Assembly (NCBI RefSeq): GCF_040892595.1
Contig: NZ_JBFRYB010000001.1
Coordinates: 682,001 to 746,000 of the forward strand
DNA: 64,000 nucleotides
Source of the DNA: Zhongshania sp. R06B22
Lineage (GTDB): Bacteria > Pseudomonadota > Gammaproteobacteria > Pseudomonadales > Spongiibacteraceae
Reading direction: 5' to 3'
A program made the position numbers and the translations under genes. How positions within the stretch are numbered: the stretch's first letter is position 1; each line of letters starts with the position of its first letter. The notes under the pieces were generated by a model, which worked only from the letters and a program-made list of their open reading frames with translations, was not told the DNA's origin and made no database searches. Positions 1 to 64,000 of this stretch are shown here, piece after piece.

Positions 1-60
1 GGGGCTGGCCAAGAACACGATTAAAAGTGCAGAAAGTGTGTGGCGAACGATATGTGGCAT
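1..60 (-). CDS. N-terminus of an exported protein, possibly S41 C-terminal processing peptidase (partial)
   Basis: Only the first 20 codons lie in the window. They read on the minus strand from an ATG at 60 as MPHIVRHTLSALLIVFLASP, a positively charged start followed by a hydrophobic run, which is a signal-peptide pattern. A GGGA-type ribosome site sits about nine bases upstream. It follows envC on the same strand after about 70 bases. In many gammaproteobacteria a CtpA-type S41 peptidase follows envC, so that is the best guess, but it rests on synteny alone. Confidence 0.45.
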   Translation of the reverse strand, partial: MPHIVRHTLSALLIVFLASP

Positions 61-130
61 GGCTGTAAATTCCCGAAACGACGTCAAACGACAGTTATTG
101 TATCTTGCTTTATCGGCGATTACTTCGCCC

Positions 131-1276
131 TTACTTGCACCAGCTGCGTGGGTCTGTTGGTTGACCTTTATAGCGAATTTCAAAATAAAGCCCGGCTTGG
201 CGTTGGCCGCCGCTGTTCCCTACAGTAGCAACAGCTTCGCCGCCTTTAACCCAGTCGCCTTCGGCGCGCAGCAGACTTTGGTTGTGGGCGTACAAGCTGA
301 GATAGCCACCACCGTGATCGACAATAATCAGTAAGCCTGCGCCGCGCAACCAGTCGGCAAACACCACGCGGCCATTGTGGATGGATAGCACCGAGTCACC
401 CTCGCGACCGGCAATTTGAATGCCTTGCCAGGTGACTGCGCTGCCTTGGCGAGATGCCCCGTAGCGATTAAGGAGTTTGCCGGTGACTGGCCAGGGCATT
501 TTTCCGCGCATGGCTTTAAACGGCTGATAGCTTTCTGGCATGGCGATATTGGTGATTTCTCGCTCAACCGCTTGTAAGACGCTTTCTAGGCTTTTACGTT
601 CCTTGTCGAGCTTGTTTAGTGAGCTGGTGTTGCTCAGTATTTCTCGGTCTAGGCCTGTCAGTGCCTTGGCGCGTTGCTGTTTTTGCTGCACAAGCGCTTG
701 TTGCTGACGTTTTAGCTCAGCGCTGGTGTTGGCTAAAGCTTGGGCTTCGGTTTTGATCGCTGGCTTTAGCAAGTCTAATTCTGACAGCGTGTCGCGGTAT
801 TTGCTGAGTTCTTCACTGCGCGCGCGATTAAAATAGTCAAAGTAGGTGAGTGTGCGGCTGAGCTTTTCGGGTTGCTCTTGATTCAGCAGCATCTTCAATT
901 GGCTTTCTTTACCGAGGATATACGCGTTGCGAACATGCTCGGCAATCAGCGATTTTTGACTGAGCTGCTTTTTGCGAAGTTGCTGTTGGCGTGTTTCTAG
1001 CTCGGCTAGCTTGCGCTGCTGCTGATCGCGTTTAGTGCTGGTTTGACGAAGTTTTGCAGCTAGCTTACCGATGTCGGTCTCGATCTTACGCAGCGCCTTG
1101 GCGGTGCTGCTGCGATCGTCCTGCTGCTTGCCAATCGATTTTTTCAGCGAGCCGATTTTTTCATTAAGACTGTCGAGCTGACGTTGGGTGTTTGCGTCAT
1201 TGGCGGCTACTGCAGTGCTGGTCAGTAGTAATAAAACCCAACATAGCGTGCGTAAATTGACAGCGCGAGGCAGCAC
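131..1276 (-). CDS. envC: Murein hydrolase activator EnvC (LytM/M23 domain)
   Basis: 381 residues. A signal peptide (hydrophobic stretch ending AVAA near residue 25) is followed by a long Gln/Lys/Glu-rich coiled coil (about 26-245) and a C-terminal LytM/M23 domain (about 265-381). EnvC activates septal amidases AmiA/AmiB in the periplasm during division. The M23 metal site looks degenerate: the usual HLHFE motif reads GLYFE here, as expected of an activator rather than an active endopeptidase. It starts 11 bases after the gpmI stop on the same strand, so the two are probably cotranscribed, an arrangement common in this class. Confidence 0.9.
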   Translation of the reverse strand: MLPRAVNLRTLCWVLLLLTSTAVAANDANTQRQLDSLNEKIGSLKKSIGKQQDDRSSTAKALRKIETDIGKLAAKLRQTSTKRDQQQRKLAELETRQQQLRKKQLSQKSLIAEHVRNAYILGKESQLKMLLNQEQPEKLSRTLTYFDYFNRARSEELSKYRDTLSELDLLKPAIKTEAQALANTSAELKRQQQALVQQKQQRAKALTGLDREILSNTSSLNKLDKERKSLESVLQAVEREITNIAMPESYQPFKAMRGKMPWPVTGKLLNRYGASRQGSAVTWQGIQIAGREGDSVLSIHNGRVVFADWLRGAGLLIIVDHGGGYLSLYAHNQSLLRAEGDWVKGGEAVATVGNSGGQRQAGLYFEIRYKGQPTDPRSWCK

Positions 1277-1287
1277 CTTAAATAGCC

Positions 1288-2844
1288 TCAGACGTCGCGC
1301 AATAAATTAACGCCGGTCATTTCGTCCGGTTGCTCAATGGTCATCAGCGCCAACATAGTGGGCGCGATATCGGCGAGCTTGCCGCCAGTTTCTTGCAGGG
1401 CGCGGCCTTGGCTGCCGACGTACACCAGAGGCACTAGCTCGGTGGTGTGTTGGGTGTGTGCCTGGCCGGCGTCGTAGTCAACCATTTGCTCGCAGTTGCC
1501 GTGGTCGGCGGTAATTAGGCAGTGACCATTTACTTCCATTACGGCATCGGTAACACGTTTTATGCAGGTGTCTAGGGCTTCAACAGCTTTAACCGCGGCT
1601 GCAAATATACCGGTATGGCCGACCATATCGCCGTTGGCATAATTACACATGATGGCGTCATATTTGCCGCTGCAAATTGCGGCAACTAGTTTATCCGTGA
1701 CTTCAGGCGCGCTCATTTCGGGTTGCAGGTCATAGGTGGCCACATTGGGCGATGCGATGAGCTCGCGGTCTTCGCCTTTATAGAGTGCCTCACGGCCACC
1801 ACTAAAGAAGAAGGTGACGTGGGCGTATTTCTCGGTTTCGGCAATGCGCAGTTGGGTTTTGCCGTTTTTCTCTAATACTTCGCCCAAGCTGTTGTGCATT
1901 TTTTCTGGGGGGTAGGCCACGGCCGCTTTGATGCTGTCGGCGTATTCGGTGGTCATCACAAACTCAGCCAACGCGGGCACGGTGTTGCGCTGGAACCCGT
2001 CAAACTCTTTATCGACAAAGGCGCGGGTGATTTCTCTGGCCCGGTCGGCGCGAAAGTTCATGAATATGACGCTGTCACCGTCTTTGATGCTGCCGTCGGC
2101 TTGGCCTTGGGCCTGAATAACTGAGGCGTCGACAAACTCATCATTTTCATCGCGGCTATAGGCAGCGGCGAGGGCGTCGGTCGCCGAGTCGTAGCGGTAA
2201 TCGGCGCCGGCTTCGGTCAGCAAATTATAGGCCTTTGCCACGCGATCCCAGCGGTTGTCGCGGTCCATGGCGTAGTAGCGACCAATCACCGAGGCTAAGC
2301 GGCCACGACCGAGTTCAGCAAATTTTTGGTCTATTTTGGTCAGCGACTTTTGGGCGCTGCGCGGCGGCGTGTCGCGACCATCTAAAAACGCGTGTACATA
2401 AATGTGCTCTGCACCGCGTTTGGCGGCCAGCTCCATCATGGCTAATATGTGATTTTCGTGGCTGTGTACGCCACCCGCAGAAAGCAAGCCTAGAATGTGT
2501 ACTGCTTTGCCTGCGGTCGCGGCTTTGTCGACGGCTGCGGTGTAAGTCGGGTTGCTAAAAAAATCGCCGTCGGCAATGTCTTTGTCGATACGAGTAATAC
2601 TTTGATACACAATGCGACCGGCACCGAGGCTCATGTGGCCAACTTCGGAATTACCCATTTGGCCGTCTGGGAGGCCGACGTCTAGCCCCGAGCCGGAGAT
2701 GAGTGTGTGCGGCGAAGTTTCCCATAGCGCGTCCCAGTTAGGGGTTTTAGCGTGGAAAATTGCATTGTCTTTGGGGTCTTCGCGATAGCCAAATCCGTCG
2801 AGTATAATCAGTACAACAGGTTTTTTGGTCTGCGTGTCGGCCAT
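1288..2844 (-). CDS. gpmI: 2,3-bisphosphoglycerate-independent phosphoglycerate mutase
   Basis: 518 residues, normal length for the Mn-dependent iPGM, which interconverts 3- and 2-phosphoglycerate in glycolysis and gluconeogenesis. The alkaline-phosphatase-fold metal motif LDGFG lies at 15-19 and the phosphorylated serine in [10 protein letters not shown] is Ser66. A second metal cluster shows as [13 protein letters not shown] and [11 protein letters not shown] near the C-terminus. It is first in a minus-strand pair with envC and divergent from the rhodanese gene across about 155 bases. Confidence 0.97.
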
Positions 2845-3000
2845 AATAAATCACTTCAAATCGGCTGGAATTAGCTCGTTAGTGTAACTTTTTAGCTACA
2901 ACGAGGCTATGCAGGGAAGGGTGAGAATTGCACAGTGGCAGTGTATACTCTCGCTTTTTTCGCGAATTGTGTTCACCGCGACGTATAAAGAGAGTTTTCA

Positions 3001-3410
3001 TGGAAAAATTAATCCCTTTTGTAGCTGAGCAGTGGATACTTATCTCAGCGTTAATCTCGTGCCTGCTGTTGTTGAGCTTTCACGAGTCACGACGCGCGGG
3101 TAAGTCGATTACTCCCCAGCAGATGGTGATCTTGATAAACCAGCAGGGCGCGGTGGTGGTAGATCTGCGGGATAAAGCTGAGTATACCAAGGGTCATATT
3201 CTCGACTCTGTGAATGTGCCCTTTGCGAAGTTAGACAAAGAACTTGAAGATTTAGGCGATAAAGAAAAACCGATAGTATTGGTGTGTAAGCTTGGTCAGC
3301 ACGCCACTGCGGCGGGCAAAAAACTAGGTGCTAAAGGTTATACCCAAGTCCACCGTTTGAAAGGTGGTATTTCGGAATGGCAGGCGATGCAGATGCCGCT
3401 GGTAAAATAA
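3001..3410 (+). CDS. Membrane-anchored rhodanese-like protein (YibN type)
   Basis: 136 residues from the ATG at 3001, which has an AGAGAG ribosome site eight bases upstream; an upstream in-frame start would add 24 residues without membrane or domain character. Residues 10-27 form one membrane segment and 35-136 a rhodanese domain. The active-site loop is CKLGQH with Cys96. Such proteins handle persulfide sulfur or act as thiol partners. The order rhodanese, grxC, secB is the usual gammaproteobacterial arrangement, so a role in redox or export homeostasis is inferred; the substrate is unknown. Confidence 0.88.
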
Positions 3411-3454
3411 TCGGTCAATATCCAAAAGTAATGGTATAAACGGGGAGAACGATT

Positions 3455-3709
3455 ATGGCGAAAGTGACAATCTACACAACACGATTCTGCCCATACTGTG
3501 TCCGCGCTATGCAGATACTTAGTAATAAAGGCGCAGATGTTGAAGAAATTGCGGTCGATGGTCGCAATGATCTTCGCAAGGACTTATTGACTCGCACCGG
3601 GCAGCGTACGGTTCCACAAATTTGGGTAGGTGATACTCATGTTGGTGGCTGTGATGAGTTGATGGCTCTTGAGCGCAGCTCTAAGCTTGATGGAATGCTC
3701 GCCTCGTAA
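3455..3709 (+). CDS. grxC: Glutaredoxin 3
   Basis: 84 residues, the standard length of GrxC. It is a thioredoxin-fold glutathione-dependent oxidoreductase with the dithiol active site CPYC at 12-15, the cis-proline in TVPQIW, and the glutathione-binding GGCDE motif. It reduces protein disulfides and glutathionylated proteins in the cytoplasm. A GGGGAGA ribosome site precedes the ATG. It lies between the rhodanese gene and secB with short gaps, probably one transcript. Confidence 0.96.
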   Translation: MAKVTIYTTRFCPYCVRAMQILSNKGADVEEIAVDGRNDLRKDLLTRTGQRTVPQIWVGDTHVGGCDELMALERSSKLDGMLAS

Positions 3710-3759
3710 TCAAGGCCGGCAATATTTTTTTAGTACCTAGAATTAGGAAGTAGAAAGTA

Positions 3760-4242
3760 ATGACAGATGAAGCACAAGCAAAAGCCCCGGCTCAAGCCAA
3801 GTTTGCCTTGCAGCGCATTTACATTAAAGACGCGTCGTTTGAATCGCCAAGCGCGCCCGTCATATTCACTAAAGCCTGGAAGCCAAAAATACAGGTTGAT
3901 TTGAATACCCGCAGTGCGGCAGTGGCTGATAATAATTTTGAAGTTATTCTTACGGTCACCATCACTGCCAAACTCGAAGACGATGAGACTGCATTCTTGG
4001 TAGAAATTCACCAAGGTGGTCTGTTCGTGGTAGAGGGCGTGGAAGGTGAGCAGATGCGTCAGCTCCTGGGTATCGCTTGCCCGAATATGCTGTTCCCGTA
4101 TTTGCGTGAAGCGGTTGATTCTTTAGTGATAAAAGGTGGTTTCCCCGCCCTAGCATTGCAGCCTGTTAATTTTGAAGTGCTATATCGTCAGGCACAGCAG
4201 CAGGCAGAGCAAAAAGCGGCAGCCGAACCTAAAACACACTGA
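3760..4242 (+). CDS. secB: Protein-export chaperone SecB
   Basis: 160 residues. The N-terminus FALQRIYIKDASFESP and the segment LLGIACPNMLFPYLRE are SecB hallmarks. SecB is a cytosolic homotetramer that keeps precursors unfolded and hands them to SecA. The Ala/Gln/Glu-rich tail after residue 145 is typical and probably flexible. An AGGAAG-type ribosome site is present. It follows grxC by about 50 bases. Confidence 0.97.
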   Translation: MTDEAQAKAPAQAKFALQRIYIKDASFESPSAPVIFTKAWKPKIQVDLNTRSAAVADNNFEVILTVTITAKLEDDETAFLVEIHQGGLFVVEGVEGEQMRQLLGIACPNMLFPYLREAVDSLVIKGGFPALALQPVNFEVLYRQAQQQAEQKAAAEPKTH

Positions 4243-4249
4243 TCTACTG

Positions 4250-4282
4250 GCGGCGCAGAGCTTTTACTAGCCTCTGCGCCGC
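4250..4282 (+). terminator. Perfect 11-bp hairpin between secB and trmL
   Basis: The arms GCGGCGCAGAG and CTCTGCGCCGC pair perfectly around an 11-base loop. No U-run follows, so this may be a transcript-stabilising or attenuating hairpin rather than a classical terminator. It ends 11 bases before the trmL ATG, and no clear Shine-Dalgarno lies in between. Confidence 0.55.
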
Positions 4283-4293
4283 AGATACCCTAT

Positions 4294-4755
4294 ATGTTTC
4301 ATATTGCCCTACATGAGCCGCGTATTGCCCCCAATACCGGTAATATTATCCGCTTGGTTGCGAATAATGGCTGTCACCTGCACTTAATAGAACCGCTCGG
4401 TTTTGATCTTGAAGAAAAGAAACTCCGCCGTGCAGGATTGGATTACGCCGATTTGGCGCGTGTGAGTCGCCACGCCAACTATGAAGATTTTCTAAAAGAG
4501 ATGGCAGGCAGGCGCATTTTTGCCCTAACCACCAAAGGCAGTCGCAACTACGCCGATGCCGAATTTAAACCGGATGATGTGTTGTTGTTCGGTTCTGAGA
4601 CCGCGGGCTTACCGCAAAATATTCGCGATGATTTAGGTATCGAACACTGCTTGAGAGTACCAATGATATCGAGCTCTCGCAGCCTTAATTTGTCGAATAC
4701 CGTGGCGTTGGTGAGTTACGAAGCTTGGCGACAAAATGGGTTTTTAGGCGTTTAG
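4294..4755 (+). CDS. trmL: tRNA (cytidine/uridine(34)-2'-O)-methyltransferase TrmL
   Basis: 153 residues, typical for TrmL, a small SPOUT enzyme that 2'-O-methylates wobble nucleotide 34 of tRNA-Leu isoacceptors using S-adenosylmethionine. The start [20 protein letters not shown] and the C-terminal knot motifs [10 protein letters not shown] and [18 protein letters not shown] are diagnostic. No strong ribosome site is visible before the ATG and an 11-bp hairpin lies directly upstream. The gene is followed by the repeat block. Confidence 0.95.
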
Positions 4756-4791
4756 TCATTCCCCTCGTTTAATTTTCGCGTCGAAGTAATT

Positions 4792-5131
4792 CCCCCTTTG
4801 AGCTCGCCGAGCATCTCATAAACTCCATGGGAGTCTTTTAGCGAGGACTGTTTGAGCGCAGCGAGTTCCGCAGCGTTCCCATTGAGTTTCTGGGAAGCGC
4901 AGGGCAGCCGAAGGCCGAGTGATGGGGGCGAATTTTCTTGCCTACTTCTTTTTTCGCAAAAAGAAGTAGGTCGCCTTAGGAGGCGAAAACCATATTGGTC
5001 GTGGGCTGAATTACTAAATTAGCCTAGTTTCGCCCAGCTGGGCGAGTGCCTTTTCTTTGAGCGGCTAAAGAAAAGGCACCAAAAGAAAGGCCGCCCCGGC
5101 TTCGCTGCCGATGGCAAAATGCCGCCATCGG
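4792..5131. repeat. Long hairpin-rich intergenic repeat, copy 1
   Basis: 340 bases, nearly identical to 5329-5668. It contains three nested palindromes in a row: a 13-bp hairpin with arms CCTACTTCTTTTT / AAAAAGAAGTAGG (4941-4970), a 13-bp hairpin with arms GTGCCTTTTCTTT / AAAGAAAAGGCAC, and CCGATGGC / GCCATCGG near the end. A diverged tail with AACTCGC...GCTCAAACAG continues to about 5248. The open reading frames in it are by-products of the repeat. No transposase or coding signal was seen. Confidence 0.9.
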
Positions 5132-5328
5132 TACTCTGCGCGCTTCGCAAGTAACGGCGCGTGAAAAACTCGCCTTCGGCTCAAACAGTTTCCCGCTTAA
5201 CCCGTTACTTGCTGCAGTGCTCGACAGCTACTCAAGGGTGGTGTGCTAATCTGAATGTTTATATAGCCAGCGAAACCTAAATAATTCTTTTGCTCTAATC
5301 CGGACAATGTTCGCGCGCGGAAGTAAAT

Positions 5329-5668
5329 CCCCCTTTGAGCTCGCCGAGCATCTCAGAAACTTAATGGGAGTTGTTTAGCGAGGACTGTTTGAGCGCAGCG
5401 AGTTCCGCAGCGTTCCCATTGAGTTTCTGGGAAGCGCAGGGCAGCCGAAGGCCGAGTGATGGGGGCGAATTTTCTTGCCTACTTCTTTTTTCGCAAAAAG
5501 AAGTAGGTCGCCTTAGAAGGCGAAAACCATATTGGTCGTGGGCTGAATTACTAAATTAGCCTAGTTTCGCCCAGCTGGGCGAGTGTCTTTTCTTTGAGCG
5601 GCCAAAGAAAAGGCACCAAAAGAAAGGCCGCCCCGGCTTCGCTGCCGATGGCAAAATGCCGCCATCGG
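5329..5668. repeat. Long hairpin-rich intergenic repeat, copy 2
   Basis: A 340-base copy of the 4792-5131 unit with only scattered substitutions and the same three palindromes. The following sequence to about 5855 adds further hairpins (GGCCTGAAGGCC; AAACGG/CCGTTT) and a diverged version of the copy 1 tail. Start-to-start distance from copy 1 is 537 bases. Confidence 0.9.
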
Positions 5669-5947
5669 GTTAACTCGGGCCATCCCTGGCCCTCGGCCTG
5701 AAGGCCGTCTTTTAGACGTTCAAAACGGCTTTCCTGCCGTTTTGTCATGGCTTACGGCGCGGGCAGCGTGCCCCGGAAAGAACTCGCTCCGCTCAAACAG
5801 CTTTTCGCTTAATCCGCAGTCCACTCCAGTGCTTAGCAGTTCCTCAAGGGTGAAAGAGTATCCGAGTGGAGGAGCTAATATCTAGGCTGTTGAGTTTTTG
5901 GCTATTATTAAAATTAAGCAGGATGTAGTTCTGAGCGCAGACGTTAA

Positions 5948-6174
5948 CCCCCTTTGAACTCGCCGAGCATCTCAGAAACTTAATGGGAGTTGTTTAGCGA
6001 GGACTGTTTGAGCGCAGCGAGTTCCGCAGCGTTCCCATTGAGTTTCTGGGAAGCGCAGGGCAGCCGAAGGCCGAGTGATGGGGGCGAATTTTCTTGCCTA
6101 CTTCTTTTTTCGCAAAAAGAAGTAGGTCGCCATAGAAGGCGAAAACCATATTGGTCGTCGACTGAATTACTAAA
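5948..6174. repeat. Long hairpin-rich intergenic repeat, copy 3 (truncated)
   Basis: 227 bases matching the first two thirds of the unit. It keeps the 13-bp CCTACTTCTTTTT hairpin but loses similarity after the segment ending GAATTACTAAA, before the second and third palindromes. The 3' end of ntrC begins about 80 bases further on. Confidence 0.88.
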
Positions 6175-6256
6175 ATGGCTTTTGTTTCGATTAGCTGGGC
6201 GAAACCCAGGCTTAACCTAGTTTGTGAATATCTAATAAATAGATCAGACGACGAAA

Positions 6257-7678
6257 TCAATCATCGTCGTCATCACCACCCATCCCCAATTCTTTAATCT
6301 TACGCGTTAGCGTATTGCGACCCCAGCCAAGTAAGTTGGCAGCATCGCGTCTACGCCCATGGGTGTGCTTGAGGGCGGACTCAATCATAATTCGTTCAAA
6401 CTGGGGTACTGCGCGATCTAGCAACTTATCTCGTCCGAGCATTAATTCCTGATCCGCCCAGCGCTTGAGATTGTCTTGCCAGTTGGAGGCTGGTGCCGCT
6501 TCGCCCTGCGGTCTTTCTAGTAGCTCTGGGGGTAGGTCATCTATATGTATTTCACGGCCGGCGGCCATGACGGTAAGCCAGCGGCAGGTGTTTTCTAGCT
6601 GACGAACATTGCCCTGCCATTCCATTTGGCAGAGATACTCTTCGGTTTCTGGACGTAGGCGTTTGGGCTCCACATTAAGCTCGTTTCCCGCGCGCGTGAA
6701 GAAATGTTGCATGAGCTTGGGAATATCTTCCCGGCGCTCAGACAGGCGCGGTAAATGTATGCGGATAACATTGATGCGGTGGAAAAGGTCTTCCCGGAAA
6801 GTGTTGTTCTTTACCAATTGTTCAAGGTGTTGGTGGGTTGCAGCAATAATGCGTACATCCACTTTAACGGAGGTGTGACCACCAACGCGGTAGAATTCGC
6901 CGTCTGCCAGCACTCGCAGCAATCGGGTCTGCGTGTCTGCGGGCATGTCGCCGATTTCATCTAAAAATAGTGAGCCGCCATTGGCTTGTTCAAAGCGGCC
7001 TCGGCGCTGCGCGCTCGCGCCGGTGAATGCGCCTTTCTCATGGCCAAATAGTTCGGATTCCATTAAGTCTTTGGGGATAGCCGCCATGTTTAAGGCGATA
7101 AAGGGTTTATTCGCTCTCGGGCTGTGGCGGTGTAAGGCTTGGGCAACTAACTCTTTACCGGTACCTGATTCACCGTTGATCAGAACGGTAATATTGGACT
7201 GTGCCAGACGGCCAATGGCGCGAAAGACTTCCTGCATTGCCGGTGCTTCACCGATGATCTCGGTGGTTTCGAGTGGCTCTTGCTCGGGCAGTAAATTGCG
7301 GTTTTTGTTGGCGTGCTGCAGCGCGCGTTGGGTGGTGGCTACGGCCTCATCAACGTCAAAGGGCTTTGGCAGGTATTCAAATGCGCCGCCTTGATAGGAG
7401 GCTACTGCGCTGTCTAAGTCTGAATGCGCGGTAGTAATAATAACGGGTAGACCTGGATGGGCGGCGGTAATTCTGGATAATAACTTCAGACCATCGATGC
7501 CGGGCATGCGAATGTCGCTGATGATGGCGTCGGGGACCTCATCTTCAAGATGTCCCAATAATTCGTCGCCGTTCTCAAAGCAGCGGGTAATGATGCCGGC
7601 TTGAGTGAGGGCTTTTTCGAGTACCCAGCGTATAGATTTGTCGTCGTCTGCTATCCAGACAGAATTGGCTTGGCTCAT
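6257..7678 (-). CDS. ntrC: Nitrogen regulation response regulator NtrC (GlnG)
   Basis: 473 residues. The order is a receiver domain (1-125; phosphoacceptor Asp55 in SDIRMPG), a sigma-54-interacting AAA+ domain (about 140-380; Walker A GESGTGKE, GAFTGA loop contacting sigma-54), and a C-terminal Fis-type helix-turn-helix (about 430-465, RRRDAANLLGWGRNTLTRKI). When phosphorylated by NtrB it activates sigma-54 promoters under nitrogen limitation. Its ATG overlaps the ntrB stop by four bases (ATGA), implying translational coupling. The run of Asp at the C-terminus is a minor oddity. Confidence 0.97.
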   Translation of the reverse strand: MSQANSVWIADDDKSIRWVLEKALTQAGIITRCFENGDELLGHLEDEVPDAIISDIRMPGIDGLKLLSRITAAHPGLPVIITTAHSDLDSAVASYQGGAFEYLPKPFDVDEAVATTQRALQHANKNRNLLPEQEPLETTEIIGEAPAMQEVFRAIGRLAQSNITVLINGESGTGKELVAQALHRHSPRANKPFIALNMAAIPKDLMESELFGHEKGAFTGASAQRRGRFEQANGGSLFLDEIGDMPADTQTRLLRVLADGEFYRVGGHTSVKVDVRIIAATHQHLEQLVKNNTFREDLFHRINVIRIHLPRLSERREDIPKLMQHFFTRAGNELNVEPKRLRPETEEYLCQMEWQGNVRQLENTCRWLTVMAAGREIHIDDLPPELLERPQGEAAPASNWQDNLKRWADQELMLGRDKLLDRAVPQFERIMIESALKHTHGRRRDAANLLGWGRNTLTRKIKELGMGGDDDDD

Positions 7679-8751
7679 GAGGCGTGCTCCAGGGGAATGT
7701 GTAGCGAAAACACGGTGTTGCCGGGTTCGCTACTGCATTCGATAAGGCCGTTATGTTGGTAGAGTATTGACTGAGCAATAGATAGTCCGAGCCCGGTACC
7801 TTGAGCGCGGCCGCTAACCATAGGTAAAAATATTGAGGCGCGAAGGTCTGCTGGAATACCTGGACCGTTGTCGATGATGTCAGTGCTGCACACTAGGCGG
7901 TGGCGGTTTGAGCCAATAGTGAGTTGGCGTATGGTGCGAGTGCGTATAGTGATGGTTGGATCTCTATCGCTGGCGGAATCTTGCCGAAGCGCCTGCTTGG
8001 CGTTGCGGACGACATTTAGGAAGGCTTGAATAAGTTGTTCGCGATCGCCAAGTATGTCTGGAATACTGGGGTCGTAGTCGCGAATAATGTGAATGCTACC
8101 TTCGTTTTCTACTTCAACAAGCTGCCTTACCCGCTCTAATACCTCGTGAATATTAGTCCTTTGTTTCTCTGGTGCGCGGTGGGGCCCTAGCATTGTGTCG
8201 ACTAGATTTCGCAGGCGGTCAGCTTCCTCAATAATAATATTGGTGTAGTCGTGTAGCTTGGGGTCGCTAAGTTCGCGAGCCAGTAGCTGGGCCGCACCGC
8301 GCAGGCCGCCCAAGGGGTTTTTAACTTCGTGGGCAATGCCGCGAATTAGCGCTTGGCTATTTTGCTGCGATGACAGCAGGCCTTCTTCGCGGCTGATACG
8401 GATAAGTCTGTCTAATGGCTGTAGTTCGATGATTAGTGAGGTGCGGCGGTTTTCGGTCACCGGGGTCACCGCGTAGTCGACCGTTATCTCTGCGCCGGAA
8501 CGCAGGGTTAAAACAGTTTCTCGCTTGGTATAGGCCTCACAGTTATTGATGGCGTCTAGCAGCTTAACGAGGGTGTCTTCCTGTTCATGAAATAGCTTAG
8601 TAATAGCTTCGCCGTGAATACGTTGGTCAGATACCGCCAATAGTGACTCTGCAGCCGGATTAATATAATTAACAGTCAGGTTCGGCTCTACCAACAGTAT
8701 TGCTGTTTTTAAGTTGTCGAGAATTTGATGGTACATATTGATCGGAGGCAT
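7675..8751 (-). CDS. ntrB: Nitrogen regulation sensor kinase NtrB (GlnL)
   Basis: 358 residues with no membrane segments, as expected for the cytosolic PII-responsive kinase. An N-terminal PAS domain (about 5-110) is followed by a HisKA domain with phosphorylated His141 (GIAHEVKNPLGG) and a HATPase domain with the G boxes DNGPGIP and GTGLGLSIAQ. It phosphorylates or dephosphorylates NtrC depending on PII. A sigma-54-type promoter and an NtrC box lie upstream, so the operon is probably autoregulated. Confidence 0.96.
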   Translation of the reverse strand: MPPINMYHQILDNLKTAILLVEPNLTVNYINPAAESLLAVSDQRIHGEAITKLFHEQEDTLVKLLDAINNCEAYTKRETVLTLRSGAEITVDYAVTPVTENRRTSLIIELQPLDRLIRISREEGLLSSQQNSQALIRGIAHEVKNPLGGLRGAAQLLARELSDPKLHDYTNIIIEEADRLRNLVDTMLGPHRAPEKQRTNIHEVLERVRQLVEVENEGSIHIIRDYDPSIPDILGDREQLIQAFLNVVRNAKQALRQDSASDRDPTITIRTRTIRQLTIGSNRHRLVCSTDIIDNGPGIPADLRASIFLPMVSGRAQGTGLGLSIAQSILYQHNGLIECSSEPGNTVFSLHIPLEHAS

Positions 8752-8786
8752 AAGGTCGCCAGTGTGTGCGTTATGTCTTGCCTAGT

Positions 8787-8802
8787 AGCAATTTCTAGGC
8801 CA
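8787..8802 (-). promoter_or_regulatory. Sigma-54 (RpoN) promoter for ntrBC
   Basis: On the minus strand the element reads TGGCCTAGAAATTGCT. It matches the -24/-12 consensus TGGCACG-N4-TTGCW with the invariant GG and GC exactly twelve bases apart. Transcription would start near 8776, about 25 bases before the ntrB ATG. Matched by eye. Confidence 0.65.
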
Positions 8803-8939
8803 AGCGAAAGCTACGGGGGTTTATGGGTGATTCAGCAAATTTATCAAGCAGAATGATCTAAAAGCCCTGTTTTGGGGCTATATCCACAGTAAGTACACGG
8901 CTTTTTCTTGGGGCGGAATTGCCATGATATTTCATATTA

Positions 8940-8956
8940 TGCACACATAAGGTGCA
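8940..8956. promoter_or_regulatory. NtrC-binding box upstream of ntrBC
   Basis: TGCACACATAAGGTGCA is a 17-base near-palindrome fitting the NtrC enhancer consensus TGCAC-N7-GTGCA. It lies about 140-170 bases upstream of the predicted sigma-54 start for ntrB, a normal enhancer distance, between the end of the DUF4124 gene and ntrB. Confidence 0.65.
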
Positions 8957-8987
8957 AACAAATACTTAATAATAAAGTGCAGAGAGA

Positions 8988-9485
8988 TTAGTTCGTCGGC
9001 CGATAAACCGTAATGTTGATGCTGTCTTCCGAGAGCGTTTTGCTGTTCTGGTCAATGAGGGTGGCCTTAATACGACGTTGGCCGCGGGGAAGTCGTGGAA
9101 TGGCGGTGCTCATTGATGTCGATGTGCTGAGAACTTCACCGTCAAGACTGATACGTACTTGCTGACCTTTGCGAAGTGCTTGATCTGTAGAGGTGCTTAC
9201 GGTTATGCCGACTAGGCCATTGGCTATAATGGCGCCGTCGCTGGGGGAGTTTATGCGTATGGTATTGCGATCTAAATTCACGGCTTTCTTAGGTGTGCGC
9301 TTAGGTTCATCAATGTCTATTGCGGGTGTGGTGTTCAGTGTGGGGAGCGTGATTGGTTCTGCACTTTTGGGGGCTTTATCGGAATATACGGTGCGGCCGT
9401 TGTCATCGGTATAGCGATAGATTTCCGCATGTAGGGCCTGCGAGCATAAAGCAAAAATACAGCTTAAAACGAGTATGCCGCGCAT
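8988..9485 (-). CDS. DUF4124 domain-containing periplasmic protein
   Basis: 165 residues. A signal peptide (1-20, ending ALHA) is followed by a DUF4124 motif, EIYRYTDDNGRTVYSDKAP, a short tryptophan-free version of the usual YKW...GxxxYSDxPP signature. The C-terminal half (about 75-160) looks like a beta-sandwich, possibly immunoglobulin-like. DUF4124 proteins often sit between glnA and ntrB in gammaproteobacteria; their function is unknown. It lies on the same strand as glnA, but a strong terminator separates them. Confidence 0.85.
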   Translation of the reverse strand: MRGILVLSCIFALCSQALHAEIYRYTDDNGRTVYSDKAPKSAEPITLPTLNTTPAIDIDEPKRTPKKAVNLDRNTIRINSPSDGAIIANGLVGITVSTSTDQALRKGQQVRISLDGEVLSTSTSMSTAIPRLPRGQRRIKATLIDQNSKTLSEDSINITVYRPTN

Positions 9486-9547
9486 AGTTGCTCCGGGGGT
9501 GATGGCTAGATTTAATGATGTGACTAGATTGAGTTTACTACAAGCAT

Positions 9548-9577
9548 AAAAAAACCCGCCATTGGCGGGTTTTTTTA
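9548..9577 (-). terminator. Rho-independent terminator after glnA
   Basis: The stem AAAACCCGCC / GGCGGGTTTT closes a three-base loop and is flanked by A and T runs, so it could work on both strands. It lies just past the glnA stop in the direction of transcription. Confidence 0.9.
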
Positions 9578-9592
9578 CAGTAGACGCAAGTG

Positions 9593-10999
9593 TTACACGC
9601 TGTAGTACATGTCGAACTCAACGGGGTGAGTTGTCATGGCTAGGCGCTCAACGTCTTGTGCTTTCAGTGCGATATAGGCGTCGATGGTATCGTCGTCAAA
9701 TACGCCGCCAGCGGTCAAGAACGAGCGGTCTGCATCTAGGGCTTGCAGTGCTTGATCTAAGCTAGAGGCAACGGTTGGAATTGCCGCTGCTTCTTCTGCT
9801 GGTAGATCGTAAAGATCTTTGTCAGCAGCATCGCCAGGGTGAATCTTGTTTTTGATGCCGTCTAGGCCAGCCATCAGCATAACCGCAAACGCAAGGTAAG
9901 GGTTTGCAGATGGATCTGGGAAGCGTACTTCTACACGACGTGCTTTCGGGTTTGGTACAAACGGAATACGGATTGACGCAGAGCGGTTACGCGCTGAGTA
10001 AGCCAGCATAACAGGTGCTTCAAAGCCGGGAACCAAGCGCTTATACGAGTTAGTAGATGCGTTGGTGAAAGCGTTGATAGCGCGAGCGTGCTTGATGATA
10101 CCGCCGATGTAGAACAGTGCAGTTTCAGACAGGCCGCCGTAAACGTCGCCAGCAAACAGGTTTGTGCCGTCTTTGCTCAGAGACATATGAACATGCATGC
10201 CGCTGCCGTTATCGCCAACAATCGGCTTGGGCATAAAGGTTGCCGTTTTGCCATAGGCGTGGGCTACATTGTGCACGCAGTACTTGAGGATCTGTACTTC
10301 GTCAGCTTTCTTAACGCAGGTGTTTGGACCAACGCCGATTTCACACTGACCGGCAGTACCCACTTCGTGGTGATGTACTTCAATAGTCAGGCCCATATCG
10401 GTCATGGCATTACACATGGCGCCACGCAGGTCGTGCAGGCTGTCTACTGGTGGCACTGGGAAGTAGCCGCCTTTAACGCCAGGGCGGTGACCCGTGTTGC
10501 CTTCTTCAAAGTTGTCGCCAGATTTCCATGCCGCTTCGTCAGACGCAATAGAGTAGCTCGCGCCTTCCATTGCGATCTTCCACTTAACGTCGTCGAAAAC
10601 GAAGAACTCTGGCTCAGGGCCAAACAGTGCGTTGTCAGCAATGCCGCTTGCGCGCATATAGTCTTCAGCGCGCTGGGCGATAGAGCGTGGATCGCGGTTA
10701 TAGCCCTGCATAGTCGTAGGTTCGACGATGTTGCAACGGATGATAATGGTGGATTCTTCGGTAAATGGGTCTAAGACAGAAGCATTGTCATCTGGCATGA
10801 GAATCATGTCTGATTCGTTAATGCCTTTCCAGCCGGCGATTGACGAACCATCAAACATTTTGCCGTCTTCAAAAAAACCGGCGTCAATATCGGTGGCCGG
10901 AATGGTGACGTGCTGTTCTTTGCCTATAGTGTCGGTGAAGCGCATGTCTGCCCATTTCACGTCGTTGTCGGCGATTAACTTCAGAGTGTTCTCTGACAT
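9593..10999 (-). CDS. glnA: Glutamine synthetase type I
   Basis: 468 residues, the length of GSI-beta dodecameric enzymes. It condenses ammonia with glutamate using ATP. Visible signatures are [12 protein letters not shown], the ATP-binding [14 protein letters not shown] segment, the glutamate-binding NRSASIRIP segment, and [10 protein letters not shown], which contains the conserved adenylylation tyrosine used for GlnE control. A GGAGG-like ribosome site precedes the ATG. NtrBC lie downstream on the same strand after the DUF4124 gene. Confidence 0.98.
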
Positions 11000-11328
11000 T
11001 ATGTACGTCCTCCAGATAGAGAGAGTCTGTTAAAAGTTCGGCAGGGCCGAATTGCTGGTGATTATATTCGAAGCGTATTGTGCCGCATAGTAGAGCGGCG
11101 TGGGAACCGAAAAAGCGATATATATGCGGTTTAATTGTGCTAAAGGATGGAGTTTTCGGGTCATCTTGCTCTATCCGTGATTAAAGATTGTGCGTCGCCG
11201 CCCAAAAAGCGAGTCATTTCGGTGCGCAAGCTGGTTTTGTGTTCTTTTTTGGTGCGCTCCATTCTTTGGGCTGCACCGCGAGCGGTGGGCCGCTATAATA
11301 CCCGCCCATTTATTCGCGCGGCCTTTTA

Positions 11329-12783
11329 ATGAAGTTTATCGTCAAGCTGTTTCCTGAAATTATCGTCAAAAGTAAGCCTGTGCGGAGGAAATTTACCCGT
11401 CAGCTTCGCGACAACCTCCGCAAATTACTTATGCAGCTGGATCCAGCAGTGGTCGTTGTTCGTGAGTGGGACCGCATAAGCTTGGAAACTGATAGTACCG
11501 ACCCCGTCGTGCTCCAGGGTTTTGTGACGGTATTATGCCAAACACCGGGCATTGCTCACGTTATTGAAGTGGCTGAATACCCCTTAGTCGACCTGCATGA
11601 TGTGTATGAAAAAACCCGCGATGCCTTAGGCGATAGCCTGCGAGGTAAGCGGTTTGTGGTTCGTTGCAAGCGCTCAGGCGAACATGATTTTAGCTCAGGC
11701 GAAGTCGAGCGCTACGTCGGCGGTGGCTTGAATCAGCATCTTGAGTCGGCGGGTGTCGATTTGCATAATCCTGACGTCACGGTGCGAATTGAGATACGAG
11801 ACCAGCAGTTATACATCGTTAATCGTCGTATAAAAGGCTTGGGTGGCTACCCCATGGGCTCTGTTGATGCGGTGATGTCTCTTATCTCCGGCGGCTTTGA
11901 TTCTACCGTGTCTAGCTATATGACGATGAAGCGCGGTGTTCGTACCCATTTTTGCTTTTTTAACCTGGGTGGTCGCGAACACGAGGTGGGTGTTAAGGAG
12001 GTGGCACTGTATTTGTGGCTTAAATATGGGGCTTCGCATCGCGTTAAGTTTGTCACTGTGCCGTTTGAGGATGTTGTTGCCGAGATTCTGAAGAATGTCG
12101 AAAACTCACAAATGGGTGTCATTCTTAAACGCATGATGTTGCGCGCGGCGTCTGAAGTTGCAGCTCAGCTTGAAGTCCCGGCACTGGTCACTGGTGAGGC
12201 GATTGCGCAGGTTTCCAGTCAAACGCTGCAAAACCTATCCGTTATTGATCAAGTTACCGACACCCTGGTGCTAAGACCGTTAATTACCATGGACAAGCTC
12301 GATATAATTAAAATTGCTGCGCAAATTGGCACTGAAGACTTTGCCGCGAATATGCCTGAATATTGCGGTGTTATATCTGTGAGACCGACGATCCGTGCAA
12401 GGCCGGACAAGATTGCAGCACAGGAAGGAAAGTTCGATTTTGCAGTGTTAGAGCGGGCGATAGCCGCCGCAGATTTTATTAATATTGATCAGCTGGCGGA
12501 CGAAGACAGAACGGCGGTTGATGTTGAAACACTGCCCATTCCATTGCCTGACTCGGTGATATTGGATGTGAGGCACCCCGATGAGGTTGATCGCAAACCG
12601 TTGAAATTGCCCGGTGGGGAATTGCAAACAGTGCCGTTTTACGAGCTCCACCGTCGCTTCGCCGACTTAGATCAAACGCGAACTTACCTGCTTTACTGCG
12701 AGAAAGGTGTAATGAGCCGCTTGCATGCCTCGCATTTGATTGAGCAGGGTTTTACTAATGTGAAGGTATATCGTCCGTCATGA
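11329..12783 (+). CDS. thiI: tRNA 4-thiouridine sulfurtransferase ThiI with rhodanese domain
   Basis: 484 residues. An N-terminal ferredoxin-like/THUMP region (about 1-165) is followed by a PP-loop ATP pyrophosphatase domain (SGGFDSTVSS near 188) and a C-terminal rhodanese domain (about 400-484) with the persulfide cysteine in LLYCEKGVMSR. It makes 4-thiouridine at tRNA position 8. The rhodanese extension marks the enterobacterial type that also supplies sulfur for thiamin thiazole. It is divergent from glnA across about 330 bases and overlaps the thioesterase gene by four bases. Confidence 0.96.
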   Translation: MKFIVKLFPEIIVKSKPVRRKFTRQLRDNLRKLLMQLDPAVVVVREWDRISLETDSTDPVVLQGFVTVLCQTPGIAHVIEVAEYPLVDLHDVYEKTRDALGDSLRGKRFVVRCKRSGEHDFSSGEVERYVGGGLNQHLESAGVDLHNPDVTVRIEIRDQQLYIVNRRIKGLGGYPMGSVDAVMSLISGGFDSTVSSYMTMKRGVRTHFCFFNLGGREHEVGVKEVALYLWLKYGASHRVKFVTVPFEDVVAEILKNVENSQMGVILKRMMLRAASEVAAQLEVPALVTGEAIAQVSSQTLQNLSVIDQVTDTLVLRPLITMDKLDIIKIAAQIGTEDFAANMPEYCGVISVRPTIRARPDKIAAQEGKFDFAVLERAIAAADFINIDQLADEDRTAVDVETLPIPLPDSVILDVRHPDEVDRKPLKLPGGELQTVPFYELHRRFADLDQTRTYLLYCEKGVMSRLHASHLIEQGFTNVKVYRPS

Positions 12784-13211
12784 GAGAAGTAGCTATTACT
12801 ACCCCGCCATTATTTAGTGTTTTGATTTCGCCGCGCTGGGGGGATCAAGACAGTATGGGCCATATAAATCACGTTCAGTATTTCCGGTATTTAGAAGAGG
12901 CTCGGGTTCAGTGGATGTTGGATACTGGCTTTGGCGTGGGCAGCGGCAATGAGTTATCTGGAATGCTTGTAGCGGCCATCGGTTTGAATTTCCGCAAAGA
13001 GTGGCACCACGATAAGCGCCTGTGCGCAAAAGCGTGGGTGACTCATATTGGCAATAGCAGTTTTCGCTTATTGCAGCGTCTGTATTCCGAAGACGGCAGT
13101 GAAGTGGTTGCTGAGGGCGAAATAAGCTTGGTGTGTATTGATGGCGAGCATCGTCCGACACCAATAGCGGATAAGGAGCGCAGTCGCTTGCAGGCCTGCG
13201 CTCTGGACTAG
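12780..13211 (+). CDS. Acyl-CoA thioesterase, 4-hydroxybenzoyl-CoA thioesterase-like hotdog protein
   Basis: 143 residues with one hotdog fold. The motif RWGDQDSMGHINHVQYFRYLEEAR carries the usual active-site Asp (split here by position, D near 22) and the HINH segment of YbgC/FcbC-like thioesterases. It should hydrolyse an acyl-CoA; the substrate cannot be read from sequence. The ATG overlaps the thiI stop (ATGA), so it is translationally coupled, and it converges with the next minus-strand gene five bases on. Confidence 0.87.
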   Translation: MREVAITTPPLFSVLISPRWGDQDSMGHINHVQYFRYLEEARVQWMLDTGFGVGSGNELSGMLVAAIGLNFRKEWHHDKRLCAKAWVTHIGNSSFRLLQRLYSEDGSEVVAEGEISLVCIDGEHRPTPIADKERSRLQACALD

Positions 13212-13216
13212 TGGAT

Positions 13217-13660
13217 TTACTCGGTGGCCGGTTTACCTAGGTTCAGGTTGTAGTATTTAAAATGCTGGCCCTCCAGCGTAAGGGTTGCCGTCATGATGGC
13301 GCTGCCGTGCTCAAAGCGCACATTGCTGCTGTAGCTCAATTTTGGTGGATGATTGAGAATCGACAAGGCGCCGCTCAAGCGCGAGAACAGCGGCTCATCC
13401 ATACTTTCGAACGCTCCCAAATGCCGGTAACTTGCAGTCAGCTCTTGCAATTGTTCCTCGCTGACCTGTTCTAGGGTTTCTTTGCCCAACTCTGCTTGCA
13501 GGTCGTTGACGTCCCAGCTTGAAATTTTTGCTAGAGAGGCTGCTAAGTAGCGATCGGCATTCACCTTATAATGGGCTTCGACCTCTCCGCTGTAATAATA
13601 AAGACCGCCGAAGCCGAGCAGGCCAGAAATAACAAATACGTTCACGGTGATATTGCGCAC
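13217..13660 (-). CDS. Small membrane-anchored protein of unknown function
   Basis: 147 residues. One N-terminal membrane segment or uncleaved signal (7-24) is followed by a soluble periplasmic part with no motif I recognise. It starts 14 bases after the transporter gene on the same strand and is probably cotranscribed with it. An accessory role is possible but unsupported. Confidence 0.7.
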   Translation of the reverse strand: MRNITVNVFVISGLLGFGGLYYYSGEVEAHYKVNADRYLAASLAKISSWDVNDLQAELGKETLEQVSEEQLQELTASYRHLGAFESMDEPLFSRLSGALSILNHPPKLSYSSNVRFEHGSAIMTATLTLEGQHFKYYNLNLGKPATE

Positions 13661-13674
13661 AGATTAAATCCTGT

Positions 13675-14985
13675 TTAGATAAGTTTAAGGCTGTTTAAAA
13701 ATACAAGAATTATACCGATAGGGGCAAAATAGCGAAGCACAAACCACCAGCTTTTAAAAAGTATACCGCTGCCCATGCCGACTTCCTCGGTAACGGTGTT
13801 GCGGGGAAGCGCTCTACCCACAAAGATCGCGATCATAAGCCCGCCAAGCGGCAGCATAATGTTGGCGGTTAGGTAGTCTAGGGCATCGAAAACCTCGCCG
13901 TAGTAAATACAGGCGATGCCGCCTAGCCAGGCGAGGCCGGTAAAGCTGAACGTCGATATAGGCCGCTTGATGCCATATTTTTCCAGCCACGCGACACCCG
14001 GTTCTATTAATGAAATTGACGAACTCAAAGCAGCAATACTGACTAGCGCAAAGAAGATGGTTCCAAAAAATTGACCACCAACCATATTCGAGAACGCTAT
14101 GGGCAAGGTCACAAACATCAGGCCGGGCCCCTGGCCGGGGGTTAGATCATTGGCAAAGACCAGCGGGAACATGGCCATGCCTGCGACGAGGGCAATTACT
14201 GTATCGAGTGCAGCTATGGTTAATACGGTTTTGCCAATCGACGCTTTTCCTGGGAAGTACGCCCCATAGGCCATGATCGCTCCCATGCCCAGGCTCAGGG
14301 TAAAGAAGGCATGACCCATCGCCACTAACACGGCTTCGCTGGTGAGCTTGCTAAAGTCCGTATCGAACATAAAGTGCAGGCCGGCGCTAAAATCGCCGTT
14401 AAACCAGCTGTAGCCTAATAGAAGTAGCAAGAAGCCGAAGAGTATCGGCATCAATATATCGACCGATTTACCAATGCCATTAGTTACGCCAACAGCAACA
14501 ATTGAGCCTGTAATAAGGCAGAAGATGCTGTGCCACAGTAATTGCTCAGAGGGATTGTTTAGCAGCTGTGAGAAGTTTTGTTCTATTGATGCAGTGGAGG
14601 CTTGGTAGTAGCTACCACTAATACTTTGGGCAACATAATCCAGCGCCCAGCCGGCTACTACGCTGTAAAACATCATAATCATTAAGCCGGCTAAAATGCC
14701 AATAGCGCCGACGGCTCCCCAGTTACCGCTTTTGCCAGCAGATTTACCCATCTTGCTCATGCTGTGGACGGGATCGCTGCGGCCTGACCTGCCGACCATG
14801 ATTTCTGCAATCATCACCGGAATGCCGATAAGTAAAATACAGCCCAGATACACAAGCACAAAAGCACCGCCGCCATATTCGCCGGTGATATAGGGAAACT
14901 TCCAAATATTGCCTAGCCCGACGGCGGAGCCTGTGGCGGCAAGAATAAAGGTCCAGCGGCTTTTCCATGTGACATTGGTGGTCAT
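13675..14985 (-). CDS. Sodium-dependent transporter, NSS/SNF family
   Basis: 436 residues from the ATG at 14985. The 24 extra codons of a longer frame are not membrane-like, and family members start with a motif such as WKSRWTFILAATGSAVGLGN. The glycine-rich unwound TM1 (GSAVGLGNIWKFPY) is the sodium- and substrate-binding hallmark of the LeuT family, and about eleven to twelve hydrophobic segments follow. It likely imports an amino acid or related solute with Na+, fitting a marine habitat. The substrate is not deducible. Confidence 0.92.
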   Translation of the reverse strand: MTTNVTWKSRWTFILAATGSAVGLGNIWKFPYITGEYGGGAFVLVYLGCILLIGIPVMIAEIMVGRSGRSDPVHSMSKMGKSAGKSGNWGAVGAIGILAGLMIMMFYSVVAGWALDYVAQSISGSYYQASTASIEQNFSQLLNNPSEQLLWHSIFCLITGSIVAVGVTNGIGKSVDILMPILFGFLLLLLGYSWFNGDFSAGLHFMFDTDFSKLTSEAVLVAMGHAFFTLSLGMGAIMAYGAYFPGKASIGKTVLTIAALDTVIALVAGMAMFPLVFANDLTPGQGPGLMFVTLPIAFSNMVGGQFFGTIFFALVSIAALSSSISLIEPGVAWLEKYGIKRPISTFSFTGLAWLGGIACIYYGEVFDALDYLTANIMLPLGGLMIAIFVGRALPRNTVTEEVGMGSGILFKSWWFVLRYFAPIGIILVFLNSLKLI

Positions 14986-15186
14986 CGTGTTCAGTGTCTC
15001 TGGTGGAAAGGTTATTGGCTTGGTTTTGATTGTAACGGCTATCGGAGATATGCCCAAGCGGCAAACTTTGTTGTTTTATTGTGGTAATAGTTGTTTAGCG
15101 TGAATATAAATTGATCAGTTGCTGCTATGAAGGGCAGGGCTGTTGTATAATTCGCGACCATTTTATTCAACGACGAATTTCATTCC

Positions 15187-16998
15187 ATGATTGATACGCT
15201 GCGCAATATCGCCATTATCGCCCACGTTGACCACGGTAAAACCACATTGGTGGATAAACTGTTGAGTCAGTCGGGAACCCTTGACCGCCGCAACCAAGAT
15301 TCCGAGCGGATCATGGACTCCAACGACCAGGAGAAAGAGCGCGGTATTACTATCCTTGCAAAAAATACCGCCATCGAGTGGAACGGCTACCGTATCAATA
15401 TTGTTGATACCCCTGGCCACGCCGACTTTGGTGGTGAAGTAGAACGCGTCCTGTCGATGGTCGATAGCGTTTTGCTGCTAGTTGATGCGGTTGACGGCCC
15501 TATGCCGCAAACCCGCTTCGTAACCCAAAAGGCGTTCGAGCAAGGCTTGAACCCCATTGTGGTTGTGAACAAAGTTGACCGTCCAGGCGCGCGCCCTGAC
15601 TGGGTTGTTGATCAGGTGTTCGACCTGTTCGACCGTTTAGGTGCGACTGACGAACAGCTAGACTTCCCCATTATGTTTGCATCCGCAATCAATGGTGTTG
15701 CTGGTCTGGATCATGAAAACCTTGCTGAAGACATGACCCCCTTATTCCAAATGATCGTCGATAAAGTGCCTACGCCAGAAGTTGATGCTGAAGGCCCGCT
15801 GCAAATGCAAATTTCGGCGCTCGACTACAATAGCTATGTTGGTGTAATCGGTGTTGGTCGTATTACCCGCGGCACTATGAAAGCCAATGACCAGTTGGTT
15901 GTGGTGGGTGCAAACGGTAAAGCTCGCAAGTGTAAATTGCTGAGCGTGATGGGCTATTACGGCCTTGAGCGAGTTGAAGTGCCTGAAGGTAAGGCGGGTG
16001 AAATCGTTTGTGTTACGGGTATCGAAGGCCTGAATATCTCCGACACACTTTGTGCCCCAAGCCATCCTGAAGCAATGCCGCCACTGAGCGTTGATGAGCC
16101 TACCGTTAGCATGACTTTCCAAGTAAACGACTCACCGTTTGCTGGTAAAGAAGGTAAGTTTGTTACATCGCGGAATATCCGCGATCGCTTAGATCAAGAA
16201 TTGATCCACAACGTTGCATTGCGCGTTGAGCCAGGTGAAACCCCAGACAAGTTTAAAGTATCTGGTCGTGGTGAATTGCATCTTTCAGTATTGATTGAAA
16301 CCATGCGTCGCGAAGGTTTCGAGATGGGTGTGTCTCGCCCAGAAGTAGTGCAAAGAGAAGTTGACGGCGTTATTCAAGAACCATTTGAACACGTTGTGAT
16401 TGATGTTGAAGAGCAGCACCAAGGCTCGGTTATGGAAGAGCTTGGTTTGCGTAAAGCCGAGCTGAGCAATATGGAGCCCGACGGCAAAGGTCGCGTTAAG
16501 CTTGAGTTTATGGCTCCGGCACGTGGCTTAATCGGCTTCCGTGGTCACTTCCTGACGATGACTTCTGGTAGCGGTATTATGACTACCGTTTTCGATCACT
16601 ACGGCGAAGTGAAAGGCGGCGAGTTAGCTGGCCGTCAGAATGGCGTAATGGTGTCGATGGTTGGTGGTAAAACACTGAGCTATGGTTTGTTCAACCTGCA
16701 GGACCGCGGTCGTTTGTTTATGGGCCACGCAGCTGAAGTGTATGAAGGTCAAATCATTGGTCTTCATAACCGCAACAACGATTTGGTGGTTAACCCTACT
16801 CGGGCTAAGCAGCTAACCAACGTTCGCGCCTCTGGTACTGATGAAGCGCTGACCTTGTCGCCGCACATCAAGCATACCTTGGAGCAAGCGCTGGAATTCA
16901 TTGAAGATGATGAATTGGTGGAAGTAACACCTAAGAGTATTCGTCTGCGTAAGAAGTTACTGAAAGAGAATGAGCGCAAGCGCGCTCCTAAGTCTTAA
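15187..16998 (+). CDS. typA: Ribosome-associated translational GTPase TypA/BipA
   Basis: 603 residues. G-domain motifs are [10 protein letters not shown] (G1, near 12-21), DTPGH (G3) and NKVD (G4). EF-G-like domains and the BipA-specific C-terminal domain follow ([15 protein letters not shown]). It is a ribosome-binding GTPase involved in 50S assembly and stress or cold growth. A TATAAT box at 15146-15151 may be its -10. A strong terminator follows. Confidence 0.97.
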
Positions 16999-17012
16999 GT
17001 CAGTAAACGTCT

Positions 17013-17044
17013 CGGCGGCCGTTCAAGGCCGCCGATTTTATCTT
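17013..17044 (+). terminator. Rho-independent terminator after typA
   Basis: The 8-bp stem CGGCGGCC / GGCCGCCG with a six-base loop is followed by ATTTTATCTTTT. Confidence 0.85.
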
Positions 17045-17132
17045 TTCTACCCTCCCCTTCGATAGACTACTTACCGATACGCCGATGACTGCGCTACACT
17101 AAATAGGTGTATTTCTCACATTGGTCATCGCT

Positions 17133-18104
17133 ATGCTTACCTTGTTTCCCGATATTAAACCTTATCGTACTCATCTTTTGCCGGTCCAATCGCCGCATGT
17201 ATTGTATGTGGAGGAGTCGGGTAATCCAGATGGCATCCCGGTACTATTCGTTCATGGTGGACCAGGTGCAGGTTGCAGTCCCAGGGCGCGATGCTTCTTT
17301 GACCCTGAGCGCTACCGTATTGTCATTTTTGATCAGCGCGGTTCTGGGCGATCAGAGCCACATGCCTGTTTAGATCATAATACGACCCCCGCGCTGGTTG
17401 CCGACATGGAACTTATTCGTCAGCATCTCGATATTGAAAAATGGGTTTTGTTTGGCGGTTCTTGGGGCTCAACATTGAGTCTTGCCTATGCGCAGGAACA
17501 TGCTGATCGCGTGCAGGCGATGATTCTGCGAGGCATATTTCTGTGTCGTCCAAAAGAGTTGGAATGGTTTTATGGCGAGGGTGGTGCGAGCAAAATCTTC
17601 CCGGATTACTGGCAGGACTTTAACGACTGCGTTCTACCACGGGATGGCGAAAATCGGATTCAAGCCTATCATCGCGTGCTCCATGGCGAAAATGAGTTAG
17701 CCCGAATGTCGGCGGCCAAGGCTTGGTCGATATGGGAAGCCCGCTGTTCAACATTAAGGCCTCATCATGATGTTGCGGACCATTTAATGGATGCGCATAC
17801 CGCGGTGTCGATGTCGCATATCGAAACCCATTATTTTGTAAACAATGGGTTTATGGTGGAAAATCAGCTGCTAAATAATATGGCTGCGATAGAAAACATC
17901 CCGGGCATTATCGTGCATGGTCGTTACGATATGGTCTGCCCACTAGAGAGCGCGATGGAGCTTCATCATCATTGGCCAAGCTCTGAGCTGCATATTATTC
18001 GCGATGCCGGTCACTCCGCTTTTGAACCCAGTATTTCTGATGCCTTAATCAAGGCGGGCAATGATATTGCAGACTTACTTAGCAACGGTGAACTAAGCTA
18101 TTAA
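17133..18104 (+). CDS. pip: Prolyl aminopeptidase (proline iminopeptidase)
   Basis: 323 residues from the ATG at 17133; a TTG four codons upstream is a weaker start. It is an alpha/beta hydrolase of peptidase family S33 that removes N-terminal proline. The oxyanion motif HGGPGAG lies near 46, the nucleophile elbow GGSWGS near 109, and catalytic Asp and His are expected in GRYDMVCP and DAGHSAFEP. No signal peptide, so cytosolic. dtd follows on the same strand after about 70 bases. Confidence 0.94.
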   Translation: MLTLFPDIKPYRTHLLPVQSPHVLYVEESGNPDGIPVLFVHGGPGAGCSPRARCFFDPERYRIVIFDQRGSGRSEPHACLDHNTTPALVADMELIRQHLDIEKWVLFGGSWGSTLSLAYAQEHADRVQAMILRGIFLCRPKELEWFYGEGGASKIFPDYWQDFNDCVLPRDGENRIQAYHRVLHGENELARMSAAKAWSIWEARCSTLRPHHDVADHLMDAHTAVSMSHIETHYFVNNGFMVENQLLNNMAAIENIPGIIVHGRYDMVCPLESAMELHHHWPSSELHIIRDAGHSAFEPSISDALIKAGNDIADLLSNGELSY

Positions 18105-18171
18105 TGGTTTTGCTGGTTTGCGTACAAAGCTTGCGCTAGCGAGATTTTAGAAAGGGAAAAGAAGAGGGAAA

Positions 18172-18609
18172 ATGAAAGCATTACTACAGCGCGTGCGCTC
18201 CGCTAGCGTGGAGATAGATGGTCAATGTGTGGGTGCCATTGAGCAGGGCTTGTTGATTTTTCTTGGTTTAGAAAAACATGATGACGAAGCGGCAGCGGAA
18301 AAATTGATGGCGCGAATTTTGGCCTATCGAGTGTTTGCCGATGGCGAGGGTCGAATGAATAAATCGCTTTCTGATATTAATGGTGGGGTGTTACTTGTAT
18401 CGCAGTTCACTTTGGCGGCGGATACCAAAAAGGGACTGCGCCCTGGCTTTTCGACGGCAGCGGAACCTGCCCGAGCGGAGCAGCTATACGAGTTTGCGCT
18501 GGCTCACTTACGCAGTGTGCACGCTGCGGTGGCGAGCGGCCGCTTTGGTGGTGACATGCAAGTCAGTCTAGTTAATGATGGGCCAGTGACATTTATGCTG
18601 GAGGCATAA
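18172..18609 (+). CDS. dtd: D-aminoacyl-tRNA deacylase
   Basis: 145 residues, the standard DTD length. It hydrolyses D-aminoacyl-tRNAs (D-Tyr and others) and glycyl-tRNA-Ala. The catalytic SQFTL motif and the cross-subunit Gly-cis-Pro motif NDGPVTF near the end are intact. It begins MKALLQRVRSASVEIDG, as in the family. Confidence 0.97.
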   Translation: MKALLQRVRSASVEIDGQCVGAIEQGLLIFLGLEKHDDEAAAEKLMARILAYRVFADGEGRMNKSLSDINGGVLLVSQFTLAADTKKGLRPGFSTAAEPARAEQLYEFALAHLRSVHAAVASGRFGGDMQVSLVNDGPVTFMLEA

Positions 18610-18737
18610 CACAGCAAGATTTTAAAAAAGTTCACTATTTATTCTACATTGGTATTAATGCAAGAGACCAAGGTTTATAGGAACTGATTGCTCGAGCGCA
18701 GTCTAAATCGCTGTCCATACTACGGAGAGCGAAAATC

Positions 18738-19337
18738 ATGTTAAATAAGAAAACGATACTAATTGCTGCGGGTTTCACTAGCGCACTTGCTGCAGGGCCT
18801 TTGCTGGCAAAAGATTTTAGCTATACCTATGTTGAAGGTGGCTTTGCCGATGTCGAAATCGCCAATGACGATGCAGATCAGGTGTACCTTGGCGGTTCCT
18901 TGGCTTTAGATAAAAATATTTTTGTTCGCGGCTCACTCGGCAATCTTGACTACAATAGAAACCAAGAGTTCGACACCGTCACTATTGGTGTTGGCAGTGC
19001 AAGTAGAATGTCTGATCGCAGCGATTTAGTGGTGGCTTTGGATTATGGTTTTGCTGAGTCAGAAAGTACAAATCCGCTGTTAGATAATATAGATGTCGAC
19101 ACCTTAACGGGTAGCGTAATGTCACGTACGTGGCTCACTAATAACATCGAAGGTAACTTAAGCGCAGGTCTGGCTTATCAAGATGTTGATGGTGATTCTG
19201 ACTCGGGCGCGGTATTGGGTGCCGGTTTGCGGGTTTACTTTATTCCGCAGTTTTCGGTAGCGGCTAATATCAGCCGCAGTTTTGTCGGGGACTATGATAC
19301 GGATTCGGTAGGCATTAACGCTCGTTTACAGTTCTAA
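18738..19337 (+). CDS. Small outer-membrane beta-barrel protein
   Basis: 199 residues. A signal peptide (about 1-24, ending PLLA) is followed by alternating polar/apolar strands and a C-terminal Phe (NARLQF), the outer-membrane insertion signature. About eight strands fit an OmpA-like/porin-like barrel. The function is unknown. A GGAGAG ribosome site is present, and an upstream gap of about 130 bases suggests its own promoter. Confidence 0.85.
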   Translation: MLNKKTILIAAGFTSALAAGPLLAKDFSYTYVEGGFADVEIANDDADQVYLGGSLALDKNIFVRGSLGNLDYNRNQEFDTVTIGVGSASRMSDRSDLVVALDYGFAESESTNPLLDNIDVDTLTGSVMSRTWLTNNIEGNLSAGLAYQDVDGDSDSGAVLGAGLRVYFIPQFSVAANISRSFVGDYDTDSVGINARLQF

Positions 19338-19365
19338 GAACGTAAAAACCAGTAAAGTTGGTTTT

Positions 19366-19392
19366 AAAAAGGGCGCCTAGCGCCCTTTTTTT
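19366..19392. terminator. Bidirectional terminator between the barrel gene and aceK
   Basis: GGGCG/CGCCC with a five-base loop, flanked by A5 and T7, lies between two converging genes and can serve both. Confidence 0.88.
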
Positions 19393-19402
19393 GTGACCGT
19401 CT

Positions 19403-21136
19403 TTAGAAAGATGGTCGTTGTTGGAAGCGCTGCTTCTTCCGGTAAGGGAATACATCTGCCACATAACCGTTGCGAATGGTTTGCTGGAGCCCTTGCCAGT
19501 ATGCGGGGTCGTATAGATCGCTGTGTAGTGAGTCAAAAACTTTCTTGGCGCGCTGGTTGCCAGAAAAGAATAAACGGAACTCCTCGGGGAAAACATCTTC
19601 CGGGTTGACTTCATACCACGGTTGAGTGGCCATAGCCTGCTCATCATTTTTGGGTTCTGGAAGCTTTCTGAAATTGCAGTCGGTGAGCGGGCAAATTTCA
19701 TCGTAGTCATAGAACACCACGCGACCGTGACGGGTAACCCCAAAGTTTTTCAGCAGCATGTCGCCGGGGAAAATATTACCTGCGGCCAATTGTTTAATGG
19801 CATTACCGTATTCACCCATCACGCTTTCAAGTTGCTGTGTGTCGCAGTCCTTGAGGTAAAGGTTGAGGGGAATCATCTTACGTTCTATATAGACATGCTT
19901 TAGTAGCAGGGCATTGCCACTCACACTGATTTTAGAGGGGGCTTCTTTTTCTAATTCGGCAAGAAGTTCGTCGGAGAAGCGGCGACGATCAAATGCTAAA
20001 TTATTAAATTCTTGGGTGTCTGCCATGCGTCCGCCGCGATCCCAGCGTTTTACCAAGCTGTAGCATTGGCGAACATGTTCTTGGCTCATATCTTTGGGGG
20101 GTGTGAAGCGGTCTTTTATGACTTTATATACATAGCCGAAGTCGGGACGGGTAAATACCAGCATAACCATGCCTTTTATTCCCGGAGCGATAATATAGGG
20201 TGCATCGCTATTTTGGGTGTCATCGACGGCAAAGCGATAGAACTCGGTCTTGCCGTGTTTGGGCATGCCGATGGCGCTATAAAGTTCGAAGATTTCTTTG
20301 TTGGGCATAAGCCGATTTAAAAAGGCGATATACTCTGAGGGAATAGAGGTGTCGACCATAAAATAGCTGCGGCTAAAACTAAATAGAATCGAGATGTCGT
20401 CTGGGTCATGCAATACCGTGTCGACGAAAATAGATTTATTTTCGCTGTGCAATATGGGTAACACAAAGGGCATATTAAAATCGCCGCTGACAATGCGCCC
20501 CACCAGATAAGCGGCCTTGTTACGAAAGAATAATGACTCCAGAGTTTCCACGACCACTTCTTTGCCATTGTCGCGAATTTTTGGAATTAATACCTGGTTG
20601 ACCACCTTCATGATAAAACCGATATCGCGCTCTTGATCTTCCCAGGGAATATTGAATTCACAGTCGTCTAACATTGAGCGAACGATGCTGGCGGCATTGT
20701 CGCCGTTAAAGCGATAGCGTTTAAGTATCGAGTCACTGGCAATCGGTGGGCGCTCATGATTCGAAGTTAGTGCGAAGGTGTGGATGTCACGGATTTTTTC
20801 GTGGTCAAAAACATGGCAATAGATGGAGTTAAAAAAAGACTGAGCAATTTCGTAATTGTCATGATTTTGAATAAGTTCGGCGTATTCCTGTTTTGCTATT
20901 TCCCAGTTGTCGCGATTTTCAACGCTGCCACCGGTGATGGTGTAAGCCGCTTCTGCAACGATGGCGCGCTTTTCCTTCCAGAGCACTAGCCGGTCGCGAA
21001 TTGCCTTTTGGGCACCATGCCAGTCGGCGGCCTCAAAACGCGCTTGGGCGCCAAGGGTGATGTTTTTGTATTCCGCGAAAAACGCATCAAAGCCATTTAA
21101 TATAGCCATGGCAAGCCGGCGAGTATTGGTGGTCAC
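19403..21136 (-). CDS. aceK: Isocitrate dehydrogenase kinase/phosphatase AceK
   Basis: 577 residues, the normal length. This bifunctional enzyme phosphorylates and dephosphorylates isocitrate dehydrogenase and so controls flux into the glyoxylate bypass. Recognisable segments are the ATP-binding APGIKGMVM and the C-terminal catalytic core with LLKNFGVTRHGRVVFYDYDE, where the DYDE acidic residues belong to the active site. aceA and glcB, the bypass enzymes, lie a few genes away, so the neighbourhood is functionally coherent although the genes do not form one operon. Confidence 0.97.
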   Translation of the reverse strand: MTTNTRRLAMAILNGFDAFFAEYKNITLGAQARFEAADWHGAQKAIRDRLVLWKEKRAIVAEAAYTITGGSVENRDNWEIAKQEYAELIQNHDNYEIAQSFFNSIYCHVFDHEKIRDIHTFALTSNHERPPIASDSILKRYRFNGDNAASIVRSMLDDCEFNIPWEDQERDIGFIMKVVNQVLIPKIRDNGKEVVVETLESLFFRNKAAYLVGRIVSGDFNMPFVLPILHSENKSIFVDTVLHDPDDISILFSFSRSYFMVDTSIPSEYIAFLNRLMPNKEIFELYSAIGMPKHGKTEFYRFAVDDTQNSDAPYIIAPGIKGMVMLVFTRPDFGYVYKVIKDRFTPPKDMSQEHVRQCYSLVKRWDRGGRMADTQEFNNLAFDRRRFSDELLAELEKEAPSKISVSGNALLLKHVYIERKMIPLNLYLKDCDTQQLESVMGEYGNAIKQLAAGNIFPGDMLLKNFGVTRHGRVVFYDYDEICPLTDCNFRKLPEPKNDEQAMATQPWYEVNPEDVFPEEFRLFFSGNQRAKKVFDSLHSDLYDPAYWQGLQQTIRNGYVADVFPYRKKQRFQQRPSF

Positions 21137-21260
21137 GTTAGGGTGTCGTCCTATTGTTGCGGTCTTGCGGATTGCGTGTGGTTTGTAGCAACTGATTAAG
21201 CGTGATCAGGCTAGCATGCGGCGCTGACCACGTCTGCACGGTATTTTAGTGCATATTGAT

Positions 21261-22295
21261 TTAAAGGAAGCAGTCCGCCATGACTTCCATTGCTTCGGGT
21301 TGCGCGCAGTTGAGTAGCATAGAATTTATTTCGCCGCGTTTTGATGCTGCCTTCCAGTCGGCGGCTCGTTCGCGAATACGCGCTTCGGGGCCGACAAGGG
21401 CAACTTCATCTACTAGTTCGTTGGGTATGGCGTCGCGTGCTTCATCTTTTTTGCCGGCTAGATATAGGTCTTGTACTTGTTCTGCAGCATCGCCGTAGCC
21501 CATGCGTGAGGCGTAGTCAGTATAGAAATTTTTGCCCTTGGCGCCCATGCCGCCAATATAGAGGGCAAGGAAGTCTTTAACAAAGTGACGACAGCCGTCA
21601 AGGTTGTCGTCCATGATAACGCCAACAAAGGGAGCAACATCGAAGTCGGCCTTACTGCGGCCACTTTTCTCCAGGCCTTTATCTATGCTGGGTTTGAGAA
21701 CAGAGTATTTCTCTGGGCTCATCCAAACAGGGAATACGCCGTCTGCGACTTCCGCTGAGGCGGCAACCCCGGCCGGTGTTATTGATGCGGTATAAATGGG
21801 AATGCTTGGGTCGCCGTGCAAAATCGACTTTAAGGGTTTGCCAAGGCCGGTTGCACCGGGGCCTTTATAGGGCATTTGGTACATAACACCGTCAAATTCT
21901 ACTGGGCCTTTACGCTCGAATATTTCCTTCATGATTTGAATATATTCACGGGTGCGAGTGACCGGCTTGCCATAGGGGACGCCATGCCAGCCTTCTACGA
22001 CTTGAGGGCCTGAGGCGCCGAGTCCGACAATAAAGCGGCCGCCGGATAGTTGGTCTAGGCTCATGGCTGTCATTGCCGCCATGGCAGGGGTGCGAGCCGG
22101 CATTTGCATGATGGCAGTGCCCACTTTAATTGTGCTAGTTTGTGCCAGTATCCACGCCGCAGGAGTAACGGCGTCTGAGCCATAGGCCTCGGCTGTCCAC
22201 ACAGAATCAAAGCCTAGTTTTTCAGCCTGTTTAACGGTATCCATGGGCACTGTTAGTTTTGCGCCCGAATAGCCGAGTAATAGTCCAAGTTTCAT
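21261..22295 (-). CDS. LLM-class F420-dependent oxidoreductase (luciferase-like)
   Basis: 344 residues, a luciferase-like TIM barrel. It begins MKLGLLLGYSGAKLTVPMD and has FDSVWTAEAYGSDAVTPAAW and GRFIVGLGASGPQVVEGWHG, segments seen in the actinobacterial and proteobacterial F420-dependent group. The substrate is unknown, and cofactor use (F420 or FMN) cannot be settled here. Proteobacteria of this type often carry several such genes with lipid or steroid catabolism. Confidence 0.85.
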   Translation of the reverse strand: MKLGLLLGYSGAKLTVPMDTVKQAEKLGFDSVWTAEAYGSDAVTPAAWILAQTSTIKVGTAIMQMPARTPAMAAMTAMSLDQLSGGRFIVGLGASGPQVVEGWHGVPYGKPVTRTREYIQIMKEIFERKGPVEFDGVMYQMPYKGPGATGLGKPLKSILHGDPSIPIYTASITPAGVAASAEVADGVFPVWMSPEKYSVLKPSIDKGLEKSGRSKADFDVAPFVGVIMDDNLDGCRHFVKDFLALYIGGMGAKGKNFYTDYASRMGYGDAAEQVQDLYLAGKKDEARDAIPNELVDEVALVGPEARIRERAADWKAASKRGEINSMLLNCAQPEAMEVMADCFL

Positions 22296-22351
22296 GTGCG
22301 TCTCCCGCGTTCAGTTTTATTGTTTGCTTATTAGGATAAAGAATAGCGTAA

Positions 22352-22840
22352 TTACGGCGTTACTAGCGCCTCTGATGACACGATAATACCGCTTAGATCT
22401 GCGTAGAGATACTCGCCGGCGCCAATCGTGGTGCCGCCAAATTCGAGTTGAATATCACAGCGACCATCACCTAGTTTTTCGGTTTTGCGCGGCACGCAGC
22501 CCAGCGCCATAATGCCTATCGGCATGGTCGCAATTTCTTCAACATCGCGAAGATAGCCATAAATAACAATGCCGGCCCAGCCATTGTCGGCAGCGGCCTT
22601 GGCGAGATTATCGCCGAGTAATGAGCGCCGCGGTGAGGCGCCGCCATCTACGACTAATACGCGGCCGTGACCGGCTTCCTTTACTCGCTCTGCCACTTTG
22701 GAATTGTCTTCAAAGCATTTGATGGTGGCAACCGGGCCGTGAAAATTTTGTTTGCCACCGTAGTGATGGAATTGGCCTTCAATAACGCGGACGTTGTCGC
22801 CGTGTTCATCACAGAGATCTGGGGTGGATATATTATGCAT
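22352..22840 (-). CDS. rraA: RraA family regulator of RNase E / HMG aldolase-like
   Basis: 162 residues, the length of RraA. The sequence VDGGASPRRSLLGDNLAKAA and GWAGIVIYGYLRDVEEI are family signatures. RraA binds RNase E and inhibits mRNA decay; some homologues are 4-hydroxy-4-methyl-2-oxoglutarate aldolases, and the G-D...R-D metal-site residues are kept here, so an enzymatic role cannot be excluded. An AAGGAG ribosome site lies seven bases before the ATG. Confidence 0.9.
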   Translation of the reverse strand: MHNISTPDLCDEHGDNVRVIEGQFHHYGGKQNFHGPVATIKCFEDNSKVAERVKEAGHGRVLVVDGGASPRRSLLGDNLAKAAADNGWAGIVIYGYLRDVEEIATMPIGIMALGCVPRKTEKLGDGRCDIQLEFGGTTIGAGEYLYADLSGIIVSSEALVTP

Positions 22841-22996
22841 GACTCACTCCTTGGCTTTGAATTGTGTAGAAATTCGAGGCTGTGTTGTTGATCATTGTTT
22901 TGTATCTTGGTGCTGGCGTCCAGTATCTTTCGCAAAAAGGCCGCCATTGCCGTCCGATTTTGTCTGCCGTGCTAAGCATTGATCAGATGGGTTTAT

Positions 22997-23560
22997 TTAG
23001 CCAGTAATGATCTCTAGGTATGAGGCATCAATATCAGCGTTAATATAGGCCATGCCCAATACACTTAAGTACTTTAGGCGATCAGCTTTCATCAGGTCTA
23101 TTTCGGGTATGCCGAAACCGTTGTCCTGATAAATGCCGGCTAGATAGCCCATAAAGTCCTCGCCTTCCTTGAGTAGCAGCAAGCTCGCTGCGCCCACATC
23201 GGGTTTTACTTTGAGGTTCAATTCTTCTGGCAGCGTTACCGCAACCACGACGGGCTGTTCATCACCGTCAACTCGCACGCTGCGGTCTCTTACCGTTTGC
23301 TCAGCCCAGTAAAAAGCTAACTCCTTGCTTTGGGTTAAGAAAACTGGCTCGATCGATTCCGTATAGCTATTGCCGATAGCGGCCATGGTTTTCTTTGCGG
23401 CGTCCTTTAGCGCTTTATCGCCTGAGCGCTTTAAGCCCTGTTGTGTGATTGAGTCGACCAGTGCAGATGAGGTGCCGTGATACCAGATGTTGCTCGTCGC
23501 AAACCCCTGGTCACTTAGCACGTCTTTAGCGTCTTTAAGAAAAGTAGGTGTGTCAGTCAT
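22997..23560 (-). CDS. Uncharacterised protein with a possible ADP-ribosyltransferase-like fold
   Basis: 187 residues from the Met at 23560; a start four codons earlier is possible. No family is recognised with confidence. WYHGTSSALVDSITQQGL (about 25-42) resembles the first conserved motif of the ADP-ribosyltransferase/KptA fold, with His in a YHGTS context followed by a helix ending in GL. VFLTQSKELAFYWAEQ (about 73-88) resembles the second motif (strand, then aromatic in a helix). The third, catalytic motif is unclear; GIPEID is one candidate. It lies between rraA and aceA on the same strand. No signal peptide. Confidence 0.6.
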   Translation of the reverse strand: MTDTPTFLKDAKDVLSDQGFATSNIWYHGTSSALVDSITQQGLKRSGDKALKDAAKKTMAAIGNSYTESIEPVFLTQSKELAFYWAEQTVRDRSVRVDGDEQPVVVAVTLPEELNLKVKPDVGAASLLLLKEGEDFMGYLAGIYQDNGFGIPEIDLMKADRLKYLSVLGMAYINADIDASYLEIITG

Positions 23561-23711
23561 ATTTGAAATCACTTAATCAGTTTTAGGTCGTTATCTTAGT
23601 CTATTAGGGCCTGTTCACACTAATTCGATTATTACTGCTGGCGGTAATTTTTGCATCTAGCTAGGTGGTAGCTACGTTGTTTGGTCGCAGCAGGAGCAAT
23701 CGAATTCCCCA

Positions 23712-23747
23712 GTAAAAAAGGCGACACCTTTTGCAAGGGGCCGCCTT
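23712..23747 (-). terminator. Terminator after aceA
   Basis: An imperfect hairpin pairs AAGGCG with CGCCTT and, inside an internal loop, CCTT with AAGG. On the minus strand it is followed by six T residues, which suits the aceA transcript. Confidence 0.75.
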
Positions 23748-23799
23748 TCTTTCATCGCTGGAGTGACCAGCGATGGGGTGTGCTAAACGCTAATTGAGC

Positions 23800-25398
23800 T
23801 TAGCCGAACTGGTTAGACGTGTTTTTCGCGCCGCCAGCTTTCAGTGCAAGTTCACCAGCATAGTATTCTTTGTGGTCGTCACCCATGTCTGAGCCAGACA
23901 TGTTTTGGTGCTTAACACAGGCAATACCTTGACGGATTTCTTTACGCTGTACGCCAGCAACATAACCCAGCATACCTTGCTCACCGAAGTACTCTTTAGC
24001 AAGGTTGTCAGTAGACAACGCAGCAGTGTGGTAAGTCGGCAGAGTGATCAGGTGGTGGAATACGTTCGCTTCACGAGCAGTATCTGCTTGGAAAGTCTTG
24101 ATGCGAGCATCAGCGACTGCAGCCAATTCAGTTTCGTCGTATTCAGCTGACATCAGGCTCGCACGATCGTAAGCAGATACGTCTTTGCCTTCAGCAGTCC
24201 AAGTATCGAAAGTTTGCTGACGGAAGTTCAGAGTCCAGTTGAAAGAAGGAGAGTTGTTGTAAACCAACTTCGCATCTGGGTGAACTTTACGAACATCGTC
24301 CATCATGCCTTTGATTTCGTGAACGGTCGGAACGGCTGTTTCAATCCACAGCAGGTCAGCGCCAGCATTGATAGCTTCGATACAGTCGAATACGCAACGC
24401 TCGTGGCCAGTGCCTTCGCGGAATTGGTACAAGCCAGAAGGCAAGCGCTTAGGACGAACTAGCTTGCCGTTACGGTTGAAGCATACGTCGCCTTCAGCCA
24501 TGTCAGCTACGTTGATTTCTTCAACATCAAGGAAAGAGTTGTATACGTCGCCCTGATCGCCTGGCTCTTTAACAACAGCGATTTCTTTGGTCAGGCCAGC
24601 GCCTTCAGAGTCGGTACGTGCAACGATAACGCCGTTGTCGACACCCAGCTCCAAGAAAGCGTAACGCAGTGCGCGCAGCTTATTGTGGAAGTCGGCGTGG
24701 GGTACGGTTACTTTGCCGTCCTGGTGACCGCACTGCTTTTCGTCAGCAACTTGGTTTTCGATCTGCAGGCAGCAAGCGCCAGCTTCGATCATTTGCTTGG
24801 CCATCAGGTAAGTCGCTTCGGCGTTACCGAAACCAGCGTCGATGTCAGCAACGATAGGTACTACGTGAGTAACATGGTTGTCGATTTGATCTTGGATCTT
24901 GGCTTCTTCAGCAGTGTCGCCAGCTTCGCGAGCAGCATCTAGGGCGCGGAACAGACCGCCCAGTTCACGTGCATCGGCTTGGCGCAGGAAGGTGTACAGC
25001 TCGCGTACTAGGTCGGCAACAACTGTTTTTTCGTGCATTGACTGGTCAGGCAGGGGACCGAATGCAGAGCGCAGTGCAGCAACCATCCAACCAGACAGGT
25101 ATAAGTAGCGGCGATCGGTTTTGCCGTTGAAGTGTTTCTTGATAGAAATCATCTTCTGCTGACCGATAAAGCCGTGCCAGCAACCCAGAGACTGAGTGTA
25201 TTTGGTCTTGTCTTTGTCAAACGCTGCCATGTCTGCGCGCATGATGTCGGCAGTGTACTTGGCAATGTCTAGGCCAGTTTTGAATTTGTTCTGTGCACGC
25301 ATACGTGCTGCAGATTCAGGGTTGATGGCGTCCCAGCTGCTTCCGCCTTCTTGCTTAAGTGCGGCAACTGCTTGGATGTCTGCTTGTAGAGTTGACAT
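23800..25398 (-). CDS. aceA: Isocitrate lyase
   Basis: 532 residues. It splits isocitrate into succinate and glyoxylate, the first bypass step. The length and the DEKQCGHQDGKVTVP motif, with the catalytic Cys in the QCGH context, mark the longer Pseudomonas/Acinetobacter-type enzyme rather than the E. coli type of about 430 residues. WIETAVPTVHEIK and the C-terminal GSDMGDDHKEYYAG segment support it. It is divergent from glcB across 328 bases; expression is probably induced on acetate or fatty acids. Confidence 0.97.
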   Translation of the reverse strand: MSTLQADIQAVAALKQEGGSSWDAINPESAARMRAQNKFKTGLDIAKYTADIMRADMAAFDKDKTKYTQSLGCWHGFIGQQKMISIKKHFNGKTDRRYLYLSGWMVAALRSAFGPLPDQSMHEKTVVADLVRELYTFLRQADARELGGLFRALDAAREAGDTAEEAKIQDQIDNHVTHVVPIVADIDAGFGNAEATYLMAKQMIEAGACCLQIENQVADEKQCGHQDGKVTVPHADFHNKLRALRYAFLELGVDNGVIVARTDSEGAGLTKEIAVVKEPGDQGDVYNSFLDVEEINVADMAEGDVCFNRNGKLVRPKRLPSGLYQFREGTGHERCVFDCIEAINAGADLLWIETAVPTVHEIKGMMDDVRKVHPDAKLVYNNSPSFNWTLNFRQQTFDTWTAEGKDVSAYDRASLMSAEYDETELAAVADARIKTFQADTAREANVFHHLITLPTYHTAALSTDNLAKEYFGEQGMLGYVAGVQRKEIRQGIACVKHQNMSGSDMGDDHKEYYAGELALKAGGAKNTSNQFG

Positions 25399-25726
25399 AT
25401 GTGGTCCCTATTTTGTTGCGAGTTGGGTGGTGAACGCTGGCTAGTCTACGCGCGGCGGTTAAATTTTTCTAATTTATAGTTATTATGTCGAGTATTCATA
25501 TTGAGAATGTCGCGTGTTTAATGTTTTTTTAGGGTTTATGTGACGACCGAATACTAAGTGCTACAGGGTAAATAAGGTGGCGCCTGGGCTCAAAAAGTCC
25601 TTTGATTTCACTTTTGCATTCACAAAAGAAATAGCAGTGATAATATGGATAAATTTGCAGAATTATCCCTAGCTGCTAGGATAGCTGTCTAATTATCGTT
25701 AAATTCTGTTTCAAAAAGGAGTGTTT
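25399..25726. other. Divergent aceA/glcB control region
   Basis: No gene. An A+T-rich stretch with a CTTTTG...CAAAAG inverted repeat around 25607-25624 and TAATAT-like boxes could hold promoters for both genes. No operator of a named regulator could be assigned. Confidence 0.5.
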
Positions 25727-27910
25727 ATGTCTTCGGCCATTTCCAGAGTACAGCACAGCGGTCTTCAAATTGCCGATGTACTTTATCGTTTGGTTAATGA
25801 TGAAGTTGCTCCGGGTACTGGGATCAGCCCAGATACGTTTTGGGCCGCGATGGCGGATATATTAAAGGATTTAGCGCCTAAAAATCGCGAATTGCTGCAA
25901 AAACGCGAGCAAATCCAAGCTCAGATTGACGACTGGCACCGTGCCCACGCTGGCAAATTCGATGCTGCGGCTTATAAGGCTTTCTTGCAAGACATTAACT
26001 ACCTGCTGCCAGAGCCAGCAGACTTTAGCGTTGCTACCGAAAACGTAGATGAAGAGATAGCGACTCTTGCTGGTCCTCAGCTGGTTGTGCCGGTAATGAA
26101 TGCACGCTATGCACTTAATGCAGCGAATGCGCGTTGGGGCAGCTTGTACGACGCACTTTACGGCACCAACGTGATCTCAGAGGCTGACGGCGCCGATAAG
26201 GGCAAGGGTTACAACCCGGTGCGCGGCGCTAAAGTTATCGCCTATGCACGCCAGTTTCTCGATCAGCACACCAGCTTGAGTGCTGGCAGCCACGTGGACG
26301 CTACTTTATATAGCGTCGTTGACGGTGCTTTGGCCGTTACCTTGGCCGATGGCAGCGTGACGGGCTTAGAAGATCCTTCGCAGTTTGTCGGCTATTTGGG
26401 TGACGCGACAGCGCCGACCAATATTTTGCTGATCAATAATGGTCTTCACATTGATATTCAGATTGATGACCAACACCCGATCGGAAAAGATGACGCGGCA
26501 CGCGTGAAGGATGTTGTACTCGAGTCTGCCCTCACTACGATTCAGGATTGTGAAGATTCTGTTGCTGCGGTCGATGCAGACGACAAAGTTGAGGTCTACC
26601 GCAACTGGGTGGGTCTGATGAAGGGCGATCTTCAAGAAGCCTTTATGAAAGGTGGCAAGGAGCTTACTCGTACCCTGGCCTCCGACCGTGTATTCACCGC
26701 GGCCGGTGGTGGCGAAACCGTATTGCACGGACGCAGCTTATTGTTAGTGCGTAATGTCGGCCATTTAATGACCAATGGCGCGATTATTGACGCCGATGGT
26801 TTTGAGGTGCCAGAAGGCATTATGGATGCCATGGTGACCGTGCTTGCGGCTATGCACGACCTGAAGCAAACCGGCGCATTGCGTAATTCTCGCGCTGGCA
26901 GTGTGTATATCGTTAAGCCCAAAATGCATGGTCCTGAAGAAGTTGCCTTCGCCGCAGAATTATTCTCTCGCGTTGAAGATGCCTTTGGTCTAGCTCGCAA
27001 TACCTTGAAAATCGGCATCATGGATGAAGAGCGCCGCACTACGGTGAATCTAAAGGCCTGTATTGCAGCAGTACCTGAGCGCGTTATCTTTATAAACACA
27101 GGCTTCTTGGATCGCACTGGTGATGAAATTCACACCAGCATGGAAGCGGGCCCCTTTGTTCGCAAAGCAGATATGAAGAAGCAGGCGTGGATCAATGCCT
27201 ACGAAGATTGGAATGTTGATATCGGTTTGGCTTGCGGCTTAAGTGGTCACGCTCAGATTGGTAAAGGTATGTGGGCAATGCCCGATGAAATGGCGGCGAT
27301 GATGGATGCCAAAATTGGTCACCCGAAAGCCGGCGCAAACTGCGCTTGGGTACCTTCACCCACCGCGGCGACCTTGCACGTGATGCATTATCACCAAGTA
27401 AATGTGCTGTCGGTGCAGGAGCAATTGGCCAGCCGTCAGCGTGCGGCGCTGGATGATATTTTGTCCATACCCGTTGCCCAAAACCCAAGCTGGAGTGCGG
27501 AAGATATTCAGCAAGAGCTGGATAACAATGCGCAGGGCTTGCTGGGTTACGTGGTGCGCTGGATTGATAACGGTGTAGGTTGTTCCAAGGTGCCAGACAT
27601 TAATGATGTTGGGTTAATGGAAGACCGTGCCACGCTGCGTATCTCTAGTCAGCATATCGCTAACTGGTTGCGTCATGGTATTTGCACCGAAGCACAGGTG
27701 CTTGAAACTTTGAAGCGTATGGCGGCCGTTGTTGATGGTCAGAACGCGAGTGATGCCGAATACACCCCCATGGCGGCTAATTTTGACGGCAGCGTGGCGT
27801 TTCAGGCGGCCTTAGAATTGGTTCTAAAAGGATGCGAGCAGCCCAGCGGTTACACCGAGCCGGTTTTGCATCGCCGTCGTATAGAGTACAAGGCAAAACA
27901 AGCGGGCTAA
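25727..27910 (+). CDS. glcB: Malate synthase G
   Basis: 727 residues from the ATG at 25727, which has AAGGAG five bases upstream; the GTG at 25721 lies inside that ribosome site. It condenses glyoxylate with acetyl-CoA to give malate. Length and motifs ([42 protein letters not shown], the catalytic region GKGMWAMPD and [18 protein letters not shown]) identify the single-chain G isoform. It completes the glyoxylate bypass with the divergent aceA. Confidence 0.98.
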
Positions 27911-27956
27911 ATAGCTTAGCTACCGTTTGCTGCAACAGTTCCTGTCAGTGAGGTTT

Positions 27957-27982
27957 GGCCCGGATTTTCCGGGCCTTTTTTA
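27957..27982 (+). terminator. Rho-independent terminator after glcB
   Basis: The 7-bp stem GGCCCGG / CCGGGCC with loop ATTTT is followed by seven T residues. Confidence 0.92.
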
Positions 27983-28117
27983 TTTTCGGCTTCGCACTTT
28001 TTCACTCCGCGCTAAGTTGTGGTGCGCTGGCGCGTGTTTGCGGGGCTAACTGGCAGAGTCTAGAAAAAAACCTCATAATCACTGCTAATTATAAAATTAA
28101 GCGGAGTTATTTTTGTT

Positions 28118-29065
28118 ATGAATCTGTCGCGTATTGACCTAAACCTGCTTGTTTATCTCGATGTATTGCTGCGGGAAAAAAATGTCACCCGGGCCGCCGA
28201 GCAATTGGGGATTACTCAGCCGGCATTGAGTAATGGTCTGCGACGCCTGCGTGACTTGTTCAATGACCCTCTGCTGGTAAGAACCAGCGAAGGCATGACT
28301 CCGACCGAGCGCGCCCTAGAATTGCAGCCGCAGGTGCGGAATATTCTGTCATCGGTTGAGCAGGCAGTGTTGCCGGTATCTGATTTTGAAGTGACAGAAA
28401 GCACCCGTGTGTTTCGGATTATGGCCAGTGACTATGCAGAATCGACCTTGTTGGCACCGCTATTGTTCAAGCTGCGGGACGAGGCGCCGAATATCACCTT
28501 AGATGTTCTTACCCCCAGTGATGTTACCTTTCAAGATTTGGAGCAGGGCAAGATCGATATGGCGATTAACCGCTTTGATCGTCTGCCGCAGTCTTTCCAT
28601 CAAGCCACCGTTTGGCGAGATAGCTTTTCGTGCTTAATGAGTAGTAATAATAAGGCTCTCGCTAATTTCGATATGGATGCATTTTTGGCGGCACCGCACA
28701 TCTGGGTAAGTAAGACGGGTATGGGGGTGGGTCGAGGGATGAGCCAACGCGATAGCCAGCGGCTGGGCTGGGTCGATGAGGCCTTGGCTGAGTGTGGCCA
28801 CGAGCGCCAAATTCGCGTGTTTACCCGCCATTATCAAGTGGCGGCACTGCTGGCTAAGCATCCAGACTTGATCGCTACGCTGCCGACCCAGGTCGCTCGC
28901 CTGTATGACGAAGACCCGCGCTTGGCGACCCGCAAGCCGCCATTTATGATTATTCCCATTGAGTTGAAACTGGCATGGAGTCCGCTGCTACAGCACGACC
29001 CCGGCCATATTTGGCTGCGCCGTCGCATTGTTGAAGTTGGCCAAGAAATCACTAATCCAGACTGA
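28118..29065 (+). CDS. LysR-family transcriptional regulator
   Basis: 315 residues. The N-terminal winged helix-turn-helix (about 4-63: LLREKNVTRAAEQLGITQPALSNGLRRL, read in pieces) is followed by a periplasmic-binding-like effector domain (about 90-305). The 'DLNLLVYLDVLL' start is typical of the NodD/LinR-like branch. It lies downstream of glcB on the same strand but behind a strong terminator, so it is separately transcribed. Its target and inducer are unknown; a glyoxylate-bypass gene is possible by position only. Confidence 0.92.
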   Translation: MNLSRIDLNLLVYLDVLLREKNVTRAAEQLGITQPALSNGLRRLRDLFNDPLLVRTSEGMTPTERALELQPQVRNILSSVEQAVLPVSDFEVTESTRVFRIMASDYAESTLLAPLLFKLRDEAPNITLDVLTPSDVTFQDLEQGKIDMAINRFDRLPQSFHQATVWRDSFSCLMSSNNKALANFDMDAFLAAPHIWVSKTGMGVGRGMSQRDSQRLGWVDEALAECGHERQIRVFTRHYQVAALLAKHPDLIATLPTQVARLYDEDPRLATRKPPFMIIPIELKLAWSPLLQHDPGHIWLRRRIVEVGQEITNPD

Positions 29066-29289
29066 GTTAGTTCAAGAGTTTGCCCGTCGACGCGGTGGAA
29101 AACCTTGTGAGCCGTGTCTGTTCTGTCTAGGCGTGCCCTCAGTCTTAGTCTGGGCTAATTTCGGTATGGCTCGTCGATAACGGTGAATACGGCGTTAATA
29201 TCGGCCAATTTCTAATAATTTATGGCTCTTGCGTGACCTCGTCGGGCAAAACTGTCATGCTTAACGGCTTACTTTAACGGGAGGCTCCC

Positions 29290-29754
29290 ATGATTATAGC
29301 GAATGATTGCGTAGTGGCATTTCACTACACCCTGACTGATGAAAGCGGTGTTGAAATTGATACATCAAAAGGTCAGGAGCCATTGGCATATCTACACGGC
29401 CACGGCGGCATCATTCCGGGGCTTGAGCGCGAATTGACGGGTAAAACCATCGGTGATGCGATGAAAGTAACGGTACAGCCAGCAGATGGCTACGGTGAGC
29501 AAAATGCTGAATTGATTCAGCCAGTGCCCCGCGCTGCGTTCCAGGGCGTTGATCAGATTGAAGTTGGTATGCAATTTCAGGCTGAGGGTGCCGGTGGTCA
29601 AATGCAAACAGTGGTAGTCAAAGAAGTGGATGACGAGAATGTCACTGTTGATGCCAACCACCCCTTGGCAGGCCAAGTACTGAACTTTGATGTCAGCATT
29701 GAATCAGTGCGCGCTGCAAGCGAAGAAGAATTGGCCCACGGCCACGTTCATTAA
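29290..29754 (+). CDS. FKBP-type peptidyl-prolyl cis-trans isomerase, SlyD-like
   Basis: 154 residues. The FKBP domain is interrupted by an insert-in-flap (about 70-125), as in SlyD: FHYTLTDESGVEIDTS, the GGIIPGLERELTG flap entry, PADGYGEQNAELIQPVPRAAF, and VDANHPLAGQVLNFDV. The tail is short and ends HGHVH, a reduced form of the metal-binding His-rich tail of E. coli SlyD. It is a cytosolic folding helper and possible nickel chaperone. A GGGAGG ribosome site is present. Confidence 0.92.
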   Translation: MIIANDCVVAFHYTLTDESGVEIDTSKGQEPLAYLHGHGGIIPGLERELTGKTIGDAMKVTVQPADGYGEQNAELIQPVPRAAFQGVDQIEVGMQFQAEGAGGQMQTVVVKEVDDENVTVDANHPLAGQVLNFDVSIESVRAASEEELAHGHVH

Positions 29755-30070
29755 TTTCTTCTGATGCTATATGCGAGCGTCGCTCCGGCGCTCGTAATCT
29801 CTCTAATATTTAAAATTTGGCAAGAAACCTGCTTATTAGGGGTATTTCCTCGAGCCAGAATTTTGATCTCTGCCGCGAAAAGTGCGCAGGGAGTCAGGGG
29901 GCTCATCCCTGTTCAGCGCCGCTAGAGCGCGCTTGTTGCCAGCAATAGCCGGGCTTAGGCCTAGTGCCGCAGCAAAGGAAGAATAGTGCCAGAGACTCAA
30001 TTTGCTTGTGGGACTTGGCGGGCAATATGGTCTAAGGTAAAGATAAATACGCTCGCTTAGGAGGGATGTT
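29755..30070. other. Intergenic region without an evident gene
   Basis: A hairpin CGAGCG...CGCTCG around 29774-29795, without a U-run, may end the slyD-like transcript. No other structure or conserved reading frame was seen before the GGAGG at 30060-30064 that serves the next gene. Confidence 0.5.
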
Positions 30071-30979
30071 TTGGCTAGCGTCACAGATAATCTGAATATA
30101 TTCCTCGAAAGAGAGCGATTGCCCGATAGCTATCGGGAGCAGGCGCAAAACAGTTTTATCCCCTTTATCGAATCGCTTCGTCCCCTGTTGGGAGTCAAGA
30201 AGCATGTTCCGGTCTTGGGAATTCACGGCTCCCAGGGCAGTGGTAAATCTACCCTCGCAGAATTTATTTATTGGTATTTACATGAGGGCGACGGGCTCAA
30301 TATTGCGCAGCTGTCCCTAGATGATTTCTATCTCACTTTGGCGCAGCGCCAGCAGCTAGCCAGCAGCATTCATCCGCTTTTGCGCACCCGTGGGGTGCCC
30401 GGCACCCATGACGTATCTTTAGCTTTGGAGACCATTGCCAAGCTTCGCGCACTGGGCTCAGGCCAAGTATTGCGACTACCACGGTTTGATAAGGCTCGCG
30501 ATGATCGGGCACCCGAATCCAGTTGGCCAGAGGTACGTGGGCCAATAGATTTAATTGTGTTTGAAGGGTGGTGTGTGGGCGCTAGCCCGCAAATGCCCGA
30601 TGAACTGGCGTCGGCAATGAATGACTTGGAACAGCGGGAAGATGCTGATGGCAGATGGCGGCAATATGTGAACACTTGCTTAGCCGATGATTATCAAACC
30701 TTGTTTTCGGAATTAGATTATTTGCTCATGTTGCGCGCGCCAAGTTTTCATTGTGTTGCAGATTGGCGGGGTGAGCAGGAGGAAAAGTTAGCCCAGCGTC
30801 AACAGGATGGTGCGTCAACGCCAGGCTTGATGGATAGTGCCGCGATACAGCGCTTCATCCAGCACTACCAGCGCTTAACAACACATTGCTTAAATACCCT
30901 GCCAGCCAGCGCAGACTGCGTGATGTCTTTGGGAACCCAGCGAGAGATTTTGGCTGTGGAATATCGAGAGGAAAAATGA
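30071..30979 (+). CDS. D-glycerate 3-kinase-like P-loop kinase
   Basis: 302 residues from a TTG start at 30071, chosen because GGAGG lies six bases upstream; a nearby ATG at 30066 is out of frame. The Walker A GIHGSQGSGKST lies near 48-59, the DDFYLT motif near 85-90, and LIVFEGWCVGASP near 160 resembles the Walker B region of plant-type glycerate kinases (GLYK/YggC/Tda10 family). It should phosphorylate glycerate to 3-phosphoglycerate. The stop overlaps the phosphatase start (ATGA). The neighbouring glucosylglycerate genes support the glycerate substrate. Confidence 0.85.
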   Translation: MASVTDNLNIFLERERLPDSYREQAQNSFIPFIESLRPLLGVKKHVPVLGIHGSQGSGKSTLAEFIYWYLHEGDGLNIAQLSLDDFYLTLAQRQQLASSIHPLLRTRGVPGTHDVSLALETIAKLRALGSGQVLRLPRFDKARDDRAPESSWPEVRGPIDLIVFEGWCVGASPQMPDELASAMNDLEQREDADGRWRQYVNTCLADDYQTLFSELDYLLMLRAPSFHCVADWRGEQEEKLAQRQQDGASTPGLMDSAAIQRFIQHYQRLTTHCLNTLPASADCVMSLGTQREILAVEYREEK

Positions 30980-31797
30980 CAGTGGGTTTAGCAAAAAATA
31001 TCATTTTTACTGACCTTGATGGCACGCTCCTAGATCATGATAGTTACTCCTTTGATGCCGCGGCACCAGCATTGGCGGTCATCGCAGAGCAATCGATTAT
31101 CTGGGTGTTAAACACCAGTAAAACCTGCGCAGAATTACTCCCGCTCTCGCGTCGTCTTGGCAATCCCTATCCCTTTATAATCGAAAACGGCGCCGCAGTG
31201 GTTGTTCCCCCGGGATGCGACTTTCTGGCTGATGTCAAAATGGAAGAGATAGACGGAGCGCGTCATAAGCGCTTTGCTCCCCATCGCCGCGACATTGTCG
31301 CGCTTATCCACGGTTGGCGAGAAGACAAGGCTTACCGTTTTTCAGGCTTTAGCGATTTTGATGCTCCCGCCCTACAGGACATCACCGGACTGAGCATCGC
31401 CGATGCCGAGCTGGCCCTGCAGCGGGATTACTCCGAGCCAATTTGCTGGCAGGACACTGAGGAGCAATGGCAGCGGTTTAGCGCCGACCTCCGCGCAGCC
31501 GGTTTGCAGGCTCTGAAAGGGGGGCGCTTCCACCATATTATGGGGCCGGCAAACAAAGGCTTGGCGATGTCGTGGCTGGTTTCTTGCTTATACCCCACAG
31601 GTGCCCAACCACGGGTGATTGCCCTGGGTGATAGTGGCAATGACGTGGCCATGTTGGCCGCTGCGGATGTTGGTGTGGTGGTGAGATCTGATCATCACGC
31701 GCCACCAAAGATAAATGACCCGCATGGCAGCATTTTGCTTACCGAGCAGTGTGGCCCTGCAGGATGGAATGAGACCTTGCTAGAATTATTAAAGTGA
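30976..31797 (+). CDS. HAD phosphatase, mannosyl/glucosyl-3-phosphoglycerate phosphatase family
   Basis: 273 residues from the ATG at 30976, which overlaps the kinase stop by four bases and has GAGAGGAAAA just upstream. The HAD nucleophile motif is FTDLDGTLLD, motif II is VLNTSKT, and motif IV is ALGDSGNDVAML. The TSKT and PFIIENGAA segments mark the MPGP (YedP-like) family. Next to a GpgS-type synthase its likely substrate is glucosyl-3-phosphoglycerate, making it a GpgP; this substrate choice is an inference. Confidence 0.88.
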   Translation: MTVGLAKNIIFTDLDGTLLDHDSYSFDAAAPALAVIAEQSIIWVLNTSKTCAELLPLSRRLGNPYPFIIENGAAVVVPPGCDFLADVKMEEIDGARHKRFAPHRRDIVALIHGWREDKAYRFSGFSDFDAPALQDITGLSIADAELALQRDYSEPICWQDTEEQWQRFSADLRAAGLQALKGGRFHHIMGPANKGLAMSWLVSCLYPTGAQPRVIALGDSGNDVAMLAAADVGVVVRSDHHAPPKINDPHGSILLTEQCGPAGWNETLLELLK

Positions 31798-31859
31798 TAC
31801 GTATTGCGAGCTATGCTTAGTAATTGGTATTGAAACGATAAAAAATAAACGAGATTGTT

Positions 31860-33080
31860 ATGGCCGATTTTTATCAGAATGGCATTATTACTACCCTTCA
31901 TAATTTAGTTGATAGGCCGATTGAAGACTTAGAAGCCGAGTTACTAGGTTTTTCCAAGCGGCGGCCTATGGCGTTAATTTTGCCGTCATTGTTTTCCGAA
32001 TTAGAAGGTTCGGCATTGCCCGCCATCATCGATGAAATTGCCAAAGTAGATTATATCGATGAAATTATTATCGGCCTCGATCAGGCGAACGAGGAGCAGT
32101 ATCGCCACGCACTAAAATTCTTTAGCCGGCTACCTCAGCGCCACCGCGTATTGTGGAATGACGGCCCGCGTTTACAGGCAATTGATCAGCGCCTTAAGGG
32201 TCGGAGTCTGTCACCCGCAGAGCCAGGCAAGGGCCGTAATGTATGGTTTTGTATTGGCTATATACAGGCTTCTGGGCGGGCCGAGGCAGTCGCCTTGCAC
32301 GACTGCGATATTTTAACCTATGACCGACGCATGCTGGCGAAATTATTTTATCCGGTCGCCAACCCCGGTTTTAACTATGAATTCTGCAAAGGCTACTATG
32401 CCCGTGTTGCCGATGGAAAAATAAATGGCAGGGTAAGTCGTTTATTAGTTACCCCCTTGATTCGTTCACTCAAAAAAATATTTGGTTCCTTAGATTATTT
32501 AGATTATCTCGACAGTTATCGCTACCCTTTATCGGGTGAGTTTTCTATGCGCAAAGATGTTTTGAATGATCTAAGAATACCCAGTGATTGGGGCTTGGAA
32601 ATTGGTGTTTTGTCAGAAATGTATCGGAATTATTCGACCAACCGTTTGTGTCAGGTTGATATCGCTGATGCTTATGACCACAAGCACCAAGAACTATCTG
32701 AGGAAGATGATGCCGGTGGCTTATCTAAAATGTCTATCGATATTGCCAAGGCGGTGTTTCGAAAGTTGGCAACCAATGGCGTGGTATTTAGTAGCGAAAC
32801 CTTCCGTACTATTAAGGCAACCTACTATCGTGTGGCCTTAGATTTTGTAGACAGTTATCGCAACGATGCAGTGATGAACGGCTTGAATTTAGATTTACAT
32901 CGCGAAGAGCAGGCGGTCGAATTATTTGCTCAAAATATTGTTAAAGCCGGCAATATGTTTTTAGAAAATCCCATGGAAACCCCGTTTATTCCGAGCTGGA
33001 ATCGAATATGCAGCGCCGAACCAACGCTGCTGGACGACATGATGGCGGCCGTCGTTGCCGACAATGAGGAATTTTCTTGA
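31860..33080 (+). CDS. gpgS: Glucosyl-3-phosphoglycerate synthase (GpgS-type glycosyltransferase)
   Basis: 406 residues, close to bacterial GpgS (GT81 family). It should transfer glucose from an NDP-glucose to 3-phosphoglycerate. The GT-A metal motif appears as ALHDCDILTYDR, with the conserved donor-side pattern LPSLFSELEG near the N-terminus and GWxLEIGVLSEMYRN-like text (DWGLEIGVLSEMYRN) after the acceptor loop. No membrane segment, so cytosolic. It sits between its phosphatase and the phosphorylase. Confidence 0.88.
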   Translation: MADFYQNGIITTLHNLVDRPIEDLEAELLGFSKRRPMALILPSLFSELEGSALPAIIDEIAKVDYIDEIIIGLDQANEEQYRHALKFFSRLPQRHRVLWNDGPRLQAIDQRLKGRSLSPAEPGKGRNVWFCIGYIQASGRAEAVALHDCDILTYDRRMLAKLFYPVANPGFNYEFCKGYYARVADGKINGRVSRLLVTPLIRSLKKIFGSLDYLDYLDSYRYPLSGEFSMRKDVLNDLRIPSDWGLEIGVLSEMYRNYSTNRLCQVDIADAYDHKHQELSEEDDAGGLSKMSIDIAKAVFRKLATNGVVFSSETFRTIKATYYRVALDFVDSYRNDAVMNGLNLDLHREEQAVELFAQNIVKAGNMFLENPMETPFIPSWNRICSAEPTLLDDMMAAVVADNEEFS

Positions 33081-34856
33081 ATGACAGATTTATCGCCACA
33101 GCAGCATTTGCGTGAACGGCTTAGCGCCCATCTAGAGGTTTTATATCCCAACCTCGACAAGGTGTCGCTGCTGGACGATATGATTTCTCTCATGGCCTTG
33201 GATCACCGGTGTTTTATGCCCGAGGCGCATAAAAATCTGTGGACTGAAAGTGACGCTCTAGTGATTACTTATGGCGACTCGATCATGCGAGATGGCGAGT
33301 GGCCTCTGCATACCTTGCATGATTTTCTGCGCAAAGAGTTGCGCGGTTTAATTAGTGGCGTTCATATTTTGCCATTCTACCCTTATAGCTCGGACGATGG
33401 TTTTTCGGTAATTAACTATGTCGAAGTCAATCCATCACTGGGCGATTGGAAAGACATTAATGCGATTGCCCGCGATTTCGATTTAATGGCAGATCTAGTG
33501 ATCAACCATTGCTCAAGTCGCAGTGTGTGGTTTGAAAACTTTAAGCAACGCCGCGATCCAGGTATGGATTATTTTGTTGAAATTGATCCCGCTACAGATT
33601 TGAGTGAAGTGGTTAGGCCGCGTACCAGTCCGCTTCTAAACGAGGTGCAAACCTTAGACGGTAAACGTCATGTTTGGTGTACGTTTAGTCATGACCAAGT
33701 TGATCTTAATTTTCAAAACCCGACAGTACTATTAGAATTCGTAAAAATAATTCGTTATTACCTCGATATGGGTGTCAAAATTTTCAGGCTCGACGCCGTG
33801 GCCTTTTTATGGAAAGTGCCGGGCACAACAAGCCTGAATTTAGAAGAAACCCACGAGGCGGTGCGGCTGCTGAGAACCTTGATAGAGCATGCGGTGCCTG
33901 AAGCCATTATTATTACTGAAACTAACATTCCACTGCGGGAAAATTTGGCCTACTTCGGTAACGCCAACGAGGCGCACTTAGTTTATAACTTTTCCCTGCC
34001 GCCGCTGTTAATTAACACAATGGTTAGCGGCAGTTGTAAGGCTTTAAAAACCTGGATGATGGGAATGCCTGCCGCACAGGACGGCACCACCTATTTTAAT
34101 TTTATTGCCTCCCACGATGGAATTGGCCTGCGCCCGGCAGAAGGTTTATTGGATGACACTGAAATTAACCAGCTAGTCACACTTATGCAAAAGAGCGGCG
34201 GTCGAGTGTCTTGGCGCGCTCTGGCCAGTGGGGAGAACCGCCCCTACGAAATTAATATTAGTCTCTTTGATGCAATGCGCCGTCACCTGCACGCTGAAAA
34301 CGAAAATGATGGCGAAGACGGTTTTCAGGAGCAGCGTTTTATCTGTGCCCATGCCCTGATGTTGGCAGTTCAAGGCGTACCCGCATTTTATATTCATAGC
34401 TTATTGGCAACGGAGAATGACGAAAATCGAGTGCTTCACACCAGTCATAACCGCTCGATAAACCGCCATCAATGGGTAGCCGATGACCTTGAATCGCAGC
34501 TGGGGACAAACAGTCATCACGCGCGGGTGTTCAAGGTGTTAAAGGAGCTTATTGCACTGCGCTCCGCACAAGCGGCATTTCACCCCAATGCTGCACAGTA
34601 TCCTCTGCACCTGGGTGACAAGGTGTTTGGTATTCGCCGCGAAAGTCATGCCAGTGGCGCAGCGATTGTGGCGGTTTACAACATCAGCGCTGAGCCCCAA
34701 GAGATCTTGCTGGCAGACTTAAATTTAGATGAGTCGGCGCACTGGCTAGACATATTAAATGATGACGCGGATTTACGAAGCCAGGCAAGCCTTGCCCTTG
34801 AGCCTTATGGCTACTGCTGGCTACGTCGCTGCGATAAGGTAGATGCGGCTAGTTAA
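33081..34856 (+). CDS. Glucosylglycerate phosphorylase (GH13_18, sucrose-phosphorylase-like)
   Basis: 591 residues, a GH13 (beta/alpha)8 enzyme. The nucleophile motif is KIFRLDAVAFLWK, the acid/base region is IIITETNIPLRE, and the third Asp lies in FIASHDGIGLRP. Subfamily 18 holds sucrose and glucosylglycerate phosphorylases. The GpgS and glycerate-kinase neighbours favour phosphorolysis of glucosylglycerate into glucose 1-phosphate and glycerate; sucrose phosphorylase is the main alternative. It starts at the base after the gpgS stop codon. Confidence 0.85.
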   Translation: MTDLSPQQHLRERLSAHLEVLYPNLDKVSLLDDMISLMALDHRCFMPEAHKNLWTESDALVITYGDSIMRDGEWPLHTLHDFLRKELRGLISGVHILPFYPYSSDDGFSVINYVEVNPSLGDWKDINAIARDFDLMADLVINHCSSRSVWFENFKQRRDPGMDYFVEIDPATDLSEVVRPRTSPLLNEVQTLDGKRHVWCTFSHDQVDLNFQNPTVLLEFVKIIRYYLDMGVKIFRLDAVAFLWKVPGTTSLNLEETHEAVRLLRTLIEHAVPEAIIITETNIPLRENLAYFGNANEAHLVYNFSLPPLLINTMVSGSCKALKTWMMGMPAAQDGTTYFNFIASHDGIGLRPAEGLLDDTEINQLVTLMQKSGGRVSWRALASGENRPYEINISLFDAMRRHLHAENENDGEDGFQEQRFICAHALMLAVQGVPAFYIHSLLATENDENRVLHTSHNRSINRHQWVADDLESQLGTNSHHARVFKVLKELIALRSAQAAFHPNAAQYPLHLGDKVFGIRRESHASGAAIVAVYNISAEPQEILLADLNLDESAHWLDILNDDADLRSQASLALEPYGYCWLRRCDKVDAAS

Positions 34857-35045
34857 AATGTGAAATGCTTGGTATTAGGCTGTGATTCTGCTTCTATAGG
34901 CCGGCAATATCACTGCCGATAGCCCCGTCGCTTTCGTCTTGTAGAAATAAAGCATTTTGGGCTATTGAATTGCGCCGCGCGTCCCCCCAACTCTCGGTTG
35001 GCGCTAGAGAATAATAGCTAAATTCATTCCCTGAGGTGATCAACC

Positions 35046-35558
35046 ATGTTTTACGATCTTACTGTTGTACAAGCCAGTAAAATGCTGGGCAATTTAAAAA
35101 CGATGCTAGAGAAAGCGGCGTTATTTGCCGAGGCCAAAACAATCAATCCTGAGGTACTCTTAACCTCGCGCTTGGCGCCCGATCAATTTTCCTTGATTCG
35201 CCAAGTACAAATTTGCTGCGACACCGCCAAGCTCGGTGCGGCAAGACTCGCAGGAAAGGCAGAAAGCGCACCAAAGCATGAAGACACCGAGACTACCCTA
35301 GATGAACTGTATGTTCGTATTGCGGCGGTGCAGGAGTATTTGGCTAGCTATAAAGAGGCCGACTTTGCCGATACCGCAAGTCGTGAAATTAGTTTGCCTT
35401 GGTTAGATGGCAAGAAAATGCTGGGCAGTGCCTTTGCCATTAATTTTGTCATTCCCAATCTCTACTTTCACGTCACTACCGCCTTTTCAATACTTCGCCA
35501 CAACGGGGTAGACATCGGTAAGCTGGATTATCTGGGCAGCATTCCTTTCCTAGATTAA
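35046..35558 (+). CDS. DUF1993 family protein
   Basis: 170 residues, predicted all-helical, DinB-like bundle. The start MFYDLTVVQASKMLGNLKTM and the C-terminal NLYFHVTTAFSILRHNGVDIGKLDYLG are characteristic of DUF1993. The function is unknown. It is read on its own between the glucosylglycerate genes and oxyR, with an AGGTGATC ribosome site upstream. Confidence 0.88.
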   Translation: MFYDLTVVQASKMLGNLKTMLEKAALFAEAKTINPEVLLTSRLAPDQFSLIRQVQICCDTAKLGAARLAGKAESAPKHEDTETTLDELYVRIAAVQEYLASYKEADFADTASREISLPWLDGKKMLGSAFAINFVIPNLYFHVTTAFSILRHNGVDIGKLDYLGSIPFLD

Positions 35559-35564
35559 ATGGCC

Positions 35565-35595
35565 ATAGCACAGCTAGTTAGAGGGGCCGTGCTAT
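35565..35595 (+). terminator. Hairpin at the end of the DUF1993 gene
   Basis: ATAGCAC / GTGCTAT pair across a 17-base loop and are followed by TTTATAT. The hairpin reaches into the oxyR stop codon, as is common between convergent genes. Confidence 0.5.
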
Positions 35596-36485
35596 TTTAT
35601 ATAGTCGGCCATTGAGCTTCTGATGGAAGACACCATAGCTCGCACGCATTCCATGCGAGAGTAATTGGGTCGCACCAGTAAGCAAATCTCCCTGCTTGGC
35701 ACGGGCGCCTCAAAGTGAGTGTATCGCAGCCCGTGTTCCCCTTCTTTTATTGCCAATTCTGGTATCAGGGTGATACCCATGCCGCTGGCGACCATATAGC
35801 GCAAAGTTTCTAAGCTCGTCGCCTGAAATCGCGAATCTTCCTTCGCGCCAGCAGAGAAACAATAGCCCAGGGCCTCGTCACGTAAGCAGTGCCCGTCTTC
35901 AAGTGTGAGTACCCACTGTCCGTTTAAGTCTTTTAAAGTCAGAGCGTCATGTTGCGCCAAAGGATGGTTAACGGTCGAGGCCAATACCAAGGGCTCATCA
36001 AACAGGGTATAGCGCTCCACATTTTCCATATTGTCCAGCCAGCTCAGAATCAACACATCGAGCTTGCCTTCATCTAATTGCTTTAGCAGCACATCGGTTT
36101 GGTTCTCGTGCAGAAAGAAATTGATATTGGGCATTGCGGCGCTGAGCTTCGCCATAATGTGTGGCAGCAAATACGGCGCGACCGTAGGTATTAAACCAAG
36201 ATGCATATCGCCGCTTAGCGGGTCGGACAAGGTCCTAGCCTTGTCTTCAAAATCTTCAGCCGAGCGTAATACTTGCCGCGCGCGTATCAACAGCGCTTCG
36301 CCAGCGGGGGTGAGCATGACTTTTTTGCGGTGACGCTCAAACAGCGCTAAGCCGAGCTGATCTTCTAGCTTCATGATCTGCCCGCTGAGGGTGGGTTGGC
36401 TAACAAAGCAGGCTTCGGCGGCTCGGCCAAAGTGACCGTGCTCGGCTACGGCATCGAAGTATTGAAGATCACGGATTTTAATCAC
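35592..36485 (-). CDS. oxyR: Hydrogen peroxide-sensing regulator OxyR
   Basis: 297 residues, LysR family. The N-terminal helix-turn-helix (FGRAAEACFVSQPTLSGQI) is followed by the redox domain with Cys200 and Cys209 in HCLRDEALGYC, matching E. coli Cys199/Cys208. The sensor disulfide should therefore form normally. It is divergent from ahpC, and a well-matched OxyR site lies just upstream of its start, consistent with autorepression and ahpC activation. Confidence 0.97.
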   Translation of the reverse strand: MIKIRDLQYFDAVAEHGHFGRAAEACFVSQPTLSGQIMKLEDQLGLALFERHRKKVMLTPAGEALLIRARQVLRSAEDFEDKARTLSDPLSGDMHLGLIPTVAPYLLPHIMAKLSAAMPNINFFLHENQTDVLLKQLDEGKLDVLILSWLDNMENVERYTLFDEPLVLASTVNHPLAQHDALTLKDLNGQWVLTLEDGHCLRDEALGYCFSAGAKEDSRFQATSLETLRYMVASGMGITLIPELAIKEGEHGLRYTHFEAPVPSREICLLVRPNYSRMECVRAMVSSIRSSMADYIK

Positions 36486-36502
36486 GGGCTTGCTCGCATT
36501 GT

Positions 36503-36539
36503 ATTGGCTAAAGCTATCAATATCATAATAACGATCGAT
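36503..36539. promoter_or_regulatory. OxyR-binding site between oxyR and ahpC
   Basis: Four ATAG/CTAT-type elements stand at exact seven-base spacing: ATTG-N7-CTAT-N7-ATAA-N7-CGAT. This matches the ATAG-N7-CTAT-N7-ATAG-N7-CTAT consensus at 13 of 16 positions. It abuts the presumed ahpC -35 region. Confidence 0.75.
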
Positions 36540-36568
36540 TAGATATGAATATTGCCCTTCCGTAGTAT
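36539..36568 (+). promoter_or_regulatory. Putative ahpC promoter
   Basis: TTAGAT and TAGTAT with an 18-base spacer lie immediately downstream of the OxyR site, the arrangement expected for a class I activated promoter. The boxes are weak and were chosen by position. Confidence 0.45.
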
Positions 36569-36625
36569 GTCTCCTGAGCTTAAGGCAAACGATTTTTCCT
36601 TTATCAAAACGTCAGGAGTGACATT

Positions 36626-37195
36626 ATGTTTCCAACTATTATCAACACAAAAGTACAGCCCTTCAAAGCAACTGCCTACCACAATGGCGACTTTATCGAC
36701 GTAAGCGATACCGACCTGCTGGGTAAGTGGTCAGTCATTATGTTCTACCCTGCTGACTTTACCTTTGTCTGTCCCACCGAGTTGGGCGACATGGCAGACC
36801 ATTACGCACAGCTGCAAGAAATGGGCGTGGAAGTGTATTCAGTATCAACCGATACCCACTTTACCCACAAAGCGTGGCACGACACATCCGACACTATTGG
36901 CAAAATTCAGTACCCAATGATTGGCGACCCAACAGGCAAGATCTCACGCAACTTCGGCGTGATGATTGAAGAAGACGGTTTGGCATTGCGCGGCACCTTC
37001 GTGATTAACCCAGAGGGCGAAATCAAAGTTGCTGAACTACATGACCTCGGCATTGGCCGCTCAGCCAAAGAGCTACTTCGTAAAGTACAAGCTGCTCAAT
37101 ATGTTGCTGAACATGATGGCGAAGTATGCCCAGCTGCATGGCAGCCCGGCGAGGCGACATTGTCTCCTTCACTAGACTTGGTCGGTAAAATTTAA
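36626..37195 (+). CDS. ahpC: Alkyl hydroperoxide reductase peroxiredoxin AhpC
   Basis: 189 residues, typical 2-Cys peroxiredoxin. The peroxidatic Cys49 lies in FTFVCPTE and the resolving Cys near 168 in EVCPAAW. It reduces hydrogen peroxide and organic peroxides, with AhpF as electron donor. An AGGAGTG ribosome site is present. It is controlled by the divergent OxyR and followed by an attenuator-like hairpin and ahpF. Confidence 0.98.
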
Positions 37196-37205
37196 TACAC
37201 CTCTT

Positions 37206-37228
37206 GGCCTCGGCAACGGGGCCTTTTT
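37206..37228 (+). terminator. Terminator-like attenuator between ahpC and ahpF
   Basis: GGCCTCG / CGGGGCC pair (with one T-G wobble) around the GNRA-type loop GCAA and are followed by five T residues. It would let part of the transcripts stop after ahpC, giving more AhpC than AhpF. Confidence 0.7.
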
Positions 37229-37280
37229 AAAGTTTATATCCTTGAAAGAAAAAACCAATTTACGGGATGAGGTAGTCACC

Positions 37281-38882
37281 ATGTTAGACGCGAAAATGAA
37301 AAGCCAGTTGGAGGCCTACCTCCAAAATCTTAAAACTCCGGTAGAGCTGGTCGCGTATCTCGATGGCCAAGCCAAATCCCGGGAGCTTGAAACCCTAATG
37401 AACGACGTGTCAGCGCTGTCTGCCCTGGTGTCGGTTGTTCAGGGCGAAGATACTGCGGCGCGCCGTCCGGCAATGGGCGTGCGCTCAGTAGCCAAAGGCA
37501 CAGAAATGCGATTTGCTGGTGTACCGCTTGGCCACGAATTTACCTCATTGGTATTAGCCGTTTTACACAGCGGCGGGCACCCAATGAAAGTCGATAAAGA
37601 CTTGATAGAACAAGTGCGCAAGCTCGACGGCGAATACCGCTTTGAGACCTATATTTCATTGAGCTGCCAGACCTGCCCAGAAGTTGTTCAGGCGCTGAAT
37701 ATGATGGCGGCAATCAACCCGCAAATCAGCAACGAAATGATCGACGGATCGCTGTTCCAGCAAGAGGTAGATGATCGCAAGGTTATGGCGGTTCCCACCG
37801 TCTTTATGAATGGCAAGCAGTTCTCTCAAGGCCGAATTGGCTTGGCCGATATTTTGAAGAAAATCGACAAAAATGCCGGTGCACGCAGCCTTAAGAAACT
37901 GGATGAGAAGGGCGTGTTTGACATGCTTATTGTCGGCGGCGGCCCAGCTGGCGCATCGGCTGCTATTTACGCAGCGCGTAAAGGTATTCATACCGGCGTG
38001 CTAGCCGATAAGTTCGGCGGCCAATTACTAGATACCGTCAGCATTGAAAACTTTATTTCAGTAAGCGAAACGGAAGGCCCTAAATTAGTCGCCAATCTAG
38101 AAGCCCACGTTGGCGCCTACGATGTCGATATTATGCGCGGCCACAAGGCATCTGCGTTGAACGTTGCAGCAGACGGAAGCATAGAAATTAGTGTTGAAGG
38201 CGGAGCAGTATTACGCAGCCGTTCGGTACTGCTAGCCACCGGCGCGCGCTGGAGAGAAATGAATGTACCCGGCGAGCAGGAATACCGTGGTAAAGGTGTG
38301 GCCTACTGCCCACATTGCGACGGCCCCTTGTTTAAAGGTAAATCCGTTGCAGTAATCGGCGGTGGTAATTCAGGTATAGAGGCCGCAATCGACCTTGCCG
38401 GAATAACCGCGCACGTCACGGTGCTGGAATTCGACAGCAAATTACGCGCAGATGAAGTGCTGCAGCGCAAAGCGCGGTCGATGAAAAATATTGAAATTAT
38501 TACCAGCGCCCAAACCACAGAAGTGCTCGGCGATGGCCAACGTGTTACCGGTTTGCAGTACACAGATCGCAAAACCGGCGACGCGAAGAGCGTCACTCTA
38601 GCGGGTATATTTGTGCAGATCGGTTTGATACCCAACACCGAGTTTTTGAAAGGCAGTGTGGCATTAACACCCCGTGGCGAAATTGAAATTAACGCGCGCG
38701 GCGAAACATCCATACCCGGTGTGTTTGCGGCGGGTGATGTGACCACCGTGCCTTTCAAACAAATTGTTGTGGCAGTAGGCAGCGGCGCAACGGCAGCGCT
38801 GGGTGCCTTTGACTACCTTATTCGGCAAGTGGTTGATGAGCAGGTGGCGTCAGTAAAAACTGAGGAGGGGCAGGCGGCCTAG
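37281..38882 (+). CDS. ahpF: Alkyl hydroperoxide reductase flavoprotein AhpF
   Basis: 533 residues from the ATG at 37281, which has GAGG eight bases upstream; a TTG 13 codons earlier is less likely. An N-terminal double thioredoxin-like domain (about 1-200) with the disulfide motif CQTCPE is followed by a thioredoxin-reductase-like part with FAD motif [12 protein letters not shown], the CPHCDGP redox pair, and an NAD(P)H motif ([11 protein letters not shown]). It passes electrons from NADH to AhpC. Confidence 0.97.
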
Positions 38883-38908
38883 CCACAGTAAATGTTATAC
38901 ACCTCTTT

Positions 38909-38933
38909 GCCCCTCATTTGAGGGGCTTTTTTT
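38909..38933 (+). terminator. Rho-independent terminator after ahpF
   Basis: The 7-bp stem GCCCCTC / GAGGGGC with a four-base loop is followed by seven T residues. Confidence 0.92.
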
Positions 38934-39373
38934 GTCTGGATATTGATCAATGGAAAGTCCATTTCCTCTTGCCTTTTCACTGAGAGGAGGTAGCTCACTG
39001 GCATTAGCTCTCTGCCATTAATACGACTATCTGCTAACAAAGCTGCATATCAAGCTAAGCGAGTTTCGGGCATAAGCAAAACACTATGTCGACAATGCAC
39101 CCCTAATTTGACATAAGGGCGGTCTGGGGCATATTTCGGCACCAATGTGGTATTTATCGAGCGAATAAGCTGTTTAGGCAGCTTGTCAGTGAACTACTAG
39201 AGCAGTTTAATCGTCAGTGAAAATGGCGCTAATATAAGGAAAATCAGCCAGGCTTCTGGCTTTTGAGCCGAATAGCGCTTATTATTCGGCTCATATTGTG
39301 ATCCAAATGCAGGCTTTATTTGGCTCAAGGCCATTACAGCAATTTGTCATAACCACGCGCAGTGTACGCAACT
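38934..39373. other. Gene-free left border of the defence island
   Basis: About 440 bases with no convincing reading frame. It contains the perfect palindrome at 39265-39292 just ahead of the Fic gene. No direct-repeat attachment site or integrase remnant could be identified by eye. Confidence 0.5.
39265..39292. promoter_or_regulatory. Perfect 10-bp inverted repeat upstream of fic
   Basis: GAGCCGAATA / TATTCGGCTC around an eight-base spacer. No U-run follows, and it lies about 80 bases before the Fic ATG, so an operator is more likely than a terminator. The Fic protein has a C-terminal winged-helix part that could bind it. Confidence 0.5.
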
Positions 39374-40537
39374 ATGCAATACATCTGGCAACTTCCGGCT
39401 TGGCAGCAGGGCACCGCCCCAGCATTTCGCTGGCGGGAAGAAACCTTGCGCCCGCAGCTAGAGCGAGTGCGCCTGCAACAGGGGCGGCTGCTCGGCCAGT
39501 CAGAATCCCTAAGCACAGAAAACCAGGCCGCGCACTTGGATGCGCTAGTACAAACCGCCCTGCGCACCAGTGAAATAGAGGGCGAAAAGTTGGATGCCGC
39601 CTCCGTGCGCTCCTCGGTCGTTCGGCACCTGGGGCTAGAGCAGGCAGCTTTTGTCGGCACCCCGAAAACCGAAGCACTGGTTAAACTGCTGATCGACGCC
39701 TCCAGTAATATTCATCAAGCCCTTAGTCAAAATACACTGTGCCAATGGCAGGCAGCCTTATTCCCTGAAGCGCCAGAACTGCAAACCCTGTATACGCCTG
39801 TTTTAAAAGGCCAGTTGCGCAGCGATGCGCCTATGCAAGTCATCTCTGGTCGTATGGATAAACCCACTGTGCATTTTGAGGCGCCGCCTCGGCAAGGCTT
39901 GGAAGATGAGCTACAGCGTTTTACCCAGTGGTTTAACAAACCATCTGCGGATGTCGACGCCTTGCTGCGTGCTGCCATTGCCCATCTGTGGTTGATTACA
40001 TTACACCCCTTCGATGATGGCAATGGCCGTGTTACCCGCGCCGTCACCGACCGCGCGCTGGCCCAAGCCGAATCCAACAGCATTCGTTATTATTCCCTAA
40101 GCGCCGCCATCATGGCCCGCCGCAAGGAATACTACGAGCAACTGGAGCAGGCGCAAAAAGGCGACCTGGAAATCACTCCATGGCTACAGTGGTTTTTATC
40201 GGTATTAGAAGATGCCATTGCCAAGGGCCTGCAACGCTTTGAACGGGTACTCAATAAAACCCGCTTTTGGCAACAGCACGCGCAAACCGTATTAAGCGAG
40301 CGCCAGATCAAGGTACTTAACCGTCTGTTAGATACGCAAGGCGAAGAATTTATCCAAGGTATCAGCGCCAGTAAATATCAGGCAGTGGCCAAGGTCAGTA
40401 AAGCCACCGCCACCCGTGAGCTGGCTGACCTTGTACAAAAAAATTGTTTAGCGAAATTATCCGGTGGCGGCCGCAGTACCCGTTATGCATTGGCCATTTC
40501 CCTTACAGCAAACGTCACCCAAATAAATAATACCTAA
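39374..40537 (+). CDS. Fic/DOC family protein with DUF4172 and winged-helix domain
   Basis: 387 residues from the ATG at 39374 (a GTG four codons upstream is possible). An N-terminal DUF4172 region (1-80) carries the inhibitory motif TSEIEG at 65-70, with Glu69 placed to block ATP, as in class II Fic proteins. The Fic core has the catalytic motif HPFDDGNGRVTR starting at His211. A winged helix-turn-helix follows at about 310-380. Fic enzymes usually transfer AMP to a hydroxyl of a target protein. Its stop codon TAA shares its last base with the ATG of a ruined hsdM gene, so it belonged to a type I restriction operon. Confidence 0.92.
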   Translation: MQYIWQLPAWQQGTAPAFRWREETLRPQLERVRLQQGRLLGQSESLSTENQAAHLDALVQTALRTSEIEGEKLDAASVRSSVVRHLGLEQAAFVGTPKTEALVKLLIDASSNIHQALSQNTLCQWQAALFPEAPELQTLYTPVLKGQLRSDAPMQVISGRMDKPTVHFEAPPRQGLEDELQRFTQWFNKPSADVDALLRAAIAHLWLITLHPFDDGNGRVTRAVTDRALAQAESNSIRYYSLSAAIMARRKEYYEQLEQAQKGDLEITPWLQWFLSVLEDAIAKGLQRFERVLNKTRFWQQHAQTVLSERQIKVLNRLLDTQGEEFIQGISASKYQAVAKVSKATATRELADLVQKNCLAKLSGGGRSTRYALAISLTANVTQINNT

Positions 40538-40787
40538 TGAGCACACAAGATCTTGTCGCCAAGTTATAGAGTCTCTGTAGCCTGCCTGCGCGGCGACGGC
40601 GTGAGTATCACGAGTACATCAACAAGCTTACCTTTTTAGGATGTTTAAAAATAAACTGCTTACCAAAATAGATAAGCTCGAATGGAGCAGCGCCAAGAAA
40701 GAAGGGTTGGGCGATAGTTACGAAGGTCTGCTGGAACTTAAGGCCACTGGGAAAACGTCCGGCGTATTAAAGGCGTTGGTCGGCTAA
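40537..40787 (+). pseudogene. Decayed hsdM (type I methylase) remnant
   Basis: The ATG at 40537 starts MSTQDLVAKL, a standard HsdM start, but the next codon is TAG where the family has Trp. With compensating frameshifts the text continues as a CLRGDGVS and YHEYINKLTFL segment, again HsdM-like. A later frame (40641-40787) reads KIDKLEWSSAKKEGLGDSYEGLLE, corresponding to the region before the GAGQYFTPR motif of HsdM. Most of the gene is gone. It belongs to a different HsdM subfamily from the intact gene at 49500. The following 300 bases to hsdR hold no recognisable gene. Confidence 0.82.
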
Positions 40788-41089
40788 TGGCAGAGCGGTA
40801 CTAGCCACGAATACGGTAATAAACGATTGCTAATTTGTATCCGATTGATTCGATGCGCTTTTATAGGTTAAGCATGATTGCACATATGGGTATTGTGTGG
40901 TCTAGTCCATACTTGATTTTCGTTTCCTAACGGAAATTTTGGGCAGAGAGGATTTGCTCAACGCATCCCAGAATAATTACAAAATATTTTGATCCTAGGC
41001 GCAAACTTAAACATGATGGTCATTGCAGATTCTGGCTACCAAGTTTATCTCGGTCTTCACAGGGAGAGCCGTGCTCGGCATAAGTGACG

Positions 41090-43918
41090 ATGACAGCACC
41101 CACAGACAAGCTAGAAACGCAAACTCGCCAAGAAATCGATGAAAAACTCACTGTCGCTGGTTGGGTGATCCAAGACAAAAAACGCATCAATTTACATGAA
41201 AGCCTTGGTGTTGCCGTTCGTGAATTCGATACTGACACTGGCCCTGCCGACTACATGCTGTTCATAGCCGGTAAAGCCTGTGGCATCATTGAAGCCAAGC
41301 GCGAAGGCGCCAGTCTCGGCCACGTCGCCGAGCAATCCGGCCGTTACGCCACCTCTAAAACCAAGCATATCCACCGCTGGGCGGCCAATGATGAAGCTCT
41401 ACCATTCTTGTATGAGGCCACCAATCACGTCATTCGCTTTCGCGACGAACGCGACCCAGCGCCACGTTCGCGCAACATTTTCCATTTTCACCGGCCAGAA
41501 ACCCTAAAAGACTGGTTAGAACAAAACGACACCTTTCGTGCTCGCTTACAACAGCTGCCCGCACTGAACACCATGGGTCTGCGTGATTGCCAAATCGACG
41601 CCGTCCACGGTATCGAAGCCTCACTCAAACAAGGTAAGCAGCGCGCCTTATTACAAATGGCCACCGGTGCCGGAAAGACCTTTACCGCCTGCACCCAAGT
41701 CTATCGCCTGGCCAAATTCGCTAAAGCCAAGCGCGTATTGTTTCTGGTTGATAGAGGCAACTTAGGCCGCCAAGCCCACAAAGAATTCCAGCAATACACC
41801 ACGCCCGACGATGGCCGCAAATTCACCGAGCTCTACAACGCCCACATCCTTGGCCCCGGTGGCATTGGCGATGAAATAAAAGTCACCATCTCCACCATCC
41901 AGCGCATGTACTCACAATTGTGCGGCAAAGAAATGGATGAAGAGATAGAAGAGCATTCCACTTTTGAGATGGGCGCCAGCACCATCGCCGCGCAGGAAGT
42001 GGTCTACAATCCCCATATTCCGATAGAAACCTTCGACGTCATCATCATCGATGAATGTCACCGCTCCATCTACAACCTGTGGAGCCAGGTGCTCGATTAC
42101 TTTGATGCCTTCTTAATCGGCCTTACCGCCACGCCCACCAAAAAAACCATCGGCTACTTTCACCAAAACGTGGTTTCGGAATACACCCACGAAGATGCCG
42201 TCATCGACCGCGTTAACGTCGGTTACGACATCTACCGCATTAAAACCGAAAAGTCCGAGCAGGGCGGTTTAATGGAGGCCGGTACCAATATCGAAGTGCG
42301 CGACCGCCTCACCAAACAAAAACGCTGGGAGCTACTCGACGAAGACGAGCAATACCAAAGAACCCAGCTCGACCGCAGCGTGATCGCCCCCAACCAAATA
42401 CGCACCGTGATTCAAACCTTTAAAGACCGCTGCCTGCCCGAATGCTTCCCCGGCCGCAGTTGGGTACCCAAAACCCTATTCTTCGCTAAAGACGACGACC
42501 ACGCCGATCGCATCGTCGATGCTATCCGTGAGGCCTTCGGTGAAGGCAACGACTTCTGTAAAAAAGTCACCTACCGTGTTGGCAAAAAAGGCGCAGAACA
42601 AACCATCCAAGAATTCCGCACCAGCCCACGCCTGCGCATCGCCGTCACTGTCGATATGATCGCCACCGGCACCGACATCAAACCGCTGGAGTGCCTGGTG
42701 TTTATGCGCGATGTTCGCAGCCAAGCCTATTACGAACAAATGAAAGGCCGTGGCACCCGCGTCATCGCTGATGACGTACTGCTTAAAGTCACACCCGATG
42801 CCCCCACCAAAACCCGCTTTGTGCTGGTCGATGCCGTCGGCGTCACCGAAACCGACAAAACCGAAACAAAAAGTCTTGAGAGCAAACCCTCAGTCACTAC
42901 CGAAAAACTCATGCAGCAAATCGCCATGGGCGATAGAAGCCCCGAAAGCCTGCAAACCCTGGGCAATCGCTTAATCCGTTTAGATATGAAACTCAGCGAC
43001 GGCCAGCGTAAGCAAATCAATAAATTATTAGAAAAGATAATGGGCCATCCTCTCCCTAAGGGAGAGGACCGAGGAGAGGGTATAAAGGGTACAGAAGAGG
43101 CCAACCTAACCCTCGTCGCGGCCAAATTAGTCCACGCAGGCAATACCGATTTTCTCGCTGAACAACTCAAAGCCCAATACGGCAGCGATGAAGTCAGCGA
43201 CGAACAACGCAAAGCCGTCTATGAACCACTGGCCGACGCGGCCATTACACCCTTTCATAACCCCGATTTGCGTGAGCTATTAGAAACCCTGCGCCGCGAC
43301 ACCGATCAACTGGTCGACGACAGCGCCGATGAATTGCTAGAGGCCGGCTACGATGCCGAAAAAGCCCAGGGCATCATCAGCCGCTACGAAAGTTTTATTA
43401 AAGAACACAAAGACGAACTCGATGCCATCCAGCTGATCTACGCCAAACCCTATACCCAGCGCCATTTAAGCTACCAACAAATTGAAGAGCTGGCAGAAGA
43501 AATAAAACAGCCCCCTTACAATATCGCACCATTAGAGGTGTGGAAGGCCTACGAGCAACTGGAAAAGGCCAAAGTCAAAGGCGTACCCGCCAAAGAGCTA
43601 CTTACAAATATTGTTAGCTTAATTAGGTTTTCTACCGGTTTAAGTGATGTGCTGGAGCCATTTCCTGAGTTGGTCAATCTGCGTTTTGAGACTTGGTTGG
43701 CTCAGCAAGAAGCAGAGCAAGGAGCCTTCAGCGATGAAAAGAGAGTGTGGTTGCAACGCATCAAAGACCAAATCGCCAATAACGCCGAATTTGAAATGGA
43801 TGATTTTGAATTAATACCCGAATGCAAAGGCGAAGGTGGGCTATTAAAAGCACAACAACTTTTTGGTGAAGAGCTCAATACAATCGTCCAAGAATTAAAC
43901 GGGTACTTAATCGCATGA
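41090..43918 (+). CDS. hsdR: Type I restriction enzyme R subunit (HsdR)
   Basis: 942 residues from the ATG at 41090; a GTG two codons upstream is possible and neither has a strong ribosome site. The N-terminal nuclease domain has the Asp...EAKRE metal motif (ADYMLFIAGKACGIIEAKRE in part). The SF2 translocase follows: Walker A ATGAGKTF, DECH box IIIDECHRS, motif III LTATPT, and motif VI MKGRGTR. A C-terminal helical region (about 700-942) binds the methylase. Residues around 654-670 (HPLPKGEDRGEG) are encoded by a palindromic repeat inserted in frame. It cuts unmodified DNA with HsdS and HsdM. Confidence 0.95.
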   Translation: MTAPTDKLETQTRQEIDEKLTVAGWVIQDKKRINLHESLGVAVREFDTDTGPADYMLFIAGKACGIIEAKREGASLGHVAEQSGRYATSKTKHIHRWAANDEALPFLYEATNHVIRFRDERDPAPRSRNIFHFHRPETLKDWLEQNDTFRARLQQLPALNTMGLRDCQIDAVHGIEASLKQGKQRALLQMATGAGKTFTACTQVYRLAKFAKAKRVLFLVDRGNLGRQAHKEFQQYTTPDDGRKFTELYNAHILGPGGIGDEIKVTISTIQRMYSQLCGKEMDEEIEEHSTFEMGASTIAAQEVVYNPHIPIETFDVIIIDECHRSIYNLWSQVLDYFDAFLIGLTATPTKKTIGYFHQNVVSEYTHEDAVIDRVNVGYDIYRIKTEKSEQGGLMEAGTNIEVRDRLTKQKRWELLDEDEQYQRTQLDRSVIAPNQIRTVIQTFKDRCLPECFPGRSWVPKTLFFAKDDDHADRIVDAIREAFGEGNDFCKKVTYRVGKKGAEQTIQEFRTSPRLRIAVTVDMIATGTDIKPLECLVFMRDVRSQAYYEQMKGRGTRVIADDVLLKVTPDAPTKTRFVLVDAVGVTETDKTETKSLESKPSVTTEKLMQQIAMGDRSPESLQTLGNRLIRLDMKLSDGQRKQINKLLEKIMGHPLPKGEDRGEGIKGTEEANLTLVAAKLVHAGNTDFLAEQLKAQYGSDEVSDEQRKAVYEPLADAAITPFHNPDLRELLETLRRDTDQLVDDSADELLEAGYDAEKAQGIISRYESFIKEHKDELDAIQLIYAKPYTQRHLSYQQIEELAEEIKQPPYNIAPLEVWKAYEQLEKAKVKGVPAKELLTNIVSLIRFSTGLSDVLEPFPELVNLRFETWLAQQEAEQGAFSDEKRVWLQRIKDQIANNAEFEMDDFELIPECKGEGGLLKAQQLFGEELNTIVQELNGYLIA
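43049..43067. repeat. Palindromic repeat inside hsdR
   Basis: CCTCTCCCT A AGGGAGAGG, followed by a partial echo GAGGAGAGGG. This is the core of a dispersed palindrome family common in gammaproteobacterial intergenic regions. Here it is in frame in a linker of HsdR. Confidence 0.75.
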
Positions 43919-43984
43919 TGCCGGCGTGTAAAGACAAAACGCCAGCACAGCCGTTTTGCACAACGAACGTTGCCCGTAGGGCGA

Positions 43985-44000
43985 AGCACATGGATGTGCT
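43985..44000. repeat. Short palindrome in the hsdR-hsdS spacer
   Basis: AGCACAT GG ATGTGCT lies within the 94-base spacer between the intact hsdR stop and the duplicated hsdR tail. The spacer is non-coding and resembles intergenic repeat DNA. Confidence 0.55.
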
Positions 44001-44016
44001 GAGTGAATTACCTGTG

Positions 44017-44052
44017 ATAGTGCAGGAGCTTAATGGATACCTCATTGCATGA
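44017..44052 (+). pseudogene. Duplicated 3' end of hsdR, fragment
   Basis: Twelve codons read IVQELNGYLIA and stop, the same as the last 11 residues of the intact HsdR ending at 43918. Eight of the eleven shared sense codons differ, all synonymously (for example CAA/CAG, TTA/CTT, GGG/GGA). Its TGA overlaps the hsdS ATG (ATGA), the usual coupled arrangement, so this fragment looks like the tail of the hsdR that originally preceded this hsdS. Confidence 0.85.
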
Positions 44053-45932
44053 GTGTTGTTGAAAGTAACCCGATTAACGAGATTTTAAAAATCCGGCGCG
44101 CTACTTGGGAGGAGCTTGAGCTTGAACGTATGGATAGGCGCGGCATGCTCCCTAAATCAGATGCTTGGAAAGCAAAATATAAAGAACCGCGAAGCGCAGA
44201 TATTGATGGCGTTGGTGCCCTCCCTGAGTATTGGTATTGGGCATCAGTTGCCCAAGTTGGATTTGTAATCAGTGGACAGACTCCTAAGGGCGTTGCTGAT
44301 GTCGAGGGTGAAGCTGGTATACCTTGGTTCAAAGTTGGGGACATGAACACAGAGGGGAATGAGCTGTTCATCCATAAAGCAAACACCTATCTTACTGTGG
44401 GCCAGCTGAACTCATTAAAATTACATGTACAGCCAGAGGGTACGGTGATTTTCCCTAAAAGAGGCGGTGCAATTGCTACTAATAAGAAAAGGGTTCTTTT
44501 TCAGCCTAGTGGTTATGACTTAAATACGATGGGTGTTTTCCCCGTTGGAGTTGACAAGAAGTACTTTTGGTATTGGTTTCAAACAGTTGATCTGGGCGCT
44601 ATAGCGGACGGAGCGATAGTGCCACAAATAAATCATGGGGATATTGAGCCGCTATTAATACCGGTCGCCCCGCCCGAACAACAAAAACGCATCGTCGCCA
44701 AAATCGAAGAACTTTTCTCCCATATCGACGCCGGCATAGCCGCCCTCAACAAAGCCAAACAACTGCTCAAACAATACCGCCAATCCGTCCTTAAGGCCGC
44801 CGTTACCGGTGAGCTCACCAAACACCTGCCTGGCCGGCAGGCAGGATGGCGTGATCCTCTGTTTAGAAATAAGTGCGGGAAGCTCGTGCCCAAAAATAGC
44901 GATAAATACTTTGCTTATGTTTTGGAGTGCGAGAATGGTTCTCTTTATAAGGGGTTTTCCAAGAACCTTTACATGCGAATAGATCAGCATTTATCTGGAC
45001 AAGGCGCAAAATGGACTAAAGAGCACAAGCCTGTTTCGATTATCCATTTCGAAGAATTTGAAACCGAAAAAGAAGCCGTTGAGCGCGAAAAGTATTTTAA
45101 GTCGGGTTCCGGTCGTGAATGGATAAACGAAATACGTGATAAAAATAATCGAAGGTTTGAACCCGCCAGCCAACTGCTAGAACGCATCCTGCTAGAGCGC
45201 CGCCAAAAATGGGAAGCGCAGCAGCTTGAGCAGTTTAAAGCGAAAGGTAAAGTGCCGAAGGATGATGGGTGGAAGGGGAAGTATAAAGACCCTGAAGCTT
45301 TTGATTCTGAGTTTGAAGTCCCTGAAGAGTGGATTGTTTGCCAGTTTGAGCAGCTAATTTTGGAATTAAAAAATGGTATTTCAAAAAAACCGTCCGAAGC
45401 TAAAGGCTTAGCAATACTTCGAATCAGTGCCGTTAGGCCTATGGTTGTATACAAAGATGATGTCCGTTTCTTACCTGAAAATTTTGATTCAAAGGACTTT
45501 GAAATAGAAGATGGTGACTTGTTGCTTACTCGTTATAACGGAAACCCTGAGTTTGTTGGGGTGTGCGGAAAGGTAAAAGGACTGGAAAATAAAACGGTTT
45601 ATCCAGATAAGTTGATGAGAGCTAGACCTGTGAGCACAAAAAAACTCTGCACTGATTATTTGGAATTATCTCTTAATTGTGGGATTTCCAAAGATTTTAT
45701 TCGTTCAGTAACGAAAACGACAGCAGGGCAATCCGGAGTGGCCGGACGTGATGTGAAAAAATGTCCAACTGTATTGCCGCCTTATGACGAGCAAGTAGAG
45801 ATAGCAAATATCGTTTCTGGAAAACTTGAAGCTATGAAACGACTAGATGTTGAGGTTGATATCCACCTCTTGAAAGCAGAGAAAAACAAACAGTCGATTT
45901 TGGCTTCGGCATTCAGTGGAGCGCTACAGTGA
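44049..45932 (+). CDS. hsdS: Type I specificity subunit (HsdS) with inserted GIY-YIG domain
   Basis: 627 residues, longer than usual for HsdS (400-500). Target-recognition half 1 (about 45-205) is followed by the central conserved helix (APPEQQKRIVAKIEELFSHI and VLKAAVTGELTKH, about 208-257). Then comes an insertion of about 115 residues: LPGRQAGWRDPLF from a palindrome, and a GIY-YIG nuclease domain (about 287-360) with AYVLECENGSLYKGFSKNL, the YMR arginine and EAVEREKYFK. HsdS resumes at EPASQLLERILLERRQKW, with recognition half 2 (about 425-580) and the C-terminal helix. It sets the DNA target of the complex. The stop overlaps the GTG of the next gene. Confidence 0.9.
   Translation: MSVVESNPINEILKIRRATWEELELERMDRRGMLPKSDAWKAKYKEPRSADIDGVGALPEYWYWASVAQVGFVISGQTPKGVADVEGEAGIPWFKVGDMNTEGNELFIHKANTYLTVGQLNSLKLHVQPEGTVIFPKRGGAIATNKKRVLFQPSGYDLNTMGVFPVGVDKKYFWYWFQTVDLGAIADGAIVPQINHGDIEPLLIPVAPPEQQKRIVAKIEELFSHIDAGIAALNKAKQLLKQYRQSVLKAAVTGELTKHLPGRQAGWRDPLFRNKCGKLVPKNSDKYFAYVLECENGSLYKGFSKNLYMRIDQHLSGQGAKWTKEHKPVSIIHFEEFETEKEAVEREKYFKSGSGREWINEIRDKNNRRFEPASQLLERILLERRQKWEAQQLEQFKAKGKVPKDDGWKGKYKDPEAFDSEFEVPEEWIVCQFEQLILELKNGISKKPSEAKGLAILRISAVRPMVVYKDDVRFLPENFDSKDFEIEDGDLLLTRYNGNPEFVGVCGKVKGLENKTVYPDKLMRARPVSTKKLCTDYLELSLNCGISKDFIRSVTKTTAGQSGVAGRDVKKCPTVLPPYDEQVEIANIVSGKLEAMKRLDVEVDIHLLKAEKNKQSILASAFSGALQ
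44825..44845. repeat. Palindrome at the start of the hsdS insertion
   Basis: The arms CCTGCCTG and CAGGCAGG flank a five-base centre. It lies exactly where HsdS similarity stops and the GIY-YIG insert begins, encoding LPGRQAG in frame. Confidence 0.75.
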
Positions 45933-47023
45933 GTGAGAGTGATTTAAGGGAAATAAAGCCGAATCCTCCGCATGGTCTTTACAGCGATGAGCATGTTATC
46001 GCTGGTATTCCAATGCCAAAACAGTCGAGGATTGAAAAGTTTTCTGACAGTGAGTGGGAGGAGTTTTCCGAAGAATATGCATATTCACTTAAAGGTTCTT
46101 ATCATAAGGTTCAAAGGTTTGGCGGTGCTGGTGATAAAGGTTTAGATGTAGCTTGTTTCATTAAAGACCATACTTTTGAGGGTGGGTGGGTTAACTATCA
46201 GTGCAAATTTTATGATCATTCTTTATACCCAGGCGATGTCTGGCTAGAATTTGGGAAGGTCATCGTATATTCGCATAGAGGGGATTATCCCACTCCGAAT
46301 AAGTATTACTTTGTTGCGCCACAGGGTTTAGGCACTTCGTTAGCAATGTTAATTGCAAAACCTAATAAACTAAAAGAAGAAATTAGAAAAAACTGGGCTG
46401 ATAAAATTGAGTCTAAAATATCAACAACTTTTAGTGCGCCCCTAACTGATGAGCTTTTAGATCACTTTGAAACCTTTGATTTCGGTATATTTGATTCTAT
46501 TTCAGTTTTAGATATGGTCGCGAGTCATGCTAAAACACCATTTCACGCAGTGAGATTTGGAGGTGGGTTGCCACCAAGACCAGAGAGTGAGTCTCCTCCA
46601 GACTTAGCTCATAGCAAGGAGCAGATTTATATCCAACAAATTCTATTGGCTGTTGGAGACAAGGAAAAAGTGGAGGTGGATGATAGATGGATTGATGCAA
46701 ATGGTTCGTATCAAAAGAACCTGCAAAGGCAGCGTGAAAGGTTTTATTCGGCTGAGTCTTTGAGAAACTTTTCTAGAGACAATGTGCCTCCTGGTACATA
46801 TGAAAATTTGCAAGAAGATGTCTTTCAAGGCGTTGTTGATATATGTGAAATGAGTTATCTCGATGGATTTGAACGAATGACAGCTACGGTGAATCATTCA
46901 TCAAAATTGTCTTTTGATTCGAGTCCTCTTCGTTCAGTAACAGGGTTAAAGGATAAGCAGGGTATTTGTCATCAACTAGTAAACCAAAAAAGGTTGAAAT
47001 GGGTGAAAATTGATGATGAATAA
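45929..47023 (+). CDS. ABC-3C system effector: Mrr-like nuclease domain plus ABC-3C C-terminal domain
   Basis: 364 residues from a GTG that overlaps the hsdS stop (GTGA). The N-terminal domain (about 35-200) has the restriction-endonuclease-fold pattern: a helix with WEEFSEEYAYSL, then FGGAGDKGLDV with Asp73, then WVNYQCKFYD with Gln91-Cys-Lys93, i.e. a D...QxK active site. The C-terminal half (about 225-364) resembles the ABC-3C 'CTD' domains that link effectors to a partner ATPase. With the next two genes it fits the ABC three-component conflict systems. A+T-richer than hsdR and hsdM. Confidence 0.78.
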   Translation: MSESDLREIKPNPPHGLYSDEHVIAGIPMPKQSRIEKFSDSEWEEFSEEYAYSLKGSYHKVQRFGGAGDKGLDVACFIKDHTFEGGWVNYQCKFYDHSLYPGDVWLEFGKVIVYSHRGDYPTPNKYYFVAPQGLGTSLAMLIAKPNKLKEEIRKNWADKIESKISTTFSAPLTDELLDHFETFDFGIFDSISVLDMVASHAKTPFHAVRFGGGLPPRPESESPPDLAHSKEQIYIQQILLAVGDKEKVEVDDRWIDANGSYQKNLQRQRERFYSAESLRNFSRDNVPPGTYENLQEDVFQGVVDICEMSYLDGFERMTATVNHSSKLSFDSSPLRSVTGLKDKQGICHQLVNQKRLKWVKIDDE

Positions 47024-47510
47024 AATTGAAAGATCGCCTTTTAATAGCTCTCTTGAGTCTGGTGTTAGGTCAGTGATTATTCTTCATTCGCTTTTCCCAA
47101 ATAGTGTTGATTTGCATAGGTTGGTTGACTTTGATTATTTAACTGTTCATTCAGGTGATGTAAATGGCCCTGAGAGTTTGCATGCACCTTTGCCAATGAG
47201 GGCAGGTGAGTTGCTCGTGCGAAGAGAGATTGTCGAAAAAGGACTTCTGTTAATGATGAGTAGAGGTTTGTTAACTCGTATTGCTACAGATACTGGTATC
47301 GAGTACATGGCTAGTGATAAGTCTTATTCATTTGTATCAAACCTGGCGTCACCATATTTAGTTAAATTGATTGAAAGAGCGGATTGGGTAGCTGAAAATT
47401 TTGGTGAAAAATCTGAAGTTGAAATCAAGGTAATGGTTAAAGGTTTTTTTGATCACTGGACTAGTCAATTTCAGCCTGTAAATGCAAGGTCGGGAGAGAT
47501 GCATGAGTAA
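47010..47510 (+). CDS. ABC-3C system middle component
   Basis: 166 residues (a second Met codon follows directly). It overlaps the end of the effector gene by 14 bases and the start of the ATPase gene by eight. The pattern RSVIILHSLFPNSVDLHRLVDFDYLTVHSGDV and the helical remainder resemble the small winged-helix-like middle components that always pair with ABC-3C ATPases. No catalytic motif is seen; it probably bridges ATPase and effector. Confidence 0.75.
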   Translation: MMMNKIERSPFNSSLESGVRSVIILHSLFPNSVDLHRLVDFDYLTVHSGDVNGPESLHAPLPMRAGELLVRREIVEKGLLLMMSRGLLTRIATDTGIEYMASDKSYSFVSNLASPYLVKLIERADWVAENFGEKSEVEIKVMVKGFFDHWTSQFQPVNARSGEMHE

Positions 47511-49350
47511 TGAATTTGTTCAATTGAGAAAGCTAGCTTTCTTGGGTGATAGTAAGGAGCCTGCTGTATTAGGCTTTGATGCTGGATTGAATGTTGTGTG
47601 TGGCGCTTCAGATACAGGAAAGTCATTCTTAATTGAGGCAATTGACTTTATGTTAGGTGGTAATAAGGATCTAAGAGATATACCTGAGCGTGTTGGCTAT
47701 GATCGAATTAGATTAGCTGTGGAACTGGCCAATGAAGAAAAGTTTACCTTCGAAAGAAGCTCGGAAGGCGGTAATTTCAATTTATATAAGGATATTATTG
47801 GGGACGAACTTCAGTTTGATGGAGGTGTACCTATAAAACAAAAGCATGGTCATGGTGCGACTGATAACCTATCTGGTTGGTTGTTAAAAAGAATTGAGTT
47901 GTTTGAGAAAAGGCTTAGAAAGAACGCTCACGGCGATACTGTAAGTCTTAGTTTTAGGCACCTAGCTAGATTGGTTGTGGTGGATGAGAGTGAAATAATA
48001 AAAAACACATCACCTTTTTTAACAGGTAATCCAGTATCTAAAACAGCAGAATATTCGGCTTTAAAACTTTTGTTAACTGGTGCAGACGATAGCGCGATTG
48101 TTCCGGCAGAGAGAGACGAGACTAGGATTGTTGGCCAAGCCGCAAAGGTTGAGTTGCTTGATCAAATGATCGCAGACCAAAGCGATGAGATAGAAAGTAG
48201 AAACATCGATGAAGATGAGCTTAATGAACAATTGGAAAAGCTATTTTCCTCTATCGATCAAAAGAAGGAAGAGATGGCGAGCTTTCAATCGAGTTTAAAT
48301 ACATTGATAGAGCAGCGGCGAAATTTTCTCGACTCAAAGGAGGCAATTAGAAGTCGAAACTCCGAAATTGATGAAATGTTAGAGAGATTCGGTTTGCTCA
48401 AGCAGCATTATAAAAGTGATATTGAAAGACTGAAAGGCGTGGAGGAAACTGGATCTCTCTTTGTTCATTATGACAAGTCACCTTGTCCTTTATGTGGGAC
48501 TTTAGTAGATGAGAAGCAACATGATGAGGATTGTGACGGTAACGTGGAAGGCGTTGTATTGGCAGCAAAAATGGAGATAGAAAAAATAAACATTTTAGTT
48601 TTAGATCTAGATGGAACTGTAGGCGAGCTGGAAGTAGAAAAAGTGAATCTTTTCCCGATGTTGAGAGGATTTGAGGAGGAGTACAAGGTCGTAGATGAGA
48701 AAATACGTGATGCAGTTTCACCTGATTTTCAAAATAGCCAGCGAGAATATAGCGCCTTAATGGAAAAAAGGAATGAAGTGATACTCGGGCTAGATGTGTT
48801 TTTACGTTTGGCGAAGCTAGAGAAAAAAAGGGTTGAGTTAGCAAATGTGGATACTGAAGATGTAGAGGAGATAAAGCCTACAAAGTTATCCAAGGCGACA
48901 CTAAACAAATTCTCTAAGGTGGTTGAAAATATTCTGACGGAGTGGGATTTTCCTGAATCTTCAAATATCTATTTTGATGAGTCTGAAAAAGATTTTGTCA
49001 TAGCGGGTAAGCCAAGAGGTAGTCGTGGGAAGGGGCTTAGGGCAATAACGCATGCGGCAGTTACTATTGGTTTAATGGAATATTGCAAGGAGAACTCTTT
49101 GCCACATCCGGGTTTTGTTGTTTTGGATTCACCCTTGCTGGCATATTACAAGCCTGAGGGTGATGACGATAATTTGGTTGGGTCTAATTTGAAAGATAAA
49201 TTCTATTCTTACCTTATTAATAATCACTCCGATAGCCAGATTATTATTGTCGAGAACGAGCACCCACCAGAGCAATTTGAAGAAAATATGAAATTACATA
49301 TTTTCACTAAAAATCCTCAAGAAGGCAGGTTTGGTCTTTTCCCTATGTAG
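47503..49350 (+). CDS. ABC-3C ATPase (DUF3732-like, SMC/Rad50-type)
   Basis: 615 residues from the ATG at 47503 with GGGAGAG just upstream; a start seven codons earlier is possible. Walker A is GASDTGKS at 34-41. Long charged coiled coil follows (about 205-325 and 345-435) with a Rad50-like hook CPLCG at 328-332. The C-terminal ATPase lobe has a signature-like GSRGKGLRA and Walker B FVVLDSPLL (near 537-545). Such ATPases likely sense DNA structures and gate the effector nuclease. Confidence 0.82.
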   Translation: MSNEFVQLRKLAFLGDSKEPAVLGFDAGLNVVCGASDTGKSFLIEAIDFMLGGNKDLRDIPERVGYDRIRLAVELANEEKFTFERSSEGGNFNLYKDIIGDELQFDGGVPIKQKHGHGATDNLSGWLLKRIELFEKRLRKNAHGDTVSLSFRHLARLVVVDESEIIKNTSPFLTGNPVSKTAEYSALKLLLTGADDSAIVPAERDETRIVGQAAKVELLDQMIADQSDEIESRNIDEDELNEQLEKLFSSIDQKKEEMASFQSSLNTLIEQRRNFLDSKEAIRSRNSEIDEMLERFGLLKQHYKSDIERLKGVEETGSLFVHYDKSPCPLCGTLVDEKQHDEDCDGNVEGVVLAAKMEIEKINILVLDLDGTVGELEVEKVNLFPMLRGFEEEYKVVDEKIRDAVSPDFQNSQREYSALMEKRNEVILGLDVFLRLAKLEKKRVELANVDTEDVEEIKPTKLSKATLNKFSKVVENILTEWDFPESSNIYFDESEKDFVIAGKPRGSRGKGLRAITHAAVTIGLMEYCKENSLPHPGFVVLDSPLLAYYKPEGDDDNLVGSNLKDKFYSYLINNHSDSQIIIVENEHPPEQFEENMKLHIFTKNPQEGRFGLFPM

Positions 49351-49359
49351 AGTTGCTAA

Positions 49360-49503
49360 ATGAGCGCATCAGAAATAGTCAACAAAGTCTGGAACTACGC
49401 TCACGTATTGCGTGACGATGGCGTATGCTGCGGTCTTTTTGTATGGCTGAAGGCTCCCGTCGAAAAAATTACTGTTAATATGATTGAGAAAAGTTATCTA
49501 TGA
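49360..49503 (+). pseudogene. Duplicated 5' end of hsdM, fragment (46-codon frame)
   Basis: From the ATG at 49360 the first 22 codons encode the same residues as the first 22 of the intact HsdM (MSASEIVNKVWNY...DDGV), but 12 codons differ, all at synonymous positions. After codon 22 similarity ends and an unrelated 24-codon frame runs to a TGA that overlaps the ATG of the intact hsdM. It looks like the start of a second hsdM allele left behind by a recombination. Confidence 0.88.
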
Positions 49504-50990
49504 GTGCGTCTGAGATCGTAAACAAAGTCTGGAACTACGCCCACGTCTTACGCGATGACGGCGTAGGTTATGGCGACTATGTAGAGCAGATAACATTTCT
49601 CATTTTCCTGAAAATGGCCGATGAACGCGAAGAGTCCGGCCAACAAGTCGCCGTTCCTGAAAAATACAGCTGGTCAAAACTGGTCAAGCTCGACGGTGAT
49701 GCGCTGGAAATTCAGTACCGCCATACCCTCGAAGAGCTGGGCAAGCAAAACGGTATGTTAGGCACTATCTTCCGCAAGGCGCAAAACAAAATCCAAGACC
49801 CGGCCAAGCTCGAACGCCTGATCAAGCTCATCGAAAAAGAAGCCTGGTCAACTTTGCCGGTGGACGTTAAAGGTGAGATCTATGAAGGCCTGCTAGAGCG
49901 CAACGCTCAGGATGTAAAAGGCGGCGCCGGCCAATACTTTACCCCGCGCGCCTTAATTCAGGCCATGGTCGACGTAATGCAGCCCAAGGTAATGGACACC
50001 GTCGCCGACCCTGCAACCGGCACCGGCGGCTTTTTGTTGGCGGCTTATGATTATATGGCCCCACAAGCCACCTCAAAAAAAGAACAAAAGCATTTACGTG
50101 AAAGCGCTCTGCGCGGTAATGACATCGTCGATAGCGTCACCCGCTTATGCGCCATGAACCTCTACTTACATGGCATAGGCAGCGCCGACGGCGAATGCCC
50201 TGTTATTAGTCAGGATGCCTTAGCCAAAGAAGTGAATGAAAAAGATTTGGTGGATATCGTCTTAGCCAATCCACCCTTCGGTAAAAAAAGCTCCATTACC
50301 ATTATTAGCGAAAAAACCGGTAAAGCCGAATCTGAAAAACTCACTTACGAGCGCGAGGACTTCTGGGCCACCACCTCCAACAAACAACTTAACTTCGTTC
50401 AGCATATCTATAACATGCTAAAAATCGACGGCAAAGCTGCCGTCGTTGTACCCGATAACGTCCTCTTCGAAGGCGGCGCCGGCGAAACCATCCGCAAAAA
50501 TTTATTAGAGCGCACCAACCTCCACACCATTCTGCGCCTACCCACGGGTATCTTTTATGCACAGGGCGTAAAGGCGAATGTTATTTTCTTTGACAATAAA
50601 CCTGCCTCAAAAAACCCCTGGACTAAAAAGCTCTGGATCTATGACTTTCGCACTAATATCCATATGACCCTAAAAACCAATCGCCTCAAAAAGACCGACT
50701 TCGAGGAATTCATCAAACTCTACAAACCCGATGACATTAGCAAACGCAAAGCTACTTGGGATGGCGCAAAAGGACAGGGCAGATGGAGAAGCTACAGCTA
50801 TGAAGAAATCATAGCCAGAGACAAAACTAACCTCGATATCTTCTGGTTGAGAGATGATTCGCTAGAAGATACCGAAAACCTGCCTGCGCCTGAAGTATTG
50901 GCCGCTGAGATAGTTGAACAGTTGGCGGCAGCGCTGGAGGAGTTTCGATCTGTTGAAGAGGTGCTTTTAGGCAATGGCGATGGCTTATGA
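49500..50990 (+). CDS. hsdM: Type I restriction-modification methylase (HsdM)
   Basis: 496 residues. The N-terminal helical domain (about 1-130) is followed by the N6-adenine methylase core: GAGQYFTPRALI, SAM motif DPATGTGGF near 178, and catalytic NPPFG near 258. It methylates the HsdS-defined target. The stop of the upstream 46-codon frame overlaps its ATG. hsdM is last in the order hsdR, hsdS, three ABC-3C genes, hsdM. Codon use resembles hsdR rather than the ABC-3C genes. Confidence 0.96.
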   Translation: MSASEIVNKVWNYAHVLRDDGVGYGDYVEQITFLIFLKMADEREESGQQVAVPEKYSWSKLVKLDGDALEIQYRHTLEELGKQNGMLGTIFRKAQNKIQDPAKLERLIKLIEKEAWSTLPVDVKGEIYEGLLERNAQDVKGGAGQYFTPRALIQAMVDVMQPKVMDTVADPATGTGGFLLAAYDYMAPQATSKKEQKHLRESALRGNDIVDSVTRLCAMNLYLHGIGSADGECPVISQDALAKEVNEKDLVDIVLANPPFGKKSSITIISEKTGKAESEKLTYEREDFWATTSNKQLNFVQHIYNMLKIDGKAAVVVPDNVLFEGGAGETIRKNLLERTNLHTILRLPTGIFYAQGVKANVIFFDNKPASKNPWTKKLWIYDFRTNIHMTLKTNRLKKTDFEEFIKLYKPDDISKRKATWDGAKGQGRWRSYSYEEIIARDKTNLDIFWLRDDSLEDTENLPAPEVLAAEIVEQLAAALEEFRSVEEVLLGNGDGL

Positions 50991-51283
50991 GTTGTTTTCT
51001 TCGGGAGAAATATCTAGACGTATTCTAGATATGTGTAATATGTTGGGCCGTTTCCTGACCTGGTAAAAAAGAGCAATCAGGAAGCTGACAAGCGATCGAG
51101 TATGCAACTGGCTGAACGTAATGATTGCCTGAAGCATTTCTAAGTCTACTAAGGTGGCCACGAAGGTAGATTAGAATTTGGTAAAAGTGAGAGCCCGACA
51201 GAAATATGCTTTTCTGTCTTTCCATAAGCAGGCTTTGGGCCGTGTAAATACCATTTATTTTAACGCGATCGATTGAGAAAACT

Positions 51284-51763
51284 ATGGCACTAGCAATCAT
51301 CATGATCTTGTATGTCAGCGTTGGCGTTTTGGCTGCGGTTGGTTCGATGTATCTCTCCTACCGTTTTGTGCCGGTTCGGTTCGAGGCTGCTTTGTATGGC
51401 GTGTTTCTCATTTTTATCGCTGCGTTCTATATTGCATTCACTTCCTATTTTGGCGACGAGTCGGCATGGCGTCTCGAAACAACAGCGATTGCTGCCTTTG
51501 CTATTTTGGCTTGCCTCGGCATAAAGTTTCCAATATTGCTGGTCGCCGGCTATGCACTGCATGGCGCGTGGGATCTTCTTCATGAGGTTCATCAGCACAG
51601 CGGAGCAGACGTGTTCGGCGGTAGGCAATCCACGCAGGTACCACTCGCCTATGGCGCATTCTGTGCAACCTTTGATTTGGCTGTGGCGACGTACATTGTG
51701 TATCGACGCAATGACTGGCTCGCAGCTTGGGCGTCATCGGGAACAAAGAATATTGCTGCGTAG
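51284..51763 (+). CDS. Integral membrane protein, DUF6010-like
   Basis: 159 residues with about five hydrophobic segments (5-27, 34-56, 67-82, 85-97, 125-143). The motif YALHGAWDLLHEVHQH is the most conserved-looking element and matches what I recall of the DUF6010 family. The function is unknown. It stands alone after the defence island, with about 290 gene-free bases on each side in which I see nothing. Confidence 0.72.
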   Translation: MALAIIMILYVSVGVLAAVGSMYLSYRFVPVRFEAALYGVFLIFIAAFYIAFTSYFGDESAWRLETTAIAAFAILACLGIKFPILLVAGYALHGAWDLLHEVHQHSGADVFGGRQSTQVPLAYGAFCATFDLAVATYIVYRRNDWLAAWASSGTKNIAA

Positions 51764-52051
51764 ATACTACAGGGCTGATCTTATAATCATTTCTAGCCCT
51801 CTTCCAAAACCCTTCGTTGCCTTGTTTAGATGTTGCTGCATCAAGCGCGGCCTTAAAAACATCTCATTCCCTTAACCCGCTTAAATAGTCAGCGCTTCCC
51901 GCTTATCGCCGCTAATCCCAACTGTTTTTCTGTTGCCGTCTATACTCCCTTAACACTATGTAAGTTGACACTGCACATTTTCGCTATAAAGTATCGTAGC
52001 GATTTTGTTTAGTAGAACAGCTCGCCTGCGTGCGAGCAGAGGGTATTAGCA

Positions 52052-54349
52052 GTGAATAGAAAAATAATAACGGTTCTTGTTGCCTTGGCCTTGGCCGGAT
52101 GCGGCGGCAGCTCTAGTAGTTCTAGTGGGTCAGGAGCTGGCCCCGGAGACACGGCGGAAGACACGGCGCAGCTTAGGGTGTTGTCGAACCGGCCTGACTT
52201 GGTGTCGGCGGGTGACGTGTTGGTGGAAGTGGTTTTAGATAACGCCGCGGCGGCGGATGAGTTGGTATTGCTGCGCAATGGCAGCGATGTCACCAGTGTC
52301 TTGCAAGCGACGGCAGACAACCCGCTGCGCTTATTGGGTGTGGTTGACGGCTTGGCCGTGGGCGACAATACCCTCAGTACCAATATTGGCAATGACCTTA
52401 CCGTGGTAAATCATCCCTCGGGTGGGCCGGTGTTTACAGGCCCTCATATTCAACCTTGGAACTGCCAAGATACCGCCGCCGATGAGGATTGTAATCAGCC
52501 GGTGGAGTACAAATGGTTGTATAAATCTACCAATCCGCTAAACGGTGGTTTGCAGCCCTACGACCCGGAAAGCCCGCCGGACGATGTGGCAATGACGACT
52601 ACCGATACTGGCGAAACTCTGCCGTTTATTGTGCGTCAGGAAATTGGCTATCAAGCGCGGGATCAGTACACGATTTTTACTCTACAGAAGGTAGGTGAAG
52701 GTTGGACACCGCTGCAGCCTCAGTCTCAGTGGAATGGTCGTCTGTTAGTTACCCACGGCGGCAATTGCCGTGGTGATCGCGATACAGCTTCGCCGAAAAC
52801 GGACGATTATTCCGGCACGATTCCAGGTAACCCGCTGATCGATCAGTCTTATATTACGGCGCTGGGCTCGGGCTGGTCGGTGTTGTCTACCGCGCAGTTG
52901 AATCTTGGCCATAATTGCAATCTCAGCTATCAGGCGGAATCGCTGATGATGGCGAAAGAGCGCTTTATAGAGCAATACGGTGAGCTTCGTTACACCGTGG
53001 GTACAGGTTGTTCCGGCGGTGCGATCACTCAAAATATGATTGCCAATGCCTACCCCGGTCTTTATCAGGGTTTGCTAACCACCTGCACCTATCCAGATGT
53101 GATGAGTACTGCTACCCAGTTTGCGGACTACCATATTTTGCTGCGCTATTTTAAAACCAATCAGAATGATCCGGCGCTTTTGGCACGCGACGGTACGCTA
53201 TTTACGGTACTTCAACAGAACGAGGTCTACGGTCATCTCAATGGTATTGTGAATGCGTCAATTGCTGACTCGGCGCTGTTTGCCGAGGCGGTTGACCCCG
53301 CGTCTAGTTGTGGTGGTATCAGCGACGAAGAGCGTTTTGATCAAGACACCAATCCGGATGGCGTGCGCTGTGATGTGCTGACGTTTATGCAGAATATGAT
53401 TGGTGAGCGTGAGCGCTTCCCGGCCGAGGATCAGCTGCGTGATCATTGGTCGCAAATTGAAAAAGATCTCGGCTATGGTTTTGCTGGTTTTCCACTGGGC
53501 AATGAGGGCGTGCAATATGGCCTAATTCCCCTGCAGCAAGGCATTCTCCTCCCTGATCAGTTTTTAAAGCTGAACGCCAATATTGGCGGACTTGATCCCA
53601 GCTTGAATGTGACCGCTGAGCGTTTAAAACCGGACTATCCAGCGCTGCCGAATGCTTACCGCACAGGCATTCTGAATACTGTCGTTAATATGGATACGGT
53701 GCCGATTATTAATATGACCGGGCCTGATCCTGGCGCTGCCCACGACAGTGTGCATGGCTATTGGGTGCGCTGGCGTCTTGAGCGCGAATTCGGCAACCGC
53801 GATAACTTCGTTCACTGGGGTGGCGCAACGCCTTTGATAGGAGATATTCGCTATATGAGTGAATCTCTGGTCGCCATGGCGTCTTGGTTAGATGCTATTG
53901 AGGCCGATACTAGCAATGCGCCTCTGGCGGAGAAAGTCGTTAGTAACAAGCCTGCCAGTGTGCAGGACCAGTGTAGTGGTGTACCCGGTCAAATGTGTCC
54001 AGAAGAGCTTATGCTGGTGTTTGGTACGCCGCGCACTCAGGCGGGCGCCGACAAGTATGGTGATCAGGTGCAGTGCCAGTTAAAACCGTTTAGCCGCGCT
54101 GATGATTACGGTTTAGGCAATGTCGTATGGCAGGAAGCGGACTGGCAGCTGCTAGAGCAAACTTTCGCCACCGGTGTGTGCGACTGGTCGAAACGGCCCC
54201 TAGAATGGCAGCGGACGATTACCTGGCTGAAGTATCAAGATGATAGCGGCGATGTAATTACTGGCGGTGAGCAAATGGCGCCGGCAGATTTCCCCGCTGG
54301 CTGGGCTAGCCCAGCCTTTAGTAAGACTTGGACGCCTGGTTGGCAGTAG
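52052..54349 (+). CDS. Large lipoprotein, DUF6351 family, hydrolase-like
   Basis: 765 residues from a GTG with AGAGGG eight bases upstream. The lipobox LALAGC places a lipidated Cys at 15, followed by a Ser/Gly linker. An N-terminal beta domain (LSNRPDLVSAGDVLVEV...) and a long catalytic-like region with TVGTGCSGGAI, a nucleophile-elbow pattern, resemble DUF6351 proteins and distantly the tannase or polyester-depolymerase type of alpha/beta hydrolase. Many Cys suggest periplasmic disulfides. A secreted or surface esterase is plausible; the substrate is unknown. Confidence 0.82.
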   Translation: MNRKIITVLVALALAGCGGSSSSSSGSGAGPGDTAEDTAQLRVLSNRPDLVSAGDVLVEVVLDNAAAADELVLLRNGSDVTSVLQATADNPLRLLGVVDGLAVGDNTLSTNIGNDLTVVNHPSGGPVFTGPHIQPWNCQDTAADEDCNQPVEYKWLYKSTNPLNGGLQPYDPESPPDDVAMTTTDTGETLPFIVRQEIGYQARDQYTIFTLQKVGEGWTPLQPQSQWNGRLLVTHGGNCRGDRDTASPKTDDYSGTIPGNPLIDQSYITALGSGWSVLSTAQLNLGHNCNLSYQAESLMMAKERFIEQYGELRYTVGTGCSGGAITQNMIANAYPGLYQGLLTTCTYPDVMSTATQFADYHILLRYFKTNQNDPALLARDGTLFTVLQQNEVYGHLNGIVNASIADSALFAEAVDPASSCGGISDEERFDQDTNPDGVRCDVLTFMQNMIGERERFPAEDQLRDHWSQIEKDLGYGFAGFPLGNEGVQYGLIPLQQGILLPDQFLKLNANIGGLDPSLNVTAERLKPDYPALPNAYRTGILNTVVNMDTVPIINMTGPDPGAAHDSVHGYWVRWRLEREFGNRDNFVHWGGATPLIGDIRYMSESLVAMASWLDAIEADTSNAPLAEKVVSNKPASVQDQCSGVPGQMCPEELMLVFGTPRTQAGADKYGDQVQCQLKPFSRADDYGLGNVVWQEADWQLLEQTFATGVCDWSKRPLEWQRTITWLKYQDDSGDVITGGEQMAPADFPAGWASPAFSKTWTPGWQ

Positions 54350-54389
54350 CGGTAGTCCCTTAGTTGGAATACTAAGTCATAGAAACAGA

Positions 54390-54428
54390 TGGGGCCCTGG
54401 TGAAAAAGCCAGCTTGGCCCCATTTTTT
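54390..54428. terminator. Terminator between the DUF6351 gene and the M14 peptidase gene
   Basis: The outer stem TGGGGCC / GGCCCCA and inner CTGG / CCAG form a hairpin followed by six T residues on the plus strand. It lies between convergent genes. Confidence 0.85.
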
Positions 54429-54431
54429 CAC

Positions 54432-55496
54432 TTAGCCCGCAATGGGTGGGTGGTCGTCGTAGTCATCTGCGATGGGGTAGATTTCCGGCTCAAAGGCTTC
54501 TCTAAAGGCATTAACCTGTTCCAGCGCTTCTTCGATATCGGCCTTGTATTTGGCAATATGAAAGAGCGCGTCGCCTTCGTAAACCAGCGGTAAAAAGGTT
54601 CTGCCGATCACAATGCCGTCTTCACTGGCGAGTATTTCCACATCAGAGCTACTGTCGCCAAGGGGGTCTGAAATAATAGCGAGTACCGAGCCTTTGGCGA
54701 CAAACGCGCCCAGTGGAACCAGCGCGCTTAAGGTTCCGCTGCTAGTGGCCCGCAGCCATGCCGACTGGCCGGTAATCATACTGCTGCGTTTTGGTTTTTT
54801 GCTTCGCGAGGCGGGTAGCATGCCGATATGCCGCATGACATTAAGAATGCCGCTGACGCCGGCGCGGATGGCAACTTCGTCGAAGCGCAGCGCTTCGCCG
54901 GCCTCGTAAAGTAAGACTTGGATATTATTTGCGCTGGCGATTTCTCGCAGCGAACCGTCCCGTGTTGCCGAGTGTAAAATCACCGGTGCACCAAAACTTT
55001 CGGCCATGGCGAGGGTGCTTTTATCTTTAATGTCGGCGCGAATTTGGGGTAGGTTGCTGCGGTGTCTGGCGCCGGTGTGTAAGTCGATGCCGTGGGTGCA
55101 CTGCAATACCACGTCATTGAGAAAGGTGTGCGCCATGCGACCGGCCAATGAGCTTTTTGGTGAGCCCGGAAATGAGCGGTTAAGATCGCGGCCGTCGGGT
55201 AGGTAGCGGCTGTTGTTTAAAAAGCCGTGAACATTAACGATGGGAATGGCGAGCAGTGTTCCGCGTATTGAGCGCAGCGCCTTGTGTTGCAATAAGCGCC
55301 TAACGATCTCTACACCGTTTATTTCGTCGCCATGAATTGCCGCGCTAACAAATAGCGTTGGGCCTTCTCGGTGGCCGCGTATCGACTTCACCGTCATGGA
55401 TAGCTCGGTGTGAGTGTAGAGCTTGGCGACCGGCAATTCGATCTGCTGGCGAGTACCGGCGAGAATCTCGACGCCGGCTATAGTTAATTTTTTCAT
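54432..55496 (-). CDS. Succinylglutamate desuccinylase/aspartoacylase family (M14) protein
   Basis: 354 residues from the Met at 55496; a start 17 codons earlier would overlap rimK. The zinc motif HGDEINGVE, the second ligand in GIDLHTG and an Arg-rich substrate region (NSRYLPDGRDLNRSFPG) define the M14 carboxypeptidase-like fold. It is 10 bases downstream of rimK, so the two are probably one operon. Reported homologues process N-acyl or glutamyl groups; with RimK and RimB a role in trimming glutamate tails is an inference. Confidence 0.87.
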   Translation of the reverse strand: MKKLTIAGVEILAGTRQQIELPVAKLYTHTELSMTVKSIRGHREGPTLFVSAAIHGDEINGVEIVRRLLQHKALRSIRGTLLAIPIVNVHGFLNNSRYLPDGRDLNRSFPGSPKSSLAGRMAHTFLNDVVLQCTHGIDLHTGARHRSNLPQIRADIKDKSTLAMAESFGAPVILHSATRDGSLREIASANNIQVLLYEAGEALRFDEVAIRAGVSGILNVMRHIGMLPASRSKKPKRSSMITGQSAWLRATSSGTLSALVPLGAFVAKGSVLAIISDPLGDSSSDVEILASEDGIVIGRTFLPLVYEGDALFHIAKYKADIEEALEQVNAFREAFEPEIYPIADDYDDHPPIAG

Positions 55497-55506
55497 ACTG
55501 GCTTTC

Positions 55507-56412
55507 TCAGCCTGTTCCTCGGGTTTTGTTTTTATTTGGGGCAGCATTTTCTTCTATGAATTTTATGATTTCAGCGGCAACATTTTTCTTACTGGCGGTT
55601 TCTATACCCTCTAGACCTGGCGAAGAATTAACCTCCATGACTAAAGGCCCGCGTGAGGAACGTAAAATATCTACGCCGGCAACATTCAGTCCCATAATTT
55701 GGGCGGCTTTAACGGCCGTGGCGCGCTCAGCAGGAGTTAGGCGGGTTAACTCGGCGGTGCCGCCCCGGTGTAGATTAGAGCGAAATTCGCCACTCGCGGC
55801 GGTGCGCTGCATGGCGGCAACCACTTTTTTGCCTATCACTAGGCAGCGCACATCGGCGCCGCCAGCTTCTTTAATAAATTCCTGCACAAGGAAGTCGGCC
55901 TTTAGCTCGCGAAATGCGTCGATAACGCTTTCGGCCGCTTTGGCGGTTTCTGCCAGTACAACTCCGCGCCCCTGGGTTCCTTCCAGTAGCTTAACGACTA
56001 CCGGTGCGCCGCCCACCAACTTGATCAGTTCTTTGGTGTTGTGAACGTCGTGGGCGAAACTTGATATTGGCATGCCCACGTTCTTGCGAGATAACAGTTG
56101 CAGCGCGCGGAGTTTATCCCGCGACCGGCCAAGTGCGACTGACTCGGTGAGGCTGTAAGTACCTAGCATTTCAAATTGGCGGATAACGGCCAGACCATAG
56201 GGCGTTATCGAGGCGCCAATACGGGGAATAATGGCGTCAAAATGCTCTAATTGCTCGCCCTTATACCACACGATAGGTTCGCGAGAGCTGAGTTCCATAT
56301 AGCACTTTAGAGTGTCTAGGACGCGCACTTCGTGGCCTCGTTCGGTGCCCGCTTCAACTAGGCGACGGGTGGAATATAGGCGTCGATTACGTGACAGTAT
56401 TGCTATTTTCAT
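55507..56412 (-). CDS. rimK: Alpha-L-glutamate ligase RimK (ribosomal protein S6 modification)
   Basis: 301 residues, ATP-grasp. Start [24 protein letters not shown]-binding [17 protein letters not shown], metal-binding [25 protein letters not shown]. RimK adds glutamate residues to the C-terminus of ribosomal protein S6. rimB lies directly upstream and an M14 peptidase downstream on the same strand. Confidence 0.95.
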
Positions 56413-56480
56413 AATGAGCTCATCTTGATCTTATTGCGGATATATTGGCTGTGGCGTGCTGTGATTCGCCGAAGGCGTAT

Positions 56481-56930
56481 TTAGTTCCCGATATTTTTTG
56501 GGGGGTTCTGGCTAACACAGTAGGACCTACTGGGATCTACCGTGTAGCGATTTCTCATTGCAGTGCGACCCACCAACATGCGGAACATCATTTCAGAGCG
56601 GCCTGCCAAGGTCATTTCTGCAGTGAATTGTTCTTCGCCGATACAAATAGTGGTTTCTATAACATAGCGCATGCTGCGGTGACCGCCAGAATCAGTGACT
56701 TGGCGGTAGTCTTTTATGCGCGCTTTGCATGACACGGTAGTGCTGTCTTCGTGCTGTAAGGGGTGGACCTTGAACGCCACCCACGGCTCGCCATCTACAT
56801 CGAATTTTTCAATATTGAAAGCGTGAAGTGAGGAGCTGCGGGCACCGGTATCGATCTTTGCCTTGATACCCGTGATTCCTAGGTCAGGTAGGCTGACCCA
56901 TTCGCGCCATCCCAATATTTTCTGTGCCAA
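56481..56930 (-). CDS. rimB: RimB/retropepsin-like ATP-dependent zinc protease family protein
   Basis: 149 residues. The aspartic-protease-like motif AKIDTGARSSSLHA (near 25-38) is the family signature, within a fold of retropepsin type. In Pseudomonas RimB is encoded with RimK and modulates S6 glutamylation. rimK follows by 68 bases on the same strand. No signal peptide, so cytosolic. The catalytic mode (aspartic or zinc) is unsettled in the family. Confidence 0.87.
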   Translation of the reverse strand: MAQKILGWREWVSLPDLGITGIKAKIDTGARSSSLHAFNIEKFDVDGEPWVAFKVHPLQHEDSTTVSCKARIKDYRQVTDSGGHRSMRYVIETTICIGEEQFTAEMTLAGRSEMMFRMLVGRTAMRNRYTVDPSRSYCVSQNPPKNIGN

Positions 56931-57067
56931 GCCATACCCCTGTTAGAGACATCTCAAGCGGCAAGCATAGCGACTTAGAATGTCTGGGAATAGCGTTTAG
57001 AAATGGTATTTTTGCAGAGCAGTGCTAGCGTGAGCGGGCCGCCAGCACTGCTTATGAGGCGAGGGAC

Positions 57068-58516
57068 TTATTTTTTGATCATGGTCTTTAGGGTCTTATC
57101 GCATTTTTCGCCATAGGGGGGCAGCATGCCACCTAGTTTTTGCAAGTTGATGCTGCTTTGTTTATATACAGCTTTGGCATGACTAAAGGTTTTGAAGCCG
57201 TCGAAGCCGTGGTAGCTGCCCATGCCGCTGGGGCCAATCCCGCCAAAGGGTAAGTCTTCGCAGCTAACGTGGAAGATTACATCGTTAATGGTCACGGCGC
57301 CGGAGACCGTGGAGTCCAGAATGTGGCGCTGTTCCGCGCTGTCTTTGCCGAAATAGTAGAGCGCCAGAGGCCGGGGATTGGCGTTAACGTAGGCGATGCA
57401 GTCATCCACAGTGGTGTAAGTTTTGACACAGATGATGGGGCCAAAGAGCTCTTCTTGCATAACCAGCATGTCATCGCTGGGGTTTATGACCAAGGTGAGC
57501 GGGAGTTTGTGAGTGCCCTTCTGCAGACTGAAATCTTCATTGGCAGGGTTTATCTCGCGAATGTCACCACCTTTCTGGCGGGCATCCTCTATGTAGCTCA
57601 GCAGGCGTCGGTAATGGCGCTCATTGACGACGGAGCTGTAGTCAGGGTTATCCAGCAGATTGGGGAATAAATTGCAGATATAGGTGCTCGCCGCGGTAGT
57701 AAATTCTTCCAATTGATCTTCTGGTACAAAAACATAGTCCGGAGATAAGCAGACCTGGCCAACATTGAGAATTTTACCGGCAAAAATGCGTTCTACGGCG
57801 TCTTGCAGGGGGTAGCTTTTGCTAATAATCACCGGCGATTTACCACCCAATTCCAGGGTGACTGGGGTTAAGTTGTCCGCTGCGGCCCTTAGAATATGAC
57901 GAGCGATACTGGTTGCGCCGGTAAAAATAAGATGGTCGAAGGGCAGTGCCGAAAAGCTAGCACCGACGTCTGGTCCGCCATTGAAGACGGCGACCTCGTC
58001 GCTGGAAAAGTATTTGGCGGCAAGGGTTTCTAGGAGTGCGCCAGTTTGCGGCGTCACTTCTGAACACTTGATCATGGCGCGGTTACCGGCGGCGAGTACG
58101 CCGGCCAGTGGCGCGAATACGGTGTTGAGTGGGAAGTTCCAGGTACCAATAATCCCGATGACGCCTTTGGGTTGATACTCGACTGAGGCCTTGCCGCCCA
58201 TTAAGTTCATGGGGACTGGCGCTTTACGTCGCTCAGTTTTCATCCATTTTTTAAGATGCTTTTTACTGTGTTTCAGGCACTCAATGGTTGCATAGATGTC
58301 AGACATCAGTGACTGATGGCTGCTGCGGTGGCCAAAGTCCAGTGCCAAGGTTTCGACAATCGCCTCGCGATTATCAAAAACCAGATCAACGGCGCGTGAT
58401 AGCCGGTCGATACGGACTTCGGCACTGACAGCGCCCTCTTTGATGCTGAGTGCTCGCTGGCTGTCGAGAGTGGCGCGCATGGCTGAAATCACTGAGTTTT
58501 CGTTGAGGTTAGTCAT
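57068..58516 (-). CDS. calB: Coniferyl aldehyde dehydrogenase
   Basis: 482 residues, aldehyde dehydrogenase superfamily. The Rossmann region GIIGTWNFPLNTV, the catalytic Glu in TLELGGKSP and the catalytic Cys in NVGQVCLSPDYVF are intact. The C-terminal GGIGPSGMGSYHGFDGFKTFSH is typical of the CalB group, which oxidises coniferyl aldehyde to ferulate; fatty or aromatic aldehydes are also possible. Transcribed alone, divergent from the SIMPL gene. Confidence 0.9.
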   Translation of the reverse strand: MTNLNENSVISAMRATLDSQRALSIKEGAVSAEVRIDRLSRAVDLVFDNREAIVETLALDFGHRSSHQSLMSDIYATIECLKHSKKHLKKWMKTERRKAPVPMNLMGGKASVEYQPKGVIGIIGTWNFPLNTVFAPLAGVLAAGNRAMIKCSEVTPQTGALLETLAAKYFSSDEVAVFNGGPDVGASFSALPFDHLIFTGATSIARHILRAAADNLTPVTLELGGKSPVIISKSYPLQDAVERIFAGKILNVGQVCLSPDYVFVPEDQLEEFTTAASTYICNLFPNLLDNPDYSSVVNERHYRRLLSYIEDARQKGGDIREINPANEDFSLQKGTHKLPLTLVINPSDDMLVMQEELFGPIICVKTYTTVDDCIAYVNANPRPLALYYFGKDSAEQRHILDSTVSGAVTINDVIFHVSCEDLPFGGIGPSGMGSYHGFDGFKTFSHAKAVYKQSSINLQKLGGMLPPYGEKCDKTLKTMIKK

Positions 58517-58620
58517 TGTATTCTCCCTGTCGTACTCGTTAATGTTATTGCTGTGGTGTTAAGGGTAAGTGCTGTAGCCGTTATCGGCCAAGCCTGAAAA
58601 AACAAATAAGGAATTTGCGA

Positions 58621-59328
58621 ATGAAAAGTCGGATGGGTATTAATTTTATGCGCAATATTGCGCTTGTCATGTGTACTTTGCTGCCGGTGTTTGCCACAGC
58701 TGCCACCTTGCCGAACGAGCCCCATGTGGTGGTTGCTGCGCGCGGTGAAGTAGAGGCTTTGCCAGATATTGCGCGCCTGCAGCTGCAGATTTCTGAAACC
58801 CGCGCTAGCGCGGTAGATGCCAAGAACACGGTGGATGAACGTACTGCCAGAGTATTGGCCGCAGTGCGCGAGCAGGGAGTGCAGGACACTGATATTCGCG
58901 CCTCGCAGATTCGCATTTATCCCGACTACGAATGGCAAGATGGCAAGCGTTTGCTGCGTGGTCAGCGAGTGGAGCGCAGTGTTGACCTGACTTTGAATGA
59001 TTTGAGTCGCTACGGCGCGGTGCTTGATGGTTTGGTTCGGGCGGGAATCACTGAGTTGGGTAACGTCAGTTTTGATTTGTCCAATCGCGATGCCCTGATG
59101 GCAGAGGCTTTGCAGGCGGCGATGGCTGATGCCAATACCAAGGCGGCGGTCTTGGCAGCAGGCTTTGGACGTCGAGTTGCCGGTGTTTATCACATTGATG
59201 AGGCGACGGCGGGGCCGATTCGTCAAGAGCGCATGCTTATGATGGACGCCAAAATGAGCGCGGCGCCGATGTTGCTGGGTAAAGAAACCGTGAGCGCGAC
59301 TTTGAACGTGGTGTTCTTGCTGAAGTAA
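58621..59328 (+). CDS. SIMPL domain-containing (DUF541) periplasmic protein
   Basis: 235 residues from the ATG at 58621 with AAGGA eight bases upstream. A signal peptide (about 1-29, ending TAA/TLPN) is followed by the SIMPL domain: VVAARGEVEALPDIARLQLQI at its start and ADANTKAAVLAAGFGRRV near the end. BP26/OMP28-like members form periplasmic ring oligomers; the function is unclear, with roles in oxidative stress suggested. A longer frame on the opposite strand is a shadow. Confidence 0.88.
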   Translation: MKSRMGINFMRNIALVMCTLLPVFATAATLPNEPHVVVAARGEVEALPDIARLQLQISETRASAVDAKNTVDERTARVLAAVREQGVQDTDIRASQIRIYPDYEWQDGKRLLRGQRVERSVDLTLNDLSRYGAVLDGLVRAGITELGNVSFDLSNRDALMAEALQAAMADANTKAAVLAAGFGRRVAGVYHIDEATAGPIRQERMLMMDAKMSAAPMLLGKETVSATLNVVFLLK

Positions 59329-59372
59329 TGCTGAACCGGCGGTCGGCCTTGAATTGTTTAAAGGCCGTCCAT

Positions 59373-59398
59373 AAAAAAAGCACCCATAAAATGGGTGC
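59373..59398 (-). terminator. Terminator downstream of the DUF2889 gene
   Basis: The 8-bp stem GCACCCAT / ATGGGTGC with a three-base loop is followed on the minus strand by seven T residues. It lies about 130 bases past the stop of the gene at 59529. Confidence 0.8.
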
Positions 59399-59528
59399 CA
59401 AGCGGGGGTGCTACTATGGAGACCCTTGGTGAGGGGGTTAGTCATTGACAGTGAAGTTAGACTACTCGTAATAGCGCCGCGAAAATATTCGTAATTATGC
59501 GTACGCATGTGACTTCTTGCGAAGTGGC

Positions 59529-60314
59529 TCATCTCAATGTTGGCTCAGCGAAAGTAAGCAGTTGCGCTGGGGTGTCACTAAAGTCGCGAGTGCTGCCGGC
59601 GGTGCGTCTGGCGACCTCGATTTGCGGTGAGCTGTAGCTAAAGCAGACGCCCAGCATCACATCGCTGTGTTCAAGGGCAGAATCGCCAGCTTGGGCGTCA
59701 ATGTTATAGCGCCGGGCACTGGATACAAAGTAGCCTTTTTGCAGCGCAAATGCTGCCTCTTTGGCATCTCCACTAAAGGCCTCGTTCGCCCATTTGCTAA
59801 AACCTTTGTATAGCACCTTGCCCGCCAGGGCTGCGGGCTCTTGGATCCCCCAGTTTAGGGTTTGCCAGCTATGAATTAACTCGCCGTTGGCAAATATCTC
59901 CGCACATACGGCTTCGTCAGTGGGCTGGTCCTCGATGCAAATGTCGTATAGCCACTCTGTTTCTTTCCGGCTGGCATGACGAATAGCCATAAGTGCTAAA
60001 TCTAGCAGGTGGGTGCAATTACCGCCGGTGTCGACCTGTGGAATAAGTTCTTGGATATCGTCACACAGTGCTAGGCCGATAAGCTTGCGAATAGGCTTTA
60101 CAGCGCCGGGGCAGGTGTCAAAGGGGATGCGGATGACCTCGCTTTGAATGTCGGTGACGTGTGCGCCATCGTGGGTGATTGTGCAGCGAAATGCGTGATT
60201 GGTATCCTCAAGCTCGCTAAAAACGGAGTTGCCGGTGGTCGATAAACGGATACGGCGTCGATAGCGACCTTGACCGTAATTCGGGTTTTCGGGGTAGTCT
60301 GTTGCCGCTGGCAT
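59529..60314 (-). CDS. DUF2889 domain-containing protein
   Basis: 261 residues from the Met at 60314, which has GGAGG six bases upstream; a start five codons earlier lacks one. The N-terminal YRRRIRLSTTGNSVFSELED and the LLDLALMAIRH segment match DUF2889, a family often found near acyl-CoA or steroid-type catabolic genes. No signal peptide or membrane segment. The function is unknown. Its divergent promoter region contains tandem operator-like repeats. Confidence 0.85.
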   Translation of the reverse strand: MPAATDYPENPNYGQGRYRRRIRLSTTGNSVFSELEDTNHAFRCTITHDGAHVTDIQSEVIRIPFDTCPGAVKPIRKLIGLALCDDIQELIPQVDTGGNCTHLLDLALMAIRHASRKETEWLYDICIEDQPTDEAVCAEIFANGELIHSWQTLNWGIQEPAALAGKVLYKGFSKWANEAFSGDAKEAAFALQKGYFVSSARRYNIDAQAGDSALEHSDVMLGVCFSYSSPQIEVARRTAGSTRDFSDTPAQLLTFAEPTLR

Positions 60315-60365
60315 ACGTGTCCTCCACAATAAGATACGATATTAGCGTCTTAGTGACTAAAGAGA

Positions 60366-60402
60366 GTGACCGTTGCGGTCTATTTCAGTGACGGTTTCGG
60401 TC
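60366..60402. promoter_or_regulatory. Tandem operator-like direct repeats
   Basis: GTGACCGTTGCGGTC (60366-60380) and GTGACGGTTTCGGTC (60388-60402) match at 13 of 15 positions. They start 22 bases apart, about two helical turns, in the divergent region between the DUF2889 and DUF4345 genes. Each half also has GACCG/CGGTC dyad character. A dimeric repressor such as a TetR-family protein is a reasonable guess. Confidence 0.5.
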
Positions 60403-60448
60403 ATCTCGATATCGTTAAATAACATTACAAAGTGAGGTAGTGGCTTTC

Positions 60449-60829
60449 ATGGCGATATTTTTAATCTATTTGATGTTGTCTTGGTGGGGCATAGGCGCAT
60501 GGCTGCTATTCGATCCCGCTGCCCTAGAAGCTTATGCGGGGGTGGCAGCATTAACCCCGACTGGCCTAACAGAATTGCGGGCGATGTACGGCGGTATGGA
60601 ATTAGCCATCGGTAGCGCGACTTTACTGGCTTTGTTGCGTCCCTACTGGCGCTGCCATGTTTTGTTTTTAAATGGCGTTATTCTCGGCGGTATTGCTGCT
60701 GGTCGCTTGGTGGGAGTTGCCCTGGACGGTAATATATCGGTATATACCTTAGCAGTGTTGACCTTTGAGTTGAGCGCGGTGGCGATATGCTTGCTCCTAG
60801 CTCGTGGATTGCAGCGAAGCGGAGAATAA
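60449..60829 (+). CDS. Small membrane protein, DUF4345-like
   Basis: 126 residues from the ATG at 60449; a GTG three codons upstream is too close to the GAGG ribosome site. Four hydrophobic segments and the motif LTELRAMYGGMELAIG fit DUF4345. The function is unknown. The DUF4126 gene follows five bases after its stop, so the two are cotranscribed. Confidence 0.75.
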   Translation: MAIFLIYLMLSWWGIGAWLLFDPAALEAYAGVAALTPTGLTELRAMYGGMELAIGSATLLALLRPYWRCHVLFLNGVILGGIAAGRLVGVALDGNISVYTLAVLTFELSAVAICLLLARGLQRSGE

Positions 60830-60833
60830 GACA

Positions 60834-61640
60834 GTGGAAGAATATCAGCAGCTAATTGGGGTTATCTCCCTAACGATGGGGGTGGCATGGGCGAGTGGTC
60901 TTAATCTCTATGCTGCCATTCTGGTGTTAGGTTTTGCTGGCTCTACCGGCGGTATTGAACTTCCGGAAAATTTGCAGATTGTGCAGGACCCGGCGGTGAT
61001 GTTGGCTGCAGGATTGATGTACGCGGTGGAATTTTTCGCCGACAAAATACCTGGCGTCGATACCGGTTGGGATGCCTTGCATACCTTTATCCGGATTCCG
61101 GCTGGCGCCTTGCTCGCTGCCAATACGGTCGGTGATGTTACCCCCGCACTGCAGCTTGCGGCAGGTATCGTTGGTGGCTCGGTCACATCGGTAACGCATG
61201 CGGCCAAGGCCAGTACGCGAGTGCTAATTAATACTTCTCCGGAGCCGGTTAGTAATTGGCTGGCGTCCATCTCTGAAGACGTCGCGGTTTTTGGTGGCCT
61301 ATGGTTGGCGCTAAATCACCCGGTGTTGTTCTTGATCGGTTTTATTGCATTCCTATTTTTGCTTATTTGGCTATTGCCAAAACTGTGGCGGGGGATTGCG
61401 CGAATTTTTCGCAAGATTGGCCAGTGGCTGGGCTTGACGGATGAGACCCGCGAGGCAATAGAAGATCCTTCTGCGCTTAAGGGCGCGGCGCTGCACCCAG
61501 AGTCGACAGCAGCGTCATCAAGTCAGTCGCTGGTGGATGCGCTTCAGGGACTGGACACTATGCATAAGTCTGGTGCCCTGAGCGATATGGAATTTGAGCA
61601 GGCGAAAGCGTCGGTGATTGCAAAACATGAGTTGGCATAG
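60834..61640 (+). CDS. DUF4126 membrane protein with SHOCT-like tail
   Basis: 268 residues from a GTG at 60834 with GGAG nine bases upstream. Residues 8-190 hold about five to six hydrophobic segments with ASGLNLYAAILVLGF, FFADKIPGVDTGWDALHTFIR and GGSVTSVTHAAKAS, which are DUF4126 hallmarks. The C-terminal LDTMHKSGALSDMEFEQAKA resembles a SHOCT oligomerisation motif, separated by an Ala/Ser-rich linker. The function is unknown. Confidence 0.85.
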   Translation: MEEYQQLIGVISLTMGVAWASGLNLYAAILVLGFAGSTGGIELPENLQIVQDPAVMLAAGLMYAVEFFADKIPGVDTGWDALHTFIRIPAGALLAANTVGDVTPALQLAAGIVGGSVTSVTHAAKASTRVLINTSPEPVSNWLASISEDVAVFGGLWLALNHPVLFLIGFIAFLFLLIWLLPKLWRGIARIFRKIGQWLGLTDETREAIEDPSALKGAALHPESTAASSSQSLVDALQGLDTMHKSGALSDMEFEQAKASVIAKHELA

Positions 61641-61647
61641 CGGGTTA

Positions 61648-61669
61648 TTTTGTGATTATGGTCACAAAA
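61648..61669. promoter_or_regulatory. CRP/Vfr-like binding site
   Basis: TTTTGTGA-N6-TCACAAAA is a perfect 8-bp palindrome that contains the core TGTGA-N6-TCACA of CRP-family sites. It lies about 190 bases upstream of the OmpA-family gene and just past the DUF4126 stop. No crp/vfr gene is in the window. Confidence 0.6.
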
Positions 61670-61682
61670 CACCTTCCTGAAA

Positions 61683-61708
61683 GACGCCCTAGCGTGAAAA
61701 GGGGCGTC
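61683..61708 (+). terminator. Hairpin after the DUF4126 gene
   Basis: GACGCCC / GGGCGTC pair perfectly around a 12-base loop. There is no U-run, so termination would be weak. Confidence 0.45.
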
Positions 61709-61760
61709 ATCGCGAATAAACATCATGCGCTGCTGTAATAAATACGATTTAATCTGTGCG

Positions 61761-61800
61761 GGGCCTGCTCATACTAATATCAAATAGTGTGATCGGGCCC
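61761..61800. repeat. Imperfect 16-bp palindrome sharing a motif with 23607-23624
   Basis: A long imperfect hairpin starts GGGCCTGCTCATACTA and ends TAGTGTGATCGGGCCC, with an eight-base loop. Its left arm matches GGGCCTGTTCACACTAAT at 23607-23624 at 16 of 18 positions, so it is probably one of a dispersed intergenic repeat family. Confidence 0.55.
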
Positions 61801-61860
61801 TCGTTAATTTACACGCTGTATCACGGAGGTGAGGCGGCGTTCAGGGGTCGAGTTGTCTAG

Positions 61861-62730
61861 ATGATGGAACATAAAACAAATTACTCATATATAACCGCAT
61901 TATTCTTAGCCGTGCTGCTTTTTGGCGGGCCGGCTCACGCTGGTTTGTTGCGAGACGTACTGACTCAAACCGGTATTCTTGCCATTGTGACACCGGTGAC
62001 GACAGCGGTGGGAATTGAGCTGGACGATACGATTACGACCTTAGACGGTGTGGTTGACGGCGTCCTTGGCGGTGATGGCGCCGCAACGGACTTGAGCATG
62101 TCGGCACAGGAAAGCAGTAACTTATTGGCCATGGATGCGCCGGTTCTGTCCGTGGTGAGTAATGTTGTGGCAGTGATCTTTGCGCCTGCACCTGCGGACG
62201 ATCAGCCGGCTTTAGTTCCCCTTGTTAACCTAGACCCAGTATTTGTGGTGGGACAAATTCAGACCAAAGCATATCGCTGCAGTGATGGCGATGGCGATGG
62301 TGTTTGTGATCAAGATGACCAGTGTTTAAAAACCCCGGCAGGGATCAAAGTGCTCGGCAACGGATGTTATCTCGACGGTCCCCGCGGAGTGGCGCTAGAG
62401 GGGGTTTATTTTGCCAACGACAGCCAAGAGTTGAGTGTGATGGCGCAGCAAGTTCTTCGCAATGTTGCCGAGGTGATTCGACAGTCGTCGGCGAATCTTA
62501 TTGAGGTCGGCGGCTTTACCGATAATGTCGGTAACGCAGATTATAATTTGCGTTTATCGGCGGCGCGGGCAATGGCTGTCCGTGATTATTTATACAGTCT
62601 CGGCATTGAGCGATCGCGCCTGCAGGTCAAAGGCTACGGTGAAAACTCGCCAAGAGCCGAAAACACCAGCGCAGAAGGGCGTGCTAAGAATCGCCGAGTA
62701 GAATTAAAAATAGTAGAGCGCGACCAATAA
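61861..62730 (+). CDS. OmpA-family protein with a thrombospondin type 3-like repeat
   Basis: 289 residues. A signal peptide (about 1-28, ending AHA) is followed by a low-complexity Val/Asp-rich region and a calcium-binding type 3 repeat (DGDGDGVCDQDDQC, about 143-156). The C-terminal OmpA peptidoglycan-binding domain (about 180-285) has VGGFTDNVGNADYNLRLSAAR and KNRRVELKI. It anchors an envelope structure to peptidoglycan. The TPS transporter gene follows after about 60 bases on the same strand, so the two may work together. Confidence 0.9.
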   Translation: MMEHKTNYSYITALFLAVLLFGGPAHAGLLRDVLTQTGILAIVTPVTTAVGIELDDTITTLDGVVDGVLGGDGAATDLSMSAQESSNLLAMDAPVLSVVSNVVAVIFAPAPADDQPALVPLVNLDPVFVVGQIQTKAYRCSDGDGDGVCDQDDQCLKTPAGIKVLGNGCYLDGPRGVALEGVYFANDSQELSVMAQQVLRNVAEVIRQSSANLIEVGGFTDNVGNADYNLRLSAARAMAVRDYLYSLGIERSRLQVKGYGENSPRAENTSAEGRAKNRRVELKIVERDQ

Positions 62731-62792
62731 TAGCGAATCATGATGTGGCGCGTTCTGTCGCGTCGCAGTCTAAATGTATTAGGAGAATATGA

Positions 62793-64000
62793 ATGGCAAT
62801 TGATCTGCCTCCCGTCATGCCGCCGCAATTGGCGACCCATACTCAGATTGAGGCCGCAGCCCAGACTAATGCCGAAGCGATCACCGCAGTTGTGGCCGGC
62901 ATTACAATGCGCGTTGTGGGTAATAAATATTTATCTCCGACTCAGATTACAGCGATATTAGCGGCGGCAGAAACGCCCTCTGCGGCGATCACGGCATTAA
63001 CGCGACGTTATTACAATGCGGGTTATTTGCTGGTGAGTGTCAGTTACTTTCGTGTTGATGACACCGTTACCGTTTTAGTGAACCAGTCCACGGTAAAAGG
63101 GATGCGCGGCAATGCGGCGATTACAGCGCACTTCGACGGGCTTATTGGCGACCCCGATTTAAGTTTGGCCGAATTTGATCGCGCTCGCGTTCTGGCAGAT
63201 TTACAGGCGCAGCGAGCTGGCCTAGCGTATAGCATTGCGTATGAGCAGCACTACGATAATCAGGTCATTCTCGATTTTCGTGAAGTGCCAGTTGAGGATG
63301 TCGACGCCACTGATGTGGTGCTGGAAATGAACAATAAGGGCAGCCGTTTTCTTGGCCGTTACTTTGGTTTGGCTGGCCTGCGGCATCGCTTTGATAGCGG
63401 CACCGAAGCGAGCTTAGCTTATAAAACTATATTCGAAGATTTGGGTGAGGCGGGTGACGGCGAAGGCTATGAACAGCTTGATATTAGTATTGAGCACCCG
63501 TTCACCTTTGGTTTGTATGGTGTAGATGCCACACGTATTCAATACCAACGTCAGCCAAGGGTAGCGACTACCGGGGGTGGTGGGCTTGGCTTTTGCTTGC
63601 CACCATTAATTGCTTGCACGCCTGCTGCCGGCGGGACGGTGGTAAATCTTGATGCTGAAATCGACATTGTCACCCTGTCTGGTGAGCAGGTGTTGTATAG
63701 CAATCCCGTTCGGCGCTGGTCGGTGTTTGAGCGTCTTGAGTATGTTAATTCCGAGATTCAATCTGACGTGCAATCCCAGCCCTTGCTAGATGAGTCATAT
63801 CAAACCATCGAGTTAGGCGCTAAGTATTCAGTTCGGGGTGCACTGGCAGATGCGCCCTCTTACTTTAAAGCACAGTTATCAGTCAGGGCAGGTTTTGGTG
63901 ATGGCGGTAGCTTAGAAAGTGATAGCAGCGATGGGGTTGGGGTAGGCCAGCGATCGGCAGAATTTTTCATGCTGCGCCCAAAGCTGGGCTATAAATTTGC
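62793..64000 (+). CDS. Two-partner secretion outer-membrane transporter, ShlB/FhaC-like (partial)
   Basis: The frame is open from the ATG at 62793 (AGGAG seven bases upstream) to the right edge, about 402 residues. Residues about 35-160 look like POTRA domains (VVGNKYLSPTQITAILAAAE, then LTRRYYNAGYLLVSVSYFRV, then the FhaC-like LSLAEFDRARVLADLQAQ). A beta-barrel with alternating strands follows (GRYFGLAGLRHRFDSGTEASL). FhaC-type proteins thread a large TpsA exoprotein across the outer membrane. The chosen start shows no signal peptide, and a TGA lies in frame just upstream. The partner exoprotein would be beyond the window. Confidence 0.75.
   Translation, partial: MAIDLPPVMPPQLATHTQIEAAAQTNAEAITAVVAGITMRVVGNKYLSPTQITAILAAAETPSAAITALTRRYYNAGYLLVSVSYFRVDDTVTVLVNQSTVKGMRGNAAITAHFDGLIGDPDLSLAEFDRARVLADLQAQRAGLAYSIAYEQHYDNQVILDFREVPVEDVDATDVVLEMNNKGSRFLGRYFGLAGLRHRFDSGTEASLAYKTIFEDLGEAGDGEGYEQLDISIEHPFTFGLYGVDATRIQYQRQPRVATTGGGGLGFCLPPLIACTPAAGGTVVNLDAEIDIVTLSGEQVLYSNPVRRWSVFERLEYVNSEIQSDVQSQPLLDESYQTIELGAKYSVRGALADAPSYFKAQLSVRAGFGDGGSLESDSSDGVGVGQRSAEFFMLRPKLGYKF

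What the first reader, a model, noticed from the sequence alone, without database searches (positions are those of the whole stretch)
40537..40787. Ruined hsdM of another subfamily beside the Fic gene
The sequence begins as an ordinary HsdM but has TAG in place of a conserved Trp codon, paired frameshifts and a large internal deletion. It shows that an earlier type I system with Fic occupied this locus before or together with the present one. The Fic gene may be a survivor whose partners are lost.
Basis: seen in the sequence. Interest (0 to 1): 0.55.

Follow-up and report, generated by a model that had tools for sequence, protein, structure and literature searches.

The report
Fossil restriction operon with surviving Fic
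Beside an intact Fic gene this bacterium keeps the broken tail and head of two restriction-modification genes, so the Fic gene looks like the survivor of an older, dead defence operon with a newer one now standing next to it.

Summary
Window 40537-40787 is a ruined hsdM of another subfamily than the intact hsdM at 49500: codons 1-39 and about 103-140 match intact HsdMs, with TAG at the conserved Trp, a +1 and a -1 shift, and about 63 codons missing. (1) The other side of fic carries the last 29 codons of an HsdR of the matching family (34 bits; 500 shuffles reach 23). The order hsdR tail - palindrome - fic - hsdM head is that of an intact operon with a related Fic (G112). (2) A sister species has the same fossil at the same site, one lesion shared, with a different defence system behind it. 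(3) The fic frame is constrained. Where a fic-hsdM pair is half broken, hsdM is the broken one in five lineages of five, a weak excess. Against: a general link between hsdM ruins and Fic seen in one sample failed in the combined sample. Partial hsdM heads recur upstream of intact hsdM in 4 of 64 loci; whether they mark cassette exchange is open.

The parts
39128..39220 (+). fossil tail of hsdR: last 29 recognisable codons and stop, directly at the left edge of the insertion
   Evidence: tblastn of HsdR C-termini: 34.3 bits (L144), 33.9 (L146), 32.7 (L145), 48-55% over 29 aa; best of 500 dinucleotide shuffles 22.7; sister G017 36.6 bits; no hit in the sites of G003, G005, G008
39266..39291 (.). 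palindrome AGCCGAATA-N8-TATTCGGCT upstream of fic, probable operator
   Evidence: half-site in 56 of 102 upstream regions of Fic relatives (some genomes twice, many Pseudomonas), whole palindrome in 32 of 102; 1.65 regions with a half-site expected from mononucleotide shuffles; position
39362..40537 (+). intact fic, 391 aa, DUF4172 + Fic domain, HPFDDGNGRVTR and TSEIEG motifs
   Evidence: Pfam, motifs, dN/dS 0.31 against G017
40537..40787 (+). ruined hsdM head: codons 1-39 (40537-40653) and about 103-140 (40650-40763); TAG at 40567, +1 and -1 shifts
40788..41083 (.). stretch without a match to the proteins or DNA of the loci fetched
   Evidence: blastx and blastn of 40780-41095
41084..43918 (+). 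present hsdR (EcoEI type)
   Evidence: Pfam EcoEI_R_C, ResIII
44049..45932 (+). present hsdS with a GIY-YIG domain in the middle
   Evidence: Pfam, PADLOC
45929..49350 (+). three genes: ABC-3C components by Pfam; the first and third match LmuA and LmuB of Lamassu in PADLOC
49360..49425 (+). second, short hsdM head in front of the intact hsdM
   Evidence: 82% DNA identity over 66 bp to the local hsdM, 88% over 74 bp to that of G188, 92% over 65 bp to a head in G598
49500..50990 (+). present intact hsdM, 496 aa
   Evidence: Pfam N6_Mtase 226 bits, HsdM_N

Best explanation
The site between ahpF and the gene at 51284 once held a type I restriction-modification operon in the order hsdR - operator - fic - hsdM (and probably hsdS), with an hsdM of the MSTQDL subfamily. 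Before this species and its sister separated, or in an exchange between them, hsdM already had a frameshift and hsdR was reduced to its tail. The fic gene in the middle, with its own palindrome and motifs, stayed open and constrained. Each lineage then lost more of hsdM in its own way and got another defence system behind the fossil: here a type I module with Lamassu-like genes, in the sister a set with a DrmD-like helicase. Shown: both fossil ends, the order, the sister locus, the constraint on fic. Inferred: the lost hsdS, and that Fic now acts alone as a self-inhibited AMP-transferring enzyme that controls its own promoter, perhaps in phage defence.
For: HsdM identity; HsdR tail of the matching family on the other side of fic, well above shuffles, absent from three sites without this insertion, starting where homology to G003 and G005 ends (39128-39133); sister G017 with the same tail, fic and a broken hsdM sharing one -1 shift but another system downstream; intact operon with a Fic of the same class and similar palindromes between hsdR and fic (G112); G117 with open fic amid broken hsdM and hsdS and a broken hsdR that is cut by the contig start; fic constrained.
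Against: No hsdS remnant was found in the gaps searched. The HsdR tail is only 29 codons. The hsdM ruin is 80% identical between the species while third positions of neighbours are 68-71%, so it may have been alive for part of the time, and the shared shift could be coincidence. Among 101 regions behind Fic relatives an hsdM or piece was found only in G017 (present twice) and G036, so this Fic usually lives without hsdM. Remnants and Fic are not associated in the combined sample.
Confidence: 0.82

Rival explanations
1. No complete type I system ever stood here: fic arrived as a cargo piece that already carried a clipped hsdR tail and hsdM head from a donor operon elsewhere.
For: The tail starts exactly at the left edge of the insertion; cargo with clipped hsdM heads is seen elsewhere; no hsdS remnant here.
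Against: Window and sister keep different parts of hsdM, to codon 140 and codon 76, so a longer hsdM was here and decayed in place; a ruined operon still recognisable as such exists in G117.
Confidence: 0.15
2. The hsdM head is kept because it encodes a short peptide that restrains Fic, as the 47-residue AS1 does for Sofic in E. coli.
For: AS1 is encoded directly downstream of Sofic (PMC12249575, passages and section 2.1 read).
Against: The window's head is closed by TAG after 10 codons; in G036 the start codon is gone; no credible HsdM similarity lies behind five E. coli fic genes (best E 0.15). The AS1 sequence was not seen.
Confidence: 0.02
3. Sequencing or assembly error in a normal hsdM.
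For: Frameshifts and a stop can be errors.
Against: About 63 internal codons and everything after codon 140 are absent; the sister has its own ruin with one shared shift; the genome is rated 99.99% complete.
Confidence: 0.01

Closest known systems
Type I restriction-modification operons with a fic gene between hsdR and hsdM
   Same: Gene order hsdR - fic - hsdM, short or overlapping fic-hsdM junction, palindromes between hsdR and fic in G112
   Different: hsdR and hsdM are ruined and hsdS is absent here
Sofic, single-protein Fic defence (class 2 Fic)
   Same: Fic core motif and an inhibitory-type motif; PADLOC SoFic model E 2e-44
   Different: DUF4172 instead of the Fic_N and SoFic-like_C domains that the operonic Fics L145 and L149 show; 53.9 bits against the NCBIfam SoFic cut-off of 550
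Insertion of restriction-modification genes with long target duplication (Kobayashi and others; PMC3031569, passages read)
   Same: Partial direct copies of a gene beside inserted genes, as with the hsdM head at 49360
   Different: The head at 49360 is closer to hsdM sequences of other species (88-92%) than to the local copy (82%), which suggests a donor rather than a local duplication

Membership tests
HsdM (type I modification subunit) | Sequence homology to HsdM | tested here: met
   54-59% and 66-68% to HsdMs L144-L146 in two pieces, E 1e-9 to 6e-15; E 7.5e-12 in a genome search
HsdM (type I modification subunit) | Open reading frame with the N6-methylase domain | tested here: not met
   Stop, shifts and loss of everything after about codon 140; the N6_Mtase model finds in this locus only the gene at 49500
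Type I restriction-modification operon | hsdR, hsdM and hsdS together | tested here: not met
   Only an hsdR tail and an hsdM head remain of the old operon; no hsdS piece in the gaps searched
Class 2 Fic enzymes | HPFx[D/E]GN[G/K]R catalytic motif | tested here: met
   HPFDDGNGRVTR at residue 215
Class 2 Fic enzymes | Inhibitory motif [S/T]xxxE[G/N] N-terminal to the Fic core | tested here: met
   TSEIEG at residue 69; the motif pattern is recalled, and a six-residue pattern this loose also occurs by chance (SLSTEN at 49)
Sofic (NCBIfam NF046030) | Score above the curated cut-off | tested here: not met
   53.9 bits against 550
Sofic (NCBIfam NF046030) | Protection against phage | not testable with these tools
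   Needs plaque assays
Insertion with long target duplication | Duplicated target compared with an empty site | tested here: inconclusive
   Heads at 49360 and in G188, G598, G468; no locus with the same flanking genes and no cargo was compared

The most novel reading that the evidence does not exclude
The start of hsdM is a recurrent exchange joint of type I operons: cargo genes (Fic, Lamassu-like genes and others) sit just upstream of hsdM, move with the donor's hsdM head attached, and leave such heads behind as scars. The fossil at 40537 and the head at 49360 would then be scars of two separate events in one locus, and heads could be used to read the history of cargo turnover. Of 64 loci with an intact hsdM, four hold five heads, every one starting at codon 1, on the same strand and upstream of the intact gene, against one C-terminal copy in one other locus.
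Probability: 0.3. Interest if true: 0.6.

Novelty: new member of a known kind. Interest (0 to 1): 0.36.

Why it matters
It is a readable fossil: two species share the ruin but carry different present systems, so the order of loss and gain at one defence hotspot can be followed. It shows a fic gene outlasting its restriction operon, which fits Fic as an independent module rather than a helper of HsdM. The conserved palindrome gives a direct handle on how this Fic class may be controlled.

Tried and rejected
Pfam, NCBIfam and PDB searches with the short hsdM pieces were uninformative. Ten literature searches listed no title or abstract start on hsdM heads as exchange scars or on Fic outliving type I operons; I looked at the listings only, in an open-access library, and the ranked list was cut short in most of them. 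One search (the palindrome as words) gave 961 papers, of which 20 were listed and none fitted. Two papers were opened: PMC3031569 (passages) and PMC12249575 (passages and section 2.1).

A functional peptide from the hsdM head was considered and rejected (stop after 10 codons; no credible HsdM match behind five E. coli fic genes). A first idea that the whole fic segment had moved recently between the two species (low dS) was dropped: low divergence covers only about 39000-40250, while the 3' part of fic is as diverged as the flanks.

The early impression that hsdM ruins are linked to Fic (6 of 7 against 13 of 40, p 0.013) did not hold in the combined sample (6 of 15 against 16 of 66, p 0.33). 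Choices behind these counts: in the order sample (49 places) two heads beside an intact hsdM (window 49360, G188) were left out, and G115 was added. In the class sample 37 of the 46 places were examined; the nine others were two already counted (G000, G091) and seven weak matches, six of them in frames of 801-895 aa; three heads (two of G598, one at the contig end of G314) were left out as lying beside another copy. Frames of 350 aa or more counted as intact. G549, counted as intact without Fic, has only 4 bases upstream on its contig. For the 16 intact pairs the Fic matched in one frame over most of its length, but stops inside were not checked one by one.

Full report
What is there. Downstream of ahpF (ends 38882) lie an intact fic (39362-40537), the ruined hsdM of the finding (40537-40787), a stretch without a match in the loci fetched (40788-41083), and a present defence module: hsdR, hsdS with a GIY-YIG domain in its middle, three genes that Pfam calls ABC-3C components (PADLOC matches the first and third to LmuA and LmuB), and an intact hsdM at 49500-50990. 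The genome holds no second copy of the ruined stretch, and the N6_Mtase model finds in this locus only the hsdM at 49500.

The ruin is real. Against intact HsdMs of relatives, codons 1-39 and about 103-140 are recognisable at 54-59% and 66-68% identity for the closest group (L144-L146), E 1e-9 to 6e-15. Searched as a piece across 293 genomes of the order, the second part hits intact hsdM genes at up to 67% over 39 residues (E 7.5e-12; 32 of 293 genomes, the own one included, at E 0.01 or better). The TAG replaces a tryptophan codon; a +1 and a -1 shift compensate each other; about 63 codons are gone between the pieces. The subfamily is not that of the intact hsdM at 49500 (38% in the second piece, E 0.11).

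A second fossil. The gap between ahpF and fic contains, at 39128-39220, the last 29 recognisable codons and stop of an HsdR. Its best matches are the HsdR C-termini of L144, L145 and L146, the loci whose HsdMs are closest to the ruin; the score is 34.3 bits, against at most 22.7 in 500 dinucleotide shuffles; the sister species gives 36.6 bits. In G003, G005 and G008 no such tail is found, and homology to G003 and G005 stops at 39128-39133. So the insertion begins inside the old hsdR, and the order is hsdR tail, fic, hsdM head.

The sister. In G017, same genus, the genes before fic are collinear, fic is 93% identical by the genome search (91% by blastp), and it too is followed by a broken hsdM start, recognisable to codon 76. 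One -1 shift is at the same codon in both; the TAG, the +1 shift and the internal loss are private to the window's species. Behind it stands another defence set: a SNF2-type helicase best matched by a DrmD model, a protein best matched by part of a pAgo model, and two more large proteins that I read as a type III-like methylase and restriction subunit (not scanned). Of the 15 other genomes of the genus with ahpF, G003 and G008 have no gene of 70 codons or more between ahpF and the homologue of 51284, G005 has another Fic, a small gene and a Schlafen-type helicase gene there, and in the remaining 12 that homologue does not follow or other genes lie next to ahpF. The site is a hotspot with turnover, and the fossil is older than both present systems.

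Did it descend or travel? fic between the two species has dN 0.058 and dS 0.18, while five flanking genes have dS 0.44-1.6. The low divergence is confined to about 39000-40250 (92-97% DNA identity); after that, third-position identity in fic falls to 71%, close to ahpF and ahpC (68%), and the hsdM ruin is 80% identical over 103-118 bases. A recent exchange over the first part of fic on top of an older shared fossil fits best. In the 3' part amino-acid identity without the last 15 codons is still 90%, so the frame is constrained; the last codons are not. The ruin is somewhat more alike than third positions, so it may have been alive for part of that time.

Relatives. Intact hsdR-fic-hsdM-hsdS operons exist in the genus (G014, G017) with another Fic class, Fic_N plus SoFic-like_C in the one scanned (L149). 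A Fic of the window's class (52% identical) sits in an intact operon in G112, overlapping hsdM, with two imperfect palindromes of the same kind between hsdR and fic. In G117 hsdM and hsdS are in pieces, hsdR is broken and also cut by the contig start, and fic is open (380 codons). Broken hsdM behind an open fic is also seen in G187, G027 and G036; in G036 the Fic is shortened and has HSF for HPF.

Counts. In the order sample 13 of 40 intact hsdM genes and 6 of 7 orphan remnants have a Fic gene directly upstream (p 0.013; 5 of 6 by lineage, p 0.028). In the class sample it was 3 of 26 and 0 of 8. Together 16 of 66 and 6 of 15, p 0.33. No general link between Fic and hsdM ruins is shown. Where a fic-hsdM pair is half broken, it is hsdM in five lineages of five (two-sided p 0.06; one-sided 0.056 weighted by gene length), a hint only. 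Among 101 regions behind Fic relatives (a few genomes twice) an hsdM or a piece of one was found only in G017 and G036.

How it most likely works now. The hsdM and hsdR fragments probably do nothing. A terminator-like hairpin follows ahpF (38909-38926; that scan found 4 such sites with 2.8 expected), so fic is probably transcribed on its own. The palindrome at 39266-39291 keeps its arms but not its spacer among Fic relatives (half-site in 56 of 102 regions, whole palindrome in 32, against 1.65 regions with a half-site expected), as a protein-binding site would; with a C-terminus weakly like a DNA-binding regulator domain (PF22168, E 5e-4, below its cut-off) self-repression is the simplest reading, untested. 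Catalytic and inhibitory-type motifs are present. [quoted passage not shown] the window's protein is not a Sofic equivalog by NCBIfam, so a role in defence is inferred.

A wider pattern. In front of the intact hsdM at 49500 lies another hsdM head, 49360-49425, 82% identical in DNA to the local gene, 88% to the hsdM of G188 and 92% to a head in G598. G188, whose HsdR and HsdM are about 94% identical to the window's, carries other genes between hsdS and hsdM and its own head. Of 73 loci scanned, 64 hold an intact hsdM; four of these have five heads (window, G188, two in G598, one in G468), every one from codon 1, same strand, upstream; four are 86-95% identical to the local protein and the one of G468 only 39%; one other locus (G379) has a C-terminal copy downstream. 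The loci were not a random sample of type I systems. Insertions of restriction-modification genes with long target duplications are known (PMC3031569, passages read); whether these heads are that or donor scars is open.

Noticed in passing
window 44049-45932: The present hsdS carries a GIY-YIG nuclease domain (residues 286-354) between its two recognition halves; the hsdS of G188 lacks it in Pfam.
   Followed up: partly
window 43050-43067 and 44825-44845: Palindromic repeats inside genes: one in hsdR, read in frame and also present in G188 but not in G195, and one in hsdS shortly before the GIY-YIG domain.
   Followed up: partly
window 49360-49425; L202 11533-11621; L317; L332: Partial hsdM heads between cargo genes and the intact hsdM.
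   Followed up: partly
window 39266-39291: Palindrome AGCCGAATA-N7/8-TATTCGGCT upstream of DUF4172 fic genes across several genera; some loci have two copies in tandem.
   Followed up: partly
window 45929-49350: Lamassu-like (ABC-3C) genes sit between hsdS and hsdM of the present type I module; G188 has helicase genes there instead, with HsdR and HsdM about 94% identical.
   Followed up: partly
L202 4551-7336: The hsdR of G188, about 94% identical to the window's, is split into two frames.
   Followed up: no
L268 6482-7693: Behind the ruined operon of G117 stands a second, open Fic of the DUF4172 class (52% to the window's) with palindrome half-sites near its start.
   Followed up: no

What the first reader, a model, noticed from the sequence alone, without database searches (positions are those of the whole stretch)
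49360..49503. Extra 22-codon hsdM start upstream of intact hsdM, with 12 synonymous differences and none nonsynonymous
This mirrors the hsdR scar at the other end of the cassette. The two scars bracket hsdS plus the three ABC-3C genes, so the donor segment seems to carry the edges of its original hsdR and hsdM. It suggests that whole inserts between hsdR and hsdM move between type I loci by recombination outside the edges. The short frame now overlaps the real hsdM start by ATGA and may affect its translation.
Basis: partly seen in the sequence, partly recalled or inferred. Interest (0 to 1): 0.75.

Follow-up and report, generated by a model that had tools for sequence, protein, structure and literature searches.

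The report
Gene-edge scars flanking swapped phage-defence genes
A bacterial anti-virus (type I restriction) operon carries a second anti-virus system (Lamassu) in its middle, and the short broken copies of the operon's own genes at both edges of that insert look like footprints of defence-gene swapping that also keep the chain of translation unbroken, a pattern that recurs in unrelated bacteria.

Summary
Window 49360-49425 repeats the first 22 codons of hsdM (49500-50990) with 12 synonymous and no nonsynonymous differences; a matching hsdR-tail fragment (44005-44052) lies before hsdS. Between them sit hsdS and a three-gene ABC-3C system that PADLOC calls Lamassu (lmuA-lmuC-lmuB). Both scars resemble another allele (L034) more than the window's own intact genes, so local tandem duplication is unlikely. 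Such scars recur: hsdM heads and/or hsdR tails occur in 7 of 42 hsdR-hsdS-cargo-hsdM loci, with different cargo, and cargo with orphan hsdM heads also lies outside type I loci. In L019 the same Lamassu sits between an hsdR head and a 14-bp hsdM-head relic, so the Lamassu-hsdM linkage is older than this locus. New here: all six hsdR tails found, and three of four clean hsdM heads, form in-frame mini-cistrons; each tail's start overlaps the upstream stop, and all nine end at or just inside the next gene's start. The window has both (43915-44052, 49360-49503). Best reading: imprecise allele exchange of embedded defence cargo, filtered by selection for uninterrupted translational coupling. The complete donor operon and direction of transfer were not found; coupling is untested.

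The parts
41084..43918 (+). hsdR, type I restriction endonuclease subunit, intact (944 aa)
   Evidence: ResIII and EcoEI_R_C Pfam domains; PADLOC REase_I
43915..44052 (+). Left mini-cistron, 45 codons: ATG overlaps the hsdR stop (ATGA), stop overlaps the hsdS start (ATGA)
   Evidence: open-frame analysis; both other frames have stops
44005..44052 (+). hsdR 3' tail scar (ELPVIVQELNGYLIA*), allele unlike the window's own hsdR tail
   Evidence: blastn to L034 begins at 44005; 5 of 42 nt from L034; 11 synonymous and 3 nonsynonymous of 17 codons against own hsdR
44049..45932 (+). hsdS specificity subunit (627 aa), residues 1-259 83% identical to L034 HsdS; carries a GIY-YIG domain at residues 286-354
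45929..47023 (+). lmuA (ABC-3C effector with CTD6)
   Evidence: PADLOC LmuA 9e-114; PF20282
47010..47510 (+). lmuC (ABC-3C middle component 2)
   Evidence: PADLOC LmuC 5e-52; PF20288
47482..49350 (+). lmuB (SMC-like ATPase)
   Evidence: PADLOC LmuB 4e-184
49360..49425 (+). hsdM 5' head scar, 22 codons; 12 synonymous, 0 nonsynonymous against the intact hsdM
49360..49503 (+). Right mini-cistron, 47 codons: starts 9 nt after the lmuB stop, ends on the hsdM start (ATGA)
49434..49503 (+). Non-hsdM filler in the same frame, probably the 3' tail of an older cargo gene (inferred; no relative found)
49500..50990 (+). hsdM, intact adenine methyltransferase subunit (496 aa)
   Evidence: N6_Mtase and HsdM_N Pfam domains

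Best explanation
The locus is a type I restriction operon in which the block between hsdR and hsdM (hsdS plus a Lamassu system) and its flanks come from two different alleles. An exchange joined them imprecisely inside gene ends, leaving the other allele's last hsdR codons before hsdS and its first hsdM codons after lmuB. The operon appears to be translated as a chain of stop-start overlaps (hsdR to hsdS, cargo to hsdM), so the joints that survive are those that stay in frame: the leftover hsdR tail and hsdM head now act as short bridge cistrons that pass ribosomes from one gene to the next. Shown: the scars, their alleles, their recurrence with other cargo and their in-frame stop-start geometry. 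Inferred: non-homologous joining as the mechanism, selection for coupling, and that the bridges are translated.
For: Scars of a foreign allele at both edges. Cargo slot between hsdS and hsdM in all 32 loci measured, 758-6085 nt. hsdM heads with other cargo: L034 (Hel308/HamB-like helicase), L069 (two heads), L091. hsdR tails: window, L037, L091, L095, L138, L143. Tail mini-ORFs in frame in 6 of 6; the last two came from a second sample fetched after the hypothesis was written down. hsdM heads in frame up to the next gene in 3 of 4 clean cases (window ATGA, L034 TAATG, L069 14-nt overlap). 9 of 10 at a chance of 1/3 gives p about 4e-4. Native hsdR-to-hsdS overlap is exactly 4 nt in 23 of 33 loci without a scar. 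Stop-start translational coupling is reported for EcoKI hsdM-hsdS (PMC3510504). L019 shows the same Lamassu between an hsdR head and a 14-bp hsdM-head relic; 20000 random 30-mers gave no shared run above 11.
Against: No complete donor operon was found, nor an empty pre-exchange locus. The sample of clean scars is small (10) and the frame test was partly post hoc, with a simple null. L069's first head (109 codons) ends 133 nt before the next frame, so a bridge is not obligatory. L034's head has three nonsynonymous changes, so the peptide is not conserved, only the frame. No RNA or protein data.
Confidence: 0.62

Rival explanations
1. Exchange footprints without function: the scars are neutral leftovers of imprecise allele exchange, in frame only by chance, and will decay.
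For: L034's head is accumulating nonsynonymous changes; L091, L072 and L125 heads are disrupted by insertions or deletions; L069's first head does not reach the next gene.
Against: 9 of 10 clean scars are in frame between neighbours, including 2 of 2 hsdR tails found after the prediction; all six tails start on the upstream stop and end on the hsdS start.
Confidence: 0.25
2. Donor-edge insertion: one foreign segment hsdR tail-hsdS-Lamassu-hsdM head was inserted between the resident hsdR and hsdM.
For: Both scars and the N-terminal half of HsdS point to an L034-like allele; same alleles on both sides of the insert. This is a special case of the best explanation.
Against: The same end product arises if hsdR and hsdM were the incoming parts. 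In L143 the tail scar keeps the usual 4-nt overlap with hsdS while the intact hsdR ends without one, which suggests that there the scar was the resident. 66 and 48 bp are too short to place by phylogeny.
Confidence: 0.45
3. Ordinary tandem duplication of the hsdM head (and hsdR tail) within this operon, followed by divergence.
For: Direct repeat arrangement.
Against: 12 synonymous and 0 nonsynonymous changes in a dead copy are unlikely under neutral drift; scar closer to L034 and L070 than to its own hsdM; it would also have to duplicate at two ends around the same cargo; L069's heads differ from its hsdM by 36 synonymous to 4 nonsynonymous and 20 to 4.
Confidence: 0.04
4. A site-specific mobile element that targets hsdM starts and hsdR ends and carries a restoring copy, as integrases do at tRNA genes.
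For: Fragments are all near the gene ends: heads within the first 109 of about 490 codons, tails within the last 135 of about 944; hsdR tails follow RhuM genes in three loci (L037, L091, L095).
Against: No integrase, transposase or shared end sequence in the window insert; joints fall at different codons (about 5, 22, 24, 25, 30, 30, 40, 109); cargo differs in every case. Short fragments are also expected because long repeats recombine away.
Confidence: 0.06

Closest known systems
Defence genes embedded in type I restriction operons (V. cholerae TgvAB, PMC11411939; EPEC DarTG2 between hsdS and hsdR, PMC12255303, whose authors call that site a potential recombination hotspot)
   Same: An unrelated defence system sits inside an hsd operon.
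   Different: Those papers, as far as read, report no hsdR-tail or hsdM-head scars and no bridge cistrons; here the cargo is a Lamassu and sits between hsdS and hsdM.
Lamassu / ABC-three-component systems (PADLOC LmuA, LmuB, LmuC; Pfam CTD6, MC2)
   Same: All three window genes match over nearly full length.
   Different: Lodged in a type I operon and bracketed by hsd fragments.
Stop-start translational coupling of hsd genes (EcoKI hsdM-hsdS, PMC3510504)
   Same: Overlapping stop and start codons between successive hsd genes.
   Different: Here the coupling would run through truncated gene ends that serve as short bridge cistrons.
3'-end restoration by integrating elements (tRNA-type attachment repeats)
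   Same: A gene end is duplicated across an insert; L125 shows a true case at tRNA-Cys around a decayed hsdM.
   Different: No integrase or att repeat flanks the window insert; the copies differ at 18% of positions.

Membership tests
Type I restriction-modification system | hsdR, hsdM and hsdS genes together with their domains | tested here: met
   PADLOC REase_I, MTase_I, Specificity_I; Pfam ResIII, N6_Mtase, Methylase_S
Type I restriction-modification system | Methylates and restricts DNA at a bipartite site | not testable with these tools
   needs methylome or transformation assay
Lamassu (ABC-3C) | SMC-like LmuB, LmuC middle component and an LmuA effector in one operon | tested here: met
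   LmuB 4e-184, LmuC 5e-52, LmuA 9e-114; PF20282 CTD6, PF20288 MC2
Lamassu (ABC-3C) | Anti-phage or anti-plasmid activity | not testable with these tools
Tandem duplication | Copy most similar to its own neighbour | tested here: not met
   12 nt differences to own hsdM against 6 to L034 and 4 to L070 in 66 nt
Embedded cargo exchange in type I loci | Different cargo at one position in related operons | tested here: met
   gap of 758-6085 nt between hsdS and hsdM in 32 of 32 loci; Lamassu, helicase, PDC-M21, reverse transcriptase with PRTase, and others
Embedded cargo exchange in type I loci | Full-length donor operon with the same cargo and the scar allele | tested here: not met
   no hit in 84,980 species genomes with close peptide patterns (one locus, L019, is a relic) nor in 382 genomes of the order
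Translationally coupled bridge cistron | In-frame mini-ORF between upstream stop and downstream start | tested here: met
   6 of 6 hsdR tails, 3 of 4 clean hsdM heads
Translationally coupled bridge cistron | Mini-ORF is translated and needed for downstream expression | not testable with these tools
   needs ribosome profiling or reporter assays
Site-specific mobile element | Integrase or transposase and shared terminal or att repeats | tested here: not met
   none in the window insert; only the hsd repeats found

The most novel reading that the evidence does not exclude
Truncated ends of hsdR and hsdM are kept as a general class of translational bridge cistrons: defence cargo can enter or leave type I operons at almost any joint as long as a leftover gene end stays in frame, so the hsd operon works as a tolerant docking slot in which broken gene ends serve as connectors.
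Probability: 0.4. Interest if true: 0.75.

Novelty: new variant of a known kind. Interest (0 to 1): 0.57.

Why it matters
Defence genes are often found inside other defence operons, but how they get in and out without breaking the host operon is not well understood. Recurrent hsdR-tail and hsdM-head scars give a datable footprint of those exchanges, show that cargo outlives or leaves its carrier (L019, L071, L125), and suggest a simple rule, staying in frame between stop and start, that can be tested both by genome survey and with reporter constructs.

Tried and rejected
A full donor operon was sought with lmuB in one genome per species (one relic locus), in 382 genomes of the order (only distant matches at 35-46%) and in plasmids (best 46%; E. 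coli and Leptolyngbya copies show no type I operon around them). The hsdM head pattern gave nothing in viral contigs, and the window hsdM 5' region nothing in E. coli genomes. Relatives in the same family have only distant hsdM genes, so no empty site in the genus. The 70 bp between scar and hsdM was searched as peptide and DNA without a relative. Tandem duplication rejected on allele similarity. A functional HsdM-like peptide rejected because L034's copy loses conserved residues (W11G, N12S, Y13N). Related operons in the order R-M-S (21 loci) showed no scars, but the contrast with 7 of 42 is not significant (Fisher p 0.08). The sister-genome search for an empty site around L071 gave only a PDC-M21 copy without hsdM head. 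L072 and L090 heads are interrupted by insertions or on a contig end and were not counted as clean scars.

Full report
OBSERVATION. The window holds one complete type I locus, hsdR 41084-43918, hsdS 44049-45932, hsdM 49500-50990, with three genes between hsdS and hsdM. At 49360-49425 the first 22 codons of hsdM occur a second time, with 12 synonymous differences and no nonsynonymous one. The frame continues for 25 codons of non-hsdM sequence and stops at 49503, overlapping the hsdM start by ATGA. On the other side, 44005-44052 repeats the end of hsdR. The genome has no second hsdM of this family.

CARGO. The three genes are lmuA, lmuC and lmuB of a Lamassu system (PADLOC 9e-114, 5e-52, 4e-184; Pfam CTD6 and MC2 of the ABC-3C systems). 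Their GC content is 38-39% (GC3 31-36%) against 49-51% (GC3 57-58%) for hsdM and hsdR, so the cargo is foreign to the hsd genes as well.

ALLELES. The closest relative of the intact genes is L034 (same order; HsdR and HsdM about 94% identical). L034's hsdM start differs from the window scar at 6 of 66 positions, and L070's at 4, while the window's own hsdM differs at 12. The hsdR scar differs from L034's hsdR tail at 5 of 42 positions, whereas against the window's own hsdR tail 14 of 17 codons differ, 11 of them synonymously. HsdS residues 1-259 next to the hsdR scar are 83% identical to L034's. So scar, hsdS half and scar belong to one allele type and the flanking hsdR and hsdM to another. 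This argues against tandem duplication.

THE SAME LAMASSU ELSEWHERE. One locus in one-genome-per-species data encodes the same Lamassu (72-76% identity; L019, a Porticoccaceae MAG). It has no complete hsd genes, but the first 91 codons of hsdR (60% identity, with an in-frame stop) lie directly before lmuA, and GAGCGCATCAGAAA, identical to bases 4-17 of the window's hsdM scar, follows the lmuB stop. In 20000 random 30-mers of that composition the longest shared run was 11. The order hsdR...Lamassu-hsdM therefore existed before; in L019 the carrier decayed and the cargo stayed.

RECURRENCE. hsdM loci were collected from about 1990 genomes searched and read with their surroundings. The order hsdR-hsdS-cargo-hsdM is the rule in this subfamily: the gap between hsdS and hsdM was 758-6085 nt in 32 of 32 loci. 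Heads of hsdM before an intact hsdM: window; L034 (30 codons, behind a Hel308/HamB-like helicase); L069 (two, 109 and about 30 codons); L091 (disrupted). hsdR tails before hsdS: window, L037, L091, L095, L138, L143. Together 7 of 42 loci with both ends present. Orphan heads behind cargo, without hsdR or hsdS nearby on the fetched DNA: L071 (23 codons after the PDC-M21AB pair), L125 (decayed hsdM after PDC-M21AB inside an island between tRNA-Cys and a repeat of its 3' end), L147, L159, L124. PDC-M21AB also sits directly before hsdM in the type I loci L105 and L095, so the orphan units are relics of such operons. G636 has PDC-M21AB without an hsdM head.

THE FRAME RULE. Every hsdR tail found forms an open frame whose start codon overlaps the stop of the gene before it and whose stop overlaps the hsdS start: window 43915-44052 (45 codons), L037 2411-2818, L091 2224-2415, L095 5773-5847. 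After this was written down, a second sample of loci gave two more tails, L138 and L143, and both obey the rule. Of four clean hsdM heads followed by a gene, three end on or just inside its start (window ATGA, L034 TAATG, L069 second head, 14 nt inside hsdM) and one does not (L069 first head, 133 nt short). In the window the other two frames are closed by stops in both mini-ORFs. At a chance of one third per case, 9 of 10 has p about 4e-4. The null is simple and the head part is post hoc. The native hsdR-hsdS junction without scar is a 4-nt overlap in 23 of 33 loci, and coupling through overlapping stop and start codons is reported for EcoKI hsdM-hsdS (PMC3510504). I infer that the operon is read as a stop-start relay and that joints which keep the relay survive.

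MECHANISM. A crossover in homologous sequence outside the scars would exchange alleles without leaving a second copy. A second copy of a gene end needs at least one non-homologous joint. One homologous and one non-homologous end, as in homology-facilitated illegitimate recombination (own knowledge), is the simplest route: an incoming cargo-hsdM piece pairs with the resident hsdM body and joins elsewhere on its left, leaving the resident head; mirror-wise for hsdR. The fragments are short (heads within the first 22% of hsdM, tails within the last 14% of hsdR), probably because longer direct repeats recombine out. The longest uninterrupted identity between scar and intact hsdM is 20 nt in the window and 24, 32 and 5 nt in L034 and L069. 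Which allele was resident cannot be told here.

WHAT IT IS NOT. No integrase, transposase or att-like repeat flanks the window insert. The scar peptide is not under clear selection: L034's copy has lost three conserved residues.

NOVELTY. Defence genes embedded in type I operons are known (PMC11411939, PMC12255303), and the second paper calls one such site a potential recombination hotspot. The library searched here gave no description of hsdR-tail or hsdM-head scars as exchange footprints or of their in-frame bridging; most subscription papers are outside that library. I rate it a new variant of a known kind.

Noticed in passing
window 44904-45110 (within hsdS, residues 286-354): HsdS carries a GIY-YIG nuclease domain (PF01541) between its two halves, next to a translated repeat-like motif (LPGRQAG). 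Whether the specificity subunit still works is open.
   Followed up: no
L037:1449-2411, L091:1202-2227, L095 about 4772-5776: Three unrelated type I loci have a RhuM-like (Fic-linked in L037) gene between the full hsdR and the hsdR tail scar; the L037 protein matches PADLOC candidate PDC-S23.
   Followed up: partly
L125:13157-15541: A 2.3-kb island flanked by a 49-bp repeat of the tRNA-Cys 3' end holds an integrase remnant, PDC-M21AB and a decayed hsdM.
   Followed up: partly
L019:8140-11881: Lamassu retained between an hsdR head with an in-frame stop and a 14-bp hsdM relic: a defence cargo that outlived its carrier operon.
   Followed up: yes
L034:551-3407: L034's hsdR is split by frame changes near 2701-2755 and 3324-3336 (pseudogene or sequencing error).
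   Followed up: no
L035:4168-6733 (minus strand): Cargo before hsdM is a reverse transcriptase plus a PRTase-CE protein, a retron-like pair.
   Followed up: no
window 39362-40537: A Fic-domain-like gene lies upstream of hsdR; Fic-like genes recur near many of the type I loci read here.
   Followed up: no
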